The notes under the pieces are model-generated. The model was not told the origin of the DNA, did no database searches, and worked only from the letters and a program-made list of their open reading frames with translations. A stretch of DNA of 52,729 nt, taken from an uncultured Opitutaceae bacterium (GTDB lineage: Bacteria; Verrucomicrobiota; Verrucomicrobiia; Opitutales; Opitutaceae). The DNA is taken from assembly GCA_903887455.1 (NCBI GenBank), contig CAISPT010000085.1:1-52729 (forward strand). Reading direction: 5' to 3'. The position numbers and the translations under genes are program-made. This document shows, piece by piece, positions 1 through 52,729 of this stretch. The first letter of the stretch is position 1; the number at the start of each line of letters is the position of its first letter.

Positions 1-87
1 CCGGCAGATGTCCACGATGCTTTTGCCTGCGTCCGCTTCCCTCAGGATGCGCACTTTCTCCTCTGTGCTGTAGCGTTTTCCTTTCAT
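1..87 (-). mobile_element. IS3-family transposase OrfA, N-terminal part, cut by window start
   Basis: Reading leftward from an ATG at 85-87 gives MKGKRYSTEEKVRILREADA followed by GKSIVDICR, which runs off the window edge. The KRYSxEEKVRILREADAGKS pattern is the start of the helix-turn-helix OrfA of IS3-type elements, which binds the element ends and, after a frameshift into OrfB, forms the DDE transposase. Only 29 codons are visible, so whether the element is intact cannot be judged. It marks the left edge of the window as mobile DNA. Confidence 0.8.
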
Positions 88-123
88 TGGTCTGGTTCCT
101 TTCTATTGGACCAGACCGACTCA
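88..123. repeat. Probable terminal region of the IS element with an 8-bp inverted repeat
   Basis: GGTCTGGT at 89-96 is repeated as its exact reverse complement ACCAGACC at 110-117, directly upstream of the OrfA start. IS3 elements end in TG...CA, and reading leftward from 123 gives TGAGTCGGTCTGGTCCAA, which would fit an inverted terminal end at 123. The opposite end lies outside the window, so the exact border is inferred. Confidence 0.4.
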
Positions 124-359
124 TCAAGCGGTTCGAATTAGGGGAGGCACGTCAGGCGGACTTCTCAAATACGGTCTCGAAGCAGTCCTGATTTTGCCCG
201 TCACCTACAAGGTAACCGCCACCCTCGTTGCTGGCTATCATCGGCTTTCAGGCGACGCGGCCCAATCGCCTCTCATCCGGGAAAGGGGGACTCCGAATCA
301 GGCTGGCGTCGGTATTTTTTTCACCTACTCACTGGGTTTGAGCGGACAACGCGCCAAAC
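124..359. other. Spacer between IS edge and tspO-like gene; no gene seen
   Basis: No convincing coding frame or RNA gene is visible here. Base composition is mixed and lower in GC than the rest of the window, like the neighbouring tspO-like gene, which fits a recently acquired or decaying segment. Confidence 0.4.
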
Positions 360-809
360 GTGAAAATCCGTAATCTACGGTCGGTTTCGCGTTTCGCTTG
401 GCCGCTAGTCGCAGTCCTTGCGCTCGACTCTGCAATATTCGCACTGCATTGGGACCAAGAAGAGTCCTCGGGGCGTACAATCCTAAATCCCCCAGGTTGG
501 CTGGTTGGAGTTGTCTGGGTGGGGCTCATTCTTCTGATGAGCATCGCAGCTTGGCGGCTAAGTCGCAGTCCTTCGGCAGAATCGAACAAGGTCGGGCGTT
601 GGATCGTATGGTTAATTATCCTTTGCCTGAGCTATCCGTTCTACACCCTTGGTTTGAAGAGCCATTCCCTGGGTCTGGCGGGAAATATCGCCACGTTTGC
701 AATGGGAGCGTTCATCATGGCCAAGGCTTGGCCTTTGTCTCGAGCATCAGCTTGCCTTTTAATACCCATCCTCGCGTGGCTCGCCTATGCCACTGCAACC
801 TTAGTATGA
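360..809 (+). CDS. TspO/MBR family membrane protein
   Basis: This 149-residue protein has five predicted membrane segments (about 14-29, 47-67, 81-97, 104-122, 130-148), the layout and size of TspO/MBR proteins. The family signature is visible as PPGWLVGVVW (44-53) followed by LLMSIAAWRL, and the last helix ends LLIPILAWLAYATATLV, matching the usual P-Y-x-x-W-x-x-A-T-x-L ending. TspO proteins bind porphyrins and other hydrophobic ligands and are linked to stress and tetrapyrrole regulation; the ligand here is unknown. The start is GTG at 360, with no obvious ribosome site. The gene is less GC-rich than its right-hand neighbours and sits between an IS edge and a tRNA fragment, suggesting acquisition by transfer. 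Confidence 0.65.
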   Translation: MKIRNLRSVSRFAWPLVAVLALDSAIFALHWDQEESSGRTILNPPGWLVGVVWVGLILLMSIAAWRLSRSPSAESNKVGRWIVWLIILCLSYPFYTLGLKSHSLGLAGNIATFAMGAFIMAKAWPLSRASACLLIPILAWLAYATATLV

Positions 810-900
810 TGAATATAGTCGTTGATAGACCGCTCTTAGGGACGGTCATGTATCGGACACTCTAGACACAAAGACCGGCCTGGCCCTTAGCCTGAAGGGC

Positions 901-928
901 GCTGGTTCAAATCCAGCCCGTGCACCCA
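901..928 (+). pseudogene. tRNA 3'-end remnant (T arm, acceptor strand, CCA)
   Basis: GCTGG at 901-905, a TTCAAAT loop at 906-912 and CCAGC at 913-917 form a perfect T arm. They are followed by a 7-nt acceptor strand CCGTGCA (918-924), a discriminator C and encoded CCA (926-928). No matching 5' acceptor strand TGCACGG, D arm or anticodon arm exists at the required distance upstream. The opposite strand translates to the GFEPA string typical of antisense tRNA T-arms. It is therefore a 3' fragment, as left by an element that integrated into a tRNA gene. Confidence 0.6.
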
Positions 929-933
929 ATTTC

Positions 934-966
934 AAGGCCCTTCGATTTAACCCGAGGGCCCTTTTG
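934..966 (+). terminator. Rho-independent terminator after the tRNA remnant
   Basis: GGCCCT(T)CG at 936-944 pairs with CGAGGGCC at 953-960 (eight pairs, one bulged T), followed by CTTTTG. It sits 7 nt after the CCA of the tRNA fragment, where a tRNA terminator would be expected. Confidence 0.55.
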
Positions 967-1187
967 TTGAAAGCCTTACGTGACCCGCATCGGAGCGAGT
1001 TGGAAACAACGATCCCGGGCAACGAGGGAGATGTTTGGTAATCAATATCCGTCATTTCCTCGTAGCTATTACAGGCAGAATTCATTTCATCGCACTTCAC
1101 GAAGCGCGACCGCAGCTCAAAACCACGCGGGCCCATATTGCCTCCTCAATCTTGGAGCGGCCCGACGCCCCGAATCCCCAATCCCCT

Positions 1188-2318
1188 ATGAACCCGACCC
1201 GCACCACCCGCCGAACCTTTTTAAAGACCGCCGCGCTCGCCGCTCCCGCCCTCGTTGGGCTCGTCCCCAGGGTCCGCGCGCAGTCGGCCAATGAGGGCAA
1301 GATGGGCGTCGCCCTCTGCGGACTCGGCGGCTTCAGCGGGACAACCATCGCGCCCGAGCTTCCCCTGGCGAAGAACGTCTACTTCGCAGGCGTGATCACG
1401 GGTGATCCGCAGACAAAGGGGCGGGCCTGGGCCAAGCAGTACGGCTTCCCCGAAAAGAACATCTTCACCTACTCCGACATGGCCCGGATGGCCGACAGCA
1501 AGGAGATCGAGATCGTCCATGTGGTGACCCCCAACAGCCTGCATGCGGCACACTCCGTCGCGGCGGCGCGGGCCGGCAAACACGTCATGTGCGAGAAGCC
1601 GATGGCGACGACCCCGGAGGACTGCCTGGCGATCATCGAAGCCGCACGCCAGGCCGGTGTGGTGCTCGGGGTCGACTACCGCCTCCACTTCGAGCCCCAT
1701 CACCAGGAGATGATCCGCCTCGCCAGGCAAAAGACCTACGGCGAGGTGAAGACCATCAGCTCGGAGTTCTCGTGGAACAGGGGCAACGACAAGCCCTGGC
1801 TGCTCGACACCGCGATGTCGGGGGGCGGTGCAGCCTTCGACACCGGTGTTTATTCGGTGCAGGCGGGCTCGTACATCACCGGTGAGACGCCGATCCGCGC
1901 CTCGGCGGTACCGACCACGACGCGCGACGTGTACCCAAAGGGCGCGGAGGAGACCATGAGCTTCACTCTGGAATACCCCGGCGGTGCGGTCATGCAGGGC
2001 CGGGCAAGCTTCGCCTACAGCGCGGAGAGCCTCGTGGTGCACGCGGCGAAAGGGACATTCTCGTGCACGGGCAGCAGCTTTTCGCAGAGCATGCACGCCA
2101 GGCCCAATCCCAGGAAACTCGTCCTTCCCGGCGGGGGCGTTGGGGACCTCCCCGACACGCTTCAGCTCGCGATCCTTCTCGATGAGTTCGCCTCCGCGAT
2201 ACGCGAGAAAAGACCCTTCGCGTGTCCCGGCGAAATGGGCCTTAGGGACATCCGAATCCTCAGGGCGATCTACGATTCCGCCTCCAAGGGGGGCATCAGC
2301 GTCCCGGTTCTCGCCTAG
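1188..2318 (+). CDS. Gfo/Idh/MocA family oxidoreductase, Tat-exported
   Basis: A 376-residue NAD(P)-dependent sugar oxidoreductase of the glucose-fructose oxidoreductase type. The start at 1188 is chosen because it begins a twin-arginine signal (TRRTFLK, residues 7-13, then a hydrophobic stretch to about 31), implying folded export with bound cofactor. A Rossmann glycine motif, CGLGGFSG, follows at 44-51, and the family motif CEKPMA at 135-140. A short stretch with periplasmic GFOR-like features follows (VDYRLHFEP). Upstream in-frame sequence back to 1035 lacks family character. The gene converges on rlmA with a 4-bp overlap of stop codons. The substrate cannot be read from sequence. Confidence 0.85.
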   Translation: MNPTRTTRRTFLKTAALAAPALVGLVPRVRAQSANEGKMGVALCGLGGFSGTTIAPELPLAKNVYFAGVITGDPQTKGRAWAKQYGFPEKNIFTYSDMARMADSKEIEIVHVVTPNSLHAAHSVAAARAGKHVMCEKPMATTPEDCLAIIEAARQAGVVLGVDYRLHFEPHHQEMIRLARQKTYGEVKTISSEFSWNRGNDKPWLLDTAMSGGGAAFDTGVYSVQAGSYITGETPIRASAVPTTTRDVYPKGAEETMSFTLEYPGGAVMQGRASFAYSAESLVVHAAKGTFSCTGSSFSQSMHARPNPRKLVLPGGGVGDLPDTLQLAILLDEFASAIREKRPFACPGEMGLRDIRILRAIYDSASKGGISVPVLA

Positions 2319-3154
2319 GCCTCGGAGCCCTGCCGCCCGAGCAGCGTGAGGCTGAACGAGAAGGTGACCCTGAGCTCCACGGGGACCTTCTCCTTCCAGA
2401 GGTCGCCCGACTCGCGCCTCAGACGGTGGACCGAAGGGGACATCTCGACGATCGAGACCAGGTCGTCGTGGGCGACGTCGAGCTCGCGCTCGAAAGTGCG
2501 GCCCAGGACGACGGCGAACGAACGGCTACTCGGCGCGTCGAGCTTCCCCGATCCTATCGCGGCCAGAGGAATGAACTGCCGGAGCTCCCTGAGGTGTTCC
2601 TGGGCCGCCGTCACGATCAGCCACGATCCGTCGGCGCGCAGCACGCGCCGGATCTCATCGACCGGCCGAGGGGCGAAGACACTCATGACCAGGCCGAAGG
2701 CGCAATCCGGGAACGGAAGCGGTTCGTGCGAGGCGTCGGTCCGGACGAAAAGAAGGCCCGGGTGGCTCCGCGCGGCCCTTGCCAGGGCCTCCTTTGAGAC
2801 ATCGACGCCCACGCCCGCCGACCCGCCGCCCGCAGCCCGAGTCGCACGGTCCAGGAAGAACCCGTCCCCGCAGCCGATGTCGAGCACCCCAGAGTCCACC
2901 GACGCCGTGGGGAAAATTTCCGCGACGGCCTGAGCCAGGTCCCCGTAAACCGGAAGCTGGTGGACCCGAACCCGGGCCTGCACCATCCGCTTATCGTCCC
3001 CGACGTCCTGGTAGTTTCCCCTACCATGGAGAAGGCTCAGGTACCCCTCTTTCGAAAGATCGAAGTTGTGCCGATTGCTGCACACGTAGGAGCGCCCGGA
3101 ACGCAGGAGGGTTTCGGTACAGACGGGGCAGAGGATGGAGACAGGCGGATTCAT
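2315..3154 (-). CDS. rlmA: 23S rRNA (guanine-N1) methyltransferase RlmA-like
   Basis: A 279-residue SAM-dependent methyltransferase. The N-terminus has a zinc-binding set C9, C12, C25 and H29 in the pattern CPVC...YVCSNRHNFD, followed by KEGYLSLL, diagnostic of RlmA/RrmA proteins that methylate 23S rRNA helix 35. The SAM-binding motif VLDIGCGDGFF follows, and a second motif, DASHEPLPFPDCAFGLVMSVFAP, marks the active-site side. Length matches the family. Whether it modifies G745 (RlmA-I) or G748 (RlmA-II type) cannot be told from sequence alone. Confidence 0.85.
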   Translation of the reverse strand: MNPPVSILCPVCTETLLRSGRSYVCSNRHNFDLSKEGYLSLLHGRGNYQDVGDDKRMVQARVRVHQLPVYGDLAQAVAEIFPTASVDSGVLDIGCGDGFFLDRATRAAGGGSAGVGVDVSKEALARAARSHPGLLFVRTDASHEPLPFPDCAFGLVMSVFAPRPVDEIRRVLRADGSWLIVTAAQEHLRELRQFIPLAAIGSGKLDAPSSRSFAVVLGRTFERELDVAHDDLVSIVEMSPSVHRLRRESGDLWKEKVPVELRVTFSFSLTLLGRQGSEA

Positions 3155-3218
3155 GCGGTCCAGAGCACCTCGACAGGTACCAGCTCCCGGGCGCTTTCCT
3201 AGAAGATAAACACGGCGC

Positions 3219-5042
3219 TCATCCGGCGTTGTCCTTCGGCAGCGGCGCGGAGACGGACCACCCGGGAAACCCGGCGACCTTCATCCTCCTGCGGAATAGG
3301 CCGGTCCCGTCGGTCGCGTAGAGCGTGTCGAACCCGCGGCCGCCCCAGCAAAGGCCCTGCACCGGGCCGCTCGGCTGGGGAAGCCACAGGATGGCCCTGA
3401 CCCTGCCGTTGCGGTCGCAGACCTGCACGCCGAGCGGCGTCGCCGCATAGAGGCTTCCGGCTCGGTCCACGACGAGGTTGCCCGTGCGCGCGACCTCCCG
3501 ACCCCCAGCCGGGTGGAGCCAGTAGAAGGGCTCCGCGTCGGCCAGCGATCCGTCCGCGAGGACCACGAAGCTGGTGACGCGAAGCGAGCCGCGCTCCGCG
3601 GCGAAGAAGAGGTTGTGGTCGGGGGAGTACGCGATGCCTGCGGCGGCGTGGAGGGTCGAGTCGAGCACCGAGCGGCTCCCGTCCCTATGCAGAAGCCAGA
3701 GCTTGCCCGCCTCGTCGGGGCTCCGCCCGCCCTCGGCAACGATCCAGTCGCCGGAGGACGTGGCGAGGATCCGGTCCCCGCGCAACCCGCTGGCGACCGT
3801 GTTGAACCTCCCCCGGGCGTCCAGGGCGACCACCTCGCCCCGACCCGGCACGGTGGCGTAGAGTGTCCCGTCGGGCCCGTAGGCCTCGCCTGCCACCTCG
3901 GGGGCTTGGGAGGCGAGCGCCTCAGGGACGCCGGACTCACCGACCCGGTCGATCTCGCTCCGCGCGGGGTCGAAGAAGGTGACGCGGCCCTCGGTGTCTG
4001 CCGCGAGGGCCGAGACGGACCGGTAGGTTCCCGGGACCCGCTCCCACCCCTGCCCCTGCACAAGGATCGCCCTCAGCATGTCGTTGGACGACTCCCCTGC
4101 GCGGACAGGCAGGGGCCAGCCCCTCCAGAGCCAGCGCAGCACGTCGGGTAGGATCACGGCCCCGGGGCCGCCGTCGTGTCCGTGGACGCCCCAGGCGTGC
4201 TCCACGTCGTAGCCCGAGAAGCTCAGGGCCGACTCGACGTTCAGGTTCGCGTCGTACCAGCTCCCAAACAGGAGGTTCCAGGAGTCGGTTGAACCGTCCT
4301 CAAGGAAGACGCGGATGGGCTTGGGCTCCGCCTTGCGGATCAGCGCGGGGTAGTCGTTGCCGCCCCTCATCGAGACGAAGGTCCCCACGACGCAGTACAC
4401 CCGGCTGAAGGCGTCCGGACGCTCCCAGGCAAGCGTGAAGCTGCCGATCCCCCCGGTGCTTCCCCCGGTGGCGGCGCGGTCCCTCGCCTCATGGGAGAGC
4501 CGGATCGGCCTTCCGTCCCGGGTCCTCAGGGTTTCGACCCTCGGGAGGAGTTCCTCGAGGACGAAACGGGCGAAGGAGCCGTCGGTAGTGTCAAACTCGA
4601 AGGACCGGTTCCACCGGTAGGCGGCTGCACCCTTCTGCCTCCACACGGTGCCGGAGGAGATCCCCACCTCGACCATGACCGGCACGTCTCCGCTCAAGAT
4701 CAGGTTGTCGAGGACGACCGGGTCAGACTCGCCGATACCGTCCAGGTGGACCAGGACGCAGGCAGGCTTCGCGGGGTCGTACTGGGCGGGGACGTAGACC
4801 TTGAAGGCGTGCTCCGTACCGGGATAGGCCACCGAGTCGGCAATCACGCCCTCCAGCATCTCCCCGTGGGGGACGCCGGGATGCGGCTTCGAGTCTTCGG
4901 TCGGCGGACCGGCGAGCTCGCCGCGGATCCGGGCAATGATCGGGGCGACATCAGCGCCGGAGGGAAGTCCCGCGGCGCGGGAGGTGACAGGGGCCGCGCA
5001 GGCGGACGCAATGAGTATCCAGGTTCGCAGGGGGAGGGGCAT
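3219..5042 (-). CDS. Secreted esterase with C-terminal SMP-30/gluconolactonase-like propeller
   Basis: A 607-residue two-domain exported protein. The start at 5042 begins a hydrophobic signal peptide (residues 1-25). The first half is an enterochelin-esterase/feruloyl-esterase-type alpha/beta hydrolase: the nucleophile elbow GGSTGG (193-198, Ser195) is followed by the helix of this family, and a histidine-rich stretch HAWGVHGHDGG (282-292) with PDVLRWLWR supplies the likely catalytic His. Residues ~350-600 form a beta-propeller of repeated DGTLYAT, DRAGSLYAATPLG and similar blades. This fusion is common in Planctomycetes/Verrucomicrobia and is thought to act on plant or algal polymers; the ester bond cleaved here is unknown. 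Divergent from glpF. Confidence 0.75.
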   Translation of the reverse strand: MPLPLRTWILIASACAAPVTSRAAGLPSGADVAPIIARIRGELAGPPTEDSKPHPGVPHGEMLEGVIADSVAYPGTEHAFKVYVPAQYDPAKPACVLVHLDGIGESDPVVLDNLILSGDVPVMVEVGISSGTVWRQKGAAAYRWNRSFEFDTTDGSFARFVLEELLPRVETLRTRDGRPIRLSHEARDRAATGGSTGGIGSFTLAWERPDAFSRVYCVVGTFVSMRGGNDYPALIRKAEPKPIRVFLEDGSTDSWNLLFGSWYDANLNVESALSFSGYDVEHAWGVHGHDGGPGAVILPDVLRWLWRGWPLPVRAGESSNDMLRAILVQGQGWERVPGTYRSVSALAADTEGRVTFFDPARSEIDRVGESGVPEALASQAPEVAGEAYGPDGTLYATVPGRGEVVALDARGRFNTVASGLRGDRILATSSGDWIVAEGGRSPDEAGKLWLLHRDGSRSVLDSTLHAAAGIAYSPDHNLFFAAERGSLRVTSFVVLADGSLADAEPFYWLHPAGGREVARTGNLVVDRAGSLYAATPLGVQVCDRNGRVRAILWLPQPSGPVQGLCWGGRGFDTLYATDGTGLFRRRMKVAGFPGWSVSAPLPKDNAG

Positions 5043-5113
5043 GGGGTCGGGGGTTGCTAAAGCCTCGATCGGGACCTCCCTACGATGCCGCCCGCCGGGA
5101 GAGAACACCAGTC

Positions 5114-5143
5114 TTGCTTGGGAAAGGGGTCGCCCGGTATCAC
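5114..5143 (+). promoter_or_regulatory. Possible sigma70-type promoter for glpF-glpK
   Basis: TTGCTT (5114-5119) and TATCAC (5138-5143) are separated by 18 bp, about 20 bp upstream of the glpF start in the divergent gap. The match to consensus is moderate, and no operator repeat was recognised. Confidence 0.3.
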
Positions 5144-5162
5144 TGGCCTACCCCCCTACCCC

Positions 5163-5906
5163 ATGAATCCCTATGTTGCCGAAATGGTCGGCACGGCCCT
5201 GCTCATTCTTCTAGGCAACGGCGTCGTTGCAAATGTCGTCCTCGTCCAGACCAAGGGAAACAATTCAGGTTGGCTCGTGATCACCGTCGGCTGGGCGATG
5301 GCCGTGATGGTGGGCGCGTACTCCGCGGCGCCCTTCAGCGGGGCCCACCTGAACCCTGCCATCACGCTGTCCCTGGCGTCGATCGGGCTTTTCCCGTGGG
5401 CGCAGGTTCCCGGCTATGTCGCCGCCCAAGCGGCGGGAGCCGTGATCGGGGCCGTCGCCGTATACCTGGCCTACCTGCCGCACTGGTCCCTGACCCCTGA
5501 CGGACCTTCGAAGCTCGCCTGCTTCTCGACAGCGCCGGCGGTCCGGAGGCCGGCCGCAAACTTCATGGCGGAGTTCATTGGCACGTTCGTGCTGGTCTTC
5601 GCGGTACTGGCGGTGCCTTCGTCCCGAAATATGGTGATCGGGTCGGGTCCGGGCGTGATCGCGGCCGGCTTCTTTGGGATCTACCTGGTCGCCCTTATCG
5701 TGCTGGCGGTCGGCCTCTCGCTTGGCGGCACGACCGGCTACGCCATCAATCCGGCAAGGGACCTCGGGCCCCGCATCGCCCACGCCCTCCTTCCGATCCC
5801 CGGAAAGGGCGACTCCGACTGGGGGTACGCCTGGATCCCCGTGGCTGCGCCCTGCTGCGGAGGCGTTGCTGCGGCCCTGGCCTACCGCGCCCTCCTGAAC
5901 ACCTAG
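5163..5906 (+). CDS. glpF: Glycerol uptake facilitator (MIP/aquaporin family)
   Basis: A 247-residue channel with both half-helix motifs: HLNPAIT (NPA at 64-66) and [10 protein letters not shown] (NPA at 196-198). The Asp after NPAR (D200) is the marker separating glycerol facilitators from water-selective aquaporins. Six membrane segments are predicted. The start at 5163 gives [18 protein letters not shown], the normal family N-terminus. It is followed 13 bp later by glycerol kinase, so the pair imports glycerol by diffusion and traps it as glycerol-3-phosphate. No glycerol-3-phosphate dehydrogenase or GlpR is in the window. Confidence 0.92.
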
Positions 5907-5919
5907 CCCCTGCCTTTCC

Positions 5920-7404
5920 ATGAAATACATTCTTGCGATAGACCAGGGAACCACGAGCTCGCGATCCATCGTCTTCGCCAAGGGCGGGCAGATAGCCGGC
6001 GTCGCGCAGAAGGAGTTCCGCCAGCAGTTCCCAAAGCCCGGCTGGGTCGAGCACGACGCCGAGGAGATTTGGGCCACCCAGTCGGGGACGATCACGGAAG
6101 CCCTGGCCCAGGGCAACGTGCGCGCCTCCGACATTGCCGCGATAGGGATCACCAACCAGAGGGAGACCGTGGTCCTCTGGGACCGGGCGACAGGCAAGCC
6201 CCTGGCCAACGCGATCGTGTGGCAGGACCGGAGGACGGTGGGCTTCTGCGACCGCCTCAGGGCCGACGGCCGCGCCGCGATGATCCGGCGGAAGACGGGG
6301 CTGGTGATCGACGCGTATTTCTCGGCGAGCAAGCTGCGCTGGCTCCTGGACAACGTCCCGGGAGCCCGGCGGAGGGCGGAGAAAGGCGAGCTCGCCTTCG
6401 GGACAATCGACACGTGGATCGTCTGGAAGCTCACGGGGGGACGGGTGCACGTGACCGACCCGTCGAACGCCTCGCGGACGATGCTCTTCAACATCAACAC
6501 GGGAGCCTGGGATCCCGAGCTCCTTAAACTTTTCAACGTACCGGCCTCGGTGCTTCCCGACGTGCGGTCCTCGAGCGAGGTCTACGGCACCGCCACCGAG
6601 GTGATCCCCGGAGTCCCGATCGCCGGAATCGCCGGCGATCAGCAGGCGGCGCTCTTCGGCCAGGCCTGCACGAAGCCGGGGATGGTGAAGAACACCTACG
6701 GCACCGGGTGTTTCATGCTGATGAACACGGGCACCAAGCCCGTGTTCTCCCGCAACAAGCTCCTGACGACCGTCGCTTGGAGGATAGGCGGCCGGACCGA
6801 ATTTGCGCTGGAAGGGAGCATTTTTATCGCGGGGGCGGTGGTCCAGTACCTGAGGGACAGCCTTGGAATCATCAAGTCGTCGGCAGATGTCGAGGCCCTG
6901 GCGCTGAGCGTTCCGGACAACGGCGGCGTGTACTTCGTGCCCGCCTTCGTGGGCCTCGGCGCCCCCCACTGGGACTCGTCGGCCCGCGGAGCCATCGTCG
7001 GACTTACCCGGGGCTCAAACGCCGGCCACATCGCGCGCGCCGCGCTCGAGTCGATCTGCTACCAGGTCTCGGACGTCCTGCTCGCCATGCAGGCCGACTC
7101 GAGCATCCGCCTGAAGGAACTCCGCGTGGACGGCGGCGCGGTCGTGAACAACCTGCTGATGCAGTTCCAGGCAGACATGCTCGGCCGGCCCGTCGTCCGC
7201 CCAAAGGTCGCGGAGACGACGGCACTCGGCGCCGCCTACCTGGCGGGACTTGCCGTCGGCTTCTACAAGAACCGGGAGGAGATCGCAGCAAACTGGAGCC
7301 TGGACCGCGTGTTCAAGCCGAAGGCAAAGGCCGCCGGGCGGAGATCATTAGACGAGGGCTGGAGGAAGGCGCTCGAGCGCTCCCGCGGCTGGGTGAAGGA
7401 CTAG
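5920..7404 (+). CDS. glpK: Glycerol kinase
   Basis: A 494-residue FGGY-family kinase catalysing ATP plus glycerol to sn-glycerol-3-phosphate and ADP. It opens with the phosphate-binding [13 protein letters not shown], then [11 protein letters not shown] and [20 protein letters not shown], all characteristic of GlpK. Later, [14 protein letters not shown] and [15 protein letters not shown] carry the substrate and catalytic loops, and [19 protein letters not shown] is the C-terminal ATPase motif. Full length for the family. Cotranscribed with glpF (13-bp gap). It ends 5 bp before the convergent sialidase-like gene. Confidence 0.96.
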
Positions 7405-7409
7405 GCCGC

Positions 7410-8468
7410 TCAGAGCCTGGCCGGGTCGAGCACGACGTGCTTGATCCTCTTCCGGTTCCACGTGTAGGTGACGTGCACCAGGCCGTCGCTTGCCTGGATC
7501 ACGGCCGGGTAGGCGTACCCCTCCCTGCTCGGCTCGTTTTCCAAAGTGAGAACCATGTCCCAGCGCACTCCGTCCCTGGACAGGGAGACATTGAGCGGCC
7601 AGCGCGCGCCCCAACCCGGGTCCGCGGGGCCGCCGCCGGCGTGCGCGCGAAAGTTGTAGACCAGCAGCTGGCGCCCGTCGGAAAGGGTCACCGCATCGAT
7701 ACCGGAATTCGGGCAGAATAGTCCCGATGACACCAAGGGGCTCCAGGTGCGGCCGCGGTCGCGGGACCAGCTGGTGGTGATCGTCTTCTCCCTAGAGCGG
7801 CAGAGCAGCTGCAGGCGCCCGTCCGGATAGGCGAGGATGCTTGGCTGAATCGAGTTGAAGCGGTGCCCCCCGGGGAGCGGACCGCCGACCTCCCAGGAGG
7901 CTCCGAGGTCGGCCGTGCGCTCGAGGTGGACGAGCGAGGGGCCTCCGCTCGGGGTCTCGACACTCGAGCCGCACAAGAGCGTCCCATCCTCAAGCTCAAC
8001 GGGCTTGTTCTTGATCGGTCCCAATACGCCCGAGGGCAGCTTCCGCGAGGGTCCCCAGGATCGGCCGCCGTCCCCCGAGGTCTTCAGGACCCCCCACCAC
8101 CGCTCGGGGTTCGGGCCGACCTTGTAGAAGAGCATGACCGGCCCGCCCCTGGGCTGAAAGAGCACGGGGTTCCAGCACGCAAACCGGACGCCGCCAGCCT
8201 CAAGGCCCTCGGCCACCCTGACGGGTTCCGTCCAGCCTCTCGGTTCACGCCGAGAGAGGTAGATGCAGACATCCGGACGGGACTCGGCGCTGCCTCCGAA
8301 CCACGCCGCCAGGAGCTCGCCCGAGGAGGTCTCGACGAGCGTCGAGGCGTGGCAGGACGGGTACGGGGCGTTCTCGAAAATGAACTCCGAGGCGACGAGC
8401 GCAACGGGGTTCCCGCCGGAGGCAGCCGCTAGGGACGGCAGGAGGAGAAGGAGCGGGAGGATGCGCAT
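7410..8468 (-). CDS. Secreted sialidase-like (BNR/Asp-box) protein
   Basis: A 352-residue exported six-bladed propeller. The start at 8468 begins a clear signal peptide MRILPLLLLLPSLAAAS. Asp-boxes are visible as SGDGGRSW (131-138), ADLGASW and SRDRGRTW, plus a degenerate SRDGVRW. The N-terminal block CHASTLVETSSGELLAAWFGG and the Gly/Tyr-rich C-terminal block REGYAYPAVIQASDGLVHVTYTW are typical of a large BNR family annotated as exo-alpha-sialidase. True sialidase activity is not assured, because the arginine triad cannot be confirmed by eye; related members act on other glycans. Converges on glpK. Confidence 0.7.
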   Translation of the reverse strand: MRILPLLLLLPSLAAASGGNPVALVASEFIFENAPYPSCHASTLVETSSGELLAAWFGGSAESRPDVCIYLSRREPRGWTEPVRVAEGLEAGGVRFACWNPVLFQPRGGPVMLFYKVGPNPERWWGVLKTSGDGGRSWGPSRKLPSGVLGPIKNKPVELEDGTLLCGSSVETPSGGPSLVHLERTADLGASWEVGGPLPGGHRFNSIQPSILAYPDGRLQLLCRSREKTITTSWSRDRGRTWSPLVSSGLFCPNSGIDAVTLSDGRQLLVYNFRAHAGGGPADPGWGARWPLNVSLSRDGVRWDMVLTLENEPSREGYAYPAVIQASDGLVHVTYTWNRKRIKHVVLDPARL

Positions 8469-8525
8469 GGGCCCCTGGGAGGCGCCGATTGGAGCACCCG
8501 CCGGCGGATTCGGCAAAGGACTAAA

Positions 8526-8801
8526 TCAGGGGGCCGCCACGCTCCGGGCCCGTCGCTTCCAAACCACCGCCGCGAGCCAAGCGATGACCGCTGAGACGCC
8601 GAGGACCGCAGCCCACGCCGCCCACGCATCGGTGGGGCCTGGCGATGCGCCGCAGAGTCCAGCTGGGCGGAGGCCAAGCGCCGCGCCAATACCCGCGTAG
8701 GCGAAGAGGCAGAGCAGGCACTTCGGCGCCAAGGCCAGAACGGAGGCCGGAAACAGCCATCGGGCTGCTCGAAGGGGAATCCTCTTGAACCGGGACCTCA
8801 T
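8526..8801 (-). CDS. Small membrane protein with PKCxxC motif
   Basis: A 91-residue protein with two predicted membrane helices (about 16-44 and 62-81) and a Cys pair in the first, ALAPKCLLCLFAYAGIGAALGL (C28, C31). Small proteins with PKCxxCLxAY in the first helix are widespread and resemble the MerC/MerT style of metal or thiol transporter, but no function is established. A longer upstream start is possible; 8801 is the first start giving a sensible positively charged N-terminus (MRSRFKRIPLRAARW). It lies 100 bp after the CheX gene in the same direction. Confidence 0.55.
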   Translation of the reverse strand: MRSRFKRIPLRAARWLFPASVLALAPKCLLCLFAYAGIGAALGLRPAGLCGASPGPTDAWAAWAAVLGVSAVIAWLAAVVWKRRARSVAAP

Positions 8802-8901
8802 CCGGAGGCCGACTGCAGCTGGCGTGCCAAGGTTTGAGGCTCATCCGCTGTGCCCGGGGGGCGGCAGTCGCACGAGCCCTGCGGCCGGGACTAATCCTGG
8901 C

Positions 8902-9399
8902 CTAGTCGAACTTGAATTGGATGTCCGCGACCAGGCGATGGCCCGCGCACTCGAACTCAAAGATGCTGCGGCTCGCTCCTTGGGGCGTGGAGACCCTCAG
9001 ACGGTTGCCCCTGACGATCGAGGGGAGGGAGAGCTTGCACGGATGGCCCAGGTCGCAAAGCCGGTTTTTGAATCCGCCCGCGGTCATGTTGGTGATCTCG
9101 CCGATAGCATCCTTCACGACGTCAGGGCCGTGCACCTCGACCTCGCCCCTGCTCATCCCGAGGATTTTTCCCGTCGCGAAGACGGCGAAGTCATCCGACA
9201 GGCCAAGGATGACGTTGCCGTTGATGCTCCCGACAAAACCGACCGTTCCGAGCATCTGCAGGCCCAGCTCCTCGGCCGGGTCCACCATCTTTCGCTTCAG
9301 CGCCACCTCCGTACGGATCATCCGATCGCACACATTGCGGACCGCGTTAACGATGGACTCCTCGATGACGGCGACGTCGATGGGTGTGGATTGGGACAT
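8902..9399 (-). CDS. cheX: Chemotaxis phosphatase CheX-like protein
   Basis: A 165-residue CheC/CheX-family protein. The family core is DAIGEITNMTAGGFKNRL, carrying the E-x-x-N-M active-site pair that positions water for hydrolysis of CheY aspartyl-phosphate. The N-terminal helix ESIVNAVRNVCDRMIRTEV and the strand block GTVGFVGSINGNVILGLSDDFAV fit CheX. CheX acts as a dimer on phosphorylated CheY-like receivers. No che operon surrounds it, so its partner receiver is not visible; it may serve a stand-alone response regulator. Confidence 0.8.
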   Translation of the reverse strand: MSQSTPIDVAVIEESIVNAVRNVCDRMIRTEVALKRKMVDPAEELGLQMLGTVGFVGSINGNVILGLSDDFAVFATGKILGMSRGEVEVHGPDVVKDAIGEITNMTAGGFKNRLCDLGHPCKLSLPSIVRGNRLRVSTPQGASRSIFEFECAGHRLVADIQFKFD

Positions 9400-9477
9400 A
9401 GGGCGGTCGAGGGGGGCAGTGTGGGCCTGCGGCCGCCGGAGTCGACCCCGCTTTTGCCGGGGACAGGCCGGGGGTCA

Positions 9478-11016
9478 CTAGCGCCCGGTGGGCCGGTCCG
9501 ACAGCCCGTAGCGGAGGGTCGGGGGTAAGTCGTTGGGGACGGCAGGGGGATCCAAGATCGCAATCAACCGGACCGAGATGTCCGAGGTCCGGAGCGCCGC
9601 CCGCTCCGCGGGCGTGAACCCCTCGTACTGGTAGGGCTCGTAGGAAAGGGCATGGGCCACCCGCAGGAGCGTGCGCCCCGGCGGCACGCCAATGACGCCC
9701 CTTATCGGGTAAAGCAGCTGGGCGTTCACCAGCACCAGGTCGGGCCGGGTCACCGGCTGGACCAGCACCTGGTAGAGGGAGCCCGAGACGCTCAGCGTCC
9801 TCTTTGGGTTCCCGTACTTCCTCAGCACCGCTATCTCCACCTCGCGCGGATAGACCCGCGTGAGATGCTCCGAGAAGGCGACCAGGAGGGAGGCGGCAAG
9901 GAGCGCGGCCACTGCGGCCTGCGCGGAGCGGCGGGGGCCTGCCAGGCGCTCCACGGCCCATCCGCCGAGGAGGCAGAGAAAGGGCACGAGCGCCTTCGTG
10001 GTCCTGCCGTAGACCACGAACGCCTTCAGGACGACCGAGAATAGAACGAGGGCGCCGTAGGCCGCAGCCAGGGCCGACAGCCACAGGCGCACGCGGCCCT
10101 CGAGCGGCCTGCGCCGCCAGAGGTCCGCCAGGAGCAGGCCCGCAATCAGGGCTGCGAGAGCGACTCCAAGAAGCCCCTCCGACTTGCCAAGGTATTCCCA
10201 AGGTAGCGACCAACCCTCGGCAAAAAGGCCCTGCGTGACCGTCCGGCTGAACACCAGCATGACCCTGAGATATTCGCCGCCACCCGCGGCAATTCCGACG
10301 GCCACCAGAAGAGCAAATCCCGCCACGGCGCCCACCGCCACAATGAGGACGCCGCGCAAGCGGCCCGCGGAGGTTCCAGTCAAGGCGACCGGCAAGCCGG
10401 CGAGAGGAACCAGAAACCAGTACCCGTTGTAGACCTCGTAGGTGGCAGCCGACAGCAGCCCGGCCGCTAGGAGCCTCCACGGGGTCCTGGGCCCGGACGC
10501 CATCAGGAGGGAACCCAGGGCGAGTGACAGGGCCGTGTCGTACTGCAGCAGATGCCGGCAGTAATAGAGGTTCGTGTTGGAGGCGGCCATCAGGCCGGCG
10601 GCCCAAAGCGCCTCGCGGCGCCCGGCGCCGGCGCGAAGCGCCAACCGGAAAACAAGGTAGATGTTGACGACCGAGGAGAGCGAGAGGGCGCACGCCGCCA
10701 GCGGCATCGAAAAATCGATATTCTCGGCACGAGACCAGTCCCCGTAGGGCGTGGCCTGGGCCGCCGCGTGTTGGAGCACCGTGAACACGGCGCCGATCCA
10801 CGGGAAAAGGGCATGCTTGGGCTGGGAGGCTACCCACTTGACGTCGGCCCAGTCTCCATGGGCCAGGGCTTGGTAAAGGCGGGTAACCCGCTCGTACCGG
10901 TTCTCGTCCCCGAGGAAATACTGTCCCCCGCTCAAGCAGAGCGACCACCTGAGCGCCACCGAAACGGCAATCAGGAGGTAGCCCACGATGCCAAAGCGCT
11001 GTGTTGGATTGGCCAT
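9478..11016 (-). CDS. Multi-spanning GT-C-like membrane protein
   Basis: A 512-residue protein with roughly ten or more hydrophobic helices. The start at 11016 gives MANPTQRFGIVGYLLIAVSVALRWSL; further upstream sequence is arginine-rich out-of-family read-through. After helix 1 comes GGQYFLGDENRYERV (D37-E38), an acidic pair in the first outer loop as in PMT/ArnT-type GT-C glycosyltransferases that use polyprenyl-linked sugars, and a C-terminal globular part follows. Family membership is inferred from this topology only. It is divergent from the SRPBCC gene. Confidence 0.5.
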   Translation of the reverse strand: MANPTQRFGIVGYLLIAVSVALRWSLCLSGGQYFLGDENRYERVTRLYQALAHGDWADVKWVASQPKHALFPWIGAVFTVLQHAAAQATPYGDWSRAENIDFSMPLAACALSLSSVVNIYLVFRLALRAGAGRREALWAAGLMAASNTNLYYCRHLLQYDTALSLALGSLLMASGPRTPWRLLAAGLLSAATYEVYNGYWFLVPLAGLPVALTGTSAGRLRGVLIVAVGAVAGFALLVAVGIAAGGGEYLRVMLVFSRTVTQGLFAEGWSLPWEYLGKSEGLLGVALAALIAGLLLADLWRRRPLEGRVRLWLSALAAAYGALVLFSVVLKAFVVYGRTTKALVPFLCLLGGWAVERLAGPRRSAQAAVAALLAASLLVAFSEHLTRVYPREVEIAVLRKYGNPKRTLSVSGSLYQVLVQPVTRPDLVLVNAQLLYPIRGVIGVPPGRTLLRVAHALSYEPYQYEGFTPAERAALRTSDISVRLIAILDPPAVPNDLPPTLRYGLSDRPTGR

Positions 11017-11140
11017 GCCCTGTGATCCCCGCCACACAAGCGCCGGCCGACGCCCGCGTCGACGCCGCATTTCGCGCACGGGCCCGCCGGCTCCGGCCCG
11101 AGGTTGCGGTTCGGCCCTGGGCATGGGAGAGTGCCGAGCA

Positions 11141-11590
11141 ATGATCCACACCCTGGAGCGCACGCTGTTCGTGAAGGCCGACCTGGCCCGGATTTGGGAT
11201 TTCTTTTCCAGCCCGAAGAACCTTGATGCCCTCACTCCACCCGAGCTGACCTTCGAGATCCTGGGTGAGCCGGGGCCCATGTACGCGGGTCAGGTGATCG
11301 GCTACAGGATTGGAATACTTCCCGGGGTCAAGGTTCGCTGGCTCACCGAGATCCGGCACGTCAGCCCGGGAAAGCTCTTTGTCGATGAGCAGAGGATCGG
11401 CCCTTACAAGCTCTGGTACCACGAGCATCATTTCGCGCCAAGGGACGGAGGGGTCGAGATGCGCGACAAGGTGACCTATGCGGTGGGCTTCGGTCCCCTG
11501 GGCGAGCTGGCCCATGCCCTCTGGATCAGGCGGCAGCTCGCCCGGATATTCGATTTCCGCGAACAAAGGGTCCGGGAACTCTTCGGGTAG
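11141..11590 (+). CDS. SRPBCC family ligand-binding protein
   Basis: A 149-residue START/Bet-v1-like (SRPBCC) protein. The start at 11141 gives MIHTLERTLFVKADLARIWDFFSSPKNLDALTP, the classic strand plus helix opening of this fold. GPYKLWYHEHHF and VTYAVGFGPLG are conserved in a subgroup of polyketide-cyclase-like proteins often found beside NAD-dependent epimerases. Such proteins bind hydrophobic ligands in a central cavity; the ligand is unknown. It is followed 25 bp later by the deaminase gene. Confidence 0.75.
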   Translation: MIHTLERTLFVKADLARIWDFFSSPKNLDALTPPELTFEILGEPGPMYAGQVIGYRIGILPGVKVRWLTEIRHVSPGKLFVDEQRIGPYKLWYHEHHFAPRDGGVEMRDKVTYAVGFGPLGELAHALWIRRQLARIFDFREQRVRELFG

Positions 11591-11615
11591 GCCCCGTTCC
11601 TGCTTCCCCCGGACC

Positions 11616-12122
11616 ATGCACCCCGATACAGCGAGCGAGGTCCCCAGCGACCGGGATCACGCGTTCCTGCGCAGGACGTTCGCTTTGGCCGCCGCATCCC
11701 GCGCCTCGGGCAAGCACCCCTTCGGGGCGATGGTTGTCGGCGCCGATGGCTCCGTGATATCGGAGGCCGGAAACAACTCCCTCCCACCCGACGGCGACCC
11801 CACGCAGCACGCGGAGGTGCTCGCCGCGGCGAAGGCCGCGCGCCTATTGTCCCCGTCCGTCCTTGCCGGCGCGACGCTCTACACGAGCGCCGAGCCGTGC
11901 TGCATGTGCTCGGGGGCCATCTACTGGTGCAATATCGGCAGGGTCGTCTACGCGCTTTCGGAGGAGCGCCTGCTCGCACTCACGGGCAGCCACCCCGAGA
12001 ACCCCACGCTGGCACTCTCCTGCCGCAGGGTCTTCGCGAGCGGCCAGCATGGGGTGAAAGTGACCGGTCCTCTCCTTGAGGACGAGGCCGCGGCAGTCCA
12101 TGCTGGATTCTGGGTAAGGTAG
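11616..12122 (+). CDS. Nucleoside/nucleobase deaminase, zinc-dependent
   Basis: A 168-residue cytidine-deaminase-fold enzyme. Zinc ligands and proton shuttle are visible: QHAEV (His65, Glu67) and PCCMC (Cys95, Cys98). FGAMVVGADGSVISEAGN and GAIYWCNIGRVVYAL match the guanine deaminase/tRNA-adenosine-deaminase branch. The next gene makes XMP from xanthine, so guanine deamination to xanthine is an attractive role, inferred from context. An alternative is a related purine or pterin deaminase. Length fits GuaD-type enzymes (~155-165 residues). Confidence 0.75.
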   Translation: MHPDTASEVPSDRDHAFLRRTFALAAASRASGKHPFGAMVVGADGSVISEAGNNSLPPDGDPTQHAEVLAAAKAARLLSPSVLAGATLYTSAEPCCMCSGAIYWCNIGRVVYALSEERLLALTGSHPENPTLALSCRRVFASGQHGVKVTGPLLEDEAAAVHAGFWVR

Positions 12123-12240
12123 CGGCGGGCTCCGGCCCTTAGGTTGCTCTTGGACCGAGGGTTGCCCCAATTTAGGCGTCGCGAGCGGATTTCGGCCCGA
12201 ACGGAGTTGATCGCCGGTTGCCGATCCCCCAGCCTTTCGC

Positions 12241-12759
12241 ATGGCCCGTTCAAATTACGAGGACGAGATTATCATCTCATGGGTGGAACTGCACCGTGAC
12301 GCGCGCTATCTCTCCGAGCAACTCCACGCCAAGGGCTCCTGGAAGGGGATTATCGCGATTACCCGCGGGGGACTTGTGCCGGCGGCCCTTGTCGCCCGCG
12401 AGCTCGACATCCGACTTGTGGACACGATCTGCGTCACCAGCTACATGAAATCGGAGACGGGCGGTGCCGAGCAGGTGCGCGCCGACGTGAAGATCCTGAA
12501 GGGTGTCGCCGGCGACGGCGAGGGCTACCTGCTGATCGACGACCTTGTCGACTCCGGGCGGACGGCGCAGGTCGTCCGGCAGCTTCTGCCCAAGGCCCAT
12601 TTCGCGACCCTCTACGCCAAGCCGGCCGGGCGGCCGATCGTCGACACCTACGTGAAGGAGTTCAAGCAGACCAAGTGGATCTTCTTCCCCTGGGACATCG
12701 AGTACAAGTTCGCCCTGCCCATCAAGGACGGCGGGAGGACTGCAGCCGGTCCGTCCTAA
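12241..12759 (+). CDS. gpt: Xanthine(-guanine) phosphoribosyltransferase
   Basis: A 172-residue type I phosphoribosyltransferase that transfers ribose-5-phosphate from PRPP to xanthine or guanine. The PRPP-binding motif LLIDDLVDSGRT lies at 97-108, and the N-terminal ITRGGLVPAALVARELDIR and the C-terminal KWIFFPWDIEYKF are typical of Gpt. The start at 12241 gives a standard N-terminus. The purine deaminase gene upstream (118-bp gap) suggests a salvage route guanine to xanthine to XMP. It overlaps the convergent phosphatase gene by 4 bp at the stop codons. Confidence 0.9.
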   Translation: MARSNYEDEIIISWVELHRDARYLSEQLHAKGSWKGIIAITRGGLVPAALVARELDIRLVDTICVTSYMKSETGGAEQVRADVKILKGVAGDGEGYLLIDDLVDSGRTAQVVRQLLPKAHFATLYAKPAGRPIVDTYVKEFKQTKWIFFPWDIEYKFALPIKDGGRTAAGPS

Positions 12760-13349
12760 GCGGACGGTCCCCAAGGGGACCGGTTCCAGAGCGAAATCAC
12801 CCGCGATGGGCGGTCGGCGTGCTCGTGGGAGAGGATGCCGAAGCAGGCCGTGTCGATTTGCAGGTGCTCGCCGAAGCTCGCTTCCTGCCCCACCCACCGG
12901 GCCGCAAGGACCCGGGAAAAATGGCCATGCGTGAAGAGCGCCACCGAGCCCTCAAGGCCGAGAAGCCTCGCCACCACGCGGTCGGCCCGGGCACCAACAG
13001 CGGAAGCCGTCTCCCCTCCGGGGCAGCCGTCCCGGAAAAGCTGCCATCCCTGCACCGCCGCGCGGATCTCGGCCGTTGTGAGGCCCTCGTAGTCGCCGTA
13101 GTCCCACTCCGCCAGGTCCGGGTCCGTTTCGCGCAGGCGGCCCAGGCCCGCGAGCTCACAGGTCCTCGCCGCCCTCAGCCGCGGGCTTGAGAACACGCGG
13201 GAAAGCGACACGCCCCCGAAAATCCGGGACAGGAGCGCGGCATCGGACTCGCCCCGGGCCGAGAGCCCCACGTCGGTCCGGCCGGTGTGCCGGCCCGACC
13301 TCGACCATTCGGTTTCCCCGTGACGCACGATGTAGACACGCTCGACCAT
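12756..13349 (-). CDS. Histidine phosphatase family protein (phosphoglycerate-mutase-like)
   Basis: A 197-residue branch-1 histidine phosphatase. The phosphate-accepting motif VRHGETEWS (RHG at 9-11) and the second histidine block ALFTHGHFSRVLAAR are present, together with VFSSPRLRAARTCELAG, which supplies the second arginine. The family covers cobalamin phosphatase, acid phosphatases and phosphoglycerate mutases; the lack of mutase-specific insertions favours a phosphatase of unknown substrate. GGETASAVGARADRVVARLL matches small-molecule phosphatases such as YhfR/GpmB. Confidence 0.8.
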   Translation of the reverse strand: MVERVYIVRHGETEWSRSGRHTGRTDVGLSARGESDAALLSRIFGGVSLSRVFSSPRLRAARTCELAGLGRLRETDPDLAEWDYGDYEGLTTAEIRAAVQGWQLFRDGCPGGETASAVGARADRVVARLLGLEGSVALFTHGHFSRVLAARWVGQEASFGEHLQIDTACFGILSHEHADRPSRVISLWNRSPWGPSA

Positions 13350-13392
13350 GGGGCAACGCTATGGGGCCCCGGCCCCCGGGGTCGACACCGCT

Positions 13393-14382
13393 CTACGCAT
13401 CCTTTCTCGGCCTGAAGGAGGACGTCGCCGCCAGCTTCTCCCAGAGCGCGCGCTCCTCCGGGCTCGAGGTTTCCGGCACCCGGATCGCAACCACGGCGTA
13501 AAGGTCCCCCCTCGCGCCACCCTCCCGGGGAAGACCGAGGCCCCGGAGCCTAAGGCGGCTACCGGAGGAGGTGTGCGGCGGAACCTTTAGCGAGGTTGCC
13601 CCGTCAAGTGCGGGCACCTTGGCCTGGACGCCGAGAACGGCCTCCCAAGGCGCGAGGTCCAAGTCGTAGAAGAGGTCGCAGCCCTCAACCGTGAAGTCGG
13701 GATGCCTCGCGAGCTTCACCCTGAGGTAGAGGTCGCCGGTGTGCCCGCCTCCGAACCCAGGACTGCCCTGCCCGGCCAGGCGGATCCTCTGCCCCTCGTG
13801 TACCCCTGCGGGGATCTTGACCTGATAGGTGTCGGACCGCGGCGGCCCGCCGCCCTCGTCCGCGCGCCTCAGGGTCACCTTGCGCCTGGACCCCTTGAGC
13901 GCCTCCTCGAGCGTCACAAGGATGTCCGCCTCGACGTCGCGGCCGGGTTGCGCGTACTCGGTCCCATAGTCTCCGTCCTCCTCCGGGTGCCCGGGAAACG
14001 GGCCCCGGCCCGCCCGGCCCCCGCTGCCAAAGAAGGACTCGAAGAAGTCGCTGAAACCTGTGCCGCCGAACTCGAAGTCCACGTTGGGGCCCGCCGCCGT
14101 CCCTCGACGGCGGAAGCCCTGCCCGGCCCGCGAGCCCGCTGCCGCGCCCCCGTCCTGCCAGTTGGCGCCGAGCTCGTCGTAGCGTCGGCGTTTTTCGGGG
14201 TCGCCCAGCACCTCGTAGGCCTCATTCAAGTCCTTGAACTTGGCCTCGCCGGTCACCTTGTTCTTGGCGACGTCGGGATGATGGATGCGGGCTAGCTTGC
14301 GGAACGCCTGCTTGATCTCCTCGGCAGTCGCGGTCTTAGGGACCCCGAGTGTCGCGTAATAGTCTTTGTATTCTAGGCCCAT
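13393..14382 (-). CDS. cbpA: DnaJ-class co-chaperone, CbpA type
   Basis: A 329-residue J-protein. The J domain is at 1-70 with HPD at 35-37 (stimulates DnaK ATPase), followed by a Gly/Phe-rich linker (about 85-130) and two C-terminal substrate-binding barrels (VEADILVTLEEALKGSRRKV and later). There is no CxxCxGxG zinc region, so it is CbpA-like rather than DnaJ proper. GRDVEADILVTLEEA and GDLYLRVKLARHPDFTVEGCDLFYDLDLAPWEAVLG are typical of this class. No dnaK or grpE is adjacent. It is probably a stress-related partner for DnaK. Confidence 0.9.
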   Translation of the reverse strand: MGLEYKDYYATLGVPKTATAEEIKQAFRKLARIHHPDVAKNKVTGEAKFKDLNEAYEVLGDPEKRRRYDELGANWQDGGAAAGSRAGQGFRRRGTAAGPNVDFEFGGTGFSDFFESFFGSGGRAGRGPFPGHPEEDGDYGTEYAQPGRDVEADILVTLEEALKGSRRKVTLRRADEGGGPPRSDTYQVKIPAGVHEGQRIRLAGQGSPGFGGGHTGDLYLRVKLARHPDFTVEGCDLFYDLDLAPWEAVLGVQAKVPALDGATSLKVPPHTSSGSRLRLRGLGLPREGGARGDLYAVVAIRVPETSSPEERALWEKLAATSSFRPRKDA

Positions 14383-14449
14383 GGATGTGGCTTGATGCCC
14401 ATAATCTACACGGCGCGCCGCGAATCACAACCCCGGCAGAGAACCCCGG

Positions 14450-16432
14450 CTACTTTGACGGAAGCCGGTCGATCCGCTCCCAATACCCGATGGAGAAGTC
14501 CCGGTCGTTGCCGTAGCAGTGGTGCCAGAAATACCGCGCCTTGATCTGATCATTGAGCGGGAGGAACCGCGAGTTGTGGTCGACGTTGTCCCTCGGCAGC
14601 CACAGGACGTACCTGACGTTGTTGTGGAGGAGCCAACCCAGGGGATCAGGCAGCGCGTTCGAGTAGAACTGGTTCATCTGGGCAAGGCGCTGGTTCACGT
14701 CGATGAACCCACCCCTCCAGGTGGCCTCGAGCCAGGGCCATCCCAGGAGACTCTGCTTGCCCGAGAACAGCGTCACCGCAGGCGACTCGGTATTGGCCAT
14801 GACAAGACCGCTCTCGATCGTCACGCCGTCCGGCCTGCTCGAGAGGTCCATGATCATGTTGGCGATGACGATGTCCTTCTGGATCCATGCGGCACCCGAC
14901 AACTGCCCCATGTCCTCCTTGCGCATGCCGATGTACTGCCTTCCAAGGTCGTAGGCGAACGACAGGCAGGGCAGCAACATCAGGAGGGTCCCGTAGCGCG
15001 CGACTCGCGAGCGAGAGCCCAGGTTCAGGGAGCCGAGGGTCAGGACGACGCCGGCGTAGATCCACTGCCACCATTTGAGGGTCGAATTGAAGCGGACCCA
15101 GGGGCCGCCGTAGATGTCGTGGTTGTAAAGGAACTCCGAGGTCGCCAGGGCGACCGCCCAGACGACCACGAGATAGAGGGCGAGCGTCCGCCGCTCACGC
15201 TCGAGGAGCGCGAGCAGCAGGATGCCGACCACGGGCCAGAAGGTGAGCAGCCAACCGAGGATTGGGGTGTGGTCGCCAGCCGCCGTGAGCCGGATGGCGG
15301 CGTTGTCCCCGATCGCCTGCTGGGTGAAATCGATCAGGAAGGGGTACTCTAGGGCTGTGGCGACCACACCGCCCAGCAGGGCCGGGGCCACCCAGGACCT
15401 GTCGCCCCTCAGGAAGGCGCTCGCAAACCAGCCGCCGACCAGGAGCAGCTGGAACGGGACGATCCAGGCGTTGGAGATGAAGGCCACGGGAAGGGTGGCC
15501 GCAAGGATTAGGCTGTTCGCGCGCCGCTCGCGCCCGTCGGCTCCGGTCTCTTGCGCGGCGATCAGCGCGGCGGCAAGGGCGAGGAGCACGAAGCCGGCCA
15601 GGGGCGGGTGGAAATCCCCCTTGGTCAGGAAGAAGCTGAAGGGCTCCATCGGAAGGTCGAGCGCTTCGTGTCCGGGCTTGGCCATCCACCCGGAAACGGC
15701 GTGCCCGAGAGCGGTCAGGTTGTCGTGCACGATCGCGCCCCCGAGGAACCGGACCTCGTCCGTCGGGTAGGGATTGTGGATAAGGAAATGGGCCGCGACG
15801 ACCACCCCGTTGCCGCCGACAAGGAGCGAGGCCGCAATAATCCAGAGACCCGGCCGCCACGGGCACAGGAGGGTGACGCAGCGGCCCGCAAGCATAGTGA
15901 AGAGCCCGACCAGGCAGCAGAAGGCCAGGTGGTAGCTGAGCCCGGGGCCGATGCACAGGACGCGGCCCATCAGAGCGGCCCCGTAGTGCTGGAAACTGTA
16001 GTAGCAGTTCGCCGGGAAGTTGGCCAACCAGAGGTCGGGCGGCGGCAGGCGCCCCCCGCGCATATAGGTGACAATGAACCCGTAGTTGGGCATCTTGTCC
16101 TCACTGAAATCGATGTTGGGAAAGGCATAGCGCCACGTCATGCAGTAGGCGAAGCCGAGGAGGAACAGCGCTTCGCCCGGGAGGTTGGCCCTCAGGGTGG
16201 CGCGGTTGCGCCACATGAGCCAGAGGGAGCCGAGCGTCGTCAGCGGAAGGACGGGGGGCTTCGGCCCGAACGGGACGAAATGCTCGATGAAGAAGCCGAT
16301 GAGGCAGATCCCGATGATCCCCGCCGCCCGCGCGACCGCATAGTCGCCGACCCAACGCCGCGCGGCCAACCCAAGGCCCGTGAGGTTGATCCAGAGGGCC
16401 GCGATCGCCAAACTTAGGTATACCAGCGACAT
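14450..16432 (-). CDS. Large DUF2298-like membrane protein
   Basis: A 660-residue protein with about a dozen membrane helices. The start at 16432 gives MSLVYLSLAIAALWINLTGLGL, a natural first helix. The block NIDFSEDKMPNYGFIVTYMRGGRLPPPDLWLANFPANCYYSF contains the acidic first-loop region and consecutive tyrosines resembling DUF2298/YYY-type GT-C-like proteins. A globular C-terminus (from ~520) includes WLEATWRGGFIDVNQRLAQM. Activity is unknown; a polyprenyl-linked sugar transferase is plausible. The 140-bp upstream gap is shared with the divergent MFS gene. Confidence 0.55.
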   Translation of the reverse strand: MSLVYLSLAIAALWINLTGLGLAARRWVGDYAVARAAGIIGICLIGFFIEHFVPFGPKPPVLPLTTLGSLWLMWRNRATLRANLPGEALFLLGFAYCMTWRYAFPNIDFSEDKMPNYGFIVTYMRGGRLPPPDLWLANFPANCYYSFQHYGAALMGRVLCIGPGLSYHLAFCCLVGLFTMLAGRCVTLLCPWRPGLWIIAASLLVGGNGVVVAAHFLIHNPYPTDEVRFLGGAIVHDNLTALGHAVSGWMAKPGHEALDLPMEPFSFFLTKGDFHPPLAGFVLLALAAALIAAQETGADGRERRANSLILAATLPVAFISNAWIVPFQLLLVGGWFASAFLRGDRSWVAPALLGGVVATALEYPFLIDFTQQAIGDNAAIRLTAAGDHTPILGWLLTFWPVVGILLLALLERERRTLALYLVVVWAVALATSEFLYNHDIYGGPWVRFNSTLKWWQWIYAGVVLTLGSLNLGSRSRVARYGTLLMLLPCLSFAYDLGRQYIGMRKEDMGQLSGAAWIQKDIVIANMIMDLSSRPDGVTIESGLVMANTESPAVTLFSGKQSLLGWPWLEATWRGGFIDVNQRLAQMNQFYSNALPDPLGWLLHNNVRYVLWLPRDNVDHNSRFLPLNDQIKARYFWHHCYGNDRDFSIGYWERIDRLPSK

Positions 16433-16572
16433 CCCCAAAAAAGTTGCCCGCCGGGAAGGCCCCAAGCGAGCCTTGAGTTGGAGCACCGCCGGGCGGCGCC
16501 ACCGCGGCCCCGCCCGACCAGGAAAACACAACCTTTGCAAATTTCCGCGACCGCCGATGGTCTTTCCCGCGC

Positions 16573-17883
16573 ATGCCCCCCACCCCGAGCGCCCAGGTTC
16601 CCCGACGCCGCTGGGCCGTCGGGATCCTCCTTGGGTCGGGCGTCCTCGTGAGCTTCCTGGACCGGGTGAGCCTCTCGGCGGCCGCGCCCCAGCTCACGCG
16701 CGAGCTCGGCCTGGATCCCGCCCAGCTCGGAATCCTCTTCAGCTCGTTCCTCTGGTGCTACGCCCTGCTCCAGGTGCCCGTGGGGGTCGTCGTCGACCGG
16801 ATTGGCGTCACCCGGGTCGGCCGCTGGGGGTCGATCCTCTGGTCCCTGGCCTCGCTCGCCACCGCCTTTGCGGGAGGGTTCGGTGGGATCCTGGCGGCGC
16901 GGATCGTGCTTGGGATCGCCGAGGCTCCCAGTTTTCCCGCCGTTTCGAAGGCGACGGGACACTGGTTCCCCAGGGCGGAGCGCGCCCGGGCCACCTCGAT
17001 CTTCGACGCGGCGGCCAAGTTCTCCAACGTGATAGGGGTGCCGCTCGTGGCCTTCATCGTCGTGCGGTGCGGGTGGCGGTGGGGCTTCGGCGTCACCGCC
17101 GCGATCAGCTTCGCCTACTTCGTGGCGTTCTGCCTGCTCTACCGCGATCCGGGGGCCGATACCGCGCTCAGTGCCGAGGAGCTCGCGTACATCCGCTCCG
17201 GGGGGAGCGTCCCCGAGGGACAGTCCGGATCCGGCACAGCCGCCATGCTCGGCTACCTGCTTCGGCAGCCGAAGGTCTGGGGACTCGCGATCGGATTCGG
17301 GGCCTATGGCTACTCGTTCTACCTCTTCCTGACCTGGCTGCCGGAGTACCTGGTGAGCACCCACGGGATGACGCTCCTGAAGTCCGCGGGCTACACGGCG
17401 ACCCCGTGGGCGTTCGCGACCCTCACAGACCTCGCGGTGGGCGGCTACCTTGTGGACGCCCTGATTTCCAGGGGATGCGACGAGACCCGGGTTCGCAAGA
17501 CGGTCCTAGTGACCGGCATGCTCTTCGGTCTCGCGATCATGGGAGCCACGCGGACCTCCGACCCGTTCTGGGCGACATTCTGGATCAGCCTCTCCCTGGG
17601 CGGGCTTGCCGCCGCCGCACCCGTGGGCTGGTCGATCCCCTCCCTGATCGGGCCCAAGGGCGGCGTCGGGGCGGTCGGGGGCATCATGAACTTCGCCGTG
17701 AACGTGATGGGCATCGCCGCCCCCATCGCGACGGGCTTCATCGTGAGGACCACCCACTCATTCGCGGGCGCCTTCATGGCCGCGGCGTGCATCCTGCTGG
17801 TGGGGGCCTGCGCCTTCGCGTTCCTCCTGGGCCGTATCGAGACCCTCCCGGGTCCGGGAGCCCGCGCGGGGGGCGGGCATTGA
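16573..17883 (+). CDS. MFS transporter, ACS (anion:cation symporter) type
   Basis: A 436-residue 12-helix carrier. Helix 1 ends FLDRVSLSAAAPQLTRELGLDPAQLGILFSSF, characteristic of the hexuronate/glucarate/tartrate (ACS) group of MFS transporters. The loop 2-3 motif is VVDRIGVTRVGRWGSILWS, followed by GIAEAPSFPAVSKATGHWFPRAERARA. It is the first gene of a rightward unit with ridA, a creatininase-like pseudo-enzyme and a creatininase (34 bp, 4 bp and -4 bp spacing), so it probably imports the substrate of that pathway, most likely an organic anion or small amide. Confidence 0.85.
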   Translation: MPPTPSAQVPRRRWAVGILLGSGVLVSFLDRVSLSAAAPQLTRELGLDPAQLGILFSSFLWCYALLQVPVGVVVDRIGVTRVGRWGSILWSLASLATAFAGGFGGILAARIVLGIAEAPSFPAVSKATGHWFPRAERARATSIFDAAAKFSNVIGVPLVAFIVVRCGWRWGFGVTAAISFAYFVAFCLLYRDPGADTALSAEELAYIRSGGSVPEGQSGSGTAAMLGYLLRQPKVWGLAIGFGAYGYSFYLFLTWLPEYLVSTHGMTLLKSAGYTATPWAFATLTDLAVGGYLVDALISRGCDETRVRKTVLVTGMLFGLAIMGATRTSDPFWATFWISLSLGGLAAAAPVGWSIPSLIGPKGGVGAVGGIMNFAVNVMGIAAPIATGFIVRTTHSFAGAFMAAACILLVGACAFAFLLGRIETLPGPGARAGGGH

Positions 17884-17917
17884 CCCTGGAAAGCCGCACC
17901 CACAAAAGAAAGCCACC

Positions 17918-18313
17918 ATGAAGAAGACCCTCATCAGCCCCCCAGGCCATCCCGCCTCGCGGGGAGCGTACAGCCCCGGACTGCTCGTGGAGCACGGCGG
18001 CGTGAGCACCCTCTATGTGACCGGGCAATTGGCCGTGGACCCGTCGGGTAACGTGGTCGCCCCGTTCGACGCCGCGGCGCAGACCGAGTATGTCTTCGGC
18101 CTGGTCGGCGCGGTCCTAAAGGCCGCGGGGATGGACTTCGCCGACGTCGTGAAAGTGACCACCTTCCTGACCCACATGCCGGACTTCGAGAAGTTCTCGC
18201 CGGTGCGCAACCGCTACTTCGCCGAGACGAAGCCTGTCAGCACGCTTCTCGAGATCAAGGGCCTGGCCAAGGAAGGCTGCTGCGTCGAGGTGGAGGTCGT
18301 GGCGGTCAAGTAA
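17918..18313 (+). CDS. RidA family protein (reactive imine/enamine deaminase)
   Basis: A 131-residue YjgF/YER057c/UK114 protein. Conserved elements are GAYSPGLLVEHGGVSTLYVTGQ, DAAAQTEYVFGLVGAVLKAAGM, DVVKVTTFLTHM, and the Arg-containing PVRNRYFAE (the Arg binds the substrate carboxylate). The C-terminal CCVEVEVVAVK is normal. RidA proteins hydrolyse reactive enamine/imine intermediates, as from dehydratases or oxidases. Placement between a transporter and creatininase-family genes suggests that it handles an unstable nitrogenous intermediate of the same pathway. Confidence 0.9.
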   Translation: MKKTLISPPGHPASRGAYSPGLLVEHGGVSTLYVTGQLAVDPSGNVVAPFDAAAQTEYVFGLVGAVLKAAGMDFADVVKVTTFLTHMPDFEKFSPVRNRYFAETKPVSTLLEIKGLAKEGCCVEVEVVAVK

Positions 18314-18317
18314 CGCT

Positions 18318-19085
18318 GTGGCCAACCCCAGCGAAGATCCCCGGTCGGTGTCCCTCTGCGTCGCGGACGACTCGACCTTTTGGCCGTGGCTGTCGTGGCC
18401 GAAGTTCGAGGCGATGGCCGACAAGCGGTCCCGCGTCGTTGTCGCGCCCATCGCCGGTCTGGCGGACTGGGGCCTCGGGCACCCGCTTGACGCGGAGGAG
18501 ACGGTGCTGCTGAACGTGCTGAAGGGCGCCAGCGAGCTGTCCCAGCCGGACCGCAAGCCGCTGGTCCTTCCGCCCCTCCGGTTTGTGTTCGGGGCCGACC
18601 CGTCTTGCGCGTTCGCCGTGGAGCCGCAGGTGGCCCACGCCCTGATTTCCGAGGTCACCGCTTCGGTCGCGGCTGCGGGCTTCAGCAAGCTTGTTCTCTT
18701 GAACGCGAGCCCTTGGAACGAGGAACTTTGCTCGGCGGTGGCCAGGGACCTGAGGGTGTCCCGGGGACTGCACCTGTTCATGGTGCACCTGAGTGCGCTC
18801 GACCTCGACTTCCACCCCCAGCGCAGCAGGAGCCGCAGGAGGCTTCAGACCCTTCTGTCCTCGCTCTACGGGAGCGCCCCCGAGGAGGCGCCCGCCGGCC
18901 TCCCCGAGGCGCCCGCCCCCTGGGGAACCGAGCCTGTGCACCCCCTTCCGGGACCCGCGGCGACGCTCGGGGAGGCCCGGGCCGAGGGGCCAGCAATCCT
19001 CGCCTCGGCCTCGGGGAGGCTGTCCAAGCTCCTCTCCGATATCCGCGATCGTCCGCCCCTGGTGGCGCAGTTCACGACGCCATGA
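18318..19085 (+). CDS. Creatininase-family homologue lacking the metal ligands
   Basis: A 255-residue protein starting at GTG 4 bp after ridA. Its layout aligns with the following creatininase: an N-terminal PWLSWPKFEAMADKRSRVVVAPIAG, a central PPLRFVFG, and a C-terminal EGPAILASASGRLSKLLSDI helix. At the metal site, however, the usual G-x-(I/L)-E-Q-H-G is replaced by AGLADWG (46-52), and N-T-H-G-G-N by NASPWN (129-134), removing Glu and both His ligands. It is therefore predicted to be inactive alone. Its TGA overlaps the next ATG (ATGA), a sign of coupled translation and possibly of a mixed complex with the active paralogue. Confidence 0.6.
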   Translation: MANPSEDPRSVSLCVADDSTFWPWLSWPKFEAMADKRSRVVVAPIAGLADWGLGHPLDAEETVLLNVLKGASELSQPDRKPLVLPPLRFVFGADPSCAFAVEPQVAHALISEVTASVAAAGFSKLVLLNASPWNEELCSAVARDLRVSRGLHLFMVHLSALDLDFHPQRSRSRRRLQTLLSSLYGSAPEEAPAGLPEAPAPWGTEPVHPLPGPAATLGEARAEGPAILASASGRLSKLLSDIRDRPPLVAQFTTP

Positions 19086-19861
19086 ACTTCCCCTCCTACC
19101 GCAGCCGGTACCTGCCGGCCATGACCCCGCGCCAGATCGCTGCCCTTCCCGACAAGGCCTGGGCTCCGGTGATCCTGGCTACCGGCGCCATCGAGCAGCA
19201 CGGCCCCCACCTGCCGGTGGCCGTGGACGCGGCCATGGGTCAGGCGTGGCTCTCGCTCGCCCTCTCGGTGCTGCCCGCCGGGGCGTCCTGCTACGTGGCG
19301 CCCCCGATCACGGTCGGCAAGAGCAACGAGCACACGGGCTTCCCCGGGACACTGATCCTTTCCCGCGACACCCTGCGGTCGCAGATCCTGGCCGTAGCCC
19401 GCCAGGCCCGCGCGTGGGGTTTCCGCTCGCTCGCCGTGATCAACACCCACGGGGGCAACATTCCGGTCGTCGTCCCGACCCTGCGGGAGATCCGCGTCCT
19501 CTTCGGCATGCGCGCCGCGCTCCTTCCCTCAAGGGGGATCGCGGAGCTCTCGGCCCAGGAATCCCGGTTCGGGATCCATGCAGGCGAGGTGGAGACCTCG
19601 TGGATGCTCGCCGCCGCCGGACCCCATGTCGACCTCTCGAAGGCGGTCTGCGAGTACCCGGCGAGGATCGAGGATCCGGGTGAGGTCAGGCCTGTGATGG
19701 CGCCGGCGCTGGAAGCATGGACCTCCAAGGACGTGTCAAAGAGCGGGACCATGGGTGACGCACCCTCAGCCACCCTAGAGAAGGGGGAGCGATGGCTGCG
19801 GGACGGCGCCGCAGCTTATGCGGCGGCGATCGCCCAGATCTGCCACGAGGGGCGGCGGTAG
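19082..19861 (+). CDS. Creatininase family amidohydrolase
   Basis: A 259-residue metal-dependent cyclic-amide hydrolase. All expected ligands are visible: GAIEQHGPHLPVAVD (Glu38, His40, Asp49), NTHGGN (His123) and HAGEVETS (Glu169). NEHTGFPGTLILS and GFRSLAVINTHGGN are typical. The family includes creatininase, MftE peptidases and FAPy/lactam hydrolases; the substrate is not determined here. The start at 19082 overlaps the stop of the preceding degenerate paralogue by 4 bp, and the operon also contains RidA and a transporter. Confidence 0.85.
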   Translation: MNFPSYRSRYLPAMTPRQIAALPDKAWAPVILATGAIEQHGPHLPVAVDAAMGQAWLSLALSVLPAGASCYVAPPITVGKSNEHTGFPGTLILSRDTLRSQILAVARQARAWGFRSLAVINTHGGNIPVVVPTLREIRVLFGMRAALLPSRGIAELSAQESRFGIHAGEVETSWMLAAAGPHVDLSKAVCEYPARIEDPGEVRPVMAPALEAWTSKDVSKSGTMGDAPSATLEKGERWLRDGAAAYAAAIAQICHEGRR

Positions 19862-19935
19862 GGACGGCCCTGGAGCGGTCCGTTTTGCCACCGCGCTCGT
19901 CTTGCATGGAGGGTGCATTAGCGGCACCCTTCCCC

Positions 19936-21435
19936 ATGACCCTCCGCAAGGCATCCTTTCCCACGGCCTGCGCCGTAGCAGCCCTCCTGGCACAGGCCTG
20001 TGTCGAGTACCTCCCCGAGAACTCGGGCCCGCAGGCCCCGCCGCCCCAGCCGCCCGCCTACGCGCCCCCGAGCCAGCCGGAGTACGCCCCGCCGGCCGAG
20101 CCGGGCCCACCCCCGACCCCGCCCCGGCAGCCGCCGGCCCCCGCGGCCAACAACGCCCTCCGCTCGCTTCTGGCCCCGATCGCGCTCTACCCCGACCCGC
20201 TGATCGCGCTCATCCTGCCGGCCTCCGCGGCGCCGAACGACCTCTCGGCGGCCGCCTCGTACCTTGTGCAGTACGGCGATGCGACCCAGATCGACAGGCA
20301 GCCCTGGGACCCCAGCGTCCGCGCGCTCGCCCACTACCCCACGCTCGTGTCGTGGATGGTCGAGAACATGGCGTGGACCCAGGCCCTCGGATCGGCGTTC
20401 GTGGCCGCACCCGGCGACGTGATGGACGCCGTTCAGGAGCTCAGGGCCGAGGCGCTCCGGGCCGGCACCCTGACCTCGGGTGCGCAGCAGCGGGTCGTCA
20501 CCGACGAGGAGGGAGAGATCGACATCCTCCCGTCCCAGCCCGACTCGATCTACATCCCTCAGTACGACCCCCAGGTCGTCTACACCGAGGACCAGTACTA
20601 CGGGTACGGAGGGCCGTTCATCAACTACGGGGACCCATTCCCAATGGGCTTCTGGCTGAGCTACAGCTTTGACTGGCGACGCCACCACGTTTGGGAGGGC
20701 GACCGGGGCGACTGGCGCGAACACCAGGGATGGAACAAGCCCCGCTTCGACGGTGACCACTCCCCTGCGGGGGCCAAGGCATGGGGCCCGCGCGACTACT
20801 CCCGCAACAATGGGAGCCACCAGGGGCCTCCCCCCGGTAAGCCGGTGCCCGCGCCCCGCCTGATGCCCGGGACGCCGAATCCGCCCCCAAGCCACTACCG
20901 CAGGCCGAACCCTCAGGTGAACCCCCAGCCCGGACCGCGAACCGAACCTCCCTCGAGCAGCCAGCAACAGTACAGGCCCCAGTCCGGACCGCGCACTGAT
21001 CCTCGTTCGGGTGGCCAGCCGCAGGACAGGCCCCAGAGGGCCCAGCCGCCCGCGCCGTCCGCTCCCGCCCGCACCGCGCCCGCCGCGCCGGTCCCCGCGG
21101 AGCGTCCGCGCCTCAATCCTGCCCCCGCGTCCCCGGCGCAGCAGCCGGCTTCGCCTTCTGGCGCCGGACGCGAGGGCCGAAACCCCGTCCAAGGCGCGCC
21201 GGGCTTCCGCACGGCTCCCGAGAGGCCCACGACCGGGAGCCAGGGAGTTCAGGCGCCCCCCAACGCGGGGGGACGCAATCCTGCGGGAAATCCCGGCGGG
21301 AGGGTCCCGGCGGGCAATCCGGGTGGACCGGCCCCTCGCGCCCCGTCCACTCCCCAGCCATCGCAGCCCGCACAGGCGGCGCCCCAGGCCCCCGCGCAGT
21401 CGGGTGACCCAAGGAGCAACCAGCCCCAGCGATAG
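19936..21435 (+). CDS. DUF3300 domain protein with proline-rich tail
   Basis: A 499-residue exported protein. The start at 19936 gives a signal-like N-terminus with a lipobox-like LLAQAC (cysteine near residue 22), so it may be a lipoprotein. A Pro-rich stretch (~30-70) precedes the DUF3300 domain: LLAPIALYPDPLIALILPAS, QPWDPSVRALAHYPTLVSWM and IPQYDPQVVY are its signatures. The last 200 residues are Pro/Gln/Arg-rich low complexity, including two copies of an 18-residue GPRT(E/D)P...RPQ-type unit. The domain's function is unknown. Confidence 0.8.
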   Translation: MTLRKASFPTACAVAALLAQACVEYLPENSGPQAPPPQPPAYAPPSQPEYAPPAEPGPPPTPPRQPPAPAANNALRSLLAPIALYPDPLIALILPASAAPNDLSAAASYLVQYGDATQIDRQPWDPSVRALAHYPTLVSWMVENMAWTQALGSAFVAAPGDVMDAVQELRAEALRAGTLTSGAQQRVVTDEEGEIDILPSQPDSIYIPQYDPQVVYTEDQYYGYGGPFINYGDPFPMGFWLSYSFDWRRHHVWEGDRGDWREHQGWNKPRFDGDHSPAGAKAWGPRDYSRNNGSHQGPPPGKPVPAPRLMPGTPNPPPSHYRRPNPQVNPQPGPRTEPPSSSQQQYRPQSGPRTDPRSGGQPQDRPQRAQPPAPSAPARTAPAAPVPAERPRLNPAPASPAQQPASPSGAGREGRNPVQGAPGFRTAPERPTTGSQGVQAPPNAGGRNPAGNPGGRVPAGNPGGPAPRAPSTPQPSQPAQAAPQAPAQSGDPRSNQPQR

Positions 21436-21436
21436 C

Positions 21437-22222
21437 ATGGAACTGCCGATCTACTGGGTCGACGCGTTCACGGAGCGGGTGTTCGCGGGAAACCCCGCGG
21501 CGGTCGTCCCTCTGGAGTCGTGGCCCGGCGACCCGCTCCTGCAGCGGATCGCCAACGAGAACGGACTCTCCGAGACGGCCTTCTTCGTGCGCACGGGCCC
21601 GGCCAGGGCAAGCCTTCGCTGGTTCACCCCGGCCGTGGAGGTCGACCTCTGCGGGCACGCAACCCTCGCGTCGGCGCACGTGCTCTTCAACGAGCTGGGC
21701 CAGGTGGAGCAGCCCTTCACCTTCGACACCCGCTCCGGCCCGCTGCAGGTGACGACCGTCGGCCCCATGATCGAGCTCGATTTCCCATCCCGCCCCGCCC
21801 TGCCCGCGGAAGCCCCGGAGGCGCTCGCGCGGGGGCTGGGCCAGCAGCCCGCGGAGGTGAGGCGGAGCGAGCGGATGTGGCTGTGCGTCTTCGCCACGGC
21901 CGGCGAGGTGACGGCGATCTCGCCCGACTTCTCCGCGCTCGGGACCCTCGTGCCGGGGAGGATCATCGCCACCGCGCCCGGGGAGGACTGCGACTTCGTC
22001 TCCAGGTCCTTCGCGCCCGACGCCGGGGTCCCCGAGGACCCGGTCACTGGCTCGGCCCACAGCACGCTCGTGCCCTATTGGTCCGCGCGCCTTGGCAAGA
22101 ACGCGCTCCACGCCCGGCAGGTCTCTCGCCGGGGCGGGGAACTCTGGTGCGAGATGCGGGGCGACCGGGTGTCGATCGCGGGCCGCGGCGTGGCCTACCT
22201 GAGGGGCTCGATCCGCGTCTAG
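21437..22222 (+). CDS. PhzF family isomerase/epimerase-like protein
   Basis: A 261-residue protein of the PhzF/diaminopimelate-epimerase fold. The motifs are WVDAFTERVFAGNPAAVVPLESW, NGLSETAFF (catalytic Glu at about 46), DLCGHATLASAHVLF and DPVTGSAHSTLVPYW. It starts 1 bp after the DUF3300 stop. PhzF in phenazine synthesis isomerises DHHA, but most homologues, including those in non-phenazine bacteria, have unknown substrates, and no phz genes are here. It converges on the cyclase gene with an 19-bp gap. Confidence 0.88.
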   Translation: MELPIYWVDAFTERVFAGNPAAVVPLESWPGDPLLQRIANENGLSETAFFVRTGPARASLRWFTPAVEVDLCGHATLASAHVLFNELGQVEQPFTFDTRSGPLQVTTVGPMIELDFPSRPALPAEAPEALARGLGQQPAEVRRSERMWLCVFATAGEVTAISPDFSALGTLVPGRIIATAPGEDCDFVSRSFAPDAGVPEDPVTGSAHSTLVPYWSARLGKNALHARQVSRRGGELWCEMRGDRVSIAGRGVAYLRGSIRV

Positions 22223-22241
22223 GGCAGGACCCGCCCTCGGG

Positions 22242-24509
22242 TCACTTCTCCTTCATCTCGTAGACGCCGTCCCAGCCCGCCGGCGGCGGCGCCTCGAGGT
22301 AGCCCTTGATGATCTTCATGTAGACAAGCGACGGGTTGCTGCTCGTCCCGGGGTTGCGGCCCTCGCCGTTGGGCTCAAGCGCCTCGGACCTCTTGAAAAG
22401 GTCGACCGCGCCGTCCCAGTCCATGGCGTAGTACTTGGTGAGCCCCTGCTCAAAAAGGGCGATGCATTCGCGCATCGCGTCCGTCGCATCCCCGGAAAGG
22501 GCAACAAGCTCGTGGATCGGGAGCGGCTGCGAGCGGCCCTTCACCGTGATCCGGCCAAGCGAGCGGAAGACGACCGTTCCGGACTCGATACGCTCGCACT
22601 CCCGGCGGGTCGCCTCGGTGCACATCGTGTACACGCCCCAGCTCTTAGCCCCGCTCTCCATCCGGGCCGCGATGTTCACGTTGTCGCCCATCATTGTGTA
22701 GTTGAACCGGGTGTGGCTTCCCATGTTGCCGACGACGACCGGTCCCGTGTTGAGACCGATTCGGGTCTGGAGGTTGTGGACGATCTCGGGCCAGCGGTCG
22801 CCCTCGTGCTTCCACTTCTCGCGGAGCTCGTTGACCCTGCGGTGGACCCGCAGCGCCGCCACGCAGGCCCGGTGCGGGTGGTCGGGAAGGGCAAGCGGCG
22901 CCCCGTACATCGCGACCACCGCGTCCCCGATGTACTTGTCGAGGGTTCCGCCCTCCGCCTGCACGATGTCCGTGCACGCGGTCAGGTACTCGTTCATGAG
23001 CTCGACGAGCCTTGAGGGGGAAAGCTTCTCGGAGAAGCTCGAGAAGGACTGGATATCGCTGAAGTAGGCGGTGATGTTCTCCTCGACGCCGCCGAGCTTC
23101 GGCTCCTCGCCGGAGTCCACCATGCGCGAGACCAGCGCAGGCGAGACGTAGGCGCCGAACATCCCCTTGATCCGGCCCTTCTGCTTCTGCTCCTCCACGA
23201 TCTGCCAGAGGAGCCCCACGCCGCTGGTCGTGATCGCGGCCCCGATGGGGGCGATCACCGGGATCATGAACCCGCCGGTCTTGAAGGCCTGGAACGCGAC
23301 CCCGACGTAGAGGACGGCAGAGAGGACGGCCATGACCTTGGCGAACACCGCGCGGCCGCCGCCCGCCAGGGCGAGCATGGTGACGAGCGCGGACAATCCA
23401 TAGATGATCGCGTAGGAGGCGGACGTCGGGAGCCGCCTGATGTACATTCCGGAAACGATGGTCTTCAGCAGGTTCCCATGGACCCCCACCTTGGGTTCTG
23501 CCACGTCGTCCACGGGAGTCGGCCCCACGTCCTGTAGCAGCCGGTCAACGGGTCCTATGAGGACCACGCTGTCCTTGAACTGGGTAAAGAACTCCTCCGC
23601 CACCTTTCGCTCCTCGGGCTTCTCCGAATCCAGGACCTGCGCGTACTCGAAGACGTCGGCGAAGCTCACCCGGGGGTTGTACTTCGCCCCAAACCACGGG
23701 GAGAACCAGTTGATCTCCACCTGCTGCCTGTTCCTTAGGGGGATCCGGGTCGCCAGCGAGCCATCCGGCCTGACGAGGTCCATGTGGTCCCCCTCGACCT
23801 TGATCCCGTCCTCCCCGACGCCGTAGTAGAATCGCGCAAGCTGGACGGCCATCGCGTAGTAGGTTCCGGCCTTGGTCGGCGCGTAGAGCATGACCCACCG
23901 TGCGGCGCCGTTGACGGTGTCGATCAGCCCCACGTTGGGTGCGGGCAGGATGCGCGCCGGGGAGATCTTAAGCTGCGGCCTCTCCGGCGGCTCGATCTGG
24001 CTTAGCGCCGGCAGGTCCGGCCGGCTCACATCCGGAAACTCCCGGATCTTTAGCTTTCCGGTTTCGTCCCGGAAATCCCCCGCCGAGTAGGAGGCCCCGA
24101 CCACGACCGGAGGCGGGGGTTTCCTCAGAAGAAAGCGCGCGAGCGCGTAGTTCCCCTCATACAGCTTGTTCAGGTCGGCCGACTCCGCCTCGCCCGCCTC
24201 CGAGAAGACAAAGTCCATCCCGATCGCCTTCACCCCGCCTCGATCGATCAGGGTCTTTGCCACATCCGCGAAATATTTGCGGCTCCAGGGCATGTTGCCG
24301 ATCTCCTGGAGCGCGAGCGAATCCACATCCACGTAGATGATCTTTATGGGCGCGGAAATCGGGCCGCGGTACCGGAACCGCAGGTCGGCCATCCTCGTCT
24401 CGGCAAACTCCAGGAACCCGTAGTGCGCGAGCGCGCACCACAGCAGTGGGATCGGCGCGAGAAGAAGCCAGCGCAGCCGGTTGAGCGCGGACTTTTTCGG
24501 GGATGCCAC
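22242..24509 (-). CDS. CHASE2-domain class III adenylate/guanylate cyclase
   Basis: A 755-residue membrane signalling enzyme. After an N-terminal helix (~15-32) comes an extracytoplasmic CHASE2 sensor (to ~365: IKIIYVDVDSLALQEIG, GGVKAIGMDFVFSE), then about three helices (~368-440) and a C-terminal class III cyclase domain. Metal-binding Asp residues are seen in AYFSDIQSFSSFSE and GDAVVAMYG, and TGPVVVGNMGSHTRFNYTMMGDNVNIAARME supplies the transition-state residues. The substrate (ATP or GTP) is not certain from sequence alone. It is the last gene of a leftward run with the FecR protein (49-bp gap), a frequent pairing that suggests a shared envelope-sensing role. Confidence 0.88.
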   Translation of the reverse strand: MASPKKSALNRLRWLLLAPIPLLWCALAHYGFLEFAETRMADLRFRYRGPISAPIKIIYVDVDSLALQEIGNMPWSRKYFADVAKTLIDRGGVKAIGMDFVFSEAGEAESADLNKLYEGNYALARFLLRKPPPPVVVGASYSAGDFRDETGKLKIREFPDVSRPDLPALSQIEPPERPQLKISPARILPAPNVGLIDTVNGAARWVMLYAPTKAGTYYAMAVQLARFYYGVGEDGIKVEGDHMDLVRPDGSLATRIPLRNRQQVEINWFSPWFGAKYNPRVSFADVFEYAQVLDSEKPEERKVAEEFFTQFKDSVVLIGPVDRLLQDVGPTPVDDVAEPKVGVHGNLLKTIVSGMYIRRLPTSASYAIIYGLSALVTMLALAGGGRAVFAKVMAVLSAVLYVGVAFQAFKTGGFMIPVIAPIGAAITTSGVGLLWQIVEEQKQKGRIKGMFGAYVSPALVSRMVDSGEEPKLGGVEENITAYFSDIQSFSSFSEKLSPSRLVELMNEYLTACTDIVQAEGGTLDKYIGDAVVAMYGAPLALPDHPHRACVAALRVHRRVNELREKWKHEGDRWPEIVHNLQTRIGLNTGPVVVGNMGSHTRFNYTMMGDNVNIAARMESGAKSWGVYTMCTEATRRECERIESGTVVFRSLGRITVKGRSQPLPIHELVALSGDATDAMRECIALFEQGLTKYYAMDWDGAVDLFKRSEALEPNGEGRNPGTSSNPSLVYMKIIKGYLEAPPPAGWDGVYEMKEK

Positions 24510-24558
24510 GGGCCCGGACGCTAGGGGTCGGCGGGGCCCGTTGAAAGCAGATTTGCGG

Positions 24559-25485
24559 TCAGGAGCCCGTCGCGCCCGCGAGCGGGGTCGTGGTCGACTG
24601 GGGCTGGGTCGGCGCCGGCGGCGTCGTTGACGGCGGTGGCGTCGACGGCGTGGTGGTCCCGCCGGTACCCGTGCCGGTTCCGGTCCCGCCGGTGGCCACG
24701 GCGTTCTGCGTTGCCGTCACGATGGTCTGCGCCACGGCCTGCACCTGGGCGGCCACGTCCGGAGTCGTGTCCGTGCTCGTGATCGTCACGGGGGTGGTCG
24801 TTGCCGGTGTGGTCGGCGTAGTGCTTCCAGGGGCCGGAGGAGTGTAATCGAAGGTCGCCGTCACCGATTTGCCCGCCGGAACGCTGACCGGGCCGGCGGT
24901 CGTCCCGGTGAACACCACGCGGCCATCCGCCGTGGTCACCGTGAAGAAGGCCTTCCCATCCGTTCCGGGCGTGAAGGTGATCATGAAGGTGGTGCCGCGG
25001 ATACCGGCGGCACCGACCGGGGTCTGGATCGTGAACTCCGACCCCTTGTCAATGTTCAGGTGGACCACCTTGCCCACGAGCTCGCCCCGTGTGAGGTTAA
25101 GCCGGGTCGTCGAGGTGGTCGGCTCGGCCTTCATGTCGGAGATCTTGATGTCGCCGGCGAAGGGGTCCTGTTCAAATTGCTCGATGTCGAGGACGGTGTT
25201 GGCGGCGACATTTACCGTGGCTCCGTTTGAGAACGAAAGAATCACGCTGGCACCGACCGCCGTGTTGATCTGCGTCTGCTCAGTGACCGCGTCGTTTTCG
25301 TGAAGCTCGCGCGTCGTCCCGTCGAGTTTTGAAATCGCCTGAACATGGCCCTGGACCCGGACCGCAACGATCTTGCCCTTAACCCGGGCCGGTGCGGACG
25401 GAGCCGCAGCAGGCGTCTGCGCCTGAATGGGCGTCAGCCCAGCAAAAACCCCTAAAGCAATGAATAACAGGATCTTGTTGAGCAT
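24559..25485 (-). CDS. Secreted FecR-domain protein
   Basis: A 308-residue exported protein. The start at 25485 begins a signal peptide (MLNKILLFIALGVFAGLTPIQAQ). The FecR domain spans ~40-210: VQGHVQAISKLDGTTRELHENDAVTEQTQINT, ASVILSFSNGATVNVAANTVLDIEQF and TPVGAAGIRGTTFMI are characteristic of the FecR family of extracytoplasmic ligand-sensing proteins. The tail is Thr/Pro/Gly low complexity (TGTGTGTGG, PPPSTTPPAP). Unlike classic FecR it has no membrane-anchor regulator part and no adjacent FecI. It sits 22 bp downstream of the ligase gene and upstream of the CHASE2 cyclase. Confidence 0.78.
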   Translation of the reverse strand: MLNKILLFIALGVFAGLTPIQAQTPAAAPSAPARVKGKIVAVRVQGHVQAISKLDGTTRELHENDAVTEQTQINTAVGASVILSFSNGATVNVAANTVLDIEQFEQDPFAGDIKISDMKAEPTTSTTRLNLTRGELVGKVVHLNIDKGSEFTIQTPVGAAGIRGTTFMITFTPGTDGKAFFTVTTADGRVVFTGTTAGPVSVPAGKSVTATFDYTPPAPGSTTPTTPATTTPVTITSTDTTPDVAAQVQAVAQTIVTATQNAVATGGTGTGTGTGGTTTPSTPPPSTTPPAPTQPQSTTTPLAGATGS

Positions 25486-25507
25486 GGATTGTACTGCAAG
25501 GGTCTCG

Positions 25508-27352
25508 TTACGGGCTAGCCCCAAGTCGTTGACGCAATACTTGTGCAAGAAGGAACCCAGGGTCAAGACGCAAGCAGACGTCGGCCGCGGCAAGGGCGGG
25601 GCCCGACTCGTTCGGGTTGAGGCTCAAGTGGTAAGCTTGGTAATACCACACATCTGCGCGGGCTGGAGCGAGTTGCAGCGCCCGGACGATGCAGTCCCCG
25701 CCGGCTACCCAGCGTCCCTGCATGTCGAGTCCGGTACCCTTCCTGACCCAGAACTCGGCAACCAGAGGACAAAGCGCTAGCGCCGCATCGGCATCCCTCT
25801 CTGTCTCGGCCCCGAGCCCCGACGTTTCACCCGGCCGCACCAGGGCCCAGATCGAATCGGCATAGGCCTTGTCCGACCAGGCCTGGGCGTTGGCGGGGTC
25901 TAGGTGCACAGCGCGGGCAAGCGAAGCTCGGGCTGCCTGAAGCTCGCCTGCCCCAGTCTTCGGGTCGGCGCCAGTCGCGCCCATCCTGTCGATCACCCGG
26001 CGGGCATCCTGTCGGAGCGCCTCGGCCCTGAACGCGGGGACAGCCCAGACGAGAGCCAAGGCGAGGAATCCGGCCGCGACACCGGTGGCGAGCCCGCGAC
26101 CGGCCGGCCCCCACGAAGGCGACGCCGGGGGGAGGACACTCCAGCCCTCGGCGGTCACGAACGCGGCAATCGTCGCAAAGGATAGAGCGAGGGAGGGTAT
26201 TTTCAGGTGAAAGTCCACCAGGAGATGTATCCCGAAGGCCAGTAGCCCCGTGAAGGCGGCTCCCTCCAGGCCCTTTGCCCGGGAGGCCCTGAAGGCCACC
26301 ACAGCGGCGGCGCCCGCCAGGAGGACAAAGCCAGTCATCCCGTAGTCAGCGAGCGTGTTCAGGTAGTCGCAGTGGGCGTAAATAGGCTCATCCCTGTATC
26401 CTTGAGGCCGATACTTTTCGAAGAGCGCGTTGAACCCGCCGGCACCCCCACCCAGGCCGGGGTGCGCCTCGAAGATCCTCCAGGCGCCCCTCCAGAGGAT
26501 CGGCCGTGTCTTCTCACCCATGTCCTGGACCAGCTGGTCGACACGAACCCTCATGAGCGGAAAGGTCGCGTACAAAAGGCCCGCCAGCGCGGCCGCCCCC
26601 GCCAGCGAGGCGAGCGTCGCCGCAAGGCGCCGGGCGAGGCTCCGGCCTCCGGACAGCAGGGGCCTAAGGGCCAGCGCAGCGGCCAGGGCGATCCAAGCCC
26701 CCCGGCTTATCGCCAGCACAAAGCTGACGAGGAGGGCCGCGGTCACGAGTGAGGCGGCAACCCGAACCCATGGCCCCCTCGCGGAGCGGAGCACCACCGC
26801 CGCAGAGGGCGGGATCAAGAGCGCCGCGAATACCCCGAGGCTGTTGGGAATGCCGAAGGGCCCTGTCGAGCGCCCGACGAACTGCTGCGCCTGGGTGCGC
26901 CCGAGCATTATCCAGGTCGTGTTTCCGAAGTGCTGGTACGCCGCCATGCCGGCCGCCGCAAGAGCAAGCCCCGCAAGGCTTGAGGCAACGAGCGCGCGGC
27001 ACGGGGCCGCGCAGATCCCGTTCAGGGCTATCCAGAAGACGAGCCAGGCCTGGGTCCAGTTTAGCCAGTCCGCCCATCCAAGCCAGTGGAACGGGCTGAC
27101 CCACGCCGCGTTTGCGGCCGCGTAGGCGATGAACGGAAGGAAAAGCCAACCTGCCGGATGCGCCCGTCCGGCCGCCTCCGAGTCGCCGAAGTGCACGACG
27201 GCAAGGGCCGCGACCAGGAGCACGGTCACCATCTTCGTCCCAGGAAGCACGCCGCCCAGGCAAAGCGTGGTCCACACGAGGTTGGCCGACAGCAGGGACG
27301 CCCGCGCCCATTCACAGGCCGAGGCGCGATCCGGATGCGTGGGTGCGGGCAT
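25508..27352 (-). CDS. O-antigen ligase/polymerase-like membrane protein with C-terminal repeat region
   Basis: A 614-residue protein with ~12 helices and a WaaL/Wzy-type core: LAISRGAWIALAAAL, and the outer-loop block HPGLGGGAGGFNALFEKYRPQGY...YAHCDYLNTLADYGMTGFVLL of Wzy_C. The C-terminal 150 residues (ARASLARAVHLDPANAQAWSDKAYADSIWAL, RALQLAPARADVWYYQAYHLSLN) look like TPR repeats, typical of bacterial Wzy_C-TPR proteins. The start at 27352 is preferred over upstream read-through. Its product transfers or polymerises undecaprenyl-linked glycans, or glycosylates pilins; the acceptor is unknown. Confidence 0.75.
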   Translation of the reverse strand: MPAPTHPDRASACEWARASLLSANLVWTTLCLGGVLPGTKMVTVLLVAALAVVHFGDSEAAGRAHPAGWLFLPFIAYAAANAAWVSPFHWLGWADWLNWTQAWLVFWIALNGICAAPCRALVASSLAGLALAAAGMAAYQHFGNTTWIMLGRTQAQQFVGRSTGPFGIPNSLGVFAALLIPPSAAVVLRSARGPWVRVAASLVTAALLVSFVLAISRGAWIALAAALALRPLLSGGRSLARRLAATLASLAGAAALAGLLYATFPLMRVRVDQLVQDMGEKTRPILWRGAWRIFEAHPGLGGGAGGFNALFEKYRPQGYRDEPIYAHCDYLNTLADYGMTGFVLLAGAAAVVAFRASRAKGLEGAAFTGLLAFGIHLLVDFHLKIPSLALSFATIAAFVTAEGWSVLPPASPSWGPAGRGLATGVAAGFLALALVWAVPAFRAEALRQDARRVIDRMGATGADPKTGAGELQAARASLARAVHLDPANAQAWSDKAYADSIWALVRPGETSGLGAETERDADAALALCPLVAEFWVRKGTGLDMQGRWVAGGDCIVRALQLAPARADVWYYQAYHLSLNPNESGPALAAADVCLRLDPGFLLAQVLRQRLGASP

Positions 27353-27418
27353 TTTCGTTTGGGGCGGGGCGCGGCCGCCGCCCGGGGAGACTGCCCAATG
27401 CCGCTCGCCCTCCGCGAA

Positions 27419-27455
27419 CAAAAAAACGGCGCCATCCCGGAGGATGGCGCCGTTG
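27419..27455 (-). terminator. Strong Rho-independent terminator of glutamine synthetase
   Basis: A perfect 13-bp stem (AACGGCGCCATCC at 27425-27437 with its complement at 27442-27454) has a 4-nt loop and, on the minus strand, a run of seven T residues (27420-27426). It lies 22 bp past the glnII stop. It should separate glnII from the ligase gene. Confidence 0.9.
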
Positions 27456-27476
27456 AAGGTGCGAGGCCGAACCCTA

Positions 27477-28511
27477 TCAGGTGGTCGGCACCGACTGGAT
27501 TGTCTTCACAATGCGGCCGGCAACCAAGTACGGATCGGCGGCGGAATTCGGACGACGATCCTCGAGGTAGCCCTTGTAGCCATTGTTGACAAAGCTGTGC
27601 GGGATGCGAACCGAGGCGCCGCGGTCGGCAATTCCGTAGCTGAACTTGTCGATCGACTGCGTCTCGTGGAGGCCCGTGAGGCGCAGGTGGTTCTCCGGCC
27701 CGTAGACGGCGATGTGCTCGTCGCGGTGCTTGTTGAACGCTTCCATGAGCTTCTCGAAGTAGGCCTTGCCGCCGACCTCGCGCATGTGCTTGGTCGAGAA
27801 GTTCGAGTGCATCCCGGAGCCGTTCCAGTCGAGCGGCTGGTTGAACGGGGCCAGGATCGGCTTGCAGCGCCATTCGATGTCGACCTCGTAGGCCTCGCCG
27901 AGGCGCATGAGGATGTAGCGGGCGACCCACATCTGGTCGGCAGCGTTCTTCGAGCCCTTGCCGAAGATCTGGAACTCCCACTGGCCCTTGGCCACCTCTG
28001 CATTGATGCCTTCGATGTTGATCCCGGCAGCCAAGCAGATGTCGATGTGCTCCTCGACCAGCTTGCGCGCGATCGAGCCGACGTTCTTGTAGCCGACGCC
28101 CGTGTAGTACGGTCCCTGGGGAGCAGGGAAACCGCCCTTCGGGAAGCCGAGCGGGGCGCCGTCCTTGTAGAAGAAGTATTCCTGCTCGAAGCCGAACCAG
28201 GTGTCCGGATCATCCGGGATGGTCGCGCGCGAGTTGGACGGGTGCGGCGTCTTCTGGTCGGGCATGAGCACCTCGCACATCACAAGGACTCCGTCCTTCT
28301 TCGTGATGTCGGGGTAGACCGCCACCGGCTTCAGGCAGCAATCCGAGCTCTTTCCTTCAGCCTGCTGGGTCGAGCTCCCGTCAAAGCCCCACAGGGGCAG
28401 GTCGGCGAGCGTAGGGAAGCTCGCAAACTCCTTGATCTGGGTCTTGCTGCGCAGGCTGGCCAGAGGCGTGTAACCGTCCAGCCAGATGTATTCGAGTTTG
28501 TATTTGGGCAT
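27477..28511 (-). CDS. glnII: Glutamine synthetase, type II (eukaryotic-like)
   Basis: A 344-residue enzyme ligating ammonia to glutamate with ATP. The length and N-terminus (MPKYKLEYIWLDGYTPLASLRSKTQIKEF) indicate the GSII family (~340-370 residues), not the longer GSI or GSIII forms. Conserved elements are WGFDGSSTQQAEGKSSDC (SDxxL), WFGFEQEYF, GINIEGINAEVAKGQWEFQIFG and NGSGMHSNFSTKHMR. The start at 28511 is the normal one. It has a good terminator and, upstream, a sigma54-like promoter, suggesting nitrogen control. GSII lacks the adenylylation site of GSI, so control is likely transcriptional. Confidence 0.95.
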   Translation of the reverse strand: MPKYKLEYIWLDGYTPLASLRSKTQIKEFASFPTLADLPLWGFDGSSTQQAEGKSSDCCLKPVAVYPDITKKDGVLVMCEVLMPDQKTPHPSNSRATIPDDPDTWFGFEQEYFFYKDGAPLGFPKGGFPAPQGPYYTGVGYKNVGSIARKLVEEHIDICLAAGINIEGINAEVAKGQWEFQIFGKGSKNAADQMWVARYILMRLGEAYEVDIEWRCKPILAPFNQPLDWNGSGMHSNFSTKHMREVGGKAYFEKLMEAFNKHRDEHIAVYGPENHLRLTGLHETQSIDKFSYGIADRGASVRIPHSFVNNGYKGYLEDRRPNSAADPYLVAGRIVKTIQSVPTT

Positions 28512-28563
28512 GGTGTAAGAAGGTTTCTGAGGGGATTTTTCCGAGGTCCGAAGCCGCCGCGAA

Positions 28564-28588
28564 CCGTTGAAATCTTGGATCTCAACGG
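28564..28588. promoter_or_regulatory. 7-bp inverted repeat in the glnII leader
   Basis: CCGTTGA (28564-28570) and TCAACGG (28582-28588) form an inverted repeat with an 11-bp spacer, ~55 bp upstream of glnII and ~35 bp downstream of the sigma54-like site. It could be an operator or an RNA hairpin in the 5' leader. Confidence 0.35.
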
Positions 28589-28621
28589 CGCACTGCAACC
28601 GAGAAACTCGCCTTCAGATTC

Positions 28622-28637
28622 AGCACCAAGCGTGCCA
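28622..28637 (-). promoter_or_regulatory. Sigma54-type promoter candidate for glnII
   Basis: On the minus strand the sequence reads TGGCACGCTTGGTGCT, matching the -24/-12 pattern TGGCAC-N5-TTGCW except that the first T of the -12 box is G. The invariant GG and GC are spaced exactly 10 bp. Predicted transcription starts near 28610, giving a ~100-nt leader. An adjacent enhancer site was not recognised. Confidence 0.5.
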
Positions 28638-28765
28638 GTGGCAATCAGAAGATGGCTTCCCTTTATGTTTTTTTGATGGGAATATTCATCCCGCGCCACG
28701 CGACGTACTTAGAGCGAGTGCTTGCGTCGGCCGGGCCCCAGCGAAACCCTGATTCACCCCCCTAA

Positions 28766-29182
28766 ATGCAAGAGATGAAAGATACCGCCCGGGCGCTCGT
28801 GCGGATCAGTTTTGACGGGCGGGTCCACAAGACCTTCCGGGGCCACCTTGCGAAGGAGCGATTCGAAAACGAGGTGCGTGTCCTCAAGCACCTCGAGGAG
28901 AAGGGATGCCTGTTTGTTCCGCGCCTGCTCGAGTCAGACCCGGAGCAGCTGAAGATTGTCACGACCAACTGCGGAACCCGCGTTGACCAGGTGAACTCCG
29001 AGCGCTTGAAGGAGCTCTTCGCGGAGTTGGAACCCTACGGCGTCCGTCACGAGGACAGGGAGCTGCGCAACATCACCTACCGCACCTCGGACGGCCGCTT
29101 CTGCATCATCGACTTTGAGTTCGCCACGATCCTCGACGGGGGCGACAACGTCGTCTCGCTCAAGCCCTCGGCAGCACAATGA
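28766..29182 (+). CDS. Minimal protein-kinase-like protein
   Basis: A 138-residue protein with kinase-like elements in order: an N-lobe Lys in RVHKTFRG (K22), an alpha-C Glu in RFENEVRVL (E36), a hinge-like LKIVTTNCGTRV, a catalytic loop RHEDRELRN (H95, D97, N102) and IDFEFA (D116) at the DFG position. It ends ~20 residues later, so the usual helical C-lobe is absent. This resembles the smallest LPS-kinase/RIO-like folds. Its stop overlaps the PP2C start (ATGA), so a matched kinase/phosphatase pair is likely. Activity is unproven. An alternative start is ATG at 28775. Confidence 0.6.
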   Translation: MQEMKDTARALVRISFDGRVHKTFRGHLAKERFENEVRVLKHLEEKGCLFVPRLLESDPEQLKIVTTNCGTRVDQVNSERLKELFAELEPYGVRHEDRELRNITYRTSDGRFCIIDFEFATILDGGDNVVSLKPSAAQ

Positions 29183-30084
29183 GTTCCGACACCCCAACAC
29201 ACGCAAGGCTCGTTTCCGGCGACGCGGCCCCCACCCTGGCCTGGGCCGGCGAGACCCATGTCGGGCGCTTCCGACCCAACAACGAGGACGCGTTTCTCGC
29301 CATCAAGTTCAACGGCCACGAGGTGAACTACCTGGGCAAGACGGGTGAGGCCTCGATGGAGGGGGCGGACTACGTTTTCGCCGTGAGCGACGGCATGGGG
29401 GGAGCGAGGTCCGGCGAATTCGCAAGCCGCGTCGCGGTCGACAGGATCACCCGGCTCTTGCCCCGGAGCTTCCGCTTGAACGCGGCGGGGATCGCGGGGG
29501 GCTTTACCGACATCCTCCTGGAGCTCTTCTCGGCCATCCACGCCGACCTGCTCCAGCTCGGGTACAGCTACGCCGAGTGCGCGGGGATGGGGGCGACCCT
29601 CAGCCTGTGCTGGTTCAAGCCCGGATGGATGTACTTCGGACACGTGGGCGACAGCCGGATCTACTACCTGCCCCTGGAGGGCGGACTCACCCAGGTGACG
29701 CAGGACCACACCCATGTCGGCTGGATGCGCAGAAAGGGTGAGCTCAACGAGCGCGAGGCGCGCACCCATCCCAGACGCAATGCGCTGCAGCAGTCGCTGG
29801 GGGCGGGGACCCAGTTCATCGAGCCGCACATCGGCGCCGTGGGGCACCGTCCGGGAGACCGCTTTCTCATCTGCTCGGACGGTCTGGTTGACGGCCTCTG
29901 GGACCGCAGGATTGAGGAGATGATCAGGTCAGGGGGGACGTCGCCGGATGGCCGCAACCTCGCCCAGCGCCTCGTCGACGAGTCCGTGGATGCCTCCGGT
30001 CGCGACAACACGACCGCACTTCTTGTAGAGATACCCCACCCACCCCAAACGGCGCCGGCCGCAGCCGGACCTACCCCACCATGA
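29179..30084 (+). CDS. PP2C-type serine/threonine phosphatase
   Basis: A 301-residue PPM phosphatase. Metal-binding aspartates are visible in RPNNEDAFLA, SDGMGGARSGEFAS, CSDGLVDGLW and GRDNTTALLVEI. GMGATLSLCWFKPGWMYFGHVGDSRIYYL is the core. It lacks membrane segments and extra domains. It begins in the last codon of the kinase-like gene and its stop overlaps the following cyclotransferase start, forming a tightly coupled trio. It probably removes phosphate from a Ser/Thr protein, perhaps the target of its upstream partner. Confidence 0.93.
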   Translation: MSSDTPTHARLVSGDAAPTLAWAGETHVGRFRPNNEDAFLAIKFNGHEVNYLGKTGEASMEGADYVFAVSDGMGGARSGEFASRVAVDRITRLLPRSFRLNAAGIAGGFTDILLELFSAIHADLLQLGYSYAECAGMGATLSLCWFKPGWMYFGHVGDSRIYYLPLEGGLTQVTQDHTHVGWMRRKGELNEREARTHPRRNALQQSLGAGTQFIEPHIGAVGHRPGDRFLICSDGLVDGLWDRRIEEMIRSGGTSPDGRNLAQRLVDESVDASGRDNTTALLVEIPHPPQTAPAAAGPTPP

Positions 30085-30440
30085 ACCTGATATTTGTGTA
30101 CGGCACCCTCAAGCACGGGGGCCACAACCACCATTTCATGGTCGGCCAGACCTTCGTCGGCAACGCCAGGACTTCACCGGGATACACCCTCTACGACCTC
30201 GGCGGGTATCCCGGGCTTGTGGCCGAGCCGGAGGATTCCGATGGGGTGAGCGGCGAGGTGTGGACCGTCGACGACGCCTGCCTGGCCGGCCTGGACGTGC
30301 TGGAGGGAACGGCCGAGGGCCTCTACCGCCGGGCCGCTGTGCCCCTCTTGGCCCCCTATGACGCCAAACGGGTCGAGGCGTACTACTACCTGATGAGCGT
30401 GAGGGAACGGCCCCGCGCCGGGGCGAACTGGTCGACCTAG
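30081..30440 (+). CDS. Gamma-glutamylcyclotransferase-like (AIG2/GGCT fold) protein
   Basis: A 119-residue protein with the family opening IFVYGTLKHGGHNH (YGTL at 6-9, substrate-binding loop) and the catalytic-Glu region LDVLEGTAEGLYRR. VSGEVWTVDDACLAGLDVLEG is the standard core. These enzymes cyclise gamma-glutamyl or gamma-glutamylamine groups to 5-oxoproline, but many bacterial members have no defined substrate. It overlaps the PP2C stop by 4 bp and ends 16 bp before the convergent dnaX extension. Confidence 0.85.
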   Translation: MNLIFVYGTLKHGGHNHHFMVGQTFVGNARTSPGYTLYDLGGYPGLVAEPEDSDGVSGEVWTVDDACLAGLDVLEGTAEGLYRRAAVPLLAPYDAKRVEAYYYLMSVRERPRAGANWST

Positions 30441-30456
30441 GCCCGCATTAACAGGC

Positions 30457-30789
30457 CTAGTTTGCTCCTGGCGGATCGATCCGGGGTGCCTCGGCCGGGT
30501 AGCGCCGGACCATGGTGAACTTGGCGCGGAAAAGGTCATCCAGAAGCGCCCGCAACGGCGCCGGCACCCGCGCTACGACCTCGTCCAGGGACGGCAGCTT
30601 TTCCCCCACCACCGGGGCCGTTTTCGGCGCGGCCACCGGGGTCGGCTCCTCGCCTCGGGCCGCCGCGTCGGCCAGGAAGGCTGACTCGTCGGTCTCGTCG
30701 GGCCATTCGGTGCCGCCGTCGACCACCTCGTCCAAAGCCCCGCCGGCACCGAGGCCCGCAAGGCGGGCTTCAAGCCGCTCGATCAGTCC
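30457..30789 (-). CDS. dnaX: DnaX tau-specific extension, reached by -1 frameshift
   Basis: In the -1 frame, reading from the slippery site (GGA CTG ATC ...) continues as [20 protein letters not shown] and on to a TAG at 30457-30459: 110 codons with no ATG near the junction. It is acidic and Ala/Pro-rich in the middle, ending with a conserved-looking [20 protein letters not shown]. Without an AUG it is best explained as the C-terminal part of tau, which binds DnaB helicase and the polymerase alpha subunit in well-studied bacteria. The full tau would be about 493 residues. A separate gene beginning at TTG 30735 is the alternative. Confidence 0.7.
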
Positions 30790-30811
30790 TTTTTTTTTTC
30801 GCCGCCCTCGG
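30754..30811 (-). promoter_or_regulatory. Programmed frameshift signal in dnaX
   Basis: On the minus strand a G-AAA-AAA-AAA-AGG run contains ten A residues (30790-30799) with the slippery heptamer A AAA AAG in the dnaX frame. An SD-like GAGGG (30805-30809) lies about 9 nt upstream of the heptamer, and a hairpin GCCCGC-CTT-GCGGGC (30754-30768) about 20 nt downstream. This is the three-part layout of E. coli dnaX. Transcription slippage on ten A residues, as in Thermus, is an equal alternative. Confidence 0.7.
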
Positions 30812-31937
30812 GCACGGGCCCTGCCTCCGTCGCGAGCGCAGCCAGCTCGCGGATCAGGCTGTCGATGGCGCGGGCGCGGCTCGCGTCGACCGCCTTCAGC
30901 AGCGTCACCTCGAAATTGATCTTCTCGGCAAGTCCGAGCTTCACGCTCCCCTCCCCCTCCCTCAGCCCGTCGAGTAGGCGCGTCAACTGCTCGGTCGTCA
31001 TCGGGCTTCCGAGCCGCGTGCTCCGGCCCCCTGCCGAGATGGAGTCAAGGAGCGCAGACCGGACGGTAGCCTGGAGGTCGGTCAGGAGCCTCACCAGGTC
31101 GCGACCCGCGGAGTCGCACTCGTCGACAATCGCGACGATCCTCTTCTGGTCGCCCGCCGCGAGCGCCGCAGCGAGCTCGGCGACCTTGGCCTCTGAAACC
31201 AGCCCATAGACGTCGAGGACGTCGGCCTCGGCGATCTCGCCGCCGCAGAAGGCGATCATCTGGTCGAGGATCGACTGGGCGTCGCGCATCCCGCCGTCGG
31301 CCAAGCGGGCGATGCAGGCAAGCGCGGCAGCGTCCACCTTGACTTTCTCGGCCTCAGCGATCGACTTGAGCCTGCCCGAGATCAGCTCGGCCGAGATGGG
31401 CTTCAGGTCGAAGCGCTGGCACCGGGAAAGGATCGTCGGGAGGACCTTCTGGACCTCGGTCGTCGCGAACACGAACTTCACATGGGGCGGCGGCTCCTCG
31501 AGGGTCTTCAGGAGGGCGTTAAAGGCCGCCGTCGAGAGCATGTGAACCTCGTCGATGATGTAGATCTTGAACTTGCCCTGGGCCGGCGCGTAACGCGAGG
31601 TCTCGCGCAGGTCACGGACCTGCTCGACGCTGTTGTTGGAGGCACCGTCGATCTCGATCACGTCCAGGTGGCTGCCCTCGGCGATCGCCACGACGGCCGG
31701 GTCGGACTGGTCAAAGTCCGCGTTGGGGCCTCCGGTGCAGTTCAGGGCCTTAGCGAAGATCCGGGCCACCGACGTCTTGCCGGTTCCCCGGGGGCCGACC
31801 AGGAGGTAGGCGTGGGCTATCCGTCCGCGGGCGATCGCGTTGCGCAGCGTGCGCACGACGTGGTCCTGGCCGACAACGTCGCCAAACGTCTGGGGCCGCC
31901 ACTTGCGCGCGATGACCTGGTAGGCTGGGGCTGACAA
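30783..31937 (-). CDS. dnaX: DNA polymerase III gamma/tau subunit, 0-frame (gamma) product
   Basis: A 384-residue clamp-loader ATPase. The start is taken as TTG at 31937 ([15 protein letters not shown]), the first start past the SRP RNA; upstream frame is RNA gene. Walker A is GPRGTGKTS (48-56), followed by DEVHML, and [12 protein letters not shown] and [13 protein letters not shown] are family-specific. Only one of the four usual zinc cysteines remains: [14 protein letters not shown] replaces the C...CxxC loop. The frame ends EKKKD-stop within a ten-A run, 100 residues short of tau; the -1 frame continues, so both products are expected. No strong ribosome site precedes it. Confidence 0.9.
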
Positions 31938-31950
31938 GGAGGGAAGATGA

Positions 31951-32052
31951 AGTGGCCAGGCACTCCACGGCACTGGTAGAACGTCGGTACCGTTGCTGCC
32001 TTCCGGCCCTGGCGGGGTTCGCGCGCCTGCCCATGCATGGCGCCTGGCCGAG
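31951..32052 (-). ncRNA. ffs: Bacterial signal recognition particle RNA (small/4.5S type)
   Basis: The minus strand carries CCAGGGCCGGAAGGCAGCAACGG (31995-32017 region): a GGAA tetraloop plus the AGCAAC internal loop that binds Ffh. Ends pair: GGCCAGGC (from 32049) with GCCTGGCC (to 31954), giving a closed ~100-nt hairpin. It ends 13 bp before the dnaX start, a common ffs-dnaX order. Exact ends are inferred from the pairing. Confidence 0.85.
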
Positions 32053-32088
32053 GCGGAACATGTGGCCCCCAAGCGGGGCCGCAACACC

Positions 32089-32550
32089 TTATTTCGGGGC
32101 CTCGGCAGGGACCGGCTTCTGCTGGTTCTGCCGGAACTGCTGCAAACGCGAGCGCTGCTCGGAGATAAGCTGCTCGAACTTGACCCGCTGCTCCGCGGTA
32201 AGCACGTCTGCGATCTCGTCCTGCATCCTCTCGATCGCCAGGGCCGTCGTGAGCTGCACCTCGCGTCGCTCGCGCTGGAGCAGGGAGGCCGTGCGCTTGA
32301 CGATGGGCTCGATCTTGGCCCTCTGCTCGTCGGTGAGGTCGAGCCGGCTGGCGAAGGTGCGCATCAGCTGGGGACCGAAGCCCTGGGGACCCTGGGAAGG
32401 CCTAAGCCCGAGCTGCCCGAGGACGGCCGCATTCTGGTGCGGGCGACTCGCGAGCCACTTGACCAGGCCGAGCGCCGTGGCGCCGCCGGTTACCAGGCCC
32501 GCGACAAAGATCGCGATGGTTGCGAGGACGACTTGCCAGGTCTTCGCCAT
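32089..32550 (-). CDS. Membrane-anchored LTxxQ (Spy/CnrX-like) sensor protein
   Basis: A 153-residue protein with an N-terminal membrane helix (about 6-31) and a periplasmic helical part holding [19 protein letters not shown] and [19 protein letters not shown], the paired LTxxQ-like repeats of Spy/CpxP/CnrX proteins. Size and position suit the CnrX-like sensor of an anti-sigma complex. Only a single His (HQN near residue 38) remains of the CnrX metal ligands, so the input may not be Ni/Co. It lies 2 bp after the small membrane protein gene and 37 bp before ffs. Confidence 0.65.
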
Positions 32551-32552
32551 GG

Positions 32553-32852
32553 TCAGGTCCCCAGGTTCACGACCTCGGCAATCGGGTCGTCGGTCGCGGC
32601 GGCGTTGTCGGATTCGAAGGCCGACTTGATCGCCGAGAAGTTGATGGCAACAGCCGCGACCGCCAAGGCACCGGCCACGAGGGCGGCGCGCAGCGACAGG
32701 CGGGCGAAGGCGGAGGGACGCCCCCCCTGCGCGAAGGCGAGCGCTGCCACGCGGGTCGAGAACCCGTACGGGGCCGACTCGTCGGCCGGCGCCGGCTGCG
32801 CCTTCCTGGCGGCTGCCAGCAGCCTCTGAAGTGACTGCTCGTTCTTATTCAT
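32553..32852 (-). CDS. Small single-pass membrane protein, CnrY-like anti-sigma candidate
   Basis: A 99-residue protein with a ~53-residue cytoplasmic N-terminus (MNKNEQSLQRLLAAARKAQPAPA), one membrane helix (about 55-74, LRAALVAGALAVAAVAINFS) and a short acidic outer tail (ESDNAAATDDP). It starts inside the last codons of the ECF sigma gene (4-bp overlap). Small one-helix anti-sigma factors such as CnrY share this size and topology; no sequence motif proves it. Confidence 0.5.
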   Translation of the reverse strand: MNKNEQSLQRLLAAARKAQPAPADESAPYGFSTRVAALAFAQGGRPSAFARLSLRAALVAGALAVAAVAINFSAIKSAFESDNAAATDDPIAEVVNLGT

Positions 32853-33439
32853 ACGCGCTCCTTTTCAATAAGTTCACGGTAAAAGCGTTGCAACTTCCGT
32901 CTGGCCCTGAAGGCCCTGACCTTCACCAGGGTCGGGTTCCACCCCGTCAGCTGGCTGATCTCGGCGATCGAGCGCTGCTCGAGGTCCAGGTACTGGATCA
33001 CGATTCTGTCCTCGGGCTTGAGCTGGTCCATGAGCTTGTTGACAAGCTCCTTGGCCGAGGCCGCCTCGTCCGGGGCGACGTCGCGCTCGTTGGTGATCAC
33101 GGAGTCCAGCACATCGGCCTCGCCCTCCGATAGGTCGGCCCAGCGGAGCTCAGGCCTGCGCTTCTGCGCGCGAAGGTGGTCGATGCACGTCGTCACCGCT
33201 ATCCTCGAGACCCAGTGGGTGAAGGGCACGGCGCCCTGGTACTGGTCGATGCGGGTGAACATCTTCATGAAGACCTCCTGGGCGAGGTCCTCCTCGGCGA
33301 CCCTCCGGGGAAGGTGGGCGCGGACGATCCGGATAACCAGGGGGTGGAGGTGTTCCACGAGCTCTCGCGCAGCAGTCTGATCGCGCCTGCGAACGCGACC
33401 AAGGCAGCCAGCCAGATCAAACGACTGGTCGTCAGGCAT
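32849..33439 (-). CDS. ECF-type RNA polymerase sigma factor
   Basis: A 196-residue sigma70-family protein. Region 2 includes VAEEDLAQEVFMKMFTRIDQY (core-binding/-10 recognition) and HWVSRIAVTTCIDHLRAQKRRPEL; region 4 includes QLKPEDRIVIQYLDLEQRSIAEISQLTGWNPTLVKVRAFRARRKL, the -35-reading helix-turn-helix. No fused anti-sigma domain. It heads a leftward unit with two small membrane proteins. The start at 33439 follows an ~90-bp gap; an auto-regulated promoter there would be expected, but none was recognised with confidence. Confidence 0.92.
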   Translation of the reverse strand: MPDDQSFDLAGCLGRVRRRDQTAARELVEHLHPLVIRIVRAHLPRRVAEEDLAQEVFMKMFTRIDQYQGAVPFTHWVSRIAVTTCIDHLRAQKRRPELRWADLSEGEADVLDSVITNERDVAPDEAASAKELVNKLMDQLKPEDRIVIQYLDLEQRSIAEISQLTGWNPTLVKVRAFRARRKLQRFYRELIEKERV

Positions 33440-33528
33440 AGGTTAATGGAGGCAACATCGTACACATACTGCAAGACGCCGGTGGGGGCGCCCCGGTTAC
33501 CACCTCCTCTGAACCACCCGTACGGCCG

Positions 33529-35481
33529 CTAGATGCTCCTGAAGTCGCCGGGCCTCAACGGGAAGAGCGGGCGCCCCAGGCGCTTGGAGCTCACCCTCTC
33601 GAGCTCGAGCGCCACCGTGTAGTTGTGCGTCACGAAGCGCAGGAGCTCGTTTCGGGGGATGCTAAGGCAGCGGGTTCCGTGGTGGGCCGCGACCGTGGCG
33701 TTTGAGGAGCTGTTCTGCATGAGTCCGATCTCGCCGAAGAACTCCCCGGCGTGGATGGTGGAGAGTATCCGGCGCTCGCGCGACACCTTGGCGTCGCCCT
33801 GGAAGATGACGAAAAACTCCGGCACGGTCTGGCCCTCGCCGAGGATGATCTCGCCGGGAACATAGCCCCGTATGGCCGACAGCCGCGCGAAGCGGTTCAC
33901 CGCCTGGATGTGCCAGTTCTGGCAGAGGGAGATCCGCCGCAGGAAGGGCAGCTTTAGCACGGTGTCGGTGAGCATCTCCTGGGACACCCTTGCCACAATG
34001 AGCCGCTCGGCCGCCGCGCGGTCGAGCGTGAGGAGCGTCAGTGGCGTGATCGACCGGACGACGTATCCCGGGAACTTGGGGTCGGCCAGGTCGTGAAGGC
34101 CGATGATGTCGCCCTCGCTCAAGACCTGGACCTGTACCGTCCTGCCAGTGGGAAGCTCCCGGCGAAGGCTCACCTTGCCGCTCACGATCATCGAGACCTG
34201 GGTGACCGTCCCACAGCTCTCGGAGACCTTTCGGAACGGTCCGATCCGCTTGATCGCCATGGCCCTGGCGAGCTCCACCCGCTGGGGCGGCTGCAGGGTT
34301 CCGAGCATCGGGGAAAGGGACAGGAGCTTCACGCGGCCGGACTCGTCGAGCGTGGACCGATCCGTGCCGAACCAGCGCTGGCGCCACAGCCGCAGGGTGT
34401 CCCTGCGGGCGCGGCCGCGCTCGCGGGCCCAGTGGTAGAACTCCCAACAGAAGTAGGCGACGCCGAGCACGACCAGCGAGCCGACGATGCCGGTGGCAAT
34501 CAGCGGGCCGTTCGCGCGCCAGAACGCCATCGTGAACGCGGGCGTCGAGCCGAGGCGCTCGACCCAGTAGACGATGCACAGGGTCCAGAGGATCGCGTAG
34601 CCGATGCGCACCCACGTGGTCGACTGGAAGAGCGCCTTCCTCAGGAGCTTCAGCCGCATCTGCGGCGTGAGGTTCGGGGGAAAGACGTAGTTGTGTTCGG
34701 CATCGCTCGAGGCCTTCTCGTTGTCGACCCGGATCAGCGAGGCGAGCGTCCCGCCGAAGATGGGCCGCACCGCGAGTATGAGCCCCACGAGGGAGAGAAA
34801 CCCCCACTCAGGCTTGTGCCAGGCCGCAATACCCGCCGAGGCCGCAAGCGCCGTCGGGATGGCGAGGGCGACCAGCGTCTGGGTGCTCCGGGGCATCATC
34901 ACGATGTCGTCGGTGTCCACGAAGAAGTGCGGGGGGACCTCGATCCAGCCCCACCTTGGCCTGTAGACCTCTCCGCCAGCCCCGCGCACCATGCAGGCCG
35001 CAAGGAACTCGCCGAAGCTGAGCGTCGCGCTCAGGAGCACCACGCTCGCCAGTACATCGACAACCGTGGTCGGGACCTTGGGGTGGAAGACGAGCGCCAT
35101 CAGGATACCGGCGCAGAAGAGGATCGTCAGGGGCCGTGTGAGGACGCTGGGCCTTACCGCCCAGTTCCAGTCGTTTGCGAGCACCGGCTCCGGGCCGATG
35201 TCGGGCTCGAGCAGGATGTCGGCCCTCATCGCCTTCAGGATCAGCTCGTAGAACTCGCCGAGCGGCAGGCAGTGCCTGTCCAGGATCGCCGAGCCCAGAA
35301 CCGAGGGGACCATCCTCGGCTTCTCAAATTGCTGCAGGATGTGCCACTGCTCGGGTGTGACCTTCAGGTACGTCTTCGCTGGGACGTTCTTCAGGACGTA
35401 GAGGCCGTTGATCAGGTCGCTGCGCTTGATCTGCGGCGCAAGGCAGAGGGTCTGAGCCGACAGGATGAGGTTGATGTCCAT
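33529..35481 (-). CDS. Membrane protein: PqqD-like, degenerate M50-like, tandem CNBD
   Basis: A 650-residue fusion. N-terminus (~15-110): GLYVLKNVPAKTYLKVTPEQWHILQQF resembles the PqqD-like/winged-helix region found before some M50 peptidases. Membrane part (~115-350): LSFGEFLAACMVRGAGGEVYRP sits where M50 proteins have HExxH, but no metal ligand remains; VDTDDIVMMPRSTQTLVALAIP matches the D-x-x-x-x-x-P motif region. C-terminus (~390-630): two CNBDs; the second has AGEFFGEIGLMQNSSSNATV, with the cNMP phosphate-contact Arg replaced. Downstream (10 bp) of a response regulator. Probably a non-proteolytic, ligand-responsive membrane protein. Confidence 0.55.
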   Translation of the reverse strand: MDINLILSAQTLCLAPQIKRSDLINGLYVLKNVPAKTYLKVTPEQWHILQQFEKPRMVPSVLGSAILDRHCLPLGEFYELILKAMRADILLEPDIGPEPVLANDWNWAVRPSVLTRPLTILFCAGILMALVFHPKVPTTVVDVLASVVLLSATLSFGEFLAACMVRGAGGEVYRPRWGWIEVPPHFFVDTDDIVMMPRSTQTLVALAIPTALAASAGIAAWHKPEWGFLSLVGLILAVRPIFGGTLASLIRVDNEKASSDAEHNYVFPPNLTPQMRLKLLRKALFQSTTWVRIGYAILWTLCIVYWVERLGSTPAFTMAFWRANGPLIATGIVGSLVVLGVAYFCWEFYHWARERGRARRDTLRLWRQRWFGTDRSTLDESGRVKLLSLSPMLGTLQPPQRVELARAMAIKRIGPFRKVSESCGTVTQVSMIVSGKVSLRRELPTGRTVQVQVLSEGDIIGLHDLADPKFPGYVVRSITPLTLLTLDRAAAERLIVARVSQEMLTDTVLKLPFLRRISLCQNWHIQAVNRFARLSAIRGYVPGEIILGEGQTVPEFFVIFQGDAKVSRERRILSTIHAGEFFGEIGLMQNSSSNATVAAHHGTRCLSIPRNELLRFVTHNYTVALELERVSSKRLGRPLFPLRPGDFRSI

Positions 35482-35491
35482 CAGCGTCGGC

Positions 35492-35917
35492 TCAGGTCAC
35501 CGGGTTCACCCCGCCGACAGAATCCACGACAGCGGCCACAAGCTGCTTGTTCTCGAAGGGCTTCGCCAGGAAGCGGTGCTCCCGGAGATCAGTCGGCCAC
35601 CACGAAACGTCGGTCAGGTGCCCGCTGATGAAGATCACGTTCAGGTTCGGGATGCGGGCGCACAGGCGCCGCACCAACTCGAGCCCGTCGACACGGGGCA
35701 TGAGCACGTCGCAGATCACCACCGAGGGGATCGTCGACGAGGTCTTTATCGTCTCGAGCGCCTCAGCGGCGCCCTCCGCAAGGACGACGTTCCAGCCCGC
35801 GGACTTGAGCACGATATTGATCAGCTGCCTCATGGAGGGCTCGTCGTCCACGACGAGGATCCAAGGGGCGTCGGTCTGGCCGGGCCTGGGGGGAAGGTTC
35901 TCTAGGTCGGCGGTCAT
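35492..35917 (-). CDS. Stand-alone CheY-like response regulator
   Basis: A 141-residue receiver domain with no output domain. Acidic pocket D24-D25 (LVVDDEPSMR), phospho-acceptor D70 (VVICDVLMPRVDG), Ser in FISGH and Lys in LAKPF are all present. The start at 35917 gives MTADLENLPPRPG; upstream frame sequence is not typical. The pair lies 10 bp from the M50/CNBD-like gene and is likely cotranscribed with it. A kinase partner is not in the window; the CheX protein could dephosphorylate such a regulator, but this is speculation. Confidence 0.85.
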   Translation of the reverse strand: MTADLENLPPRPGQTDAPWILVVDDEPSMRQLINIVLKSAGWNVVLAEGAAEALETIKTSSTIPSVVICDVLMPRVDGLELVRRLCARIPNLNVIFISGHLTDVSWWPTDLREHRFLAKPFENKQLVAAVVDSVGGVNPVT

Positions 35918-36355
35918 GCGGAGTGTCTCACGTGGATTGAAGGGCTGAGAAGCATCGACAGTGTTAATGACGGAGCGTGCCCGACACCGTCCATTGGAAC
36001 AACTACGCATCGGGTCCCGGGTCATTGTCCATCAACAGCTTAAAAATTTTAGCAGGTTACGGACGGGAACCGCGCGCAAGTGGGCGCCATACGGGACAGC
36101 CCGGCCTACCCGAATCCCGGTGCTGCTCCCGTGCCTCGACCGCTTGACTTTGGGGTCTGGCGGCCGATGTATGGGCATAGAGATGGTATCCGCCTCCCAG
36201 GCCCTTCGACTTACTTTCGCGCACGACCTGTAAAGGACGCCGCGTAGCGGCGGGTCGTGCGTAGGCCTCTTCGAGCGTTTCCCGCCCCGGTCGGTGCCGA
36301 CCGCACGGGCGTTGTACTCCCGTCAGAAACCAGCCAATCTCAATATTCCGATCCC
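35918..36355. promoter_or_regulatory. Divergent intergenic region and structured leuA leader
   Basis: This 438-bp gap separates the response regulator from leuA. TTGACT (36144-36149) is a fair -35 box. A 16-residue reading frame MVSASQALRLTFAHDL (36183-36233) has a TAA stop inside a hairpin: CGCACGACC (36220-36228) with GGTCGTGCG (36253-36261), nested around CGCCGC-GTA-GCGGCG (36238-36252). A second palindrome CGGTCGG-TG-CCGACCG is at 36288-36303. Leader-peptide attenuation is possible: three Leu in 16 codons. Confidence 0.4.
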
Positions 36356-38026
36356 ATGCAGCCCGCCCCCGTCACAAAATACGCACCCTTTCCGCAGGTA
36401 CCCCTGCCCAACCGCCAGTGGCCCAACCGCACGATCACGCGCCCTCCCATTTGGTGCAGCGTCGATCTGCGCGACGGAAACCAGGCCCTGGCGCAGCCGA
36501 TGAGCGTCGAGGAGAAGGTCGAGTACTTCGACATGCTCGTGCGCATCGGCTTTAAGGAGATCGAGGTCGGATTCCCCTCCGCCTCCCAGATCGAGTTCGA
36601 CTTCACCCGGCGCCTAATTGAGGAGAAGCGCATCCCCGACGACGTCGCGATCCAGATCCTGTGCCAGTGCAGGGAGGACCTGATCACTCGCTCGCTCGAG
36701 GCCGTAAAGGGGGCGAAGAACGTGATATTCCACCTCTACAACTCGACCTCGCCGAAGCAGCGCGAGTACGTCTTCAACCTCCCGAAGGCGGAGATTGTCC
36801 AGATCCCGGTTCGGGCGATCACCCAGCTCAAGCGCGACGCCGCGCCGCTGGTGGCCTCCGGCACCCAGCTGCGGCTTGAATACTCGCCCGAGAGCTTCAC
36901 GAGCACCGAGCTCGAGTTCGCCCTCGAGATCTGCGAGGCCGTCTCCGACGTCTGGGGGCCGACCCCGGACAACAAGATCATCCTGAACCTGCCGGCGACC
37001 GTCGAGTACGCCACGCCCAACGTGCACGCCGACCAGATCGAGTGGATGTGCACGCACCTGACCCGGAGGGACTCGACCATCGTGTCCCTGCACACCCACA
37101 ACGACCGGGGGACCGGGGTCGCCGCCACCGAGCTCGCGCTCCTGGCGGGCGCCGACCGCGTCGAGGGGACGCTCTTTGGCAACGGGGAGCGCACCGGCAA
37201 TCTGGACATCGTGACCGTCGCGCTGAACCTCTACACCCACGGGGTCCACCCCGGCCTCGACTTGAGCGACCTGAACGGGATCAGGGACGTCTACGAGCGC
37301 TGCACGCGCCTGGAGGTGCCGCCGCGCCAGCCCTACGCCGGCGAGCTCGTCTTTACCGCCTTTAGCGGCTCGCACCAGGACGCGATCAAGAAGTCCCTGC
37401 CGCACCAGAAGCCGGGCAAGCCCTGGGACGTGATCTACATCCCGATCGACCCGGCCGACATCGGCAGAAGCTACCGCGCCATCATCCGGATCAACTCGCA
37501 GTCGGGCAAGGGCGGTGTCGCCTACGTCCTCGAGCAGGACTTCGGGTTCCAGCTGCCGAAGCTCATGCACAAGGAGATCGGCAAGGTCGTGAACGACCTC
37601 GCCGACTCGAAGGGCACGGAGCTGACGGCCGACGAGATCAGGGAGGCGTTCCAGGCGGAGTACCTCTCGCGCACCGCCCCGGTATCCCTGGAGCACTTCA
37701 AGACCACGGAGCGCGACTCCACGGTGAAGTGCGAGGCGCGGATCACGGTCGACGGCAAGCCCCACGCGCTCACCGGCTCGGGGAACGGCCCGATCGACGC
37801 CTTCGTGAAGGCGCTCGCCTCGACAAGCCTGCCCCGGTTCGACGTCCTCAACTACTCCGAGCACTCGCTCGGGGCCGGCGCAGAGGCGAAGGCCGTGAGC
37901 TACATCCAGGTGAAGCTCGAGCGCGGGTCCGCGTTCTTCGGCGCGGGCATCGACACCAACATCGAGCTGGCCTCGATCAAGGCGATCGTGAGCGCGCTCA
38001 ACCGCGCCCTGCGGCCGGCCAAATGA
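36356..38026 (+). CDS. leuA: 2-isopropylmalate synthase
   Basis: A 556-residue enzyme condensing acetyl-CoA with 2-oxoisovalerate, the first step of leucine synthesis. The start at 36356 gives MQPAPVTKYAPFPQVPLPNRQWPNRTITRPPIWCSVDLRDGNQAL, the yeast/Corynebacterium type (LeuA2) N-terminus. The metal-binding R-D-G-N is in VDLRDGNQAL and SLHTHNDRGTGVAATELALLAGADRVEGTLFGNGERTGN is the active-site half. The C-terminal allosteric domain (from ~430) is present, so leucine feedback is expected. It overlaps rlmN by 4 bp (ATGA). Confidence 0.96.
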   Translation: MQPAPVTKYAPFPQVPLPNRQWPNRTITRPPIWCSVDLRDGNQALAQPMSVEEKVEYFDMLVRIGFKEIEVGFPSASQIEFDFTRRLIEEKRIPDDVAIQILCQCREDLITRSLEAVKGAKNVIFHLYNSTSPKQREYVFNLPKAEIVQIPVRAITQLKRDAAPLVASGTQLRLEYSPESFTSTELEFALEICEAVSDVWGPTPDNKIILNLPATVEYATPNVHADQIEWMCTHLTRRDSTIVSLHTHNDRGTGVAATELALLAGADRVEGTLFGNGERTGNLDIVTVALNLYTHGVHPGLDLSDLNGIRDVYERCTRLEVPPRQPYAGELVFTAFSGSHQDAIKKSLPHQKPGKPWDVIYIPIDPADIGRSYRAIIRINSQSGKGGVAYVLEQDFGFQLPKLMHKEIGKVVNDLADSKGTELTADEIREAFQAEYLSRTAPVSLEHFKTTERDSTVKCEARITVDGKPHALTGSGNGPIDAFVKALASTSLPRFDVLNYSEHSLGAGAEAKAVSYIQVKLERGSAFFGAGIDTNIELASIKAIVSALNRALRPAK

Positions 38027-39141
38027 GGTTCGAGCCCGCCAAGCGCCCGCTCACGGGCGAGACGCTAGAGTCCCTGGCCACCGCGCTCGCCGGCATCGGC
38101 GAGAAGCCTTTCCGTGCGACGCAGATCCTTGACTGGGTCTACAAGAAGCGGGCGCGGTCCTGGGACGACATGACCAACCTGCCGAAGGCGCTCAGGTCAT
38201 GGCTCGAAGCGGAGTTCACGCTCATGCCGGCTTCCCTGGTCCTCAACCGCCACTCGGCCGACGTGACGGACAAGCTCCTCCTGGAGCTCGAGGACAAGTC
38301 GCTAATCGAGACCGTCATCATACGCGCACCCCAGGACGGGGTCGGGCCCGACCACTCCCGGAAGACAATCTGCATCTCCACGCAGGTCGGCTGCGCGATG
38401 GGTTGCGTCTTCTGCGCGAGCGGGCTTGCCGGGCTCAAGCGCGACATGAGCGCCGGGGAAATCGTGGCCCAGCTGCTGCAGGTTTGCTACGCCGAGGACC
38501 TGAGGACGCCGAGGGCCAGGTCCGAGCTCGCCTCCTTCGACAACATCGTGGTCATGGGCATGGGCGAGCCGCTCGCCAACTACGACGCCCTGATCCGCGC
38601 GCTCACGATCGTGAACGCCCCTTGGGGCCTCGGCTTCGGGGCCCGGCGCATCACGGTGTCCACGAGCGGGCTCGTGCCGAAGATCATCATGCTCGCCGAC
38701 GAGCCCATCGGCTTCCGACTTGCGATTTCGCTGCACGGGGCGACCGACGAGGTGCGCTCGCAGATCATGCCGGTCAACAAGGCCTTCCCCCTTGCCAAGC
38801 TGATCCCCGCGGTGAAGACCTTCACGGAGCGGCACGGCAGGATGGTGACTCTCGAGTTCATCCTAATCGCCGATGTGAACGACTCGCTGGACCAGGCGCG
38901 CCGGCTCCGGGACATCGCTCTCGACCTCCACGCCCACGTGAACCTGATACCGTACAACACGGTGGAGGGCCTTCCATGGAAGAGGCCGGAGGTCGCAAAG
39001 CAGGTGGCCTTCGCCGAGGTCCTGGACCGCAGCGGCGTGTCCGTCACCCTCCGTCGTGAGAAGGGCCACGACATCGCGGCTGCCTGCGGGCAACTCCGGC
39101 TCAAGACCGAGCGCGAGCGCGAGGCCGCCCCTTTTCATTAA
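38023..39141 (+). CDS. rlmN: 23S rRNA (adenine-C2)/tRNA methyltransferase RlmN
   Basis: A 372-residue radical-SAM enzyme methylating C2 of adenosine in 23S rRNA (A2503) and some tRNAs. The 4Fe-4S cysteine motif CAMGCVFC is at 124-131 (C124, C128, C131), with PLANYDALIRAL, VSTSGLVPKI and SLHGATDEVRSQIMPVNKAFPL typical of RlmN. The methyl-carrying C-terminal Cys lies in AAACGQLRLK. The start at 38023 overlaps the leuA stop (ATGA). No Cfr-like antibiotic-resistance specificity can be argued, and the length suits RlmN. Confidence 0.95.
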   Translation: MRFEPAKRPLTGETLESLATALAGIGEKPFRATQILDWVYKKRARSWDDMTNLPKALRSWLEAEFTLMPASLVLNRHSADVTDKLLLELEDKSLIETVIIRAPQDGVGPDHSRKTICISTQVGCAMGCVFCASGLAGLKRDMSAGEIVAQLLQVCYAEDLRTPRARSELASFDNIVVMGMGEPLANYDALIRALTIVNAPWGLGFGARRITVSTSGLVPKIIMLADEPIGFRLAISLHGATDEVRSQIMPVNKAFPLAKLIPAVKTFTERHGRMVTLEFILIADVNDSLDQARRLRDIALDLHAHVNLIPYNTVEGLPWKRPEVAKQVAFAEVLDRSGVSVTLRREKGHDIAAACGQLRLKTEREREAAPFH

Positions 39142-39152
39142 GAAAATTCATC

Positions 39153-39183
39153 TTGAAAGGTGGATGGAACTAAGGGCTACATA
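39153..39183 (+). promoter_or_regulatory. Possible promoter for the gld-type ABC cluster
   Basis: TTGAAA (39153-39158) and TACATA (39178-39183) are separated by 19 bp, slightly long, in the 90-bp gap after rlmN. This gap is AT-richer than its flanks. It gives a short leader of ~45 nt before the ABC ATPase start. Confidence 0.3.
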
Positions 39184-39231
39184 TCCGTTTCATACGGGGC
39201 GTCAGCTCCAGTTTCCCCTTCTTTTCACACC

Positions 39232-39954
39232 ATGATTGATGTCAAAGGCCTCGTAAAATCCTACGGACCAAAGCGCGCGGTGGATGGCGTCAGCTTCACC
39301 GTGAAACGCGGCGAGATCCTGGGCTTCCTAGGGCCCAACGGCGCAGGTAAGTCGACGACCATGAAGATGATAACCGGCTATGTACGGCCGGACGAGGGCA
39401 CGGCCCGCGTGGACGGTGTCGATGTCCAGGAGGACCCGGTGGGCGTGAAGCGCCGGATCGGCTACCTGCCGGAGAACGCGCCAGCCTATCCTGAGATGAC
39501 CGTTCAGGAATTCCTGCGATTCATCGCCGAGGTCCGGGGCTACAGCGACCCCAAGGCTCGCGACTCGCAGGTGGAGCGCGCGATAGCCCTCACCCACCTT
39601 TCCTCGGCCCGAGGCCAGACCATCGAGACCCTGTCGAAGGGGTACAAGCAGCGGGTCGGCTTCGCGCAGGCGCTCCTCCACGACCCAGCGGTGCTAATCC
39701 TCGACGAGCCCACCGACGGCCTCGACCCAAACCAGAAGAACGAGGTGCGCTCCCTGATCAAGAGCATGGCCGTCGAGAAGGCGGTCATCCTCTCCACCCA
39801 CATCTTGGAGGAGGTCGAGGCGATCTGCACGCGCGTCATCATCATCTCCCGCGGCCGGGTGGTCGCCGACGAGTCGCCCGCGGCGCTCCTCGCCCGCAAG
39901 CCCGGAGCGAGGATGGACGAGATCTTCAGGAGCCTCACCGACACCGACGTATGA
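39232..39954 (+). CDS. ABC transporter ATP-binding protein, GldA-like
   Basis: A 240-residue ABC ATPase. Walker A is GPNGAGKST (34-42), the signature is LSKGYKQRVGFAQALLHDP (unusual SKGYK in place of SGGQ), Walker B is VLILDEPTDGLDPNQ, and the H-loop is STH. Start at 39232 (MIDVKGLVKSYG). With the permease and GldG-like genes it matches the GldA/GldF/GldG cluster known from gliding Bacteroidetes and present in many non-gliding bacteria. The cargo is unknown. It overlaps the permease gene by 4 bp. Confidence 0.93.
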   Translation: MIDVKGLVKSYGPKRAVDGVSFTVKRGEILGFLGPNGAGKSTTMKMITGYVRPDEGTARVDGVDVQEDPVGVKRRIGYLPENAPAYPEMTVQEFLRFIAEVRGYSDPKARDSQVERAIALTHLSSARGQTIETLSKGYKQRVGFAQALLHDPAVLILDEPTDGLDPNQKNEVRSLIKSMAVEKAVILSTHILEEVEAICTRVIIISRGRVVADESPAALLARKPGARMDEIFRSLTDTDV

Positions 39955-40676
39955 AACAGGTCAAATCCATCTTCAAACGGGAGTTCGCCGGGTACTTCAG
40001 GACGCCCGTGGCGTACGTCTTCCTCGTCGCGTTCCTGATGATCTCCGTGGCGCTCAGCTACTCGCGCTTCGGCGGCTTCTTCAAGGCGGGGATCGCCAGC
40101 CTCGACGCGTACTTCGGCTTCTTCCCCTGGCTTTTCCTCTTCATCGTGCCGGCGGTCGGCATGCGCCTCTGGTCCGAGGAGAAGCGCTCGGGGACGGCCG
40201 AGCTCCTCTTCACGCTCCCCGTGACAACGCTCGAGGCCGTGGTCGGCAAGTTCCTCGCGGGGTGGGCCTTCCTCGCCCTCGCGGTCCTGCTGAGCTTCCC
40301 AATGGCGCTCACGATCGGCTACCTGGGCAGCCCCGACTGGGGCGTCGTGGGGACCAGCTATCTCGGGGCGATCCTGATGGCCGGCGGGTTCCTCGGGGTG
40401 TGCTCCCTCACCTCGGCGCTCACCAAGAACCAGGTCGTGAGCTTCGTGATCAGCCTCTGCGTGTGTGCGGTCCTCGTTTTCCTCGGGTACAGCGGCTTTA
40501 CGAGCTTCCTCGAGGGCTTCCTGCCGGTCGGCGTCTCCGACGCCGTCTCCAACTTCAGCTTCATCACCCACTTCAACCCCATGGTCCGGGGCATCGTCGA
40601 CCTGAAGGACGTCGCGTTCTTCGTCTCGCTGATCGGGTTCACCCTCTTCCTGAACGTTGTCGCCCTCGAGCGCTAG
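39951..40676 (+). CDS. ABC-2 type permease, GldF-like
   Basis: A 241-residue six-helix permease. IFKREFAGYFRTPVAYVFLVAFLMI and MRLWSEEKRSGTAELLFTLPVTTLEAVVGKF are hallmarks of GldF/NosY-like ABC-2 permeases. It starts in the last codon of the ATPase gene. Membrane half of the transporter, with the GldG-like protein as accessory. Confidence 0.92.
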   Translation: MKQVKSIFKREFAGYFRTPVAYVFLVAFLMISVALSYSRFGGFFKAGIASLDAYFGFFPWLFLFIVPAVGMRLWSEEKRSGTAELLFTLPVTTLEAVVGKFLAGWAFLALAVLLSFPMALTIGYLGSPDWGVVGTSYLGAILMAGGFLGVCSLTSALTKNQVVSFVISLCVCAVLVFLGYSGFTSFLEGFLPVGVSDAVSNFSFITHFNPMVRGIVDLKDVAFFVSLIGFTLFLNVVALER

Positions 40677-40688
40677 AAAGGCAAAGCC

Positions 40689-42557
40689 ATGACACGCGGA
40701 AAGAAGACACTCACGATCCTGCTCCTTCTCCTGGGCCTCGTCCTCGCCAATTACCTGGCGACCTCGGTGCCGCTGCGCTTCGACGCGACGAGCGAGAAGA
40801 TCTACACGCTCTCGCCCGGGACACGGGCGCTCCTCGCAAAGTCCGGGGAGCAGACGACGCTCGACCTCTACTTCTCGCGCAACGCCGCCGGGCAGTTCGT
40901 CGAGTACAAGAACTACGCGGAGCGGGTGCGCGAGATGCTCCGCCAATACGAGCGCGCCTCAGGCGGCCGGCTACGGCTTAACGTCATCGACCCCGAGCCC
41001 GACACGCCCGAGGAGGAGAAGGCGACGGCCGCAGGAATCGAGCCGCAGACGCTGCCCGGGGGCGGGCAGTTCTACTTCGGACTCGTCGCCACCCAGGCGG
41101 ACCAGCAGAAGGCGATCCCCGCCCTCACCCCGCAGCGCGAGCAGTTCCTGGAGTACGACGTCTCGGAGCTGGTCTACGGCGTCGGCCAGACCGAGAAGAA
41201 GAAGCTGGGGCTGATCACGAGCCTCCCCCTGCAGGGCTCGCCCGGGATGCCCATGATGGGGCAACAGGGTGCGGAGCCGCAGTTCGTCGTCAGCGAGTGG
41301 GAGCAAACCTACAAGATCGTCCCCGTGCAGGCCCAGGCGACTGAGCTGCCGAAGGACCTGGACGTCCTCGCGATCATCCACCCGGAGAACCTTTCCGCGA
41401 AGCTCCAGTTCGCGATCGACCAGTTCCTCCTCGCCGGCAAGCCGGTGTTCCTGGCCGTCGACCCGTCGAGCGCGTACTTCAAGCGTGCGGCGGGCCAGGA
41501 GGCCATGTTCGGCGGCCCGCAGCCCAACGTCTCGAGCGACCTGCCCGTCCTCCTGAACGGCTGGGGCATCGCCTACGACTCCCAGAAGGTCGTCGGCGAC
41601 CCGGAGAACGCGGAGGAGGTGGAGCTGCGCGACCAGAGCCACCTGCGCTACCCGGTGTGGCTGAACCTGGCACAGGACAGCTTCAACGTGAAGGCACTGC
41701 CGACCGCGCAGCTCTCCACCGCCCTCTTCATCGAGGCCGGCAGCGTCGCGCTAAAGCCCGGTAGCACGCTCACGTTCACGCCGCTCGTCGAGACCTCGGC
41801 AAAGTCGGGGGACGTTCCCGCAGCGGCGCTCCAGTTCGCTCAGCCAGAGGAGGTCGCCCGCCAGGTCACCCCGTCGGGCAAGCGCACGATCGCGGCGCTT
41901 GTGACGGGAAAGTTCAAGACCGCCTTCCCGGAGGGCCCGCCTAGGGACCTCGCCCCGGCCGACAAGAAGGACACGAAGCCCGAGAAGGCCGACGAGACCT
42001 CGCTCAAGGAATCCAAGGCCCCGGGGCTCCTGATCATCGTGGCGGACACGGACTGGCTCTTCGACGACTACAGTGTGCGCAAGTTCAACTTCATGGGCCA
42101 GGCCGCCGCCGAGCCCTTCAACGACAACCTCTCGCTCGCAGCGAACTCCCTGGACTTCATGGCGGGGTCGCGAGACCTGATCTCGATCCGCGGCAAGGGC
42201 AACTCGGTGAGGCCCTTCACGGTCGTCAAGCGCATGGAGGCCGACGCCGCGGAGAAGTACAAGGAGAAGCTGACCGCGCTCGAGGCGAGGATCACGGAGG
42301 TCCAGGGCAAGCTCGCCGAGCTCCAGGGCAAGAAGAGCGAAGGCGGAAAGCTGATCGCCTCCCCGGAGGTGACCCGCGCGATCGAGGACTTCCAGAAGCA
42401 GTCCTCCGCGCTGCGCGGCGAGCGCCGCGCGATTCGCCGGAGCCTGCGCGAGGGGATCGACGCCCTCGAGAACCGGCTCCTGGTGGTCGACCTGCTCGGG
42501 ACCCCGATCCTGGTGTGCGCCTTCGGCCTGTGGTACCAGAGGAGACGGAAGTCCTAG
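40689..42557 (+). CDS. GldG-like ABC accessory protein
   Basis: A 622-residue protein with an N-terminal membrane helix (LTILLLLLGLVLANYLATSVPLRFDATSEKIYTLSPGT), a large outer domain containing RNAAGQFVEYKNYAERVREMLRQYERASGGRLRLNVIDPEP, a coiled-coil near 510-590 and a C-terminal helix (LLVVDLLGTPILVCAFGLWYQRRRKS). This is the GldG / ABC_transp_aux arrangement. It is 12 bp after the permease and 45 bp before the DUF4340 gene. Its role in GldFG systems is undefined. Confidence 0.88.
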   Translation: MTRGKKTLTILLLLLGLVLANYLATSVPLRFDATSEKIYTLSPGTRALLAKSGEQTTLDLYFSRNAAGQFVEYKNYAERVREMLRQYERASGGRLRLNVIDPEPDTPEEEKATAAGIEPQTLPGGGQFYFGLVATQADQQKAIPALTPQREQFLEYDVSELVYGVGQTEKKKLGLITSLPLQGSPGMPMMGQQGAEPQFVVSEWEQTYKIVPVQAQATELPKDLDVLAIIHPENLSAKLQFAIDQFLLAGKPVFLAVDPSSAYFKRAAGQEAMFGGPQPNVSSDLPVLLNGWGIAYDSQKVVGDPENAEEVELRDQSHLRYPVWLNLAQDSFNVKALPTAQLSTALFIEAGSVALKPGSTLTFTPLVETSAKSGDVPAAALQFAQPEEVARQVTPSGKRTIAALVTGKFKTAFPEGPPRDLAPADKKDTKPEKADETSLKESKAPGLLIIVADTDWLFDDYSVRKFNFMGQAAAEPFNDNLSLAANSLDFMAGSRDLISIRGKGNSVRPFTVVKRMEADAAEKYKEKLTALEARITEVQGKLAELQGKKSEGGKLIASPEVTRAIEDFQKQSSALRGERRAIRRSLREGIDALENRLLVVDLLGTPILVCAFGLWYQRRRKS

Positions 42558-42602
42558 CCCCGCCCCGCTCCCCGACTCCTCCCGCACGAATCTGTACACG
42601 CG

Positions 42603-43691
42603 ATGAAACTAAAGAACCTGATACTGAGCGTCGCGCTTCTCGCGGTCCTTTCGGTCGTGGCCTACCTGGGAAACCGGCCGGCCCCCGCACCGTCCGACGA
42701 CCCGCGCGTCGGCAAGACGCTCCTTGACCCCGACACGGCCGCGAAGGCCTCGGCACTGGTCGTCTCGGACCAGGGCAAGCAGGTCGAGCTCGTCAGGCAG
42801 CCCGACGGCTCCTGGCGCGACCCGGCCTACTTCGACATGCCTGCCGACTTCGACAAGATCGCCCGCTTCGTCCAGGACCTGGACGAGGCGAAGGTGGAGC
42901 GCTTCGTGACGTCGAGCCCGGAGCGGATGGCCCGCCTCGAGTTCAAGGACGCCTCGGTCTCCCTGAAGGACTCCTCCGGAAAGCAGATCTGGAGTGTCAC
43001 ACTCGGGAAGACGCCGGACAACGGCAACGGGCGCTTCGTGCGCTTCGGCGACGAGCCGAAGGCCTTCCTCTCGGGCATCCACGCCTGGCTCGACACCGAC
43101 CCCAAGAGCTGGGCCGACACGCGCCTGGTGGCGGTCAAGGCCGACGAGGTCGCAAAGGTCGTGGTCGCCTTCGAGGACGGCGGCTCGGTCGAGGTCTCCC
43201 GCGAGAAGAAGGATTCCCCGTGGACGGCCAAGGCCCCCGCCGGCAGGAAGCTCGTGGGCGAGAAGGTCAACTCGCTCCTGGCGACCCTCACCTCGCTCCG
43301 CTTCTCCGACACGACCGACCCGAAGGATCCGACGGCGGCCGAGGCGGCGAAGTTCATGCGCACGTTCACGGTCACCCCGTTCGGCGGCGCGCCGCTCGAG
43401 GTCTCCGTGGGGCGCAAGCCCGAGGAGAAGCACCTGAAGGTCCCGGTTGCCGACGCGAGGGACCTGATCGCGCCGCCCAAGGACGGCGCGGCCAAGCCCG
43501 ACGTGAAGCCCGTGGCCCCGGAGATGGAGACGACTCCTGCCGGACCGGTCTTCGTCGTCGTCAAGAGCGCGGACCCGAAGGCGCCGATCAACGCCTTGAT
43601 GGCAAGGCGGGCGTTCAAGGTGGACGACTACGTGTTCACGGGGCTTTCCCTGAAGAAGGACGACTTCTTCGAGGCCGAGAAGGCGAAGTAG
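42603..43691 (+). CDS. DUF4340 domain protein
   Basis: A 362-residue exported or membrane-anchored protein with an N-terminal helix (LILSVALLAVLSVVAYLGN). The DUF4340 core is seen in GSWRDPAYFDMPADFDKIARFVQDLDEAKVERFVTSSPERMARLEF and in repeated blocks. DUF4340 genes regularly follow gldG in this type of ABC cluster, supporting a shared function of unknown nature. It ends 195 bp before metF, with no convincing terminator. Confidence 0.88.
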   Translation: MKLKNLILSVALLAVLSVVAYLGNRPAPAPSDDPRVGKTLLDPDTAAKASALVVSDQGKQVELVRQPDGSWRDPAYFDMPADFDKIARFVQDLDEAKVERFVTSSPERMARLEFKDASVSLKDSSGKQIWSVTLGKTPDNGNGRFVRFGDEPKAFLSGIHAWLDTDPKSWADTRLVAVKADEVAKVVVAFEDGGSVEVSREKKDSPWTAKAPAGRKLVGEKVNSLLATLTSLRFSDTTDPKDPTAAEAAKFMRTFTVTPFGGAPLEVSVGRKPEEKHLKVPVADARDLIAPPKDGAAKPDVKPVAPEMETTPAGPVFVVVKSADPKAPINALMARRAFKVDDYVFTGLSLKKDDFFEAEKAK

Positions 43692-43854
43692 TAACGGCGA
43701 TTCGACCGCCCCGGCGTCTCCCCGCGACGCCCCCTCTTCGGGCTTGCCTCGTGTCCGTCTGCCGAGCGGCAGGGGGTTGAAGGCGCCAAAGGCTCACGTC
43801 CCTCTTCGCCGCCGGGGGGACCTTTCGCCTTCGATTTGCTTCCGAAAGTTCTTT

Positions 43855-43890
43855 ACACATATCAACATTTCGCGATGCGTTGATATGTGT
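43855..43890. promoter_or_regulatory. Perfect 12-bp inverted repeat covering the metF start codon
   Basis: ACACATATCAAC (43855-43866) and GTTGATATGTGT (43879-43890) are exact reverse complements, with a 12-nt spacer containing TCGCGA. The GTG start of metF (43887-43889) lies within the right half. As DNA it is an ideal dimer operator, reminiscent of ArsR-type SahR or other methionine-cycle regulators; as RNA it would hide the start codon. Confidence 0.75.
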
Positions 43891-44768
43891 CTTTAGCCGA
43901 TCGCCCCCTCTCTGAGCTCTTCGCGCAGCGCCGCCCGCTGCGGTCGATTGAATTCTTTCCGCCCAGGGACGACGCCGGGGTCGAGGCGCTAAGGAGGACC
44001 GCCGCCGCGCTGAAACCCATGTCCCCGGACTTTGTCTCGGTGACCTACGGGGCCGGCGGCAGCACCCGCGAGCGCACCGCGCAGGTGAGCGCAATCCTCC
44101 GGACGGAGTTCGGGTACACGGTCATGCCCCACCTGACCTGCGTCGGGCATTCCCGGGCTGAGCTCGACGAGGTGGCCGACCGCATCCACCGCGACGGTTT
44201 CCGCAACATCATGGCTTTGCGGGGGGACCCGCCAAAGGGGACGACGGAGTTCAGGGCGCCGGCCGACGGCCTGTCCTACGCGAACGAGCTCGTCGCACTC
44301 CTGAAGGCGCGACACCCGGACTTCTGCCTGGGCGTGGGTGGGTACCCCGAGAAGCATCCCGAGGCCCCCTCCGCGCAGTCGGACCTCGAGTCGCTCAAGC
44401 GCAAGGTCGACGCCGGGGCCGCTTTCGTCACGACGCAGCTCTTCTTCGACAACAGCCTCTACTACGGGTTCGTCGACCGTTGCCGCCGGGCCGGGATCAC
44501 GGTGCCGATCGTGCCGGGCATCATGCCCGTCCTCTCCCTCAAGCAGATCCAGCGCTTCACCTCGATGTGCGGGACCACGCTTCCCGCGGCGCTCGTGCGC
44601 CGGCTCGAGGCCGCCGGAGAGGCGGCCGAGATCGTCGAGGCGATCGGGATAGACTGGGCGCTCCAGCAGATCCGCGACCTGCTGGCCCGCGGGGCGCCGG
44701 GCTACCACCTTTATATTCTAAACCGCGCAAAAAGCGCGCTCACGCTGGCGGCCGGACTGGCCGCCTAG
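43887..44768 (+). CDS. metF: Methylenetetrahydrofolate reductase
   Basis: A 293-residue FAD enzyme reducing 5,10-methylene-THF to 5-methyl-THF for methionine synthesis. SIEFFPPRDDAG (substrate/FAD N-motif), VSVTYGAGGSTRERT, HLTCVGHSRAELDEVADRIHRDGFRNIMALRGDPP and AAFVTTQLFFDN are all family hallmarks. The start is GTG at 43887, the only sensible one; no ribosome site precedes it, and it is inside a long inverted repeat. It converges on the SUI1 gene. Confidence 0.95.
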   Translation: MSLADRPLSELFAQRRPLRSIEFFPPRDDAGVEALRRTAAALKPMSPDFVSVTYGAGGSTRERTAQVSAILRTEFGYTVMPHLTCVGHSRAELDEVADRIHRDGFRNIMALRGDPPKGTTEFRAPADGLSYANELVALLKARHPDFCLGVGGYPEKHPEAPSAQSDLESLKRKVDAGAAFVTTQLFFDNSLYYGFVDRCRRAGITVPIVPGIMPVLSLKQIQRFTSMCGTTLPAALVRRLEAAGEAAEIVEAIGIDWALQQIRDLLARGAPGYHLYILNRAKSALTLAAGLAA

Positions 44769-45145
44769 CCGCCGGCGAAGACGGGCCTGAAGCCCGCCTC
44801 AGAGAGGATCCGAGCCACGGTCTCTCGCTGGTCCCCCTGGATCTCGATCCGTCCTTCCTTGACTGTGCCGCCGCAGCCGCACGCCGCGCGCATCCTCTTT
44901 GCGAGCTGCTCCTTCTCGGGAAGGCCGATCCCCGTGAACCCGTCGACGACCGTCACCGTCTTGCCGCCGCGCCCCCCTTTTTCGCGGGTGATGTCGACGC
45001 GGCCGCGGTTCCGGGGCGCCTCGGGCTTGGCGGCCGGTGCCTGGCTCTCCTTAAGGGCGAACGCGGGAAGCCCCGTGGCATCCAGGCCCGCAAAGGGGTT
45101 GTGCCCGAGGCCCGACCCGCCCTCGACTGGAAGCTTGTCGGCCAC
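44765..45145 (-). CDS. SUI1/eIF1-like translation factor (YciH family)
   Basis: A 126-residue protein with the SUI1 domain: TREKGGRGGKTVTVVDGFTGIGLPEKEQLAKRMRAACGCGGTVKEGRIEIQGDQRETVARIL. The GGxGGK...CGCGGTVKxxxIxIQGD pattern is diagnostic. Bacterial YciH affects start-codon fidelity and is dispensable. The start is likely GTG at 45145 (MADKLPVEGGSGLGHNPFAGL), 4 bp after the stop of the upstream small gene; GTG at 45196 is an alternative. A relaxed initiation factor may suit a genome with many GTG/TTG starts, but this is only a thought. Confidence 0.88.
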   Translation of the reverse strand: MADKLPVEGGSGLGHNPFAGLDATGLPAFALKESQAPAAKPEAPRNRGRVDITREKGGRGGKTVTVVDGFTGIGLPEKEQLAKRMRAACGCGGTVKEGRIEIQGDQRETVARILSEAGFRPVFAGG

Positions 45146-45149
45146 GCGC

Positions 45150-45383
45150 CTATCCGCGCCCGCCGCAGGACCCGGCGGGGATATCGGATTCGCCACCGAG
45201 GAACTGGAGGGCCTTGGGGTAGCTCCGGCGCTCGAGAAAATGCACGAGCTGCGGGTGGAGTGCCCCCCTGCCCGACTCAAGGAGCTCGTCCAGCCGGGCC
45301 ATTCCCTCGGAGATGCACGCCCCATCAGCGCGCTTAATGCCGTCCAAGAGCAAGATAAGGGATTCTTTGATTTGGTCTTCCAT
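45150..45383 (-). CDS. Small conserved-looking protein, function unknown
   Basis: A 77-residue mostly helical, cytoplasmic protein: MEDQIKESLILLLDGIKRADGACISEGMARLDELLESGRGALHPQLVHFLERRSYPKALQFLG. A TTG start at 45443 would add 20 residues. No known motif. Overlap of its end with possible SUI1 starts and shared orientation suggest cotranscription with that gene. Its coding potential is supported by biased third-codon GC and absence of a better frame on either strand here. Confidence 0.6.
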   Translation of the reverse strand: MEDQIKESLILLLDGIKRADGACISEGMARLDELLESGRGALHPQLVHFLERRSYPKALQFLGGESDIPAGSCGGRG

Positions 45384-45549
45384 GGCCTTCAGGGCGAGAA
45401 CCGAGTCTAATACAACCGCCCCCTTTGTGAAGCGCGATTGCAACTTGGGAGGCTGATTCCAGCCGGGCTTGAGTTGCGGCCCCCATCATGCAAGCGTTGT
45501 CCAAACCCTTCTTTTCACGAGCCGGTGTGGAAACGCCCCGGCACCACTG

Positions 45550-48306
<2,757 letters not shown>

Positions 48307-48314
48307 AAAACATC

Positions 48315-49511
48315 ATGCCTCTCGACGTCAAAATCCCGCCCATGGGCGAGTCCATCAGCTCTGGAATCCTGGCCAAGTGGCACGTTAAGAGCGGGGACTC
48401 GGTGAAGCCCGAGCAGCCCCTCTTCGAGCTCGAGACGGACAAGATCACCTCCGAAGGCTCCGCCGAGGCGGCCGGTGTGATCACGCTGACCGTCGAGGCC
48501 GGCACCGAGGTGAAGATCGGCCAGGTCGTCGCGACGATCGAGACCGGCGCCGCGGCGCCCGCCGCCGCCCTTTCCACTGCCCCCGCGCCCGCCAAGCCGG
48601 CGGAGGCCCCCATCCAGTCCCCCGCTGTCAGGCGAATCGCTTCGGAGTCGGGGGTCAACCCCGCGGATGTCGCCGGCACGGGCAAGGCGGGGCGCGTCAC
48701 CAAGGGCGACATGCTCGCCGCATCCGAGAAGCCGGCGGCGCCCATGCCCTCCGTGCCCACCCCCGCGCCGGCCCCGAAGGCCGCGCCCACTTTGCCGCCC
48801 GCCGCCGCGGGCGAGCGGCAGACCCGCAGGAAGCTCACGCCACTCCGGCAGAAGATCGCCGAGCGGCTCGTCTCGGCCCAGCACTCGGCGGCGCTCCTGA
48901 CGACCTTCAACGAGGTCGACATGTCAGCCGTCATGGCGCTCCGCTCGAAGCACCAGGAGGAGTTCGTGAAGAAGTTCGGATTCAAGCTCGGCTTCATGTC
49001 CTTCTTCGTGAAGGCGGTCGTCCACGCGCTGCGCGAGGTGCCCGCGATCAACTCGCAGATCGAAGGGGACACCCTCGTCCAGAACCACTACTATGACATC
49101 GGGGTTGCCGTCTCGACCGAGAAGGGCCTCATGGTCCCGGTGATCCGCGGCTGCGATGCCCTGGCGATGCCCGCCATCGAGCGGGCGATCTCCGACGCGG
49201 CGGGCCGCGCCCGCGAGGGCAAGATCACCCTTGCCGACCTCGAGGGCGGCGTCTTCACGATCACCAACGGCGGCACCTTCGGCTCGCTCCTGTCGACCCC
49301 GATCATCAACCCGCCCCAGAGCGCGATCCTCGGCATGCACGCGATCAACGACCGCCCGGTCGCCGTGGACGGCCAGGTCGTCATCCGCCCGATGATGTAC
49401 GTCGCCCTCACCTACGACCATCGGCTGGTGGACGGCAGGGAGGCCGTGACCTTCCTCGTGAAGGTGAAGAAGGAGATCGAGGACCCGGCCCGCCTGCTTC
49501 TCGGCCTCTAG
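48315..49511 (+). CDS. sucB: Dihydrolipoyllysine succinyltransferase (E2)
   Basis: A 398-residue E2 with one lipoyl domain (residues 1-77, lipoyl-Lys in ETDKITSE, K43), an Ala/Pro-rich linker, a peripheral-subunit-binding domain ([33 protein letters not shown]) and a catalytic domain ending [15 protein letters not shown] (His/Asp active site). [19 protein letters not shown] and NEVDMSAVM are typical of E2o. Transfers succinyl groups from E1 to CoA. Confidence 0.94.
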
Positions 49512-49525
49512 GCCCAATCTTCAAC

Positions 49526-50923
49526 ATGGACGCCTACGACCTGGTGGTGATCGGAGCGGGGCCCGGCGGCTACGTCTGCGCGTTCCGCGCGGCGCAGCTC
49601 GGGATGAGGGTCGCCCTCGTGGAAAAGCGCGCGACGCTCGGGGGAACGTGCCTTAACGTGGGCTGCATCCCGAGCAAGGCGCTGCTCTACTCCTCCGAGC
49701 AGCTGGTGTTCGCACGCGACCACGCCAAGGACCACGGGATATCGACCGGAACGGTCACGGCCGACGTCGCCGCGCTCATGCGCCGCAAGGACGCCGTCGT
49801 GACGAAGCTCGTCGGCGGCGTCTCGGCGCTCGCCAAGGCGCGGAAGGTGACTGTCGTGACGGGGACGGCCGCGTTCACCTCGCCGACCACGCTCGCCGTG
49901 AAGGGGCCCGCGGGCGAGAAGGCCCTCTCGGCCAAGAACTTCGTCGTCGCGACGGGCTCGGCTCCTGTGGAGCTGCCCTTCATGAAGTTTGACGGCAGGA
50001 GGGTCGTCTCCAGCGACGACGCCATCGCGTTCGACTCGGTCCCCGCTGCGCTCGTGGTCGTGGGCGGCGGCGCGATCGGCCTAGAGCTAGGCTCTGTGTG
50101 GGCGCGCCTTGGAAGCGCCGTCACCATCGTGGAATTCCTGCCGAAGATCGTGGCCGCGTACGATGACGACGTCGTGAGGACGTTCTCGAGGGCGCTGCAG
50201 AAACAGGGCCTGAAGATCGAGACCGGGACCAAGGTCACCGGCCTGAGGGAAGAGGGCACCAAGTCCGTGCTCCTCGCCGAGCGCGACGGCAAGCCCCTGG
50301 AATTTCCGGCCGACAAGGTCCTGGTTGCCGTCGGCCGGCGCCCCTTCACCGAAGGCCTCGGCCTGGACAAGGCGGGGGTCGCGCTCGACGACAAGTGCCG
50401 TGTGAAGGTTGACGAGAAGCTTCGCACCTCGGCCCCGGGGATCTGGGCCATTGGCGACGTGGTCGCCGGGCCGATGCTCGCCCACAAGGCCGAGGAGGAC
50501 GGGGTCGCGGTCGCCGAGTGGATCGCCGGTAAGGCAGGCCATGTGAACTGGGACCTGGTCCCCGCCATCGTCTACACGGAGCCGGAGGTGGCATCGGTCG
50601 GGCTGGGTGAGGACGCGGCAAAGGCGCGGGGTCTCTCGGTCAATGTCGGCCGGTTCAATTTCGCGGCCAATGGGCGCGCGATATCCGGCGATGCTACGGA
50701 TGGCTTCGTCAAGGTGGTCGCCGACGCGAGGACGGACCGGATCCTCGGAGCGCAAATCATTGGCAGGGGGGCTGGGGAGTTGATCTCAGAGATCGTCACC
50801 CACATGGAGTACGGCGGGAGCGCCGAGGACCTGGGTAGGACGATCCACGCGCACCCCACGCTGAGCGAGGCGGTGAAGGAGGCGGGGCTTGCCGTCTCCA
50901 AGTCCGCGATCCATGCGATTTGA
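49526..50923 (+). CDS. lpdA: Dihydrolipoyl dehydrogenase (E3)
   Basis: A 465-residue FAD/NAD enzyme re-oxidising E2 lipoamide. FAD motif VIGAGPGGYVCAFRAAQLG, redox disulphide GGTCLNVGCIPSKALLYSSE, NAD motif VVVGGGAIGLELGSVWARLG, and the dimer-interface active-site HAHPTLSEAVKEA are all present. Completes the sucA-sucB-lpdA operon; it may also serve pyruvate dehydrogenase. After it comes a 153-bp gap with a GGCCCG...CGGGCC stem (50959-50980) but no T-run. Confidence 0.96.
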   Translation: MDAYDLVVIGAGPGGYVCAFRAAQLGMRVALVEKRATLGGTCLNVGCIPSKALLYSSEQLVFARDHAKDHGISTGTVTADVAALMRRKDAVVTKLVGGVSALAKARKVTVVTGTAAFTSPTTLAVKGPAGEKALSAKNFVVATGSAPVELPFMKFDGRRVVSSDDAIAFDSVPAALVVVGGGAIGLELGSVWARLGSAVTIVEFLPKIVAAYDDDVVRTFSRALQKQGLKIETGTKVTGLREEGTKSVLLAERDGKPLEFPADKVLVAVGRRPFTEGLGLDKAGVALDDKCRVKVDEKLRTSAPGIWAIGDVVAGPMLAHKAEEDGVAVAEWIAGKAGHVNWDLVPAIVYTEPEVASVGLGEDAAKARGLSVNVGRFNFAANGRAISGDATDGFVKVVADARTDRILGAQIIGRGAGELISEIVTHMEYGGSAEDLGRTIHAHPTLSEAVKEAGLAVSKSAIHAI

Positions 50924-50958
50924 CACGGGTGCCGGTAATCTGAAACCTAGCGCGTCAA

Positions 50959-50980
50959 GGCCCGGCACGGATGTCGGGCC
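50959..50980 (+). other. GC-rich hairpin after lpdA, terminator uncertain
   Basis: GGCCCG (50959-50964) pairs with CGGGCC (50975-50980) around a 10-nt loop, 36 bp after the lpdA stop. No T-tract follows, so intrinsic termination is doubtful; it might protect the operon mRNA end. Confidence 0.3.
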
Positions 50981-51076
50981 CAAGAACGTGACGGCAACCA
51001 CTTCCACCACCCAGTTCATGCAGCGGTCCCCCGGGAGGCATGCCCGCGCGGCGGGACAACCGCTTCCATCGCGCAC

Positions 51077-51772
51077 ATGACCCCCGCAGAACGCGAAGAG
51101 GCCCTTGAACGCCGAGAGGCCAACGCGGCCATCCTGATGGCCAAGCTCGAGAAGGACCGCCAGGCGCTCGAGGCGGAGATTTCGGCTTCGGCGGCGGCGT
51201 CCAAGGCAGCGGCCTCCATCAACCGGGCACTCCAGGCCGACGCGGCGAAGAAGGCGAAGAACCTCGAGGCCGAGTGTGTGCAATGGGAAGCGAAGCTTTC
51301 CCGCCTGAAGGCGGAGGTCGGCAAGGCGACACCCCAGGTGCCGGTTTCTTCGCGAAGCGACGAGGAGATAGCCAAGGACAAGGCCGAGATCGCGGCCGCA
51401 AGGGCGCAGCTCGCGGTCGACAGGGCGGCGCTTGAGTCTGAGCGGGCCGAGTCGGCCGCGACCCAGGCGAAGAACAAGGCCGAAACGCAGGCCTTGGCGG
51501 AGCTCAGGGCCCGGCTTGTGACGATCCGGAGCGAGATCGAGGGCAACGTGAAGCTGCGCGAGGCGGAGGTCCGCAAGAAGGAAGCCGCCTTCGAGGCTGA
51601 GCGCACGAAGCTCCAGGAGAGGGCCGACGCCCTGATGCGCGCGGAGGCGCAGCAGTCGCAGGAGCGGGCGAAGATGGAGGCCCAGATCGCCTCGCTCGCC
51701 GCCAAGGAGGTCATGTTCGAGGAGCGCAGCCGCCAGCTGCAGGAACGGCTGAAGAACTTTGCAAAGGCGTAG
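51077..51772 (+). CDS. Coiled-coil protein of unknown function
   Basis: A 231-residue, almost wholly helical protein rich in Ala, Glu, Lys and Arg, with heptad-like stretches (ERREANAAILMAKLEKDRQALEAEISASAA; EGNVKLREAEVRKKEAAFEAERTKLQERAD). No signal peptide, membrane helix or catalytic motif. It is followed 31 bp later by the ASKHA-like gene, so it may be a scaffold partner for that protein. Function not recognised. Confidence 0.65.
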   Translation: MTPAEREEALERREANAAILMAKLEKDRQALEAEISASAAASKAAASINRALQADAAKKAKNLEAECVQWEAKLSRLKAEVGKATPQVPVSSRSDEEIAKDKAEIAAARAQLAVDRAALESERAESAATQAKNKAETQALAELRARLVTIRSEIEGNVKLREAEVRKKEAAFEAERTKLQERADALMRAEAQQSQERAKMEAQIASLAAKEVMFEERSRQLQERLKNFAKA

Positions 51773-51803
51773 GGACCAAGAGCAGCCCACCCCAGCGCAA
51801 CCC

Positions 51804-52729
51804 ATGCCCACGTCCGACGAAAACAAGGTAATCCTCGAGATCTCAGAGTACTCGCTCCACGCGCTGAGGGTGAGCAAGGGGGTCGTTGAGGCGGGGGGCG
51901 AGTGCCTGCTGGAGAACAAGCCCGCAGTCGAGGCCCTCCTCGATGCGGTGGCGCCGGCGAGGAAGACCGAGGGCCTGCCCGTCACGGTGGGTGTGTGGCC
52001 CGGCCAGGCCGGATGGCACGTTTCCACGTCGACGGAGGCGATGCTCGACCGCACCCCCGACGCGATTCGGGCCATCGCCCTCGCCGACCAGAAGGAGCCC
52101 ATCCTCTTCGCCGTGTGCAACGCCAACGACGGCGGCGCGGTCCTGCCGGACGGGCTCGACAAATGGGTCCTCGCGCATTCGCCGCAGGAGGCGCAGATGA
52201 AGGTGGGCCTGGTTCTGAAGGACCTCAATGCCGACGCGGAGGGCGCCACGCCTGCAGCCCTGGCGTCGCTGGGCTCGGTGACCGCGGCGATCAAGCGTGG
52301 GGCCGGCGAGGCGCCCGTGATCGTCTGGGACCTCGGGGCCAAGGCCTCGACCCTGATCCTTGTCACGGGCGACGGGGCAGACGCCTGCGCACCCTGCGCG
52401 ATCGGCGTGGAGTCCATCTTCGAAGCAGTCCAGCAGGCCCTTAAGTTGAAGTTCCGCGGAGCAGCCGAGAGGTTATTCTTCAACGAGACGTACGACTTCA
52501 CCGACGCCGGCCCGAAGATCGGGGCCGCGATCGCCGCGCGCCTAAAGGAGGCGGTTGCCGCCCTACCCTCGTGCGCGGCGACGCCGGCCCTCACCTGCCT
52601 CGGGCTGACCGCGAAGCAGTCCTGGTTCGTGCGCGAGAGCGCGGCCTCGGCCGGTCTCGTCCCGTGGACGCCGGACCTGGCGGCAGTGGCCGCCGGACTC
52701 GGTCTCTCCTTTGCCAGCGCCGAGGTCCA
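51804..52729 (+). CDS. PilM/ASKHA-like protein, partial at window end
   Basis: An open frame of 308 codons from ATG 51804 runs off the window. It starts MPTSDENKVILEISEYSLHALRVSKGV and later has VIVWDLGAKASTLILVTGDG, close to the phosphate-binding D-x-G-x-x-x-T-x-L loop of PilM/FtsA-type ATPases, then IGVESIFEAVQQALKLK. PilM-like proteins pair with PilN in type IV pilus platforms; no pil genes are visible, so this is a structural inference only. Confidence 0.55.
   Translation, partial: MPTSDENKVILEISEYSLHALRVSKGVVEAGGECLLENKPAVEALLDAVAPARKTEGLPVTVGVWPGQAGWHVSTSTEAMLDRTPDAIRAIALADQKEPILFAVCNANDGGAVLPDGLDKWVLAHSPQEAQMKVGLVLKDLNADAEGATPAALASLGSVTAAIKRGAGEAPVIVWDLGAKASTLILVTGDGADACAPCAIGVESIFEAVQQALKLKFRGAAERLFFNETYDFTDAGPKIGAAIAARLKEAVAALPSCAATPALTCLGLTAKQSWFVRESAASAGLVPWTPDLAAVAAGLGLSFASAEV

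Follow-up and report, generated by a model that had tools for sequence, protein, structure and literature searches.

A Catalytically Dead Creatininase Paralogue as the Probable Partner Subunit of an Active Creatininase-Family Hydrolase in Opitutaceae

Gene A of the window (by which we mean the whole 52,729-nucleotide stretch of uncultured Opitutaceae DNA analyzed here) encodes a creatininase-fold protein that has lost its metal site. From sequence and conservation, we consider it very probable that this inactive protein serves the active creatininase-family protein encoded by the overlapping gene B as a dedicated partner subunit. We think it likely that catalytically dead A and its active sister B are two subunits of one enzyme and form an obligate pseudoenzyme-enzyme heteromer. 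The pairing is more general than an initial annotation, made from this DNA alone, could know: it occurs across Opitutales and in a more distant Verrucomicrobiota family. That annotation's suggestion that A is a pseudoenzyme subunit is strongly supported by near-universal adjacency, translational coupling, gene fusions, mirrored trees, and purifying selection.

Gene organization in the window

Four genes on the same strand encode a major facilitator superfamily (MFS) transporter, a Rid-family protein, A, and B. The first two are separated by 34 nt, the Rid gene and A by 4 nt, and A and B overlap at ATGA (Table 1). The initial placement of A, B, and their overlap was confirmed. A longer frame in the list of open reading frames (18605-19861) was rejected as a gene: it is only a mechanical extension, and homologues place the B start at 19082. 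A DUF3300 gene and then a PhzF-like gene follow B (19936-22222). The DUF3300 gene is similarly placed in several relatives of the genus, and this gene order probably reflects conserved synteny rather than function.

Table 1. Features of the A-B region, in window coordinates
Feature	Coordinates	Strand	Basis or remarks
MFS transporter, anion:cation symporter (ACS, D-galactonate) type; heads the local unit	16573..17883	+	PF07690, 163 bits
Rid-superfamily protein	17918..18313	+	PF01042, 88 bits
Gene A, putative pseudo-creatininase subunit, 255 aa, GTG start	18318..19085	+	PF02633, fold match, ligand loss
A loop 1, once metal-binding, AGLADWGLGHPLDAEE, residues 46-61	18453..18500	+	Glu to Ala49, His to Trp51; D58, E60, and E61 conserved
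A loop NASPWN (residues 129-134), formerly NTHGGN	18702..18719	+	His to Ser131
ATGA, B start over A stop, translational coupling	19082..19085	+	
Gene B, intact creatininase-family metal hydrolase (predicted), 259 aa, ATG start	19082..19861	+	PF02633, metal-ligand motifs
B metal-binding motif E38-Q-H40 ... D49	19193..19228	+	Family motif
B His123, in NTHGGN	19448..19450	+	
B Glu171, in HAGEVET	19592..19594	+	

B is an intact member of its family, scoring 189.9 bits against PF02633 (cutoff, 31.3). It carries E38, H40, D49, H123, and E171, all five of which are invariant among B homologues; we take these to be the metal ligands from knowledge of the family, not from a structure of B. B nevertheless falls beneath each equivalog cutoff that we tried: it scores 70.3 bits against creatininase proper (TIGR04448; cutoff, 235), 102.5 bits against MftE (TIGR03964; cutoff, 172), 22.3 bits against ArfB (NF033501; cutoff, 180), and 41.9 bits against IolN (NF041098; cutoff, 245).

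A retains the creatininase fold without the metal site

A scores 40.7 bits against the Pfam Creatininase family (PF02633; residues 25-153), above the cutoff of 31.3. BLASTP comparison of A with B was not significant (E = 0.046), and a PDB sequence search with A gave no match at E = 10. Profile-profile comparison of 75 A and 72 B sequences aligned 223 columns, nearly the whole length, with 98.8% probability (E = 1e-16). The AlphaFold2 model of A, based on 30 sequences (pLDDT, 86; pTM, 0.86), matched creatininases best among solved structures (3no4, 3a6j, and 3lub; Z = 18.4; rmsd, 3.4 to 3.5 over 212 to 224 residues), and the next unrelated fold had a Z of 8.1. The PF02633 score, the profile-profile alignment, and the fold match rule out a chance likeness of A to creatininases, as does the conservation of the A-B arrangement in many genomes.

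At the ligand positions of B, A has A49, W51, E60 (D58 with a two-residue gap), S131, and Ser/Arg. Glu and both His ligands are missing, and an acidic residue still lies near the Asp position. The initial annotation had credited B with the full metal set and described A as aligning throughout but lacking Glu and both His; the profile-profile comparison agrees. Its proviso was that the ligands might be kept elsewhere in A, which the profile-profile comparison and the alignments of A homologues rule out. Since the metal ligands Glu, His, Asp, His, and Glu are not retained, A belongs to PF02633 by descent and not as an active family enzyme. A domains fused to B (see below) often keep a His as the second ligand residue, yet they too have lost the Glu and the His of NTHGGN. 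A also lacks the S81-x-E83-H84 loop, the second that is conserved in B.

The most conserved portion of A is the loops that once bound metal: mean information is 3.23 bits in the three family metal-site loops versus 2.26 elsewhere, and 2 of 5,000 block shuffles gave a value as high. The invariant set in these loops (G47, D50, G52, D58, E60, and E61; P85-P86-x-R88-F89; and S131-P132-W133-N134-x-E136) is new to A. Conservation of the loops with a new set of residues suggests that they have been re-used, either as an interface or as a ligand pocket.

A and B are paired, coupled, or fused across genomes

A search for conserved adjacency of the two genes, proposed in the initial annotation, found the neighborhood conserved. 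A is present in 81 of 200 sampled Opitutaceae genomes (threshold for A, E = 1e-3), and B lies within 1.5 kb of 91 of the 96 confident A matches. Of the other five, none of which has a separate adjoining B, four are cut off by the end of a contig and the fifth is an A-B fusion. Conversely, 91 of 98 B matches adjoin A, the remainder being contig ends, truncated fragments, and one outgroup creatininase of the family that has no A (L103 of genome G048). A B fragment without A lies at L123 (G164:C3). Wherever contig extent permitted, a motif-less A was followed by a motif-bearing B: split and fused A alike lack the catalytic motifs, and the B copies retain them.

The 75 non-redundant loci divide into 32 with an ATGA overlap, 15 with a nearby start, 21 fused, 3 arranged otherwise, and 4 with no B on the contig; the overlap thus accounts for 32 of the 50 split pairs. 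At the 21 fused loci, A and B form a single polypeptide, always with A first. Profile searches at the phylum and order levels extended the range of the pair to further families of Opitutales and to a single family more distant within Verrucomicrobiota (L115-L119, L131-L137, and L139); A is reduced to 175 to 200 aa at some of the loci found in this way. Short A proteins (175 to 230 aa), with the third metal region missing or degraded, are still paired with B. Two pairs are present in 21 sampled genomes; the genome of the window has its second pair on contig C131. No A-B pair was seen outside Verrucomicrobiota in the collections reached, which do not exclude one; a plasmid search with A led to six creatininase-annotated places in Alphaproteobacteria, and the two that we looked at are single canonical creatininases with all motifs.

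Individual loci vary in form. The isolate IMCC26134 (CP011265.1; L043, G075) appears to hold the pair in two forms, one split and one an A-B fusion. In "Candidatus Synoicihabitans palmerolidicus" (G173), B of one pair (L060/L090) is broken by several stops, and most of the A reading frame is still uninterrupted; this genome also has an A-B fusion with an open frame. A single metagenome-assembled genome (MAG) has an A broken by a frameshift or stop after ∼172 codons next to an intact B (L051/L016), a break that may be an assembly error. Fused proteins at L079, L080, L084, and L097 reach 690 to 930 aa; the first two have ∼200 additional residues between the domains, and L084 has a long N-terminal extension.

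Shared ancestry and selection

We built a maximum-likelihood tree of 72 domains, including 33 A and 33 B, with ordinary creatininases as outgroups. All A domains form one clade (support, 100/100), and all B domains form another (100/99) inside ordinary creatininases. Fused copies cluster in each half (89/85 for A and 99/92 for B), consistent with a single fusion event. Branching is largely mirrored between A and B, with many recurring partners (for example, L001 and L032, L039 and L047, L058 and L131, L066 and L069, L081 and L083, and L117 and L119). Distances among A correlate with those among B (r = 0.85; 0 of 2,000 permutations as high), although vertical descent alone would also score high. 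Both genes are under purifying selection (dN/dS of A, ∼0.11 to 0.24), A evolves faster than B, and an alignment of 30 A sequences has 25 invariant columns. The best reading of these sequence data is that A and B stem from one ancient duplication and have been inherited as a unit.

How A and B might work together

A is an inactive paralogue co-conserved with an active partner, as expected of a pseudoenzyme-enzyme heteromer. In such a heteromer, A-B would probably replace one half of each dimer of the usual creatininase oligomer. B would hold the metal site and hydrolyze a C-N bond (amide, lactam, or formamide), and A would be required for assembly, activation, or substrate gating, with its repurposed loops either touching B or forming a pocket for a ligand. 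A model of a joined A-B chain was of low confidence (pTM, 0.47); the chain was artificial, a translation carried across the two stop codons that separate the in-frame A and B of L047, and only 27 rows, with repeated joined-chain copies, entered its alignment. Co-inheritance and coupling also fit two proteins that act in sequence, and the B fragment and the outgroup creatininase that have no A likewise count against the heteromer reading. More tentatively, A may be a ligand-sensing allosteric subunit: where metal was once bound, an invariant pocket for a small molecule would have arisen, through which B is turned on or off. If so, a regulated class of heteromeric creatininase-fold hydrolases would act in an undescribed Verrucomicrobiota route of N-heterocycle breakdown.

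A pair of this kind could also have arisen without benefit, if the gene for a homo-oligomer was duplicated and the heteromer became fixed by a neutral ratchet, leaving A as structural filler with no regulatory role. Mutational bias alone can turn homomers into heteromers after duplication (PMC11066126), and A does evolve faster than B; filler, however, needs no loop-focused conservation unless the loops form the contact to B, and we find this account somewhat unlikely. The same loops, which are the best conserved in A and have their own invariant residues, might instead mark changed chemistry: a new site for catalysis or binding would be built from D58, E60, E61, R88, S131, W133, and E136, and the two proteins would carry out successive steps (catalysis or sensing) as a bifunctional pair. 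Fusions are compatible with bifunctional enzymes also, but A has no recognizable metal site or catalytic triad, and the degraded or absent third metal region of the short, B-paired A proteins further argues against this reading, which we regard as unlikely.

We give almost no credence to the idea that A is a functionless, decaying duplicate akin to a pseudogene. Its catalytic residues are lost and one MAG carries the broken copy described above, but the low dN/dS, its retention in many genera and several families, its fusions to B, and the invariant columns all speak against decay; conservation (invariant columns, dN/dS, and the tree) rules out A as debris. It is also very improbable that the unit is a creatinine-degrading operon with B as a true creatininase. 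The Pfam family is shared and solved creatininases are among the best PDB matches, but the 70 bits of B against the creatininase equivalog compare with a cutoff of 235, and neither creatinase nor sarcosine oxidase was seen among annotated neighbors.

Relation to known systems

A and B share the fold of the creatininase family PF02633 (Pseudomonas putida creatininase [1j2t and 1q3k], MftE, ArfB, IolN, and BrbF), whose metal-ligand motifs are retained in B. To our knowledge, the characterized members are each encoded by a single gene and work without an inactive paralogue; the present system differs in that an inactive sister is always paired with or fused to B, as well as in the position of B under all equivalog cutoffs tested. 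We found no description of a heteromeric or pseudoenzyme creatininase in the literature searched, which omits most subscription journals. In trypanosomatids, S-adenosylmethionine decarboxylase (AdoMetDC) with its prozyme, and deoxyhypusine synthase with a dead paralogue, a co-conserved dead paralogue makes a functional heteromer (PMC5201418 and PMC3663545). These are the closest functional analogues of A-B, in manner of working only: their folds are unrelated, and they are eukaryotic and encoded by separate genes, whereas A-B is bacterial and coupled or fused, and activation of B by A is conjectural. BrbF, a bacterial riboflavin formamidase, is a creatininase-family enzyme that hydrolyzes a formamide and is not a creatininase (PMC9478397), so substrates differ within the family. 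Unlike A-B, it is a single gene of a riboflavin pathway with no pseudo-partner reported; no riboflavin genes were seen among annotated A-B neighbors.

If the obligate-heteromer reading is correct, the creatininase family includes a bacterial complex in which enzyme and pseudoenzyme are obligate partners, and living lineages offer coupled, fused, long, and short versions of it. Because the same pair is available as two genes or as a natural fusion, one could then test directly why dead paralogues come to be indispensable, and IMCC26134, apparently with both forms, would suit as a test organism. In that case, too, a B-type protein annotated as "creatininase" and expressed alone may seem inactive for want of its partner A.

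Neighboring genes and possible substrates

The conserved core is A-B, and the transporter-Rid unit is a local arrangement. The initial annotation was right that ACS-type MFS and Rid genes lie upstream on the same strand, but the MFS-Rid-A-B order is restricted to the genus of the window and close relatives (MFS orthologues are 5' of Rid-A-B at L032, L033, L035, and L051). The transporter scores 265 bits against TIGR00893, under its cutoff of 395. Similarly, the "RidA" of that annotation does belong to the Rid superfamily, but in the Rid proteins of these operons the catalytic Arg of the PARS motif, which marks true RidA deaminases, is replaced by Ser; E. coli RidA, with its PARS-motif Arg, was the reference row in this alignment. 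Without that Arg, imine deamination by the Rid protein is not assured. The outgroup creatininase without A (L103) also has a Rid gene nearby, suggesting that the Rid link predates the pair or is independent of it.

Other lineages have a cytosine-deaminase-family hydrolase (NF005759, 459 to 482 bits; cutoff, 403), DUF2165, Rid, A, and B; in a further layout, the genes after A-B encode an acetamidase/formamidase, a Rid protein of a second type, an amidase, and an FAA hydrolase; and some have no such partners. Some pairs have purine-type permeases (PF00860), NMT1/ABC transporters, or FAD-binding oxidases nearby, and fused copies mostly lack such partners. What these neighbors have in common is the breaking of C-N bonds in small nitrogen-containing molecules, which suggests catabolism of N-heterocycles or amides; as operon partners vary by lineage, the substrate may vary too. 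It is plausible that the unit takes up and hydrolyzes a cyclic compound or an amide. With lower confidence, the neighboring transporter would import a small N-heterocycle or amide resembling pyrimidine, hydantoin, or creatinine as the substrate, and the Rid protein would deal with an unstable intermediate. Some A-B loci resemble Rut, the pyrimidine utilization operon, in placing a Rid protein and a nucleobase-type permease beside N-heterocycle hydrolases, but here the hydrolase is the creatininase pair, and RutA and RutB were not found among annotated A-B neighbors. RutC is a Rid protein (PMC8113886).

The second pair of the window genome (L085, G000:C131, 989-4659) has a TIR-domain gene (PF13676) no more than 27 nt behind it, with another gene next in line. 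Gene order is the same in a second genome of the genus (L054, 4950-9502), where the gene after TIR encodes a saccharopine-dehydrogenase-like protein. PADLOC matched the TIR gene after the second pair to TIR proteins of defense systems and matched no model to A or B. On a roseobacter plasmid, a canonical creatininase gene without a partner (L129, NZ_CP022417.1, 203394-204194) shares an operon with genes for an ABC transporter, an amidohydrolase, and an FAD-binding oxidoreductase; these resemble the neighbors of some A-B pairs, and this operon may hint at the A-B substrate class.
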